A DNA stretch of 34,263 bases, taken from the NCBI GenBank assembly GCA_904420535.1, contig CAJFVQ010000041.1, forward strand, positions 1 to 34,263. Direction: 5' to 3'. The position numbers were made by a program, and so were the translations under genes. The DNA is from Candidatus Cryptoclostridium obscurum (GTDB lineage Bacteria > Bacillota > Dehalobacteriia > UBA7702). The notes beneath the pieces are model-generated. The model made no database searches. It was not told where the DNA came from and worked only from the letters and a program-made list of their open reading frames with translations. Below, one piece after another: positions 1 through 34,263 of the stretch (positions are counted from its first letter, which is position 1; the number at the start of each line of letters is the position of its first letter).

Positions 1-1102
1 CGGAAATTTTAAGATCATCCAAAAGCCCGTTCCGTTTTAAAAATTCAAAATTCACACGAATATCCCTTGGCGCAGAATCCGGTTGGAACATAATAAATCC
101 AATATTGGGTTTTAATCCCAGATGCTTCAAAATTCTCAAAGCCTTTTCGTTTTGGGCCACTGTCGTATGTTTCTTCATTCCATCGAGACAGCGCTGACTG
201 CCGCTTTCCAAGCCGATGAGCAAATCCTCCAATCCCGCCTCCATCAAAGCTGCCACAATATCCTCGTGAATATCATTAACCCGCGCTTCGATACCGAATC
301 GAATGCCAAGAGGCTTCAATTTTGATGCCATTGCCAAAGCGCGACGCTGACCTTTAGCGCCGGGGCCAAAAAAGTTGGGATCCACGAAATAAAAGCGGTA
401 TTTCCCCGTTTTTTCCATGACAGCGTTGATCTCATCAAAAACGTAATCAACACTGTGCCCCCGCCAGCGGCGACCTTCTCCATAATAATCATTGATGTAA
501 CAAAACGTGCAATGATTGTAACAACCGCGGCTGCCTTCTATATTAACTTCTTCGAGATCCAATAACCCGTCGGTGTAATGGGGAAACGGGAGGGAATCCA
601 GCTCATTTACGACAACCAAAGGATTCTGCCTCACGGATCCATCGACATCACGGTAGGCCATGGACGGCGCCTTGTCAACAGAGACACCCCGAGATAGCGC
701 CTGAAAAGCCGTCTCAGGTTCCCCTATGACGATGCCGTCCACTTCGGGAATGGTCATCAGAAGGTCTTTGTAGGCAAATGAGGGATAAAAGCCGCAGACG
801 ACGATAGACGCGCTGCATAACTCTCGTATTTCTTTGAAAAATTGACACAATTCACAATGATTATCCCATTGATATACCATATGTACGGCAATCAACTGCG
901 GCTGAAACAACGCAATATCCTTTTTTATCGTCTGGTAGGACAATTTTCCCAAAAAGCCGTCGGCGAAAAACACCTCATGCTCCCGCTCCAATACTCCCCA
1001 AACAGAAGGCAAAATCAAACAGGAAGAAAGAGGCGTATTTGCAATATCGTTGTAAAAAGCATCGCCAATATTCCGAGGGTGCTCCATTAAAAAGATTTTC
1101 AC
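1..1102 (-). CDS. bzaE: BzaE-like B12-binding radical SAM enzyme, partial (3' end outside window)
   Basis: Probable last enzyme of anaerobic dimethylbenzimidazole synthesis, acting on the 5-methoxy-6-methylbenzimidazole made by BzaD; the role is assigned from the known bzaABCDE pathway and gene order. The visible 367 residues contain an N-terminal cobalamin-binding-like region and a radical SAM CX3CX2C motif at C194, C198 and C201 (GCYNHCTFCY), followed by the SAM-barrel stretch around LIGLESGS. The frame is open from the left edge to a GTG start at 1102-1100, which overlaps the bzaD stop as GTGA, with a GAGGGGG-type ribosome binding site upstream; the next in-frame ATG is four codons later. 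Translational coupling to bzaD is likely. The C-terminus is not visible. It could be another B12-binding radical SAM enzyme, but position and partners make BzaE the best call. Confidence 0.85.
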   Translation of the reverse strand, partial: MKIFLMEHPRNIGDAFYNDIANTPLSSCLILPSVWGVLEREHEVFFADGFLGKLSYQTIKKDIALFQPQLIAVHMVYQWDNHCELCQFFKEIRELCSASIVVCGFYPSFAYKDLLMTIPEVDGIVIGEPETAFQALSRGVSVDKAPSMAYRDVDGSVRQNPLVVVNELDSLPFPHYTDGLLDLEEVNIEGSRGCYNHCTFCYINDYYGEGRRWRGHSVDYVFDEINAVMEKTGKYRFYFVDPNFFGPGAKGQRRALAMASKLKPLGIRFGIEARVNDIHEDIVAALMEAGLEDLLIGLESGSQRCLDGMKKHTTVAQNEKALRILKHLGLKPNIGFIMFQPDSAPRDIRVNFEFLKRNGLLDDLKIS

Positions 1103-2436
1103 GGTGTTTCCCCCTCTCTCAATCCATACCACATAAAAATATTGTTTTTCTGATTTTGAATTTCCAGCTCATAACGAAGATCTTCATAGGGCTGAGGATT
1201 ATAATAAAAAGGGTACAAAAGACTTCTCTCCGCTTCGATCACACCTTCCCTCACGGCAGTACGGGTACTTTCGGTTTCGGGCAAAAGGCGGATATGATTC
1301 AGTACCACATACCCCAAACTCCTGCTTTTTTCGTGAATACGGTAGATCGTATCGATCATACGGCGACTTTCTGCGACGGTTGCCTCATTTTCACCGGGGA
1401 CGTTGACCATAAAATGATATAAAGAACAAACACCAGTATCGGCCAAAAGGCGAGCGGCCCGCAACAATTCCTCCTCAGTCAGGTCTTTGCCCAAGGTTAC
1501 CCGGGCTTTTTCTGACAAACCGTCGGGCGAAAGAGAAAAACAGTTACAGCCGCTTTTCACATACAATTTCACGTTTTTTTCATTCAAGAAATTTTCACGG
1601 AAAAAACCTGTCCACTGGATATCCAAATCACGTCGGAGTACTTCTCGACAAATGGCATCGAGATGTTCCGACGGCATATTAACTACCGGATCATTCAGAT
1701 GAAAGAGACGAATACCATAATCGCGGAAAAGGACTTCTATTTCATCAACAATATCTTTCACCGGACGGCAACGGATCTTTGTGCCTTGAAGCATTGGATA
1801 AGAGCAGTAAGCACATTTCAGAGGGCAGCCCCGGCGGGTTTCCACTCCTATGGCGGGCACATATTGATTGATATCGGCATAGCGATCCGGCGGCAAGATA
1901 CTATAATCAGGAGATACGTATTCCTTTAAATCAAACATTGGCCGGGGATGGTTGATACGGAGTCTGCCGTTTTCGTAATAACAGAGTCCCGGAAGATCAG
2001 AGATCAGGTCAGGAAAGGCGCTAAGGAATTTCGGAAAGGCAATTTCCCCTTCGCCGATTAAACCAAAATCTGCTTTGGATAACGTCATGAGCTCTTTTGC
2101 AAAAAGCGAAAAAGCCGTGCCACCCACAATCAGTTTTGACCGGGGTGACAACGCGCGCACCATAGAAACAACGGTCAGAAACGGCGGCACCAAAGAGACA
2201 TTTTTATTGGCTAGAGGGTCAATATTCCGAAGGGAGATTCCTACGAGATCAAAGTCGTCTCCGGCAAGTGCATTTTTGACGGCGGCGTAACCGTCATCCT
2301 CCCAATTCATATCGACGACAGCAACTTCATGCCTCAAATTTTTGGCAATGGTAGCCAAAATCACAATTCCAATAGGGTATACCCGCTCCTTCGTATGATC
2401 CTCCACCGAAGGAGACTGGATCAACAAAAGTTTCAC
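1099..2436 (-). CDS. bzaD: BzaD-like B12-binding radical SAM C-methyltransferase
   Basis: Predicted to C-methylate 5-methoxybenzimidazole to 5-methoxy-6-methylbenzimidazole in the anaerobic lower-ligand pathway. The 445-residue protein has an N-terminal Rossmann-type cobalamin-binding region (IVGGTAFSLF and GLIGEGE are typical) and a radical SAM core with CX3CX2C at C204, C208 and C211 (CPLKCAYCSY). The start ATG at 2436 overlaps the bzaC stop (ATGA), and its own stop overlaps the GTG of the downstream bzaE, so the three genes are probably translationally coupled. Family members are about 440-480 residues, so this one is full length. BzaD and BzaE are similar in architecture; they are told apart here only by order (bzaC-bzaD-bzaE as in Eubacterium limosum). 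Confidence 0.87.
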   Translation of the reverse strand: MKLLLIQSPSVEDHTKERVYPIGIVILATIAKNLRHEVAVVDMNWEDDGYAAVKNALAGDDFDLVGISLRNIDPLANKNVSLVPPFLTVVSMVRALSPRSKLIVGGTAFSLFAKELMTLSKADFGLIGEGEIAFPKFLSAFPDLISDLPGLCYYENGRLRINHPRPMFDLKEYVSPDYSILPPDRYADINQYVPAIGVETRRGCPLKCAYCSYPMLQGTKIRCRPVKDIVDEIEVLFRDYGIRLFHLNDPVVNMPSEHLDAICREVLRRDLDIQWTGFFRENFLNEKNVKLYVKSGCNCFSLSPDGLSEKARVTLGKDLTEEELLRAARLLADTGVCSLYHFMVNVPGENEATVAESRRMIDTIYRIHEKSRSLGYVVLNHIRLLPETESTRTAVREGVIEAERSLLYPFYYNPQPYEDLRYELEIQNQKNNIFMWYGLREGETP

Positions 2437-3476
2437 AAAGGTTTACCTCCTTTCTTTTCCCAAGGAATCAATTGTTCCTTTTGTTTTGCCGCCACGATCA
2501 GGGCCGTATCCGAAGGCAGAGGCAAAAGCTCTGTATGATACAAACCGTTATCCGCCATGAGTTCATGGATTTCTACAAAGGAAAAAACGCGGCCATTATA
2601 AGTATTCAGGAGCATATTCAAATCCAATGCAGCAGCCTTTGGATCATAATGCCCGCGGAAAAAATCATGGATCAACACGATTCCTCGAGAGGAGAGATGC
2701 TTGGCAACGCGCTGCATCAAGGCAGCATTATCCCTTCGATCAAAGGCATGGATGATGTTAGACAGAAGGATTAAATCAAAGGTCTCACCTTTCAGCGCTC
2801 CCCAAGGTTCCAACACATTCATATCGACAAGGCGGATCCGTTGACACAATGCGATCGGCAATTCTTCTTCGCAAAGTTCCATGACGTCTCTCATATCGAC
2901 CAAAGTGGCATGGGATTTTGGCCAAATCCTCAAAAATTCACAGCTTATCGCGGCAAGGCCGCTACCGACATCGAGAATTCTCGCCTTTTCCATGGCAATG
3001 GGAAACCGCGCCACAACTTCCCGTGCTTTGCAGCGAGCAATATCATTCATGGCAAAAGAGTATTGGCGAAACCGCCTCTTAATAGAGGCGGCATCGTCAT
3101 CTGGAGGAAAATCTGTTCGACACCCCACAGCTAGCCCATGAGAAAGATTTTGCCAGCGACGGCAAAGATCTCTTCGCCAAAGAATGGAATGGCCCTGATA
3201 GAATTCACTTTGAGGAACTAAATATTTTTGAGCCAAAGGCGTGTTTTGAAAGGTTTCCCCGTCAGATCGCAGCAACCCCATGGCTTCCAAAGCCAGCAAA
3301 TAACGATAAGTCGCACTTTCTTCAAAACCTAGATAGCAATGATACTGTAATACGGTTTTTTTATCCTGTCCAAAGGAAAAGAGTTCTTTCTCCACTGCCG
3401 TAAAAAGAATCTCGCCGAACCATGCTCCTGTCGCAATATTCTCTAAAAATTGAAAACCTTCCGATTGCATTTCCAT
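2433..3476 (-). CDS. bzaC: BzaC-like SAM-dependent O-methyltransferase
   Basis: Predicted to O-methylate 5-hydroxybenzimidazole to 5-methoxybenzimidazole. The 347-residue protein has the layout of small-molecule O-methyltransferases: an N-terminal winged-helix/dimerisation region (FGEILFTAVEKELF through the GLLRSDG turn), then a Rossmann methyltransferase domain with motif I ILDVGSGLA, an acidic residue in ATLVDMRDV, and the LILLSNIIHAF stretch. I chose the ATG at 3476 because AAGGAG (3488-3483) lies 6 nt upstream; an upstream GTG at 3506 would overlap cobT but has no ribosome binding site. The gap to cobT is 16 nt and the stop overlaps bzaD. Family and context both support the call. Confidence 0.87.
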   Translation of the reverse strand: MEMQSEGFQFLENIATGAWFGEILFTAVEKELFSFGQDKKTVLQYHCYLGFEESATYRYLLALEAMGLLRSDGETFQNTPLAQKYLVPQSEFYQGHSILWRRDLCRRWQNLSHGLAVGCRTDFPPDDDAASIKRRFRQYSFAMNDIARCKAREVVARFPIAMEKARILDVGSGLAAISCEFLRIWPKSHATLVDMRDVMELCEEELPIALCQRIRLVDMNVLEPWGALKGETFDLILLSNIIHAFDRRDNAALMQRVAKHLSSRGIVLIHDFFRGHYDPKAAALDLNMLLNTYNGRVFSFVEIHELMADNGLYHTELLPLPSDTALIVAAKQKEQLIPWEKKGGKPL

Positions 3477-3492
3477 CACGGTCTCCTTATTC

Positions 3493-4566
3493 TTACAAGT
3501 TTTCACAGGAGGGATTTACGCCGGCTTCTTCAAAGGTCAACATATCGCGGAGCATAATCGAAGCGGCATCCACTAGCGGCATGGCCAAAGCGGCCCCGGT
3601 GCCTTCTCCCAAACGGAGATCCAGTTCCAATAAGGGACGAAGTCCCAAATACTCTAGCATTTTTTTATGAGCCCGTTCATGAGAGACATGGGCAGCGATC
3701 ACATAATCTTTACAGGCCGGCGCCATAGATACCGCTAGCAGCGCTCCGGCAGTGGAGATATAACCGTCCAAAAGCACCGGCATATGGCAGTATGCGGCGC
3801 CAAGAATCAAACCGGCAATCCCGCCGATCTCATACCCTCCAAGTTTCGACAAAATGGCAATGGGATCGTTTTTCCCCGAACGATGGAGCATCAGTGCCTT
3901 ATCAATTACGGCGACTTTATGAGCGATGGCAGCGTCGTCCAGCCCCGTGCCACGACCGGTAAGATCTTTGGCTTTGATCCCGCTTAAGGCAGCAAATACC
4001 GCCGTGCTGGGTGTTGTGTTGCCGATTCCCATATCTCCAGTAGCGATCAAATCTACCCCGCGACTTTTGGCGTCAATGACAAGGTTAATACCGGCTTCCA
4101 GGGAATTTACCGCGTCCTCTCGGGACATCGCCGCAGACTTCGTCATATTTTTTGTACCATAACCGATTTTACGGTTAATGACCTTGCCTTTGCCATAAAG
4201 AAGATCCAATTTTGCATCGACACCCAGATCTACAATGTTCACTTTTGCTCCCGCATTTTTGGCAAAAGCGTTGATCCCCGCACCACCTTGAAGGAAATTC
4301 CCGACCATCTCTACGGTAACCGCCTTGGGAAAACGGCTAACCCCTTCTTCTGCTACGCCGTGGTCTCCTGCCATCACGAAAACTTCCTTTTGAGGAAATT
4401 CCGGCGTCATGGTTTCCGTAATAGCAACGAGCTGTTCCGCCAGAGAGGTCATTACCCCAAGGCTTCCGGCGGGAATTGCCAAAGCCTCAAGGTGTTTCTT
4501 TGCTTTTATGCGCCATTCTTCCCTCGGCGGATCGATTTGATATAAAATTTCACTCAGATTCATCAT
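3493..4566 (-). CDS. cobT: Nicotinate-nucleotide--dimethylbenzimidazole phosphoribosyltransferase CobT
   Basis: CobT transfers phosphoribose from nicotinate mononucleotide to a benzimidazole base, making the alpha-ribazole phosphate that becomes the cobamide nucleotide loop. Recognisable blocks are PAGSLGVM near the N-terminus, VFVMAGDHGVAEEGVSRFP, TGDMGIGNTT, GRGTGLDD, and the C-terminal RLGEGTGAAL, which holds the conserved catalytic glutamate. At 357 residues it is full length. An upstream TTG at 4572 is possible, but ATG at 4566 has AGGA 6 nt upstream and is preferred. It sits between bzaB and bzaC, as in known bza operons, so it is presumably tuned to the benzimidazole made by its neighbours. 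A lone CobT rather than an ArsA/ArsB pair argues for benzimidazolyl rather than phenolyl cobamides. Confidence 0.96.
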   Translation of the reverse strand: MMNLSEILYQIDPPREEWRIKAKKHLEALAIPAGSLGVMTSLAEQLVAITETMTPEFPQKEVFVMAGDHGVAEEGVSRFPKAVTVEMVGNFLQGGAGINAFAKNAGAKVNIVDLGVDAKLDLLYGKGKVINRKIGYGTKNMTKSAAMSREDAVNSLEAGINLVIDAKSRGVDLIATGDMGIGNTTPSTAVFAALSGIKAKDLTGRGTGLDDAAIAHKVAVIDKALMLHRSGKNDPIAILSKLGGYEIGGIAGLILGAAYCHMPVLLDGYISTAGALLAVSMAPACKDYVIAAHVSHERAHKKMLEYLGLRPLLELDLRLGEGTGAALAMPLVDAASIMLRDMLTFEEAGVNPSCENL

Positions 4567-4575
4567 ATCCAATCC

Positions 4576-5850
4576 TCACAGTCCAAAATATTTTGCCGCC
4601 ACATCGGCAGCGCAATCGATACCGCAACCAGGACAAACCTCCCCATGTTCCAAATTGTAGTTATGGAAAACGTCAGGATAGAGCGCTGCTGACTTTTGCG
4701 CTTCCACATCCCGTGCAACTCTGGCACGAGCCATTTTCATTTCTCTTTCCCAGGCAGGGCGTGACCCTCTGGCGACATCGGCAATCTGTGCAGCGATCTT
4801 TGTGGCGCGTACGCCGATACGGACATCTTCCTCTAGAGGAAGCCCCAGATGCTCCGCCGGCGTCAAATAACAAAGGAAGTCAGCGCCACAGGCTCCTGCA
4901 TAAGCGCCGCCAATGGCCCCGGTGATATGGTCATAACCGGGAGCGACGTCCGTAGCCAAAGTTCCCAAAATATAATAAGGTGCATCATTGCAAAGAGCCT
5001 TCTGCAAACGCATCGTGGCATCCACATGATGCAGCGGCACATGGCCGGGACCTTCTACCATCACCTGGACACCTGCTTCCTGGGCCTTTCTAGTCAATTC
5101 TCCTTGGATCACCATCCCCTGGACCTGTGCGGGATCCAAAGAATCATAACCGCAACCGGGACGGATTGCGTCGCCAAGGCTCAATGTGACATCGTGAGCT
5201 TTTAAAATTTCCAACACGCGGTCATAATGTTCAAACAGAGGATTCTCTTTGTCGTTGTGAAGCATCCACCCCGTAAGGAAGGAGCCACCACGGCTCACAA
5301 CCTGAGTAACGCGGCCAGTGCTTTGCATAATTCGGAGCACTTCACGGTTTAGCGCACAATGGACCGCCATGAAGTCCAATCCCGCCGCAGCCTGTTTCTC
5401 AATGGTGTCAAAGATATCCTCTACTTTCATTTCCACCACACTGCCGTATTTCTCAATGGCGTCTACACCGGCCTGATAAATCACGGTGCTCCCCATGGCG
5501 ACTTTGGCGAGTTTCAAACTTTGCGCACGCATTCCGTCAATATCTCTGCCAGTACTCAAATCCATGAAGCTGTCGCACCCCTCCTCCTGGGCGATTTGGA
5601 GTTTACGCGCTTCCATTTCCATATCTTCGCGGTCAGTGGAAGTACCAAACAAAGCGTTGACTTTTACGCTCATACCTTCTCCAATTCCGCAATACCGAAA
5701 CTCCCGTTTTATGTTATTGCGGGGAATCACAATGCGGCCGTTGGCCACCCGCTCTCTGACATATTCCGGGGTTTTACCTTCCATTTCTGCCACAACTTCC
5801 ATTTCTTCCGTTACAATGCCACGTCTGGCTTTTAAAACTTGTGTTGTCAT
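4576..5850 (-). CDS. bzaB: BzaB, ThiC-paralogous radical SAM 5-hydroxybenzimidazole synthase subunit
   Basis: BzaB and BzaA are ThiC paralogues that together convert aminoimidazole ribotide to 5-hydroxybenzimidazole by radical SAM chemistry. The 424-residue protein keeps the ThiC fold signatures: GIGEGMSVKVNA, SFMDLSTG, DFMAVHC, SRGGSF, GDAIRPGC, VMVEGPGHVP, LATDVAPGYDHIT and FLCYLTPAEHLGLP. The C-terminal cluster motif is CPGCGIDC (C406, C409, C413), spaced CX2CX3C, one residue tighter than the CX2CX4C of ThiC. It is shorter than most ThiC proteins because it lacks the long N-terminal domain. The start at 5850 follows GAGGAGG by 7 nt; the gap to bzaA is 12 nt. Assignment as BzaB rather than a single-gene BzaF rests on the presence of two tandem paralogues; which one is A or B is taken from gene order. 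Confidence 0.9.
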   Translation of the reverse strand: MTTQVLKARRGIVTEEMEVVAEMEGKTPEYVRERVANGRIVIPRNNIKREFRYCGIGEGMSVKVNALFGTSTDREDMEMEARKLQIAQEEGCDSFMDLSTGRDIDGMRAQSLKLAKVAMGSTVIYQAGVDAIEKYGSVVEMKVEDIFDTIEKQAAAGLDFMAVHCALNREVLRIMQSTGRVTQVVSRGGSFLTGWMLHNDKENPLFEHYDRVLEILKAHDVTLSLGDAIRPGCGYDSLDPAQVQGMVIQGELTRKAQEAGVQVMVEGPGHVPLHHVDATMRLQKALCNDAPYYILGTLATDVAPGYDHITGAIGGAYAGACGADFLCYLTPAEHLGLPLEEDVRIGVRATKIAAQIADVARGSRPAWEREMKMARARVARDVEAQKSAALYPDVFHNYNLEHGEVCPGCGIDCAADVAAKYFGL

Positions 5851-5862
5851 AACAAATCCTCC

Positions 5863-7155
5863 TCAGCATTGATAAACATGATCCAATGACAAAAATTTAG
5901 ATAAGATTTTCATTGCGCAGTATTTTCCGCACATGGCGCATCCCTTGGAACCGCTGGGGTTTCTTGTTTCCCGCACCTCCCGGGCGCGTTTAGGATCAAT
6001 TGCCAAGGACATTTGCTTGTTCCAATCCAGATCTTTTCGGGCAATGGACATATTGAGATCCCATTGAGCAGCCTTCGCTACACCTTTGGCGATGTCTCCG
6101 GAATGAGCGCCGATACGGGCAGCCACAACGCCTTCATGAACTTGCCTTTGATCAGGTAATCCCAAATGTTCCGCCGCTGTTACATAGCAAAGGAAATCCG
6201 CACCGTAATAGGAGCTTAAAGCACCGCCGATGGCGGCGTTGATATGATCGTATCCCACGGCTACATCGGTGAGAAGCGGCCCGAAAACAAAATAGGGAGC
6301 ATCATGGCACAATGATTTTTCCAATGTCATTGTGGCTTCTACATGATGAATGGGCATATGACCAGGGCCTTTTACCATAATCTGCACACCGGCTTTTTGA
6401 GCGCGCTTAACCAAATCCCCAAGGAGCACCAATTCCTCTACCATGGGACCGTCCAAAGAATCTGCAATACAGCCGGGACGGTTTGCGTCAGCCAGGGCCA
6501 ATGTGATGTCATACTTGTTACAAAGTTCCAGCAATCGGTCATATTGCTCCAATAGGGGATTTTCCTTTTGATTATGGATCATCCAACCCATAAGGTGACT
6601 GCCACCAAAACTCACCATAGGGTCTATGCGATCACTCGCCTTGATATGGTCGATCATCCGTAAGGTAATCCCCGGATGAAAGGCCATAAAGTCCACACCG
6701 TCTTGGGCTTGACGCTCGATGACCGCAAAAAGATCGTCAGCCTCCATCCTCAAAGCGGAACCCCGCCGTTCATGAGCATAAGAAAGGGCTTCATAAAGGG
6801 GAAGCGAGCCCACAGGAACGACAGCGCTTTCCACCACCTGCCTGCGGAAAGCTCCCATGTCGCCGCGAACTGAAAGATCCATCAGAGAATCTGTGCCAGC
6901 TGCCACGGCGGCTTTCAGCTTCTCCATTTCCTTTTCAGGAGTATCTTCAGGAGAATACATACCAATACTGGCACTTACTTTGGTGGTTGCCCCTTTTCCA
7001 ATGGCCACGGGCTTCAGATTTTTGTGACGAGGATTCCAGGGAATTACAATGGAACCGGCTGCCAGGCCTTGAAGGAGTTCTGCTTCAGTCATTTTTTCCC
7101 GTTCCAAAATGGGGGAAAGAAATTCTGAATGTTTCACGCGTTCTGAGATGTTCAT
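5863..7155 (-). CDS. bzaA: BzaA, ThiC-paralogous radical SAM 5-hydroxybenzimidazole synthase subunit
   Basis: First gene of the bza operon and a ThiC paralogue that acts with BzaB on aminoimidazole ribotide. The 430-residue protein shows AIGKGATTKVSASIG, DSLMDLSVRGD, DFMAFHPGIT, SFGGSHLMGWMIHN, ADANRPGC, IMVKGPGHMP, LLTDVAVGYDHINAAIGG and FLCYVTAAEHLGLP. Its C-terminal Fe-S motif is CAMCGKYC (C406, C409, C413), again CX2CX3C. The start at 7155 has AAAAGGAGG 7-8 nt upstream. Expression is probably governed by the cobalamin riboswitch and terminator directly upstream, so the operon should be on when cobalamin is scarce. It could be mistaken for thiC, but it lacks the ThiC N-terminal domain and is followed by bzaB, cobT and bzaC. 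Confidence 0.9.
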   Translation of the reverse strand: MNISERVKHSEFLSPILEREKMTEAELLQGLAAGSIVIPWNPRHKNLKPVAIGKGATTKVSASIGMYSPEDTPEKEMEKLKAAVAAGTDSLMDLSVRGDMGAFRRQVVESAVVPVGSLPLYEALSYAHERRGSALRMEADDLFAVIERQAQDGVDFMAFHPGITLRMIDHIKASDRIDPMVSFGGSHLMGWMIHNQKENPLLEQYDRLLELCNKYDITLALADANRPGCIADSLDGPMVEELVLLGDLVKRAQKAGVQIMVKGPGHMPIHHVEATMTLEKSLCHDAPYFVFGPLLTDVAVGYDHINAAIGGALSSYYGADFLCYVTAAEHLGLPDQRQVHEGVVAARIGAHSGDIAKGVAKAAQWDLNMSIARKDLDWNKQMSLAIDPKRAREVRETRNPSGSKGCAMCGKYCAMKILSKFLSLDHVYQC

Positions 7156-7171
7156 AAATTGCCTCCTTTTA

Positions 7172-7209
7172 CAAAAATAAAAAAGTCATAACCGAAATTG
7201 GTTATGACT
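7172..7209 (-). terminator. Riboswitch-controlled intrinsic terminator of the bza operon
   Basis: On the minus strand a perfect 10-bp stem (AGTCATAACC with GGTTATGACT, 7184-7193 and 7200-7209, 6-nt loop) is followed by a TTTTTTATTTTT tract ending 17 nt before the bzaA start. An upstream segment at 7242-7252 (AGTCAATAACC on the plus strand) is a near copy of one arm with a single bulged base. It can pair with the terminator's other arm to form an antiterminator. This is the usual logic of a transcriptional cobalamin riboswitch. Confidence 0.85.
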
Positions 7210-7317
7210 ATGAGAAAGCAGACCTTGAACGGTGTGCGCAAAGTCAATAACCAAAACAAGGTTACGGCTTTACCTTCACCGATCCCTTACCGCGAAATAG
7301 ACGCGAAATCGCAGTAA

Positions 7318-7490
7318 ACAAATACAGGCAGATATCCTGGCTTGGTTCTTTGCAACAACCCCCTTCCCCGTAAAAACGAGTGGGTGAACAAAATTCTCGG
7401 CTGCTGCTCCCCTACACAGTGGCGGGTCCGCCCGGGATTCACACCCGGTTTCCTTTTTATTCGCTCATGGCGAAACCTGTACTTTCAGTT
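7318..7490 (-). promoter_or_regulatory. Cobalamin riboswitch aptamer
   Basis: Read on the minus strand, the leader has the conserved cobalamin riboswitch order: AAAGTACAGG (5' P1 strand), GGAAACCGGGTGTGAAT, CGGACCCGCCACTGT, and the closing B12 box AAGCCAGGATATCTGCC followed by TGTATTT, which pairs with P1. It begins about 10 nt after the predicted transcription start and ends about 110 nt before the terminator at 7172-7209. Cobalamin binding is expected to favour that terminator and shut off bzaABcobTCDE. The exact aptamer ends are approximate. Confidence 0.93.
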
Positions 7491-7507
7491 ATGAAATTCT
7501 TGGCTCT

Positions 7508-7536
7508 ATTATAGTGGCATCGATTTCCATTGTCAA
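7508..7536 (-). promoter_or_regulatory. Consensus promoter of the bza operon
   Basis: Minus-strand TTGACA (7536-7531), a 17-bp spacer and TATAAT (7513-7508) match the sigma-A consensus exactly. Transcription would start near 7501, just before the cobalamin aptamer, so basal initiation is probably strong and control is by attenuation. Confidence 0.85.
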
Positions 7537-7832
7537 CCCCTTAATCCAAAAATATTTTCATTGAAAATTAGTTTTTTGATTTTATGATACCAGCTCAAAA
7601 TAGTTTCATAGAAAAAGCTCACTACAAAACATCAAAAGAATCCTGTTGCCAAATTTTCACGTTGCGATGCCACCAAATCAGCTCACACCGTTATGTCATT
7701 TTTGGACAGTTCTCGGGAGCAACACCAAAGATCAGATACAGAAGCAATCCGAATATGAAAAAAGATCGAAAAGTCTCCAACGATAGCAAAAATTTTGTTG
7801 TTATTCAACCCTTTTACGATTAAAAAAAAGTG
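7537..7832. other. Intergenic region between divergent bza and feo promoters
   Basis: About 300 bp of AT-rich sequence separates the two divergent consensus promoters. Short open frames on both strands (for example 7584-7823 plus) have no ribosome binding site and no recognisable protein features. I see no repeat, RNA gene or conserved motif here. Confidence 0.5.
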
Positions 7833-7861
7833 TTGACAAAGCGCTAGCAATCCCTTATAAT
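7833..7861 (+). promoter_or_regulatory. Consensus promoter of the feo operon
   Basis: TTGACA (7833-7838), a 17-bp spacer and TATAAT (7856-7861) match the sigma-A consensus perfectly. The predicted start site, near 7868, falls inside the first feo palindrome (7867-7888), so a bound repressor would block initiation directly. Confidence 0.87.
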
Positions 7862-7866
7862 CACTG

Positions 7867-7888
7867 TAGGTTAGCAAAAGCTAACCTA
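7867..7888. promoter_or_regulatory. Feo operator palindrome 1 (DtxR/IdeR-like)
   Basis: A perfect inverted repeat with 9-bp arms, TAGGTTAGC and GCTAACCTA, around AAAA. It lies at the predicted transcription start of the feo operon. The GGTTAGC/GCTAACC half-sites resemble the TTAGGTTAG-type operators of DtxR-family iron regulators; the regulator itself is not in the window. Confidence 0.7.
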
Positions 7889-7902
7889 TATCTCAACATC
7901 CT

Positions 7903-7920
7903 TGTTAGCAGAAGCTAACA
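7903..7920. promoter_or_regulatory. Feo operator palindrome 2
   Basis: TGTTAGC and GCTAACA (7-bp arms) flank AGAA. It has the same architecture as palindrome 1, which begins 36 bp upstream, and lies within the transcribed leader. Confidence 0.65.
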
Positions 7921-7945
7921 TACAATACAGAGAAAGAAGGATGTT

Positions 7946-8017
7946 ATGATTGTTTTTCAAGTCCATTGGTTAGTCAAAACTAATCAAATAATGTACCCAT
8001 TGGTTAGCAGAAACTGA
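7946..8017 (+). CDS. Possible 23-residue leader peptide in the feo leader
   Basis: A short frame starts at ATG 7946, 5 nt after AGAAAGAAGG, and ends with TGA at 8015-8017 inside palindrome 4. Its composition (MIVFQVHWLV...) suggests nothing functional and it spans two operator-like palindromes. It may be a chance frame; it is listed because the spacing from the purine-rich tract is good. Confidence 0.2.
   Translation: MIVFQVHWLVKTNQIMYPLVSRN
7966..7987. promoter_or_regulatory. Feo operator palindrome 3
   Basis: Imperfect inverted repeat with GGTTAGT and ACTAATC around CAAA, extended by TT/AA on the outside. It has the same 18-bp core layout as palindromes 1 and 2. Confidence 0.6.
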
Positions 8018-8021
8018 CCAA
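8000..8021. promoter_or_regulatory. Feo operator palindrome 4
   Basis: Inverted repeat with TTGGTTAGC and ACTGACCAA around AGAA, one mismatch pair in the arms. It ends about 10 bp before the Shine-Dalgarno sequence of the first feoA. Confidence 0.6.
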
Positions 8022-8044
8022 CATTGATTGAAGGAGGGATTGAT

Positions 8045-8254
8045 ATGCCGCTGACATTCGCACAACAAGGTGAAACGACCTATATCAAACGCATTACCGC
8101 CAAAGAGGACGCCAAACGCTACTTGGCGGGGCTCGGTCTTGTGGAAGGTGCCGCTGTGACAGTAGTCTCCCATCATGGCGAAGATATGATCCTTAACGTT
8201 AAAGGGGCAAGAGTCGCTTTGGGAAGAAATTATACCAAACGAATTATGATTTAA
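8045..8254 (+). CDS. feoA: FeoA family ferrous iron transport protein (first copy)
   Basis: Small cytoplasmic SH3-fold partner of the FeoB ferrous iron permease. The 69-residue product has the FeoA pattern: a KRITAKEDAKRYLAGLGLVEGAAVTVVS core and an RVALGRNYTKRIMI end. The start at 8045 is chosen because AAGGAGGG (8031-8038) lies 6 nt upstream; an in-frame upstream ATA at 8024 would run through palindrome 4 and has no ribosome binding site. It heads a five-gene iron-uptake operon. Two feoA copies before one feoB are common in anaerobic Bacillota. Confidence 0.88.
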   Translation: MPLTFAQQGETTYIKRITAKEDAKRYLAGLGLVEGAAVTVVSHHGEDMILNVKGARVALGRNYTKRIMI

Positions 8255-8295
8255 AAGTTATTTCGATAAATCAATCATGGAAAGGAAGAAGACGT

Positions 8296-8520
8296 ATGAA
8301 CACGCTAAACAAAGTACGCACCGGCGATACTGTTTCAGTGGTTAAAATCCACGGCCAGGGAAGCACTCGCCGGCGTATCATGGATATGGGGATCACCAAA
8401 GGCACGGAAGTGTTTGTCCGCAAAGTTGCCCCCCTGGGCGATCCTATTGAAGTAAAAGTACGGGGATATGAACTCAGCATTCGCAAGGCCGATGCGGAAA
8501 TGGTTGAAATTTCAGGATGA
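8296..8520 (+). CDS. feoA: FeoA family ferrous iron transport protein (second copy)
   Basis: A second 74-residue FeoA/SH3-like protein, only loosely similar to the first copy. It carries the typical RRRIMDMGITKGTEVFVRKVAPLGDPIEVKVRGYELSIRK core, closer to canonical FeoA than its neighbour. A purine-rich AAAGGAAGAAG precedes the ATG. Its TGA overlaps the ATG of the GNAT gene (ATGA), so the two are probably translationally coupled. The two FeoA proteins may form different contacts with FeoB, which is inference only. Confidence 0.9.
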   Translation: MNTLNKVRTGDTVSVVKIHGQGSTRRRIMDMGITKGTEVFVRKVAPLGDPIEVKVRGYELSIRKADAEMVEISG

Positions 8521-8924
8521 ACTTCCAATATGCTACCAATGAGTCTTTGACCCCGGAAGAATTGAAAGAACTGTTTCTTTCCATTCGTTGGTTTTCGGGG
8601 CACTATTCCCAAAAACTAACCCAAGCCATGGAAAATTCTTCCATGGTATTTACGGCTCGTCATAGGGGTAAGCTCATCGCGTTGGCCAGTACGTTGGACG
8701 ACGGTGTTCTGACGGCTTACCTCCATAATTTGCTCGTTCATCCCGATTATCAGGGGTTGGGTATTGGGAGAACCCTTGTAAAAAAGGTCAAAGAGTATTA
8801 CAAAGATTATCCCTACCTTCTGGTAATTCCCGAAGAAAAACGCAACATAGCTTTTTTTGAAGATTTGGGTTTTGAACCAATCGAAAATGCAATCCCTATG
8901 CAGAATAAAGATATTCTTATTTAA
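8517..8924 (+). CDS. GNAT family N-acetyltransferase within the feo operon
   Basis: A 135-residue single-domain GNAT acetyltransferase. The acetyl-CoA binding motif is visible as VHPDYQGLGIGRTLVKKV (Q-x-x-G-x-G), with the preceding beta-strand LHNLLV and the closing FFEDLGFEPIE segment. Acetyl-CoA would be the donor; the acceptor is unknown. The start codon overlaps the feoA stop, and feoB follows after 51 nt, so it sits in the middle of the iron operon rather than beside it. Its relation to iron transport is not established; modification of a Feo component or of a small molecule are both possible. Confidence 0.85.
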   Translation: MNFQYATNESLTPEELKELFLSIRWFSGHYSQKLTQAMENSSMVFTARHRGKLIALASTLDDGVLTAYLHNLLVHPDYQGLGIGRTLVKKVKEYYKDYPYLLVIPEEKRNIAFFEDLGFEPIENAIPMQNKDILI

Positions 8925-8975
8925 TTAACAGAATGCTTTTTCTGACCATAAAAATTTTTAAGTCCGGAGGGAACA

Positions 8976-11132
8976 ATGGAACATTCTACGATCAAAATTG
9001 CCTTAGCAGGAAATCCCAACTGCGGCAAAACGACGATGTTTAATGCTTTAACAGGCAGTTCTCAATACGTCGGAAACTGGCCCGGGGTAACTGTAGAAAA
9101 AAAAGAAGGCAAACTGAAAAACCACAAAGATGTGATTGTGACTGACTTACCGGGTATTTACTCACTCTCTCCTTATACCCCCGAAGAAGTCGTTGCCCGT
9201 AATTATTTACTGAGAGAAAATCCCAACGTTATCATTAATCTTATCGACGGTACGAACTTGGAGAGAAATTTATACCTCACCTCGCAGTTACTGGAAACGG
9301 GGATTCCCGTGGTAGTCGCCTTAAATATGGCGGATATTTTAGAAAAACGCGGCGAAAGTATCGACGTAAAAGCACTGAAAAAGGCATTGCAATGCGAAGT
9401 CATTTCCGTTTCTGCCGTCAAAAATGAAGGCGTTCATGAAGCGGCGGAATTGGCGCTGAAAGCTGCAGAACAGAACCAGCCGGCAATACCCTTTATCTTT
9501 GACAAAACCATCGAAAGCGCCCTGGAATCCATTGGAGAAATCCTTGGAGATACCATAGACGATACCCATCGCCGTTGGCACGCCATCAAAGTTTTTGAAC
9601 GAGATGAAAAAGAACTGGAAAGTTTAAATCTTTCTCAAAGTCAGCGGGATCGTATTGAAAAAGTCATCGAACACTGTGAAACTCTCGACGACGACGACAG
9701 TGAATCTATCATCACCGATCAACGCTATCAGGTGATCACCGGCATCATGAAGCAGCTTGGTTCCAAACAACCGAAGCATAAAGCCGATACCATGTCCGAT
9801 AAAATCGACCGCATTGTCACCAACAGATTTTTGGCACTGCCCATCTTTGCCGCTGTGATCTGTCTCGTTTATTTCTTGGCAGTCACCACTGTGGGAGCTT
9901 GGGGAACCGACTGGGTCAACGATGTACTTTTCGGAGAAATCATTCCCCCGGCAGTGGAAAGTGGTCTCACATCCATCGGCTGTGCTGATTGGCTCTCTTC
10001 TCTGATTCTTGACGGTATCATCGGCGGGGTTGGCGCCGTGCTCGGTTTCCTTCCTCAGATGCTCGTCCTTTTCTTCCTCTTGTCCCTTTTGGAAGACTGT
10101 GGTTACATGGCTCGTATCGCTTTTATCATGGACCGTATTTTCCGTAAATTCGGTCTTTCCGGAAAATCCTTTATTCCGATTCTCATCGGTACCGGATGCG
10201 GCGTCCCCGGCGTTATGGCCTCTCGTACCATTGAAAATGAATGCGATCGCCGTTTGACGATCGTAACCACAACCTTCATTCCTTGCGGCGCCAAATTACC
10301 CATCATCGCTCTGATTGCCGGCGCTCTGTTTGACGGTGCAGCCTGGGTGGCTCCCTCCGCCTATTTTATCGGCGTTGCGGCTATCATATGTTCTGGTATT
10401 ATTTTAAAGAAAACCCGCCACTTTGCAGGAGAACCAGCTCCCTTCGTCATGGAACTTCCCGCTTATCATGTACCTCGGTTGAAAGGCGTAATCATTCACA
10501 TGTGGGACAGAACCAAATCCTTCGTCAAAAAAGCCGGTACAATTATCTTCCTGGCTTGCGGTGTCATCTGGTTCCTCTCCAGCTTTAACTGGTCCATGGA
10601 TATGGTCGATACCTCTGAATCCATGCTGGCCTCCATCGGCCGCGTCATTGCGCCGCTCTTCACTCCCTTGGGTTGGGGCGATTGGCAAAGCGCTGTGGCT
10701 GCCATTACCGGTCTTGTGGCCAAAGAAAACGTGGTCGGGACCTTTGGCGTACTCTTCGGTTTTGCAGAAGTAGCCGAAGACGGCATGGAAGTTTGGGCAA
10801 GCCTCCAGGGAATATTTACTCCCTTGTCTGCCTTCTCTTTCCTCATATTCAACCTGCTCTGTGCTCCTTGTTTTGCTGCCATCGGCGCCATTCGCAGGGA
10901 AATGGGCAGCGGCAAACTGACTTGGTTCGCCATTGGCTATCAAACGGTTTTGGCTTATGCAGTATCCTTTACTGTTTACCGTCTCGGCCTCCTCTTTACC
11001 GGCGGAGGGTTTACATTTGCCACGGCTCTGGCTATTATCGTGGCCTTGATATTCTTCTACTTCCTGCTGCGTCCTACACCGAAATTGCAGGAGCAAGGTT
11101 TGTTAAAAAAAGATAAGGGGTTGGCGTCTTAA
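8976..11132 (+). CDS. feoB: Ferrous iron permease FeoB
   Basis: FeoB imports Fe2+ across the cytoplasmic membrane. The 718-residue protein has an N-terminal G domain (G1 GNPNCGKT at residues 12-19, switch region GNWPGVTVE, G3 DLPG at 57-60, G4 NMAD), an intervening alpha-helical GDI-like region to about residue 280, and a polytopic membrane domain with two Gate modules. The conserved Gate blocks ILIGTGCGVPGVMASRTI and GLVAKENVVGTFG carry the metal-path cysteine and the usual sequence. Length and domain order are normal. CCGGAGGG precedes the ATG. The stop overlaps the next gene's start by one base. Confidence 0.97.
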   Translation: MEHSTIKIALAGNPNCGKTTMFNALTGSSQYVGNWPGVTVEKKEGKLKNHKDVIVTDLPGIYSLSPYTPEEVVARNYLLRENPNVIINLIDGTNLERNLYLTSQLLETGIPVVVALNMADILEKRGESIDVKALKKALQCEVISVSAVKNEGVHEAAELALKAAEQNQPAIPFIFDKTIESALESIGEILGDTIDDTHRRWHAIKVFERDEKELESLNLSQSQRDRIEKVIEHCETLDDDDSESIITDQRYQVITGIMKQLGSKQPKHKADTMSDKIDRIVTNRFLALPIFAAVICLVYFLAVTTVGAWGTDWVNDVLFGEIIPPAVESGLTSIGCADWLSSLILDGIIGGVGAVLGFLPQMLVLFFLLSLLEDCGYMARIAFIMDRIFRKFGLSGKSFIPILIGTGCGVPGVMASRTIENECDRRLTIVTTTFIPCGAKLPIIALIAGALFDGAAWVAPSAYFIGVAAIICSGIILKKTRHFAGEPAPFVMELPAYHVPRLKGVIIHMWDRTKSFVKKAGTIIFLACGVIWFLSSFNWSMDMVDTSESMLASIGRVIAPLFTPLGWGDWQSAVAAITGLVAKENVVGTFGVLFGFAEVAEDGMEVWASLQGIFTPLSAFSFLIFNLLCAPCFAAIGAIRREMGSGKLTWFAIGYQTVLAYAVSFTVYRLGLLFTGGGFTFATALAIIVALIFFYFLLRPTPKLQEQGLLKKDKGLAS

Positions 11133-11323
11133 TGGAATATCTATCCACCATTATCATAGCGATTCTCGTCGGACTGTGTTTTTTCGGCGCTTTTATGAAA
11201 CTGCGCCGCGATAAAAAACAGGGCAAAGGTTGCCCCAATCAGTGCTCCCATTGCGCCCACTGCGCTCCGGAACACGGTACATGCCATCATCATGCGAACC
11301 ATCCAAAACGCAAACACGAGTGA
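11132..11323 (+). CDS. FeoB-associated Cys-rich membrane peptide
   Basis: A 63-residue protein with one N-terminal transmembrane helix (about residues 4-22), a basic KLRRDKKQGKG stretch and a Cys/His-rich tail (CPNQCSHCAHC, then CHHH). This layout matches the small FeoB-associated Cys-rich membrane proteins found after feoB in Firmicutes, sometimes likened to FeoC in position. The tail could bind iron or an Fe-S cluster, which is inference. Its ATG overlaps the feoB stop (TAATG), and a hairpin follows 33 nt after its stop. Confidence 0.85.
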   Translation: MEYLSTIIIAILVGLCFFGAFMKLRRDKKQGKGCPNQCSHCAHCAPEHGTCHHHANHPKRKHE

Positions 11324-11355
11324 GCCTCTTTGATTCTCTACTCCTAAATCTCATG

Positions 11356-11386
11356 CAAAGGAACTGTCTTTTCGGCAGTTCCTTTG
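11356..11386 (+). terminator. Hairpin after the feo operon
   Basis: An 11-bp perfect stem, CAAAGGAACTG with CAGTTCCTTTG, around a 9-nt loop. It lacks a clean T-tract, so it may be a weak terminator or a 3'-end stabiliser. Confidence 0.6.
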
Positions 11387-11414
11387 TGCGATATGCAAAG
11401 AGAACAATTTGCAG

Positions 11415-11443
11415 TTTCCACGACAATGATCCTGTGCTATAAT
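11415..11443 (+). promoter_or_regulatory. Extended -10 promoter of the DUF3786-like gene
   Basis: TGCTATAAT (11435-11443) is an extended -10 element with a perfect TATAAT; the -35 region TTTCCA (11415-11420) is weak at 17-bp spacing. The gene starts 32 nt downstream. Confidence 0.55.
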
Positions 11444-11475
11444 GAGGAAAATCACGATAAAAAGGAGATTGGGCC

Positions 11476-12156
11476 ATGCAGCGAATTGATACGATTTCGG
11501 AACAGGCCACAGCCTATGAACTCGTCTACCAGCACGATCGCAGGGAGTTCTGCAAAAGAGACCCCGAAACCATGGCGAAAAACGCCGGTCTGAAATTGCG
11601 CAATGGGCAGATCACTGTACCCTATTACCATACCGTTTTGGCAGTTAACGCCGAAAACGGAGAAGTGACCTACGAAGCAGATCCCACAAAGCCTGTTCCC
11701 GTTTATCCCCGGATGATGACATTGCACCACTTGAACGGCGTAAAAGACGGCGCTCAAAACAGCGGAATCCTGATCCCCTTTCGCAAAATCCCCATGGCAG
11801 CGGTGTTTGACTCCGCCTACCGTTCCATGGCTTTGGAGCCCTTTGCCCAGGGATTCAGCGGTCACTTAAAGGACTTTGTCCGCGCCGGAGAACTGCTCCA
11901 TACAACACCAGTAAACATGGGAGATCATGCCGTGACCTTCCAATGTTTTCCAAAAATCGCTCTCACCTTTGTTTTCTGGGACGGCGACGATGAACTCCCG
12001 GCTAACGCCACGGTTCTCTTTGACCAAAATATTGCGGACTTTATTCATCCCGAAGATACGGTGGGCTTGGCCATTGAAGGCGCGAATCTACTGCTTCAGG
12101 CAGGGAACCGCCCCATTGCTCCTACCATGAACATGGTTGGCCTTTCCAAAATTTAA
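11476..12156 (+). CDS. DUF3786-like protein
   Basis: A 226-residue soluble protein of unknown function. The stretch FPKIALTFVFWDGDDELPANATVLFDQNIADFIHPED resembles the conserved core of DUF3786, a family seen mainly in anaerobes and sometimes next to Fe-S or corrinoid-related genes. No signal peptide or membrane segment is visible, and the two cysteines are not in a cluster motif. AAAAGGAG lies 9-10 nt before the ATG, and a strong terminator follows the stop, so it is monocistronic. Family assignment is from memory of the motif. The context (feo before, metNIQ after, transcribed from the other strand) does not suggest a role. Confidence 0.7.
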   Translation: MQRIDTISEQATAYELVYQHDRREFCKRDPETMAKNAGLKLRNGQITVPYYHTVLAVNAENGEVTYEADPTKPVPVYPRMMTLHHLNGVKDGAQNSGILIPFRKIPMAAVFDSAYRSMALEPFAQGFSGHLKDFVRAGELLHTTPVNMGDHAVTFQCFPKIALTFVFWDGDDELPANATVLFDQNIADFIHPEDTVGLAIEGANLLLQAGNRPIAPTMNMVGLSKI

Positions 12157-12175
12157 CCATCCAGCCATGCAAAAA

Positions 12176-12218
12176 AACCAAGGCTCCTAGGGAAAATCAT
12201 TTCCCAGGGGCCTTGGTT
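12176..12218. terminator. Bidirectional intrinsic terminator
   Basis: AACCAAGGC and GCCTTGGTT form the outer stem and GGGAAA/TTTCCC the inner stem, with an A-run on the left and TTATTT on the right. It ends the DUF3786-like transcript. The following 165 bp (12219-12383) contain nothing I can identify. Confidence 0.8.
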
Positions 12219-12383
12219 ATTTCTCACACAAAATACATCTGTTTTCTCAGCAATTTATGGTTCGCTTTATTTCTTTGTCATAGGGGAGAAGACCTCTGTT
12301 TCTCCGGTTTTGTGCGAAGGGACCATTTTCGAGAACAAAAAATCACCGCCAATTAATCTGTAAAGCCTACGGACACCGATGGA

Positions 12384-12417
12384 AAATAAAAGCAGCACTG
12401 TCCAAGGCAGCGCTGCT
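12384..12417 (-). terminator. Intrinsic terminator of metNIQ
   Basis: On the minus strand AGCAGCGCTG pairs with CAGTGCTGCT (one G-T pair), followed by TTTATTTT, 45 nt after the metQ stop. Confidence 0.8.
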
Positions 12418-12461
12418 TCTTCGTCACAAAAATCGACCTGCTTTAAAAAGCTTAGGAGACA

Positions 12462-13292
12462 TCAGAACATGGGAATTACCGCGCCATTATAGGTTTCTTC
12501 CATAAACTGTTTGACTTCATCGCTCTGTAAAGCTTCTACCAAAGCTTTGATGGCTTCATTTTCTTCATTGCCGGCTTTCACAGCCACCACATTGGCATAG
12601 GTTTCCGCCGCGATGGAATCAGCATCTTCCGTGGCGATGGCATCGGTACCGACGACGAGACCGGCTTCAATGGCGTAGTTACCGTTGATAACCGCCATAT
12701 CAACATCGCTCAAAGAGCGAGCCAACTGAGCAGCTTCAATCTCTTTGATATCGAGATTTTTGGGGTTTTCGGCAATATCCACCTTGGTCGCGGAAAGGCC
12801 CGCGTCTTCACTCAAAGTGATGAGGCCTTCCTGCTGCAAAAGGAGCAGGGCACGGGCTTCGTTGGTGCCGTCATTGGGGATGGCAATAGAAGCGCCGTCA
12901 GCCAATTCCTCCACTGTAGCAGTTTTTCCGGGATAAAGGCCAAAGGGTTCGTAATGGATGGCGGCAACGGCCACGAGATTCGTATCATTTTCTTCGTTAA
13001 ATTCGTCCATATAAGGTTTGTGTTGGAAATAGTTGGCATCAAGTTCGCCGCTGTCTACATTAAGGTTGGGTTGGACATAATCGTTAAATTCCACGATCTC
13101 CAGGGTATAGCCTTGTTCTTCCAAGAGGGGTTTTGCCGCTTCCAAAATTTCAGCATGAGGGGTAACGCTGGCCCCCACTTTGATGGTAGTGGATTCCGCG
13201 TTATCGTTTTCAGCAGCTTCGTCATTGCCGCCGCAAGAGGCAAGGGCAAAGATACTCAAAGCAGCCAACAACATCACGAGTACTTTTTTCAT
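12462..13292 (-). CDS. metQ: Methionine-binding lipoprotein MetQ
   Basis: Extracellular D/L-methionine-binding lipoprotein of the MetNIQ ABC importer. The 276-residue precursor has a lipoprotein signal (MKKVLVMLLAALSIFALASC, lipobox LASC with the acylated Cys at residue 20) and an NlpA/MetQ domain with VGASVTPHAEIL, NYFQHKPYM, HYEPFGLYPGK and IAIPNDGTNEARALLLL. The ATG at 13292 follows GGAGGAA; a longer frame upstream would bury the signal peptide and is rejected. It is last in the metN-metI-metQ operon, 49 nt after metI. Confidence 0.95.
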   Translation of the reverse strand: MKKVLVMLLAALSIFALASCGGNDEAAENDNAESTTIKVGASVTPHAEILEAAKPLLEEQGYTLEIVEFNDYVQPNLNVDSGELDANYFQHKPYMDEFNEENDTNLVAVAAIHYEPFGLYPGKTATVEELADGASIAIPNDGTNEARALLLLQQEGLITLSEDAGLSATKVDIAENPKNLDIKEIEAAQLARSLSDVDMAVINGNYAIEAGLVVGTDAIATEDADSIAAETYANVVAVKAGNEENEAIKALVEALQSDEVKQFMEETYNGAVIPMF

Positions 13293-13341
13293 TTTAGATT
13301 CCTCCTTCTTATATCTCAAAAAGCACAAAAGGCATCTGCGC

Positions 13342-14004
13342 TTATTTGATGCGACGGTCGCCAATCTTCGCCAGCTTCATGCCGATTTCCTGGAAGAGCT
13401 GGACAATCACGACCAAAATCAGCACGGTCACCAGCATCATATCGCTCTGATAACGATAGTAACCGTAGTTGATTGCGATGGTGCCGAGGCCGCCGCCGCC
13501 GACAAACCCCGCCATGGCGGTGTAGCCCAAGATTGTGGTAATGGCGATGGCACTGCCTACGACCAACGAAGGACGGGCCTCAGGCAGCAGCACTTTCATG
13601 ACGATCTGTATGGGGGTGGCGCCCATGGACTGGGCCGCTTCAATGACGCCCGCGTCCACCTCTTTGATGGAAGATTCCACCATCCGAGCGACAAAGGGAG
13701 CAGCGCCTATGACCAAGGGGACGATGGTGGCCGTGGAGCCTAAGGACGTCCCTACGATAAAGCGGGTCAATGGGATTACCGCCACCAAAAGAATGATGAA
13801 GGGCACCGAACGCAGGAAATTAACGATAAAGCCAAGGACCGCGTTGACACCGACCATAGGCCGGATCCCTGTTTTATCGGTCACTACCAGGATCAGACCT
13901 AAGGGCAGCCCGATCAGGTATGACAAAAACGTGGAAAATAAAGTCATATACAACGTCTCCCACAAGCCGACGGCGAGGAGATGAAGTGTTGTGGGATCAA
14001 ACAT
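13342..14004 (-). CDS. metI: Methionine ABC transporter permease MetI
   Basis: Inner-membrane permease of the methionine importer, 220 residues with about five transmembrane helices. The ABC permease coupling loop EAAQSMGATPIQIVMKVLLPEARP (EAA motif) is clear, as are FLRSVPFIILL and GGGGLGTIAINYGYYRY, typical of MetI. The start at 14004 (MFDPTTLHLLAVG) follows an AGGAGGAGG ribosome binding site and overlaps the end of metN by 8 bp. An upstream in-frame extension to 14106 lies inside metN and has no membrane character. Confidence 0.95.
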   Translation of the reverse strand: MFDPTTLHLLAVGLWETLYMTLFSTFLSYLIGLPLGLILVVTDKTGIRPMVGVNAVLGFIVNFLRSVPFIILLVAVIPLTRFIVGTSLGSTATIVPLVIGAAPFVARMVESSIKEVDAGVIEAAQSMGATPIQIVMKVLLPEARPSLVVGSAIAITTILGYTAMAGFVGGGGLGTIAINYGYYRYQSDMMLVTVLILVVIVQLFQEIGMKLAKIGDRRIK

Positions 14005-15004
14005 GATGGGCCTCCTCCTCAAAATGAATATGATGCAGTTCCAAGTAGGCCAGCATACGCTGGGCGACCTGTTCTTGATCCGGCAATTCAATGAGCATCT
14101 GCCCAAAGGTTTTGCCCTCTACCTTATTGAGATCTGCAAAAAGAATATTGACCGCGGCGCCACATTCTATGACCATGGAGCCGATGACAGGCTCGGCAAA
14201 GGTCTCGCCGTCAAAGACCAACCGAAGAGTACGACCGCCGCCAAATTTTGCAGTTCGCCGGCCTGCAGGGAAAATTAGTTGTTTCGCCATGTCCGACTGG
14301 GGATTCAGAAACACATCCTCCACCTTGCCCACTTCCACGATGTGGCTGCTGTCGATGATAGCGACGCGTTGGCAAACCTCTTCGATGACACTCATTTCAT
14401 GGGTGATAATCACAATGGTAATGCCCAAATCCCGGTTGATCTTTTTCAAAAGATCCAAAATCGACCGAGTGGTAGTGGGATCCAGGGCGCTGGTAGCTTC
14501 ATCGCACAAAAGCACCTTGGGATTGGTGGCCAAGGCTCGGGCAATGGCGACGCGTTGCTTCTGGCCGCCGCTTAACTGGGCGGGATAGGCCTGAGCTTTA
14601 TTGGTAAGTCCTACGATCTCCAAAAGTTCCATAGCACGCTTTTTCGCTTGTTCTTTGGGAACTTTAGTGATATCCATAGGGAAACAGATATTTTGCAGGG
14701 CGGTTTTTTGCATGAGCAAATTGAATTGTTGGAAGATCATGCCCATAGAATGTCGGGTCTCCAATAATTCTTTTGGTTTCAGTGTTAACAGGTCCTTGCC
14801 GTCGAACCACACTTTCCCTTCGGTGGGACGCTCCAGTAAATTAATGCAACGGACCAAGGTGCTTTTCCCCGCGCCGCTTAAGCCGATGATGCCGAAAATC
14901 TCCCCTTCATAAATGGAAAGATTGACATCATCCAAAGCAACAACGGTATTTTGCTTGGAACGGAAGGTTTTGTTCAATCCTTCCAATTTAATGATCTCAT
15001 TCAT
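13997..15004 (-). CDS. metN: Methionine ABC transporter ATPase MetN
   Basis: ATPase of the methionine importer. In its 335 residues: Walker A GLSGAGKST (41-49), Q-loop FQQFNLL, signature LSGGQ, Walker B VLLCDEATSALDP, and H-loop IITHE. A C-terminal NIL/ACT-like regulatory domain of about 80 residues (FDGETFAEPVIGSMVIECGAAVNILFADLNKVEGKTFGQMLIEL) is known in MetN to bind methionine and mediate trans-inhibition. The start at 15004 has only a weak AAAAGG-type site upstream, so translation may depend on the structured leader. Gene order metN-metI-metQ is standard. Confidence 0.95.
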   Translation of the reverse strand: MNEIIKLEGLNKTFRSKQNTVVALDDVNLSIYEGEIFGIIGLSGAGKSTLVRCINLLERPTEGKVWFDGKDLLTLKPKELLETRHSMGMIFQQFNLLMQKTALQNICFPMDITKVPKEQAKKRAMELLEIVGLTNKAQAYPAQLSGGQKQRVAIARALATNPKVLLCDEATSALDPTTTRSILDLLKKINRDLGITIVIITHEMSVIEEVCQRVAIIDSSHIVEVGKVEDVFLNPQSDMAKQLIFPAGRRTAKFGGGRTLRLVFDGETFAEPVIGSMVIECGAAVNILFADLNKVEGKTFGQMLIELPDQEQVAQRMLAYLELHHIHFEEEAHHV

Positions 15005-15193
15005 ACGTTTCAGCCTTTTTTCATAAGGATCCTTTGGGCTTTGCCCAAATCATTTCAAAATTCACGCGCCTTTCGCCATAGATTGAAAAAAATTATACTA
15101 TATATGACAAATCATATAGCAAGGCGCGATATACAACCTCCCTTTACGGGATTCATACGTTAAAATTTTACAACAATGGGATATGGTTGTCAA
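15005..15193 (-). promoter_or_regulatory. metNIQ promoter and structured leader
   Basis: The minus-strand promoter is TTGACA (15193-15188), 17 bp, TAAAAT (15170-15165), giving a leader of about 155 nt. The leader holds a short frame (ATG at 15154, 14 codons, TGA), a distant 8-bp pairing between CGCGCCTT and AAGGCGCG, an AU-rich hairpin followed by seven T's that could act as an attenuator, and a TTTGGGC/GCCCAAA hairpin about 35 nt before the start codon. I could not match it to the SAM-I (S-box), SMK or T-box consensus. The 11-mer AACGTATGAAT occurs at both the short frame's start and the metN start. Confidence 0.6.
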
Positions 15194-15228
15194 TAAAAAC
15201 CGCTGGGTTTTGCTGGTTTTTCATGTGA

Positions 15229-15265
15229 AAAGACCTCCGACGGTTTTCGCCGGAGGCCTTTTGGT
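15229..15265. terminator. Hairpin with flanking A/T runs
   Basis: AAAAG-CCTCCG and CGGAGG-CTTTT arms (one mismatch) enclose a short loop, giving an A-run on one side and T-rich sequence on the other. It could stop transcription in either direction. No gene ends here, so its client is unclear. The 600-bp gap from metN to 15612 otherwise holds only promoters. Confidence 0.5.
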
Positions 15266-15325
15266 TGTTTGGTTGATTTTTTAGAAGGGTTAAACAATGA
15301 AAAGAAATTGTTTGGAGTTTGGTAA

Positions 15326-15355
15326 TTGTCTACTCTGCTTGGGTACGTTTATAAT
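15326..15355 (+). promoter_or_regulatory. Possible promoter upstream of the small Cys-rich gene
   Basis: TTGTCT (15326-15331), 18 bp, TATAAT (15350-15355). A second TATAAT lies at 15382-15387 without a matching -35. Transcription from here would give a leader of about 250 nt before the gene at 15613, or an unrecognised small RNA. Confidence 0.4.
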
Positions 15356-15529
15356 ATAACGAAACTCCGTGTTTCCCCGTTTATAATGCCGGGAAGATAT
15401 AGGGGATTTTTTGTGTTGATTCAGTGAAAACAATCTTTTTCAACGTCGTCGCCTTCCCGTTGCCGATGCCCCCGCATGACCTCATAAAGATTTTCTAATC
15501 AAACCGTCAAATTTTTCACGCTTTTCCTT

Positions 15530-15558
15530 TTGCTTTTTCCTCCCTCTTTGTTTATAAT
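15530..15558 (+). promoter_or_regulatory. Promoter of the small Cys-rich gene
   Basis: TTGCTT (15530-15535), 17-bp spacer, TATAAT (15553-15558), about 55 nt before the start codon at 15613. Confidence 0.6.
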
Positions 15559-15612
15559 AAATTCCTAGATCAACGCCGCAAAGCGGTGAAGCAACAATAA
15601 AGGAAGTGCATC

Positions 15613-15813
15613 ATGAACAAAGAGTACAAAATTGCATCTTATACTGGTCAGTGTCCTTTTTTGATGGCAAGAAGAGACATTGACATTAAATTCGAACGCC
15701 AAAACGATCTGGCGATCCCCGTGGAAAATCAATGCGACTACGACGAGGACTGCAATTATTTTGACGGATGCCCCGTATTGGAATCCTGCAAACGGGAAGT
15801 TCATCACTGGTAA
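15613..15813 (+). CDS. Small Cys-rich protein with CX5CX5CX5C
   Basis: A 66-residue soluble protein of unknown function. AAAGGAAG sits 7-8 nt before the ATG, and a strong terminator follows the stop, so this is a real single-gene unit. Five cysteines are present: C14, then C41, C47, C53 and C59 at an exact six-residue spacing, among acidic and aromatic residues (CDYDEDCNYFDGCPVLESC). Four regularly spaced cysteines suggest zinc or Fe-S binding, but the spacing is not that of a ferredoxin or a standard zinc ribbon. There is no signal peptide or membrane helix. I do not recognise the family. Confidence 0.75.
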   Translation: MNKEYKIASYTGQCPFLMARRDIDIKFERQNDLAIPVENQCDYDEDCNYFDGCPVLESCKREVHHW

Positions 15814-15818
15814 TAAAG

Positions 15819-15850
15819 AAGCCTGCCGAAACAAAAATCGGCAGGCTTTT
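15819..15850. terminator. Intrinsic terminator after the small Cys-rich gene
   Basis: AAGCCTGCCGA pairs perfectly with TCGGCAGGCTT (11 bp) and is followed by TTTT. On the minus strand it could also end the EamA/HD/Cys-rich operon. The intervening 15851-16094 shows no supported feature. Confidence 0.85.
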
Positions 15851-16094
15851 GCATCTTTCATTGCAAGCTTAAAGAAAATAGAGACGGGCATAATTCGGTG
15901 TTCTTATTGCATAATGCCATCGGTTCTTGATATCTTCCATACATATGCAAATTGCTCTATGAGGGAAATAAAAACAATTTTTCACTTTTAACACAATGCA
16001 GCCTTTCCATTGTTGATTTTTTGTTACATTTATCTTAGAAAAAACATAAAGAACCGTTTCCTGCAAATCATTCTGATCTTCCAAAGGTCTTATT

Positions 16095-16292
16095 TCATTC
16101 TTTGCTTTTTCGCTCATTTTGCGGCAAAGAGCAGCAGCAATCAGAACAGCCGCTACAACTGCGACAACCATTATTTTTGACCGTACCACCGCAGCAATTT
16201 CCGTTTTTCCGTCGTTTTACAGTATGGCGTACCGCTAAGACAAAAAGAACCGCTACCACAGCGATGGCAACAAAATCAATCCACTGGAGCAT
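16095..16292 (-). CDS. FeoB-associated-like Cys-rich membrane peptide (second)
   Basis: A 65-residue protein with one N-terminal transmembrane helix (about residues 6-22), a basic HTVKRRKNG stretch and a Cys-rich segment NCCGG...CRSCSGCSDCCC. The architecture matches the small Cys-rich membrane peptides found with feoB, yet it lies 5 kb from feoB. AAGGAGGAG precedes the ATG at 16292. It is 19 nt downstream of the HD-domain gene on the same strand, so it is probably the third gene of that operon. Iron or Fe-S binding by the tail is inference. Confidence 0.75.
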   Translation of the reverse strand: MLQWIDFVAIAVVAVLFVLAVRHTVKRRKNGNCCGGTVKNNGCRSCSGCSDCCCSLPQNERKSKE

Positions 16293-16311
16293 GGAAACTC
16301 CTCCTTATATT

Positions 16312-16869
16312 TCAAAGGCCGATGGATTCGGCCACTTCCCGCATTCCCAAAATGGTTTCAGAGATCACTTCGTCCAGGGGAACCCCCCATTGCTCCGCGC
16401 CTTTGGTAATAACGTCGCGGTTAACTCCAGCGGCGAACCGTTTATCCTTGAATTTCTTTTTCACTGATTTTAATTCCAAATCCATCACACTTTTGGAAGG
16501 ACGCATCAACGCGGCGGCGGTAATGAGTCCCGTCAGTTCATCAATGGTATAGAGGACAATTTCCATCCGCTCTTTGGGTTCCACATCGGTACAGAGGCCG
16601 TAGCCATGGCATTCAATGGCATGGATGTAAGCGTCGTCAATGTTTCGCTCTTCCATAATCTCCCTTGTTTTTTTGCAATGCTCTTCAGGGTATTTCTCAT
16701 AATCCAGGTCGTGAAGAAGCCCTACGATGCCCCAGAAATCTTCATCCTCCCCGTATTTGCGTGCAAAATAACGCATGACGCCTTCCACAGCCAAACCATG
16801 GTTGCGAAGGGATTCGCTTTCATTGTATTCAGTAAAGAGGGCCCAGGCCTCTTCTCTTGTGAGTTTCAT
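16312..16869 (-). CDS. HD domain phosphohydrolase-like protein
   Basis: A 185-residue HD-superfamily protein. Metal ligands are visible at H24 (NHGLAVEG) and H53-D54 (LLHDLDYEKYPEEH), with a further histidine in HAIECHGYG and an aspartate in YTIDELTGLI, the pattern of compact HD hydrolases acting on nucleotides or other phosphoesters. The substrate is unknown. ATG at 16869 is preferred, with AAAGGAGG about 8 nt upstream; a TTG one codon earlier is possible. It is 14 nt downstream of the EamA transporter gene. Confidence 0.85.
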   Translation of the reverse strand: MKLTREEAWALFTEYNESESLRNHGLAVEGVMRYFARKYGEDEDFWGIVGLLHDLDYEKYPEEHCKKTREIMEERNIDDAYIHAIECHGYGLCTDVEPKERMEIVLYTIDELTGLITAAALMRPSKSVMDLELKSVKKKFKDKRFAAGVNRDVITKGAEQWGVPLDEVISETILGMREVAESIGL

Positions 16870-16883
16870 CAACGGTTCCTCCT

Positions 16884-17843
16884 TTATTTTGTCTCTATAT
16901 TATGATCCGTTTCTATCATATCACACCTTACCTCGGGAGACAATGGCTTTCGCCGTTCCGAAAGGAAAAGTCCCAGCAAGATCAGGCCGGTCCCCACCAG
17001 GGCCAAGGGGGTCAAGGATTCGTCCAGGATTAACCTTGCGGTGATAATGGTGACAATGGGCGTAGCGTAAATATAGGCGCTGGTCTTTACGGCGCCCAGG
17101 ATTTCCACGGCGCGATTCCAGGAGACAAAACACATTGCCGAAGCTCCCAACCCCAAGTAAATAATATTCAAAAAATTTTCAGGCCGTTTCAGTAAAGACA
17201 AATCCCATGAGGCGTCGAAGAAAAACAGGGTGGGGATCATAAAGATCAAACCGTAGAAAAAGATGCGCCGCGTTGTCTGCACCACGCAGAATCCCATGAC
17301 TCCGATCTTTTTGGTACAGACAGAATAAAAGGCCCAAACCACCGCAGCCAGCACCGCCAACAGGTCACCCAAGGGGTTCAGCCTCAGTACCGCGGCGCCG
17401 TTGAAAGTAATCAGGATCACGCCGGCCATGGCCGCCAAAAATCCCAGAAAAAAGCGGGAAGTCAACCGCTCCCCGGGGAAAAAGCAATGGGCAGCCAAGG
17501 CTGTAAAAAAAGGCGCCGCGGAAAGAATCAAACTGACATTAGAAGCAAAAGTATAGGTGAGCGCGATATTCTCCAGCAAAAAGTAGAGAGTCACACCGCA
17601 AAGTCCCGCCGCCATAAAAAGGAGCTCATCTTTCAGACGCTTCAAACGGAGCACTTTGGGGCATACGAGCCACAGGGCAAAATACCCCAAAAGAAAACGA
17701 TAAAATAGAATTTCAATGGGGGAAAGATCCCGCAGCAGCACTTTGGTGGAAATAAAGGTAGTGCCCCACAATAAAATGGTAAACACCGCCGCCATATGAC
17801 CAAAAGCCCTTTCTTTTGATTTCGCATCGTAAGACGCCGCCAT
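16884..17843 (-). CDS. EamA/DMT family transporter
   Basis: A 319-residue membrane protein with ten predicted transmembrane helices in two EamA repeats, of the drug/metabolite transporter superfamily. Signatures include ILLWGTTFISTKVLLRDLSPIEILFYRF in the first half and LGLGASAMCFVSWNRAVEILGAVKTSAYIYATPIVTIITA in the second, the standard EamA pattern. Substrate cannot be predicted; members export amino acids or other metabolites. AAAAAAGGAGGG precedes the ATG. It is the first gene of a minus-strand operon with the HD and Cys-rich genes. Confidence 0.92.
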   Translation of the reverse strand: MAASYDAKSKERAFGHMAAVFTILLWGTTFISTKVLLRDLSPIEILFYRFLLGYFALWLVCPKVLRLKRLKDELLFMAAGLCGVTLYFLLENIALTYTFASNVSLILSAAPFFTALAAHCFFPGERLTSRFFLGFLAAMAGVILITFNGAAVLRLNPLGDLLAVLAAVVWAFYSVCTKKIGVMGFCVVQTTRRIFFYGLIFMIPTLFFFDASWDLSLLKRPENFLNIIYLGLGASAMCFVSWNRAVEILGAVKTSAYIYATPIVTIITARLILDESLTPLALVGTGLILLGLFLSERRKPLSPEVRCDMIETDHNIETK

Positions 17844-17875
17844 GGAATTCCCTCCTTTTTTTCATCATGTTGCCT

Positions 17876-17904
17876 ATTTTCCGACAAAGGGCCGACGATG
17901 TCAA
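17876..17904 (-). promoter_or_regulatory. Probable promoter of the EamA operon
   Basis: Minus-strand TTGACA (17904-17899), 17 bp, GAAAAT (17881-17876). The -35 is perfect and the -10 is moderate. It is divergent from the tfoX-like gene. Confidence 0.5.
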
Positions 17905-17924
17905 TATCATTATTTTGCAAACTG

Positions 17925-17933
17925 TGATATACT
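17925..17933 (+). promoter_or_regulatory. Extended -10 element before the TfoX-like gene
   Basis: TGATATACT (TGn plus TATACT) about 36 bp before the start codon; no clear -35. Confidence 0.4.
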
Positions 17934-17969
17934 GAGAAACATCACAACAATATTGCAAAGGAGACTGCC

Positions 17970-18290
17970 ATGGCAAGCCATAAAGAATATGTTGCGTTTA
18001 TTTTGGAACAGTTTGGCGAGGCTGAGGAAGTAACGGCCCGGCCCATGATGGGAGAATACGTCATTTACTGCCAAGGAAAGGTGATCGGCGGCGTTTACGA
18101 CGACCGTTTACTGGTAAAACCCACGGCCAATGCCGTGAAGCTCATGCCCGAGGCCCCTCGCGTGATCCCCTATGACGGCGCAAAAGAGATGCTTTGGGTG
18201 GAGGAATTGGACGATCGTAATTTCCTAAAGACCTTGGCGGAAGCCATGTACGAAGAACTCCCCTTTCCTAAAAAGAAAAAGAAGCGCTGA
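17970..18290 (+). CDS. TfoX/Sxy N-terminal domain protein
   Basis: A 106-residue protein matching the N-terminal TfoX domain: ARPMMGEYVIYCQGKVIGGVYDDRLLVKPT and the later MLWVEELDD...FLKTLAEAMYEELP. In gamma-proteobacteria full-length TfoX/Sxy activates competence genes, but stand-alone N-terminal domains in Bacillota have no proven role. The tail is a lysine-rich KKKKKR. Start chosen at ATG 17970, with AAAGGAGA 7 nt upstream. Confidence 0.85.
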   Translation: MASHKEYVAFILEQFGEAEEVTARPMMGEYVIYCQGKVIGGVYDDRLLVKPTANAVKLMPEAPRVIPYDGAKEMLWVEELDDRNFLKTLAEAMYEELPFPKKKKKR

Positions 18291-18525
18291 AACAGTTGCC
18301 CCGACAGAATCGGGACCGAACGGCACGAGGGAAGCTATGAAAGCCGGAACCGGCGCTTGTGGACACAGGCGGAAATCGTGAAGTACGAACCGATAATTGA
18401 CAGAGAGGCCCCTGGGCAAAATGTTTGGGCGGCACGCTTTGTCCGGTAGATTTCTTCACACTTTTCCGCGATACTTTCCTCGTCGATAAGATGAGACAAA
18501 TCGAAAGTTGAGGTGAAAATTCAAT
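18291..18525. other. Intergenic stretch without a recognisable gene
   Basis: A 235-bp gap between the TfoX-like and DUF1801-like genes. It has higher GC than neighbouring spacers and a short ATG frame (from 18337, 14 codons) without similarity to anything. It may be a decayed gene end, but I cannot support a specific call. Confidence 0.35.
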
Positions 18526-18921
18526 ATGTGGACATGCCCCAAATGCGGAAGAGCATTTCAAAGAAAAAATCAGGGCCATTATTGCGGAAAAGCGCCTGAA
18601 ACCGTATTGGAATATATCAACGCACAACCATTGGCAACACATTCCCATTTAACAGAAATGATGATAACATTGCGAAACAGTGTTCCATGGATCAAGGAAC
18701 GCATATTATGGAGTATGCCATATTACGAAAAAGAAGGAAAAGCGATCTCCTTTTCTGCCTGTAAAGAGCATATCAGTTTTTATGTAGGGGCTGAGGTCAT
18801 TGAGGAGTTTGCGTCCGAGTTAAATGAATTTGTCACAAAGAAAAACGCAATCTATTTCCCTTATCATAAAGCATTGCCGACAAAATTGATCGCAACCATC
18901 GCAAAGCGGTGTCTCAGCTGA
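18526..18921 (+). CDS. DUF1801-like protein with N-terminal zinc ribbon
   Basis: A 131-residue protein. The N-terminus has a putative metal site, CPKCGRAFQRKNQGHYC (C4, C7, H18, C20). The remainder (ILWSMPYYEKEGKAISFSACKEHISFYVGAEVIEEFASEL and NAIYFPYHKALPTKLIATI) resembles DUF1801/YdhG-type proteins, some of which are described as frataxin-like iron chaperones. The zinc-ribbon plus DUF1801 arrangement is common in Bacillota. TTGAGGTG lies about 9-10 nt before the ATG. An iron role is only a family-level suggestion. Confidence 0.8.
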   Translation: MWTCPKCGRAFQRKNQGHYCGKAPETVLEYINAQPLATHSHLTEMMITLRNSVPWIKERILWSMPYYEKEGKAISFSACKEHISFYVGAEVIEEFASELNEFVTKKNAIYFPYHKALPTKLIATIAKRCLS

Positions 18922-19047
18922 TTTGACAACCTCTGGTTAGAACATTGAACCCCCTTGGGGAACGAAAGGGCGTGCTTTTATTCCCTCCTGCCGGGAGTAT
19001 TGTGGAACCCGGGTCGCCGGCAAGTTTGAACATACGATATAAAAAGG

Positions 19048-19083
19048 ATCCTCCGTATGCTTTCGATCATACGGAGGATTTTT
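19048..19083. terminator. Strong bidirectional terminator between convergent genes
   Basis: A perfect 12-bp stem, ATCCTCCGTATG with CATACGGAGGAT, flanked by AAAAAGG on the left and TTTTTGTG on the right. It serves the plus-strand DUF1801 gene and possibly the minus-strand C45 gene. Confidence 0.88.
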
Positions 19084-19175
19084 GTGTTACGGCCCCAGTA
19101 TCCCACCGGGCGTTTCTTTTGGGTTCCCATCAAACAAGCTTGGTCACTTGGTCGCGAACTGATCAAGCGGATCCG

Positions 19176-20342
19176 TCAGAGATCCGCCGAATCATCGAAG
19201 CCGAATTGGTAAAATTCTTCTTCGCATCCGCAGCCAAAGGCGATGTACATGGTTTCCCGTTCCATATCAAAGATGATGGAAGCCAATGTCTTCCAACGGG
19301 TATTGACAAAATTGGGATGGGAACAAATGGAAAAGGGAGCGTACTCGTGATCCGATAAAAAACGTTTCCCCATTTCCGCATTGATGGCGCCTTTGTGTTC
19401 TTCCAGCAATTGACAGATCCTGTCATATCTGAGATAGGACCATTCCAAAATCCCGTCATTTCCTTCCAAAACATGGCGGTAGCAATCTTCCTCCATGGCC
19501 CGAACCGAGAAGGGTTTTCGGTAAACCAGAGGATTTTTCTTGTCACATCCGTCCATTTTTTCTTCAGTCAAGATATTGTTGGCGTGGCAGAGGTTGGTTT
19601 TACTTTTTCTAACGAAAATTCCGCCGGGATAACATTCCACCGAGGCGGCGCCTTCCGTGCGATGGGTGATCAAATAATGATTGGGAATGGTGTGGGGTAC
19701 TTGTTTCAGAAAGGCCACGGCGTCGTCGAGATCATCATAAAACAGCAGTTCCCGAATGATGCAGTTCGTCGGCACCCCAAGACCGTCGGCAGCCCGTTCC
19801 CCATTGTCGATATACTGCCACAACACGGAAAGCCCCGCGTTGTTCATACCCATATAAGCAGCGATGCCGGGGTGGGTGTACACAAGGGCTGAGGGGCCTT
19901 CGGTATTTTGATGTTTTAATACCACGTCGAGATAGGGGATCCATTCGGAAAAATCTTCATCGTTTGTCTGGCCGCAAATGGCGCCGCCGTCTTCTGTATA
20001 AGTCCCGGCGGCGAAAAATCCCGTACATTTATCGGCAACATTACCTCCGGCCACCGCCAATTCATAGGCCGAAGTCAGGGACAATACCTCTTCAAAGGCG
20101 AGTCCCGCACCGTCGGCAAGACCCCGCAATTCCTCATAGGTATGAGGCGTATACTGCCGTACCAGGGGGATGTAGCTTTTGCAGGCATTGATCCAATGAG
20201 AAAAATCATAGCCGCTGTTCTCCTTGTAATGGCGGATCTGGTTACAGAGATTGACCTTTACGGAATAGCCCAGGGCTTCGCCGGCTTGGCGCCCTCTTTC
20301 ATAATCATTGCCGCGAATTGTGACACATCGTTTTGTATTCAT
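19176..20342 (-). CDS. C45-family Ntn hydrolase (acyl-CoA:6-APA acyltransferase-like)
   Basis: A 388-residue protein of the peptidase C45 / isopenicillin N acyltransferase-like Ntn-hydrolase family. The pattern RGNDYERGRQAGEALG near the N-terminus, ELRGLADGAGL, and DKCTGFFAAGTYTEDGGAICGQTNDED is characteristic; C106 (in DKCTGFF) is the expected autocatalytic cleavage site and N-terminal nucleophile. Substrates in bacteria are mostly unknown acylated amines or amides. No signal peptide is seen, so it should be cytoplasmic. AAGGAGGAA is about 7 nt before the ATG. The upstream region is the unusual CGTCG array (20387-20823), so its regulation may be special. Confidence 0.88.
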   Translation of the reverse strand: MNTKRCVTIRGNDYERGRQAGEALGYSVKVNLCNQIRHYKENSGYDFSHWINACKSYIPLVRQYTPHTYEELRGLADGAGLAFEEVLSLTSAYELAVAGGNVADKCTGFFAAGTYTEDGGAICGQTNDEDFSEWIPYLDVVLKHQNTEGPSALVYTHPGIAAYMGMNNAGLSVLWQYIDNGERAADGLGVPTNCIIRELLFYDDLDDAVAFLKQVPHTIPNHYLITHRTEGAASVECYPGGIFVRKSKTNLCHANNILTEEKMDGCDKKNPLVYRKPFSVRAMEEDCYRHVLEGNDGILEWSYLRYDRICQLLEEHKGAINAEMGKRFLSDHEYAPFSICSHPNFVNTRWKTLASIIFDMERETMYIAFGCGCEEEFYQFGFDDSADL

Positions 20343-20386
20343 CAGCGATTCCTCCTTATAATGATAATTACCCCGGCAGCTTCAGC

Positions 20387-20823
20387 CGTCGGTTTTTTTC
20401 ATGTTTTGTCGCTTTCTGTCAGTTTTTTATTATGTTTCGTCGAATATTCACGTTGAATGTCCAGAACCATTGCTATCTCGTCGTTTTTCGTAAAAACCCA
20501 CTATGATTCCGTCGCAAACCGTTGATTTCCGTCGAATCATTTTATTTTACAAACCAATTCCGTCGTTTTCTGCCGCAGTCTGTTTTGTAACGTCGATATG
20601 ATGTTATTCTATGTTATTTTTCGACGAATTTTGTCGTAGTTCCATTTTGTTTCGTCGTATTCCTGTCTGCTTTTGACGCATATCGACGTATGAATGTAGT
20701 ATTGCGTTGTTTTTCATCGAATTAACGCTATATTCCGTCGTGATATGACGAAACACGTCGATAAACGTCTAATTTATAAAGGATGGACGCGGAAACTACA
20801 ACAAAAATCGTCGACATCCGTCG
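20387..20823. repeat. Helically phased CGTCG array
   Basis: A noncoding stretch of 437 bp contains 14 exact CGTCG or CGACG pentamers, starting at 20387, 20438, 20479, 20510, 20530, 20561, 20591, 20622(rev), 20653, 20684(rev), 20736, 20756, 20809 and 20819. Intervals are 51, 41, 31, 20, 31, 30, 31, 31, 31, 52, 20, 53 and 10 bp, all close to multiples of 10.3. One-base variants (TGTCG at 20407 and 20632, TGACG at 20674 and 20746, CATCG at 20715, CGTTG at 20520 and 20705, CGTCT at 20766) fall on the same lattice. The usual context is TTYCGTCG. Spacers between motifs do not repeat. It is not a CRISPR or an integer-length tandem repeat. Function is unknown; a cooperative DNA-binding array or phased curved DNA are possibilities. 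Confidence 0.85.
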
Positions 20824-20843
20824 ATTGTCTTCCATATACGGAA

Positions 20844-20875
20844 AATGACTTGTTCCACCCATGAAACAAGTCATT
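20844..20875 (-). terminator. Terminator of the XRE regulator gene
   Basis: AATGACTTGTT pairs with AACAAGTCATT (11 bp, 10-nt loop) starting 2 bp beyond the XRE stop codon on the minus strand, followed by a short TTT. Confidence 0.7.
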
Positions 20876-20877
20876 AT

Positions 20878-21195
20878 TTACGGCGATTTCTTTTTTAAAG
20901 CATTGACAAGGGCAGCCACGTGGCCAAAAGTTTCCGCGTCCAAGGATTTCAAATCCTCGATGATATCGTTGAGTTCCCGGGGAGCGGCGTTGCCTTCATC
21001 GAAAAATTCCCGAGGCGTAATACCAAAATAGTCGCAAATACAAAACAGCATTTCCAGAGAAGGCAACGCTTTCTTGTTTTCGATATGATTAATATAACTG
21101 CTGTTTTGTCCCAAAGAGAGAGACATCTCTCTGGCAGAGACATCTTTCTTCATACGAAGTTGAGTGATTCGTTCCTGTGTGAACGTTTCATACAT
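20878..21195 (-). CDS. XRE family transcriptional regulator
   Basis: A 105-residue protein with an N-terminal helix-turn-helix of the XRE/Cro type: RITQLRMKKDVSAREMSLSLGQNSSYINHIENKKALPSLEMLFCICDYFGITPREFFDE. The C-terminal 35 residues (LNDIIEDLKSLDAETFGHVAALVNALKKK) are probably a dimerisation helix. ATG at 21195 is preferred, 8 nt after GGGAGG; an in-frame GTG at 21204 overlaps that site. A perfect 20-bp palindrome lies 67 bp upstream on a divergent promoter, which makes it the likely operator for this protein and the gene at 21358 the likely target. Confidence 0.9.
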   Translation of the reverse strand: MYETFTQERITQLRMKKDVSAREMSLSLGQNSSYINHIENKKALPSLEMLFCICDYFGITPREFFDEGNAAPRELNDIIEDLKSLDAETFGHVAALVNALKKKSP

Positions 21196-21261
21196 TAGCG
21201 CCACCTCCCTTTATATGTTATTGTATACCTCATTCAGACAATTCATAACATATTTAAAACC

Positions 21262-21281
21262 TCATATGTCTTGACATATGA
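21262..21281. promoter_or_regulatory. Perfect palindromic operator between XRE gene and unknown gene
   Basis: TCATATGTC and GACATATGA arms (9 bp each) flank TT. The palindrome covers the -35 hexamer of the plus-strand promoter, so binding would block it. The XRE product encoded next door is the natural candidate. Confidence 0.75.
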
Positions 21282-21299
21282 CTTTTAATATAATATTAT
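21271..21299 (+). promoter_or_regulatory. Promoter of the unknown gene at 21358
   Basis: TTGACA (21271-21276), 17-bp spacer, TATTAT (21294-21299). The -35 lies inside the palindrome at 21262-21281. Confidence 0.7.
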
Positions 21300-21357
21300 G
21301 ATTAAAATAGGATTTTTAATACGTTAAGGGATCGAACTACGGAAAGAGGGATACACC

Positions 21358-21762
21358 ATGGAGCAATGGCAAAGCCGCGAATGTTACGAAGAAGGGTTGC
21401 GTACCTTTCGCGCCGACACTTCGCACCTTCTGATCTGTTTAAAACTGGAATCCATAGCAACTTCCTGTTTTTTCGCGGGTTGGCACACCGCCCAAAGCCA
21501 GGACTTCCCCGAAAGTCATCATAAAGCCGACGGCAAAAGCCGCCATAAAGCCGACGCTTACCTGGCTCTCAGGGAAATTTGCGGGCCCGGCATCCTCGAC
21601 GGTGACGGTACTTACTGCGAAGTTACGGCCTATGAAGAATTTTTTCACAGCGAGACCCAGCAGGAAATCTTCCAGGCCATTGACCACATCATCGAAACCA
21701 TGTTTCGGGCGGGATGGGCAGCTTATCAAAACCGCCCGCAAAACCAGCAAAACCAAAAGTAA
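21358..21762 (+). CDS. Hypothetical protein, probable XRE target
   Basis: A 134-residue soluble protein that I do not recognise. GGAAAGAGGG lies about 7 nt before the ATG. The first part has CYEEGLRTF and an aromatic CFFAGWHTAQS segment; the last part (IFQAIDHIIETMFRAGWAAYQNRP) looks like an amphipathic helix with a second AGW. The centre holds a short internal duplication, HHKADGKSRHKAD, from a repeat of CATAAAGCCGACG at 21519 and 21544. The tail is Gln/Asn-rich. Two AGW-containing segments may mean an ancient duplication. Its position behind an XRE operator suggests tight regulation, but function cannot be inferred. Confidence 0.7.
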   Translation: MEQWQSRECYEEGLRTFRADTSHLLICLKLESIATSCFFAGWHTAQSQDFPESHHKADGKSRHKADAYLALREICGPGILDGDGTYCEVTAYEEFFHSETQQEIFQAIDHIIETMFRAGWAAYQNRPQNQQNQK

Positions 21763-22026
21763 ATTTGGGCTTTCACCCAATATCCACAAATCCTTCTCCA
21801 TATTTTCCCAACTTTGTTTTTGAGATTTCACGAAGATCCTTTATATTATAACTGTACCCAAGAGGTTGACCCCTCAAAACCCAAGAACAAAGCAAAACCC
21901 AAAACAACCTTTTTCATTGTTTCATCCCTTCTGAAAAGAAAACCGCTGTCCGTTACGGACAGCGGTTTTTGCCGTCTTTGGCTTGCGCGCGTCTTTGTGG
22001 CCTTGTGCTTTGCTGGCAATTTTACC
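21763..22026. other. Intergenic region with strong hairpin
   Basis: Apart from the terminator at 21939-21970, this stretch has a weak TTGGG/CCCAA hairpin just after the unknown gene's stop and a pair of CTTGCGCGCG direct repeats (21982 and 22026), the second overlapping the next promoter. Long frames through it have no ribosome binding site and are not supported. Confidence 0.4.
21939..21970. terminator. Bidirectional intrinsic terminator
   Basis: AAAACCGCTGTCCG pairs with CGGACAGCGGTTTT around a 3-4 nt loop, with an A-run before and five T's after. It separates the unknown gene from the nuclease-helicase gene. Confidence 0.85.
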
Positions 22027-22056
22027 TTGCGCGCGATCAACAGTACCTTGTATAAT
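22027..22056 (+). promoter_or_regulatory. Probable promoter of the nuclease-helicase gene
   Basis: TTGCGC (22027-22032), 18-bp spacer, TATAAT (22051-22056), giving a leader of about 130 nt before the ATG at 22191. Confidence 0.55.
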
Positions 22057-22190
22057 AAGGGAGAAAGAAACTTCCGTACTTTTCGACAGAAAATATTTTT
22101 ATTTCCATCTTTCCGCACTCAGGGCAAGGAAGAACATATCAAAGGGTTTTTAAACGCAGTAAAACAATCATATCCGTCAAAGGAGATGCC

Positions 22191-25100
22191 ATGGAACAGA
22201 AAAAAACTTACATTGCCGACCTCCACATCCATTCCAAATATTCCAGAGCAACGTCCCGGGAGTGCGACCCCTCGCACCTGGACCTCTGGGCCCGTTATAA
22301 AGGCGTGGACCTGGTAGGCACCGGCGATTTTACCCACGCAAAATGGCGAGAGGAATTAAAAGAAACTTTGGTCCCCGAGGAAGAAGGCTTTTATACCTTG
22401 AAAGAGGAATGCCGCCTTCCCGCAACCGTGGGTGGAGAGGAACGAAGACCGCGATTTGTGGTTACCGGGGAGATCAGCTCTATTTATAAGAAAAACGGCA
22501 AAACGAGAAAGGTTCACAATGTTATCCTCCTACCCAGTTTGGAGGAGGGGGACAAGCTCGCCCATCGTTTGGAAGCCATCGGCAACCTCCATTCCGACGG
22601 ACGCCCCATTCTGGGCCTGGATTGCCGAGATCTGCTGGAAATCACCTTGGAGTCCTGCCCCGAGGCTGTGTTTATCCCCGCCCATATTTGGACGCCGCAT
22701 TTTTCCCTTTTCGGCGCTTTTTCAGGCTTTGACACCATTGAAGAGTGTTTTGAGGATTTAACGCCCTACATCCACGCTTTGGAAACGGGACTTTCCTCGG
22801 ACCCGCCGATGAACCGTCGCGTTTCCGCCCTGGACCGCTTCACCCTGGTATCGAATTCCGACGCCCACTCCCCCATGAAGCTGGCGAGAGAGGCAAACCT
22901 GATGCAAGGGGTGGACTCTTACCATGCCATGGCCAGAGCTCTCCAAGGGGGAGAGGATTTCCTGGGCACTCTGGAATTTTTTCCCGAAGAAGGGAAATAT
23001 CACTGGGACGGCCACCGCAACTGCGGACGGCGGCTTTCTCCCAAAGAAACCATGGCTTTGGGAGGGATCTGCCCCACCTGTGGCAAGAAGATCACCATCG
23101 GCGTGGAACACCGCGTAGAAGCCTTAGCCGATCGCGAAACTCCGATCTCCTTGAACAAACCCTTTGAACAGCTGGTTCCCCTGACGGAGATCATTGCCGA
23201 TACCATGGAGGTTTCCGCCTCCTCCAAAAAAGTGCAACAGCAGTATTTTCAGATGCTGGAAATCCTCGGCTCCGAACTGGAAATTTTGCGGAAGATTCCC
23301 ATTGCTACCATTGAAGAAGCGGCAGGGCCCATCATTGCCAGAGGCGTGGAAAAACTGCGTGAAGGCGACGTGAAACTGACCCCGGGATATGACGGGGAAT
23401 ACGGAACGATCTCCCTGTTTACTCGGGGAGAACTGGAAGAGCTTCGGGGGGAACAGAGCCTGTTTCTGTGGGAACCTTTGGATCCGCCCGCGCTGACCGG
23501 AACCCCCGCGACTTCTCCAGCAGCGCCGAAAGGTTCAAATGAAAAACAAAAGGCAAAGCCCCGTCCGGAAGCATTCAACCGCCGTCAGATCGAAGCCGTC
23601 ACCGCCGCAGCGCCTACCGTTGCGGTGATCGCAGGGCCCGGCACCGGCAAAACAAAAACATTGGTGGAACGCATCGCTTATTTGCTGGAACAGCGGGGTG
23701 TCTCTCCCAAAGAAATCACCGCTGTGACCTTTACCAACCGCGCCGCCGCAGAAATGCGAGAACGGCTGGCCAAACGACTGGGCGGGAAAAAATATCTTCA
23801 AGGAATGGCCATTGGCACCTTTCATCGCATTTGTCTCGATTTATTGCCGAAAAAGCCCTTGATCCACGGTGGAGAACGCAGGGATCTCTTAAAAGAAATC
23901 GGCGCGGAGCTGGGGATTGAAGCATCCCCTCGCCAGCTGGCGGATGCCCTTTCCCGCCACAAAAACGGAATGGAGCTTTCCGAAACAATGGCTTGGCTGC
24001 CCCAATTATGGGAACGGTATCAGCAACGCCTTGAAGACATGGGATGCCGCGATTTGGACGATCTGCTTTTAGAGGGCTTGGCCATGGACATTCGCGGTTT
24101 GTCCCAATTCCGTCATTTGCTGGTGGATGAATTTCAAGATATCAACGAGATCCAGCACAGGCTGGTGCAGCACTGGTCCGAAAGCGGGGAGCTTTTCGTC
24201 ATCGGCGATCCGGATCAGTCCATCTATGGCTTTCGCGGCGCCGACGACCAATGCTTCAATCGTCTGGTCCAAAACCGCCCCGAAACAAAAACTATCTCTT
24301 TGGAGGAAAATTACCGCTCCACCCCGGAAATTCTGCAATGTGCCGTAGAAGTCATTACGAAAAACGGCGGCAAGCCACGGTCTCTCAGAGCGATGGCTCC
24401 TTCCGGAGAGGCCGTTTCTGTGGTAAAGTGCCCCACGCCTTTCCGCGAAGCTGTATGGCTGGCCAAAGAGATTAACGCCCTCTGTGGCGGCGTGGATATG
24501 CTCTCCGCCGATCGCCATCACAAAAATGTAAAGAAATCCCGCTCCTTAGGGGACATCGCCGTGCTCTGCCGTACCAGAAAGCAGCTGAAACTGATCGAGG
24601 AATGTCTTACCCATGAGGGGATCCCCGCTGTGATCACGGCGCGGGAAGACTATCTGGATCACGATGACGTCCGCGGCTGCCTGGGATTTTTCCGCTCTCT
24701 CATCCATCCCAAAGATATTCCTTCTCTTGCCATTGCTTTGAAACTGGTATTTCAATGCCCTGACGACGAAATCAAAACCCTTTGCGGTGTAGCCGCGAAG
24801 CAGACCCACTGGGATATCACTGCCTTGCAAGAAGCGCTGGGGCACTTTGGCAAAGCCATGGCTTGGATAAAAATGCTAGAGACCTTTTTACCCCAATGGG
24901 AAAAGCGCGCTCCTTCGGAACTAATCGAAGCATGGGCGGAACAATGGGGAACCGGCGACGCCCTGGAAAAACTCATCCATGCCGCCCTCTTCCACGATAC
25001 CATGGAGGGATTTCTCGCTGCCCTGGATCTCGGCGAAGAACAAGACATTCGCCGCGCCACCGGAAGGGACTACACCACTGACGCCGTGCAGCTTATGACG

Positions 25101-25367
25101 TTACACGGCGCCAAAGGGCTGGAATTTCCCGTGGTATTTCTGGCAGGGGTCAACCGTGGCACCTTACCTTTGGAGCGAGCCGGCGAGACCCCGAACACCA
25201 AAGAGGAACGCCGTCTGTTTTTTGTGGGAATTACAAGGGCAAAAGAATCACTGACCCTCACCATAGGGGAAGGATCATCGCCTTTTCTGGCAGAACTCCC
25301 CTCCTCCATCCGCGTGGAAACAATCAAAGTTCCTACTCCGAAGGAAGAAGAACCCACATTGTTTTAA
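22191..25367 (+). CDS. Endonuclease Q-like PHP nuclease fused to UvrD/Rep helicase
   Basis: A 1058-residue fusion protein. Residues 1 to about 427 are a PHP-family nuclease of the endonuclease Q/YqxK type: metal-binding DLHIHS (10-15), [33 protein letters not shown], and a zinc-site region with C278, C294 and C297 ([10 protein letters not shown]). Endonuclease Q nicks DNA 5' of deaminated bases. A proline/alanine-rich linker (about 428-462) leads to a UvrD/Rep superfamily 1A helicase: Walker A GPGTGKT (482-488), [19 protein letters not shown] (646-650), [20 protein letters not shown], and [16 protein letters not shown] (about 971-986). The combined protein could nick at damage and unwind the strand for resynthesis. 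ATG at 22191 follows AAAGGAGA. It is monocistronic with a terminator after it. Confidence 0.92.
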
Positions 25368-25401
25368 AAGCATTCCGGCATATCATCACATTCACCGAAT
25401 C

Positions 25402-25430
25402 AACGCTGCTTTCCGCGGCGTTAATTTTTT
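25402..25430 (+). terminator. Intrinsic terminator after the nuclease-helicase gene
   Basis: AACGCTGC pairs with GCGGCGTT (one G-T pair) around TTTCC, followed by AATTTTTT, 35 bp after the stop. Confidence 0.8.
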
Positions 25431-25457
25431 AGGGTATACATTTCTTTCCGTTTATTG

Positions 25458-25463
25458 TATAAT
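25458..25463 (+). promoter_or_regulatory. -10 element of the sstT promoter
   Basis: A perfect TATAAT about 77 bp before the sstT start. No good -35 is visible at 17 bp (TATACA at 25435-25440). Confidence 0.4.
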
Positions 25464-25539
25464 ACTTTTTTGGGTGCGCAAACACCACTCCGAGTACAAT
25501 CATGGACTCACTTTGCAATCAACAAGAAAGGGAAAAACA

Positions 25540-26763
25540 ATGAAGAAAATTTTAGAAGCGTGGAATCGCATCAGTCTGGTCAAACAGATCATTCTCGGTC
25601 TTATTGTCGGGATCATTTTGGCGGTAGCATTTCCCGATCAGCTTTCGGGCATTTCCATTTTTGGGGAACTCTTTGTAGGAGCATTAAAAGCTGTGGCTCC
25701 AGTTCTCGTTTTGTTCCTGGTCACTTCCGCCATTGCCCAACATCAGAAGGGGCAAAAAACCAATATGAAATCCATTATCATTCTCTATATGGTGGGCACA
25801 TTATGCGCATCCATTACGGCGGTGATCGCCAGTTTTATCGTGCCGGTGGAATTGGTGCTTACGACTGGCGCCGGCGACGTCACACCGCCAGAGGGCATTA
25901 CAGAAGTCCTCACAGGCCTGGTTACGAATATTGTGGCCAATCCTATCAGCGCCTTGGCTGACGCCAACTATATCGGGATCTTGGCCTGGGCGATTCTGTT
26001 GGGACTGGCATTGAAAGCCGCCTCAGACAGCACCAAAACCATGGTAACGGACATTGCCAACGGCATCTCCCAGCTGGTACGCTGGGTCATTAAATTCGCG
26101 CCTCTCGGCGTTATGGGCTTAGTCTTTTCCGCCATTGCCACCAGCGGTCTGCAAGTACTTCTCGATTACGGACGTTTGATCCTTCTTCTGGTGGGCGTCA
26201 TGATCTTTGTGGCTTTGGTAGTAAACCCTTTGATCTCTTTCATTTACTTAAGGCGGAATCCCTATCCCCTGATCTTTACTTGTTTAAAGGACAGCGGGAT
26301 CACCGCTTTTTTTACCCGGAGCTCCGCGGCGAATATTCCCGTTAACATGGGACTTTGCGAACGATTGGGCCTCGATAAAGATACCTACTCTATTTCCATT
26401 CCTCTGGGGGCCACCATTAACATGGCAGGAGCAGCAGTGACCATCGCAACCTTGACTTTGGCGGCTACTCACACCTTGGATATTCACGTTGATTTTATTA
26501 CGGCGATCATCCTCTGCGTCCTTTCGACCATCAGTGCCTGCGGCGCTTCGGGCGTCGCCGGCGGTTCTCTGCTTCTGATTCCTTTGGCCTGCAGTTTATT
26601 CGGAATTCCCAACGACGTAGCCATGCAAGTAGTGGGCGTTGGATTTATTGTCGGTGTTATCCAGGATTCCTGTGAAACAGCGCTGAACTCCTCCACCGAC
26701 GTGCTCTTCACGGCTGTGGCGGAATACAGCAATCGACGGAAAGCCCCAAAAAAGGCTGCGTAA
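25540..26763 (+). CDS. sstT: Serine/threonine:sodium symporter SstT
   Basis: A 407-residue sodium-coupled dicarboxylate/amino acid symporter family protein, with best match to SstT, which imports serine and threonine. Visible family blocks are [65 protein letters not shown] (serine-rich hairpin loop), [17 protein letters not shown] and [27 protein letters not shown] at 25540 follows AAGAAAGGG; a longer upstream frame to 25474 has a non-membrane N-terminus. It stands alone between two terminators. Length is normal (about 400). Confidence 0.94.
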
Positions 26764-26855
26764 AAGCGGGGCTCCTGATTTCACGGCTGGGAATCGACTT
26801 CGTTCATCACGTTCCTTTATTCCATAATGTAAAAAACAAACTACGCGCTTATATC

Positions 26856-26890
26856 AAATAAGCCAGCGTTTTTCACGCTGGCTTATTTTT
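26856..26890. terminator. Bidirectional terminator between sstT and the BCCT gene
   Basis: AAATAAGCCAGCG and CGCTGGCTTATTT arms (about 13 bp) with a 7-nt loop and T-run. It lies between convergent genes. Confidence 0.88.
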
Positions 26891-26912
26891 TTATGGAGGA
26901 GTTCTTTTGCGC

Positions 26913-28526
26913 TTATGATTTCTTGACGCGAACCTCCCGTTCCTCACTGCCAAGCAACACCGTGACATCATCTCTGATCTGAGAATATTGTTCATAAGGT
27001 GTTTGTTTGCCGTCGTTTCCGTCACGGAACTCATAACGATGAAGCCCTCTGATAAAAGAAAGATTGGCCAGTATAACAATGAAAGAGAGAGGCACTGCTG
27101 CCACGATACATGAGGTTTGTACCGATTCCAATCCCCCGGCGATCAACAACACCAGGCCGACGGAACCAATGAGCAACGCCCAAAAGCATCGCATAAAAAC
27201 AGAAGGCTCTCGGTTGGTTCTGCAGACCATCATCGCACAGAGAATGGAGGCAGAATCCGCTGTGGTGATAAGGAACAAGTTCAAACTGACGAGAACCACA
27301 ATAGAAAGGAAGGTTGTAAAAGGAAAGGAATCCAAAAGCACAAAAGCGCCAGCGCCTAAATTTTGTTCCAACGCCGGCCATATTTCGGTGATGCCGTTAA
27401 CGTCGCTGTACATGGAAGTTCCTCCCAAGACACAGAACCAAACCAGTGTAAAGGCTGTGGGCAGTAAAATTGAACCGAGAATATACTGACGCAGGCTACG
27501 GCCCTTGGAGATTCGCGCGATGAAACCGCCGACAAAGGGCCCCCAGGACAAGAACCAGCACCAATAAAAAACCGTCCAGGCTCCAACCCAAGATTCATAT
27601 TCCCCGGAAGCACCGGTATAGAAACTCATAGCCAGGAAATCACCGAGATATTGTCCCGTCGTTTCCAGCATCAAATTGAGCTGGAACCGTGTGGGACCCA
27701 TAAACAAAATAAACAGCATCAGGGCAATACAGAGAAGAATATTGAGGTCGCTTAAGCGTTTGACCCCTCGTTCCACACCGCTGGCGGCCGAAGCCATGTA
27801 ACAACCGACGAGAACCAACATCAAAATCACCAGTAAGGTGTTGGTGACCTCAACATGGAGCACTTTAGAGATGCCGTAGCTCATGCTCATCAAGCCCATG
27901 CCAATGGTGGTGGCAACCCCCAGAACCGTCGCGAAAATGGAAAGCAGTTCCGATACAAACTCCCACCCACCTTTGAGCTTCACGCCGAAAAGGCCATATA
28001 ACGCCGTAGATGTGGTAATAGGTAATCCATATCGATAGGCGAAATAGCCAATGGGAACCCCCAGGGCCATATAACCGACCCAGCCTTGAATTCCCCAGTG
28101 AAAAATGGCGATCTTCATAGCGGAAGAATAGCCGGAGGGATCACCGGTGGGGAAAGGATTATGGGGGGATTCCACCATAAAATGGGTCATGGGTTCGGCG
28201 ATCCCCCAAAACAGGAAGCCAACGCCGATCCCGCAGCTAAAGAGCATGGCAAACCAGGAAAAATTGGAAAACTCCTTCGTATCCTCTGCCCGCCCCAGTT
28301 TCAACTTGCCATAGCGGCTGAAGGCCACGGCAAAATAAAGAATCATTAGGGAGCAAACAATGAGAATAAACCAGTTGCCGAGATACAGTTCAATATGATG
28401 TGAAAGCCAGGTGGCAGCGGCGGCAAAGGATTCCGGAATACCGATCCCCAGAAAGAGGATCGCCAAGATCACAGTGGCGCTGGAAATCAGGAGTTTTCTA
28501 TCGTATCGTTGATGGGATATCAGCAT
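26913..28526 (-). CDS. BCCT family betaine/carnitine/choline transporter
   Basis: A 537-residue, 12-helix transporter for quaternary ammonium or related methylated amines. Family marks include FSCGIGVGFLFWGIAEPMTHF in helix 3, WGIQGWVGYMALGVPIGYFAYRYG, and the signature WTVFYWCWFLSWGPFVGGFIARIS in helix 8, holding the conserved tryptophans of the substrate box. The N-terminus is short and the C-terminal cytoplasmic tail is about 45 residues. GGGAGGTGG precedes the ATG at 28526. It is 109 bp downstream of the TSUP gene and close to PucR and mttB, so a methylated amine such as betaine or carnitine is a plausible substrate, though this is inference from location. Confidence 0.93.
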   Translation of the reverse strand: MLISHQRYDRKLLISSATVILAILFLGIGIPESFAAAATWLSHHIELYLGNWFILIVCSLMILYFAVAFSRYGKLKLGRAEDTKEFSNFSWFAMLFSCGIGVGFLFWGIAEPMTHFMVESPHNPFPTGDPSGYSSAMKIAIFHWGIQGWVGYMALGVPIGYFAYRYGLPITTSTALYGLFGVKLKGGWEFVSELLSIFATVLGVATTIGMGLMSMSYGISKVLHVEVTNTLLVILMLVLVGCYMASAASGVERGVKRLSDLNILLCIALMLFILFMGPTRFQLNLMLETTGQYLGDFLAMSFYTGASGEYESWVGAWTVFYWCWFLSWGPFVGGFIARISKGRSLRQYILGSILLPTAFTLVWFCVLGGTSMYSDVNGITEIWPALEQNLGAGAFVLLDSFPFTTFLSIVVLVSLNLFLITTADSASILCAMMVCRTNREPSVFMRCFWALLIGSVGLVLLIAGGLESVQTSCIVAAVPLSFIVILANLSFIRGLHRYEFRDGNDGKQTPYEQYSQIRDDVTVLLGSEEREVRVKKS

Positions 28527-28635
28527 ATAACCACCTCCCAGGGATCATGCAACGAAAAACTCGACCAATGGATGGACTCCTTGCAAAAGAAGCCCGATAC
28601 CCAGATGTCCGGGCACCAAATTTCCGTTCTATCGA

Positions 28636-29517
28636 TCATATTTCCTCTGAAACAGGCTTTTCTTTGGCAAAGGCAGAACGAAGCATCATAATGGAAGCGT
28701 AGAAAATGGCAACGATGACGATCCATGTCAGAACAGTGAGAGGCAGTGATTTGACGAAAACAACAGCAATAATAATACCGATGGCGCCGGCAATCACTCC
28801 CACAAGACAGGCTTTCCGGTCATAGGCCCCCTCTTTCACGAAGGTAAATCCCGCAGCAGTCATGAGATAGGCGCCGCTGGCCATCATGATCGGGAACGCG
28901 CAGGCAGGACTCATTCCCAGGGAATAGGTCAGAGCCATCGTTGGGCCATAGTTGCCGATGCCGATGGTCATGACCGCACCAATGATAAAACAGCCCACAA
29001 TGGCGGCAACCAAACGCCACCCCACAAGCCCCGTGGCTTCGCCGCCAGGAGGCATGAGCCCCAACTGGCGTATAATCATAACGAGAGCTACTACAATCAG
29101 AGCAATACCCATACCGAGCTGGATCTTTTTTTCCGGTAGCCGCGCCACAAACCGAGCGCCGATGGCGGCACCCAGGGCCGATGCAGCCACTGTGCTGAAC
29201 AAGGTAATCGGATCCACATCGATGACGGTGATGTAAAGAATACAGGAAATAGCGCAAGGCAAGGAACACATTACACTGAGGGAGCCGGGGATGAGGCGGT
29301 CGGGAATCAAATGGGTTAGTTTATAAATCGTCGTTTGCGGAGCATAACTGCCGATTCCCAACGCGTCAAAAAACAGAGGGATCCCGGAACTCGCCGCTAG
29401 CCCAAGGACACTTTTGTCGGAAAAGGTATCTTTATGCTTCACCATGTCGCGGCCGAGATATACTGCGAAAATGGCGGCAAAGATAATCATACCGCAGATG
29501 AGTATTGTAATAACCAT
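28636..29517 (-). CDS. TSUP (TauE/SafE) family membrane permease
   Basis: A 293-residue polytopic protein of the sulfite exporter TauE/SafE (TSUP) family. Characteristic segments are LGLAASSGIPLFFDALGIGSYAP, CALSPLPCAISC-type region before DVDPITLFSTVAASALGAAIGARF, and IGIGNYGPTMALTYSLGMSPACAFPIMMASGAYLM. Family members move sulfite, sulfonates or organic acids; the substrate here is unknown. ATG at 29517 follows AAAGGAG; the frame continues upstream without membrane character and is rejected. It is probably co-transcribed with the BCCT gene and lies 165 bp downstream of the PucR regulator. Confidence 0.88.
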   Translation of the reverse strand: MVITILICGMIIFAAIFAVYLGRDMVKHKDTFSDKSVLGLAASSGIPLFFDALGIGSYAPQTTIYKLTHLIPDRLIPGSLSVMCSLPCAISCILYITVIDVDPITLFSTVAASALGAAIGARFVARLPEKKIQLGMGIALIVVALVMIIRQLGLMPPGGEATGLVGWRLVAAIVGCFIIGAVMTIGIGNYGPTMALTYSLGMSPACAFPIMMASGAYLMTAAGFTFVKEGAYDRKACLVGVIAGAIGIIIAVVFVKSLPLTVLTWIVIVAIFYASIMMLRSAFAKEKPVSEEI

Positions 29518-29682
29518 AAAAAACTCCTTTCTCGCTTTTAACAGACCAAAAAGATAAGAGTGCAACGAAAAACGGAAATCACACCTTCTTTCGTATCCAG
29601 TATAGCAAGAAAGGGATGGTGAAAATATTGTCAATCAGTAAAAAAACAAACATTCTTCTTGATATTTTGTCAAAAATGTATA

Positions 29683-30921
29683 TCACTGCATTTTTAAAAA
29701 GTAATCGTAAAAGGACAGACACATTTCCAGGGTCAGGCGGCGCTGGGGGGACAAAGGATCCATTCCCAAAATATCCTCAATCTGTTCCAAACGATAATAA
29801 AGGCTTTGGCGGGTAATGTTTAAATCCTGGGCGGTCAATTGTTTATTGCCGTTATTTTCGTAATACTTTTTCAGCGTTTGCATTAATTTTCCATTGTGGG
29901 AGATATCAAAGGTCAAAAGCGGTTTGATCTGATCCATAACAAAATCCTTTAAATCATCCATATGGTTGCTGTCTTTGATGAGGGACAAAATAAAATACAG
30001 GTTTAAATCTTCGTAGATATGATGCTCCCCTTGGAACTTTTGGCAAATATCCATGGTACCTAACGCTGTCTTATAACTGCGGGGAATGTCTTTGACATCG
30101 TTGGAACGGTAGCCACAGGCCAAAAGCAGTTGAGGCTTTCCCTCTTGGATCCGCAGGTTTTTATTAATATGTTCCGTGACGGTTTCAAACCGCTCCTTCC
30201 AAGTGTCGTTGGGGCCATAGTCCATGACGATCCCTGTAAGAAGCCCATTGGCAAAAAAAGGATAGAAAATAAACTGCTGTTCCTCAAACATCATGCGCAG
30301 GGCTTTGGCGATGGAAAGGTAGATGCTTTCCGACCATTGATAAGTAATTTTACTTTTTCGGTATTCTACCACGGTGATGAACCAATATTTTTTCTTCAGT
30401 TCAAAGCGGGACATCTCCAAATGTTCCGCAATACGCTGTTCACTGATATTGCCGTTGAGCCAATCCAGCATCCAGTAATTGGCATCCAACTTTTGTTTTT
30501 CCAGGAGATAATCCTGGTTCACATACTCCAGAATAATGCGGATCAGGTTACGGCTAAGATCAATGAACCGAACCAGACGGTGAAACACCAAAAGAGGCAC
30601 TTTGTGCCGATTAGCCAAACGAATCATTTCCTGGGGCACTTCATCCACATACATATTCAATTGGAGACAGAACCCCGATATCTTTTTTTCCAGCAGCTGT
30701 TTAAAAAAAGGAATCAACTGTTCTCCTTTTTTGACCCCTACGGCACTACAAAGGATCAATTCGTTGCCATCAATCCATTTGTTGGAATCATCCCAGGTCT
30801 CCAAAATATGGACCCAGCTGAGCTCATTGGTCAACCCCGCGCCCCCGGCGACCAATTCAGCATCGCGGAAATCCTCGGTATCCAGAACTTCTCCCATGGT
30901 GATGCGGTGATTTATCAACAT
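29683..30921 (-). CDS. PucR-type transcriptional regulator
   Basis: A 412-residue regulator with an N-terminal PucR ligand-sensing domain (MGEVLDTEDFRDAELVAGGAGLTNELSWVHILET and GNELILCSAVGVKKGE) and a C-terminal PucR HTH domain (LMQTLKKYYENNGNKQLTAQDLNITRQSLYYRLEQIEDILGMD). Members control catabolism of purines, amino acids and other nitrogen compounds. Start chosen at ATG 30921 with AAGGAGGA upstream. It is divergent from mttB across 213 bp and upstream of the TSUP/BCCT genes, so it is the likely regulator of this methylamine locus; ligand unknown. Confidence 0.88.
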   Translation of the reverse strand: MLINHRITMGEVLDTEDFRDAELVAGGAGLTNELSWVHILETWDDSNKWIDGNELILCSAVGVKKGEQLIPFFKQLLEKKISGFCLQLNMYVDEVPQEMIRLANRHKVPLLVFHRLVRFIDLSRNLIRIILEYVNQDYLLEKQKLDANYWMLDWLNGNISEQRIAEHLEMSRFELKKKYWFITVVEYRKSKITYQWSESIYLSIAKALRMMFEEQQFIFYPFFANGLLTGIVMDYGPNDTWKERFETVTEHINKNLRIQEGKPQLLLACGYRSNDVKDIPRSYKTALGTMDICQKFQGEHHIYEDLNLYFILSLIKDSNHMDDLKDFVMDQIKPLLTFDISHNGKLMQTLKKYYENNGNKQLTAQDLNITRQSLYYRLEQIEDILGMDPLSPQRRLTLEMCLSFYDYFLKMQ

Positions 30922-30975
30922 TCCGATTCCTCCTTCACAAACCCTCGCGATCGTTTTTTTCTTTCTGATATAAAT

Positions 30976-31004
30976 ATTATACTATTTGTTGAATTTTTTG
31001 TCTT
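30976..31004 (-). promoter_or_regulatory. Promoter of the PucR regulator gene
   Basis: Minus-strand AAGACA (31004-30999), 17-bp spacer, TATAAT (30981-30976). On the plus strand the same 213-bp gap has only a weak candidate for mttB (TTTACA at 31003, TATTTC at 31026), which would suit an activator-dependent promoter. Confidence 0.5.
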
Positions 31005-31134
31005 TACACATTGTCGAAAGAAAAATATTTCTTCTTTACGTTTTGCCAATTTCCCGCCGTCACAAAAAAGAATACACTGAAAGCGAAAACGGAAACAGAA
31101 CTCGCACCAAAAATGAATATCAAGGAGGATCATC

Positions 31135-32619
31135 ATGAGAAACACTTTACAAGCCGGCCTCACACCCCAACGGGGAATGGGCCTGACCCTCTTCAGCGAG
31201 GATGACCTTTACGCAATCCACTGCGCAACCCTGGAAGTATTATACACCATAGGCGTCAGAGTTCCCGGAGAGGAGGAGCGCCAAATATTCGCCGGCGGCG
31301 GCGCCACGGTGGACAACGACAGCAAAATTGTTAAAATTCCTGCCTATATGGTAGAAGATGCTATTAAAAACGCGCCTTCCACTTTATTGCTGGCAGGGCG
31401 TGTTCCTGAAAATGACTACGTCATTCACAACAAAACCGTCGCCTTTACCAATTTCGGCGAAGGGGTAAAAGTAGTAAATCCCCATACCAGAAAAGCAGAA
31501 CTTTCCACAAAGAAGCATTTGGCCGACGCTACCCGTATCTGCGACGCTTTGGAAAACATCACCGTTTATGAACGGGCTCTGGGAGCCGACGACGTTCCCG
31601 TAGAAGTACAGAGTATTCACAATGCCGAAGCCATCTTCAACAACACCACCAAACACTGCTTTATCGGCGCTAACTGCGGTTACAATGCCCGTCGCATCAT
31701 TGAAATGGCCCAAGCCATCGTCGGCGGAGAAAAAGAGCTGCGGCAACGTCCCATTTATACGCCCCTTTGCTGTCCCAACAGCCCGTTGACCCTAAACCCC
31801 GACACTTCCGAGGTCATCATGGAAGCAGCACGGGCAGGCATTCCTGTCAACGTCCTTTCCATGGCTTTGGCCGGTGGAACATCTCCGGTAACTTTGGCAG
31901 GGACACTGGTCTGTCACAATGCCGAAGTACTGTCGGGTCTTGTCCTCTGCCAGCTGGTTCATCAGGGAAATCCTTTCATTTACGGAAGTTCTACTACGAT
32001 GATGGACATGCGTTTCACCACCGCCGCCGTAGGCGCTTCGGAACTGGGAATGCTCAACGCCGGTGTGGCGCAACTGGCGCAATTCTATAAACTGCCCAGC
32101 TTTGTAGCGGGCGGTTAGGTTGACAGCAAGTTAATCGACGCGCAAGCAGCCCACGAAACCACCCTTTCCGCCACATTGACGGCATTGGCAGGAGCCAATA
32201 TCATCTACGGTTTGGGAATGTTGGAAATGGGCATGACCTTTGATTATGCAAAATTGGTTATGGACAATGAATTTGCCTACATGATCAAACATGTCGTCAA
32301 AGGTATTGATGTCGATGACGCAACTTTAGCAGTGGACGTCATCCGTCAGGTAGGCCCCGGCGGTGAATTCGTCAGCCACGAACACACTTATCAACATTTC
32401 AAAGAAAGCCAAAGCCGCAGTGTACTCATTGATCGCCGCATGCCCGAAGACTGGGTTGCGCTGGGATCTGTGGATATGCTGACAAAAGCCAACGATGTGG
32501 CCATCGACCTTTACGACCACTACAAACCCATCCCTTTAAGCTGCGACGTGCAGAAAAAACTTCGGGAAATCGTCAACCAGGCAGAAAAGCATTACAATGT
32601 CAGATTAAGTGTAGAGTAG
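31135..32619 (+). CDS. mttB: Trimethylamine:corrinoid methyltransferase MttB (in-frame amber = pyrrolysine)
   Basis: MttB transfers a methyl group from trimethylamine to the corrinoid protein MttC. The frame is 494 residues with a single internal TAG at codon 328 (32116-32118), in the context LPSFVAGG-TAG-VDSK. This is where MttB proteins carry pyrrolysine, and the sequence on both sides continues as MttB: FSEDDLYAIHCATLEVLYTIGV, FGEGVKVVNP, GIPVNVLSMALAGGTSPVTLAGTLVCHNAEVLSGLVL, YGSSTTMMDM before it, and LAGANIIYGLGMLEMGMTF, LIDRRMPEDWVALGS after it. Length and pyrrolysine position resemble archaeal MttB. The terminal stop at 32617-32619 is also TAG. AAGGAGGATC precedes the ATG. The pyrrolysine machinery (pylTSBCD) and mttC are not in the window. 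Confidence 0.93.
32116..32118 (+). other. In-frame amber codon, predicted pyrrolysine
   Basis: TAG at codon 328 of mttB. Flanking residues match MttB homologues without a shift of frame, so this is decoding rather than a frameshift or pseudogene. Requires pyrrolysyl-tRNA elsewhere in the genome. Confidence 0.9.
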
Positions 32620-32648
32620 TCCCATATTCTTATCCATTGCAAAATGAA

Positions 32649-32674
32649 ACCCGACGGAATAATTTCCGTCGGGT
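32649..32674 (+). terminator. Hairpin after mttB
   Basis: ACCCGACGGAA pairs with TTCCGTCGGGT (11 bp, 4-nt loop), followed by ATTTCATTGTT. The T-tract is weak, so partial read-through into the activator gene is possible. Confidence 0.65.
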
Positions 32675-32800
32675 ATTTCATTGTTCCTCGTACTTTACTT
32701 TATGAGAAATTATGAGGAAATTATAAAATTTTCAAAAGGATTTCTCTGTGTATCATCGAATTCAACAAAAAGCGAGCTTGAATGAGAGGAGAAAAGCATC

Positions 32801-34263
32801 ATGGATCCTTTAAGCAAAAAGATATATTTAGAATTACCAAAGCCCCGTACCGGCGACGTGACCGCTGACAAAGAGCGTCTGCTCCGTGAATTAACCCCCA
32901 TGGTGGGAAATGTGGAGCTCCCTTACGCTATATTTCGTAGAGACTACCGCGCCTTTCGGGAACAGGACTGGAATGTCACCGCGACCCTGGTATGGACGGG
33001 ACAACAGTGGGAGATCACTGCCATTGAGCCGGGAAACACTACCGCTGCTCATTACGGCCTTGCTGTGGATTTGGGCAGCACCATGATCGCCATGGAGTTG
33101 GTTGATTTACATACGGGAGAAGTCCTGGCAGCAGACGGCGCCTCTAACCCACAAATTGCCTACGGCGACGAAATTTTGAGCCGCATTTTTTACGGCAAAG
33201 ATAACGAAGACCATCTGAAGGAATTACAGCGCTGCGTCGTTACGGCATTTTCCGATCTTCTTGATCAAATGGAGGCCATTTCCGGTATTGACGCCAGAAA
33301 AGCATCGCTGATGGTAGTGGGTGGCAATACAACCATGATCCATCTTCTCATGGGAATTGATGCCTTCTGCGTCTTTATGACCCCCTTTGCCCCGACTTTT
33401 AATGACGTCGGCTTCATCAACGGCAGCGAACTGAGCCTTGATTTCCGGGGCATGATCTACTGCATCCCTTCCATCGCAAATTACCTGGGGGGAGACATCA
33501 TCAGCGGCCTTCTCACCGTAGACCTGGTAGACAGCGACCATCTGGGGCTTTATATGGACATCGGCACCAACGGAGAAATGGTCATCGGCAACAAAAACTT
33601 CCTTTTCGCCGGGGCCGGGGCTGCGGGGCCTGCCTTGGAAGGCGGTATCAGCAAATTCGGCAGCCGCGCCAAGCCGGGAGCAGTTTCCCATGTGGCCATC
33701 GACGGTGATGAGTTCACTTATACCACCATCAATAATGCACCGGCCATCGGCATTTGCGGTTCCGGTATCGTCGATCTCCTGGCGGAAATGCTGCTAAGCG
33801 GCTACATGGACAAACAGGGAAAACTGATTCCCGAAGCATCTCCCCGTATCGTGGAAAAAAACGGAGAACGAGCCATCATTTACGCCTACGGAACGGAAAG
33901 CGCCAGCGGAGAGGACCTTTATTTCTCCGAAAGCGATATTTTGGCCTTCCGCGATACGAAAGCCGCTGCCAATACCATGGTGGCATGTTTACTGGAGGCC
34001 ACGGAAGTAAGCCCCGATGATATTGAGGTGATTTATACGGTGGGCGGCTTTGGCGAGCATATCAATTTGGAATCAGCCATTACCATTGGAATGTATCCCG
34101 ACGTTCCCAGAGAAAAATTCCAAAGTATCGGCAACGGTTCCCTGAAAGGTGCCTTCGCCCTATTGACGGACAAAGCCAAATTACAACAAGTGCACCATAT
34201 CTGCGAAAGTATCTATTATTTGGAATTCGCCCAATTCCCCGACTTTATCTCCAAAATGAGCGC
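32801..34263 (+). CDS. Corrinoid-protein reductive activator (RACo/COG3894-like), partial (3' end outside window)
   Basis: ATP-dependent activator that returns inactive Co(II) corrinoid proteins to Co(I), as RamA or RACo do. The visible 487 residues have the RACo linker/middle region (KIYLELPKPRTGDVTADKERLLREL) and then an ASKHA-type ATPase domain: GLAVDLGSTMIAMEL (D90, G92, T94), VVGGNTTMIHLLMGI, LYMDIGTNGEMVIG (252-262), FAGAGAAGPALEGGI, GICGSGIVDLLAEML and VIYTVGGFGEHINLE. The N-terminal [2Fe-2S] ferredoxin domain of RACo is absent: the ATG at 32801 has AGAGGAG upstream and an in-frame TGA at 32783-32785 blocks extension. A C-terminal Fe-S domain, as in RamA, could lie beyond the edge. Position after mttB fits a methylamine operon. 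Confidence 0.9.
   Translation, partial: MDPLSKKIYLELPKPRTGDVTADKERLLRELTPMVGNVELPYAIFRRDYRAFREQDWNVTATLVWTGQQWEITAIEPGNTTAAHYGLAVDLGSTMIAMELVDLHTGEVLAADGASNPQIAYGDEILSRIFYGKDNEDHLKELQRCVVTAFSDLLDQMEAISGIDARKASLMVVGGNTTMIHLLMGIDAFCVFMTPFAPTFNDVGFINGSELSLDFRGMIYCIPSIANYLGGDIISGLLTVDLVDSDHLGLYMDIGTNGEMVIGNKNFLFAGAGAAGPALEGGISKFGSRAKPGAVSHVAIDGDEFTYTTINNAPAIGICGSGIVDLLAEMLLSGYMDKQGKLIPEASPRIVEKNGERAIIYAYGTESASGEDLYFSESDILAFRDTKAAANTMVACLLEATEVSPDDIEVIYTVGGFGEHINLESAITIGMYPDVPREKFQSIGNGSLKGAFALLTDKAKLQQVHHICESIYYLEFAQFPDFISKMS

Follow-up and report, generated by a model that had tools for sequence, protein, structure and literature searches.

What maintains fourteen copies of one pentamer in register with the DNA helix over 437 bp of non-coding DNA upstream of a hydrolase gene? 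We addressed this in a window of 34,263 nucleotides, which is one entire contig (C41) of the 2.1 Mb, 99% complete genome of Candidatus Cryptoclostridium obscurum. A preliminary description had listed the sites and suggested a protein-binding array, a curved-DNA element or a regulatory region for one of two flanking genes. The array is real, its origin by chance is very unlikely, and no known family that was tested explains it.

Exact sites, weak sites and helical period

The phased array extends from 20387 to 20823 (plus strand) and contains 14 exact CGWCG pentamers (W = A or T), each found where the preliminary description had put it. Twelve of the 14 share one orientation (CGTCG at 20387, 20438, 20479, 20510, 20530, 20561, 20591, 20653, 20736, 20756, 20809 and 20819), and the consensus of the oriented sites is TYCGTCGAW; the other two, CGACG, lie on the minus strand at 20622 and 20684. 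The intervals between successive sites also agreed with those listed before (51, 41, 31, 20, 31, 30, 31, 31, 31, 52, 20, 53 and 10 bp). The commonest step is 30-31 bp, or three turns (6 of 13 intervals), and 8 of the 13 equal two or three turns. Fewer than one pentamer had been expected by chance, which holds for base composition alone (~0.35) but not for dinucleotide-preserving shuffles (mean 3.3, maximum 10, n = 2000); the latter retain the CG excess of the array, and the base-composition null is the laxer of the two. The observed 14 exceed both expectations, and the excess is therefore real.

Fitted by a straight line, the 14 exact sites fall on a lattice of 10.285 ± 0.014 bp per turn, and the rms residual is 0.6 bp over 42 turns. 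The best period of these sites was 10.28 bp, with a power of 12.2 out of a possible 14, a value reached by none of 5000 random placements (top value, 10.3). Coherence was lost when the period was set to 10.5 bp. CG dinucleotides alone also peaked at 10.3 bp (power 15.3, shuffle maximum 8.9), so the proposed periodicity of about 10.3 bp in both CG and pentamer positions stands above its null.

The gaps between exact sites had been described as filled by near-matches at the same phase. Eight one-mismatch sites lie on the lattice between 20407 and 20770: TGTCG at 20407 and 20632, CGTTG at 20520 and 20705, TGACG at 20674 and 20746, CATCG at 20715 and CGTCT at 20766. When the 14 exact sites were held fixed and only the intervening DNA was shuffled (n = 5000), the 11 additional sites matching at least 4/5 positions exceeded the 2.7 expected and were equalled in 2 of 5000 shuffles. 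Their in-phase sum was 7.9 compared with -0.1 ± 1.1 in shuffles (0 of 5000), which bears out both the excess and the phase of the near-matches. A/T triplets (A/T runs) were in antiphase to the lattice, an arrangement matched in 5 of 5000 shuffles. Laid out by turn, 22 of 43 cells contain a site of at least 4/5 match while the cells flanking the array contain none; the edges of the array are sharp and coincide with the intergenic limits.

A decayed tandem repeat with a 31- or 10-bp unit, of which the motif is the sole survivor, could produce a similar picture, since the autocorrelation of the sequence peaks most strongly at lags of 31 and 10 bp and some copies share weak longer matches. However, Tandem Repeats Finder returned no repeat at score 30, and identity at lag 31 was 0.40 once lattice motif positions were removed, near the background of 0.377. 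The intervals run from 1 to 5 turns and preserve the turns, not the intervening bases, and a full-length repeat unit was not found in relatives, which makes repeat decay highly improbable. A unit at constant spacing, as in a tandem repeat or CRISPR, is not present either, in agreement with the original view that the sequence between motifs is unrepeated. As the array has no underlying repeat, its pattern points to site selection and not to duplication, and the phase-locked exact and weak sites support the suggestion of selection for a short motif on a single helical face. On the simplest reading of the sequence, the targets of selection would be a short motif and the helical phase, not the spacing in bases.

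The same periodicity could reflect intrinsically curved or easily wrapped DNA, with phased A/T runs and GC between them, that needs no dedicated protein and responds to, for example, HU, gyrase or supercoiling. Consistent with this, SS and WW steps alternate in the array with a 10.3-bp period, the period of 10.28 bp is below the 10.5 bp of relaxed DNA, and with the De Santis wedge model no part of the window is more curved than the array (z = 3.0 to 6.4, depending on window length). With the Bolshoy model, however, the array was ordinary (z < 1), and the earlier proposal of a curved-DNA element thus depends on the set of angles used. Furthermore, a curved element needs neither 14 occurrences of one exact pentamer nor a 12:2 orientation bias, and we regard curvature without a dedicated protein as rather unlikely.

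Neighbouring genes and genomic setting

The array lies directly upstream of a gene on the minus strand (19176-20342) that encodes a C45 family autoproteolytic acyltransferase/hydrolase of 388 aa, with a good ribosome-binding site, AAGGAGG, at about 20350-20356; the position first reported, upstream of this gene, was upheld. On its other side is the gene for an XRE/HTH_3 regulator of 108 aa (20878-21204, minus strand), and the array is downstream of it. A hairpin with 14-nt arms that are 93% complementary (20844-20875, minus strand) is located just 3' of the XRE stop codon and is likely the XRE terminator, which would insulate the array. The array occupies the gap from this terminator to 45 bp short of the C45 start codon. 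Because it fills the C45 upstream gap, a private C45 promoter, if any, would be located in or beside it. A search of the minus strand from 20343 to 20843 gave no sigma-70-like promoter match, and the sigma-54 consensus gave no match above chance and none inside the array. No ORF longer than 60 aa is contained entirely within the array; a 104-aa ORF antisense to the C45 start terminates within it, at 20456.

Regulation of the XRE gene by the array had also been suggested. A perfect palindrome (CATATGTCTTGACATATG, 21263-21280) is present between the XRE gene and a divergent 134-aa ORF, where it overlaps a TTGACA-17-TATTAT promoter match, and it is the sole match in the window even when 3 mismatches are allowed. 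It is likely the XRE operator and is unlike CGTCG, which is absent from the XRE promoter region (21205-21357). The dissimilarity of this candidate operator to CGTCG makes the XRE protein a poor candidate for the array binder. With the array downstream, behind the XRE terminator, and a candidate palindromic operator of its own in front of the XRE gene, the suggestion was not supported.

If the array were transcribed as a C45 leader, its CGACG and CGTCG segments could pair in an RNA-level element, and the minus-strand RNA did fold better than shuffles (z = -3.7). The inverted motif copies suffice to account for this pairing, however, and a 10.3-bp constraint is absent from RNA single strands. 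Rfam gave no family match at the array, and an RNA element appears very unlikely.

Other features of the window were recorded. A cobalamin riboswitch (7310-7495) precedes two ThiC paralogues, CobT (DBI_PRT), an O-methyltransferase and a B12-radical SAM protein on the minus strand (1099-7495); this gene set resembles a bza operon for anaerobic synthesis of benzimidazole, the B12 lower ligand. On the plus strand, 22191-25367 encodes a 1058-aa protein that combines a TIGR00375 domain (residues 9-407) with a UvrD/PcrA-like helicase (residues 461-1025). An mttB-type trimethylamine methyltransferase gene (31135-32619, plus strand) contains an in-frame TAG at codon 328 (32116-32118), an Rfam PYLIS_3 match at 32116-32215 falls on this gene, and the ORF also terminates in TAG. 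Judged by its sequence, the product is a pyrrolysine protein.

Distribution of the array and comparison with known systems

A search for further phased CGTCG arrays in this genome and its relatives had been suggested, and none equivalent was found. Genome-wide pattern searches revealed no second array in this genome, and in a 343-kb genome sample, the power of any 5-mer in other 450-bp windows was at most 6.7 compared with 11.4 at the array. In 42 relatives of the same class no array was detected, and the pattern matches were GC-rich coding-like stretches or in-frame repeats. A strict 31-bp pattern gave a single kind of match in 398 genomes of the phylum, a 15-bp tandem repeat. Three genomes of the same family do not share the locus and show no synteny at the array. 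Phage and plasmid records gave matches at chance level or none, and no phased array of any 5-mer was present in the flanks of XRE homologues; relatives of the XRE protein were not found in viral contigs. A literature search on CGTCG phased repeats returned nothing relevant.

When viral contigs were searched with three CGTCG patterns, the coherent matches seen were all tandem repeats or GC-rich, coding-like sequence, contigs L091 and L186 included. The array of phage contig L186 (3447-3550) resembles the present one in that its 10 CGTCG sites are helically spaced (best period 10.38), but it is a simple 10/21-bp tandem repeat, in frame in a replication-type coding gene, and is not homologous. 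This 21-bp tandem array (TCGTCGGGAGTCGTCGGTTGA, 5 copies) is in a gene that adjoins a P-loop helicase-like ORF, and it may represent origin iterons inside a replication gene.

Close C45 homologues (E 1e-60) were found in none of the 398 phylum genomes. Two were identified elsewhere, in Dorea (72% identity) and in an Eggerthellaceae MAG (65% identity), and neither has such an array upstream, so the array is not a conserved component of C45 regulation. The distribution of the C45 gene is patchy, and the gene looks horizontally acquired. In the stead of an array, a long inverted repeat, read by eye (about TTATAATGGTGTTAGTCAA ... TTGACTAACACCATTATAA), is located 5' of the Dorea homologue (contig L007, 3785-3925).

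By analogy, the array could work like the parC/ParR, BldC or SeqA arrays, but by their defining features it is not shown to belong to any of them. The parC centromeres of type II partition systems are bound by ParR, a ribbon-helix-helix protein, and their repeats are regular (R1, 11 bp; pB171, 10 bp; pSK41, 20 bp; pCW3, 17 bp) and upstream of parM (PMC9426499, PMC5016525). The array shares with them a large number of short direct motifs with a step of roughly one helical turn, and if DNA wrapped around a cooperative superhelical assembly, phasing on one face would be required. In contrast to parC, its spacing varies from 1 to 5 turns (10-53 bp), and the locus appears to be chromosomal and has no parM/R nearby. 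BldC binds direct repeats as head-to-tail oligomers, with 2 or 4 subunits in the operators described, at a consensus AATTXXXX(C) repeated four times per 36 bp, 9 bp each (PMC5859096). Its variable number of same-orientation sites is similar, and its recognition helix on the G/C major groove with a wing in the A/T minor groove would fit the CG/AT antiphase of the array. Unlike the BldC consensus, CGTCG recurs here over 437 bp, with intervals that are multiples of 10.28 bp. SeqA binds pairs of GATC two to three turns apart, and GATC and hemimethylation are its defining features (PMC5145175). The array likewise has a short motif phased by 2-3 turns, but its repeated motif is CGTCG and not GATC, and the likeness is one of analogy only.

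These comparisons also bear on the possibility that the array is a maintenance site of the chromosome or of a former plasmid, whether centromere-like (parC/tubC-like), anchoring or origin-like, with its protein encoded elsewhere and the C45 adjacency incidental. Uniqueness in the genome, the prevalence of direct orientation and a length and site number that fit a segrosome or sequestration site better than a promoter argue for such a site, as do the 10- and 11-bp repeats on which ParR arrays are built (PMC9426499) and the 2-3 integral turns that SeqA pairs require (PMC5145175). Pfam scans of the 29 main window ORFs, however, gave no parM/parR/tubZR-type gene, and ParM (PF06406) was unmatched in the genome, as it also was in the control genomes in the same search. 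No GC-skew switch was present, indicating that the array is not close to an origin or terminus, and its irregular spacing is unlike that of parC repeats. A maintenance site is thus doubtful and, in our estimate, quite unlikely. For the plasmid-centromere precedent named in the preliminary description we obtained no positive evidence, given this spacing and the fact that the window ORFs that were examined include no parM/parR-type gene.

A proposed cooperative assembly on one face of the helix

We favor, with a probability of roughly 0.55, a reading in which the array is a cooperative one-face binding platform for a protein that controls the C45 gene; we infer protein binding, cooperativity and C45 transcription as the output from the array itself. 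Same-face spacing, the three-turn step, the orientation bias, anchors with fillers and offset A/T grooves correspond to the needs of a cooperative filament-forming or wrapping protein. A sequence-specific DNA-binding protein would recognize CGTCG through the major groove, with most sites oriented alike, and adjacent molecules would touch along one helical face or wrap the array DNA; with either arrangement, useful sites would occur only at integral turn separations. The exact, strong sites would anchor the assembly, often three turns apart, weak in-phase sites would fill in, and the minor groove of the A/T-rich stretches, which lie half a turn from the motif, would bend or be gripped. The complex would span from the XRE terminator to the end of the array before the C45 start, which makes C45 transcription its likely target, and the assembled complex would most likely repress, or conditionally activate, this transcription. 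Control of C45 is the most economical output because the array does not extend past the C45 upstream region on either side.

The number of sites, 14 or more, far exceeds the requirement of ordinary gene regulation and counts against this reading, as do the two close C45 homologues without an array and the lack of a sigma-70-like match on the minus strand between 20343 and 20843. Alternatively, and more tentatively, the array may be a new kind of chromosomal nucleoprotein array in which a dedicated protein lies along one face of, or wraps, 42 turns of DNA by way of a pentamer code that keeps phase but is irregularly occupied, as a long-range silencer, domain boundary or centromere-like site and not as an ordinary operator; we consider this possible, if somewhat unlikely.

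The arrays used for comparison are short or regular, whereas spacing here is free except for whole turns, across 42 of them. Such free but whole-turn spacing is direct sequence evidence that selection senses helical phase. The cooperative one-face platform predicts a specific binding protein, the lattice gives a measured helical repeat (10.28 bp) for DNA held in such a complex, and the array could serve as a clean test bed for models of cooperative filaments or wrapping.
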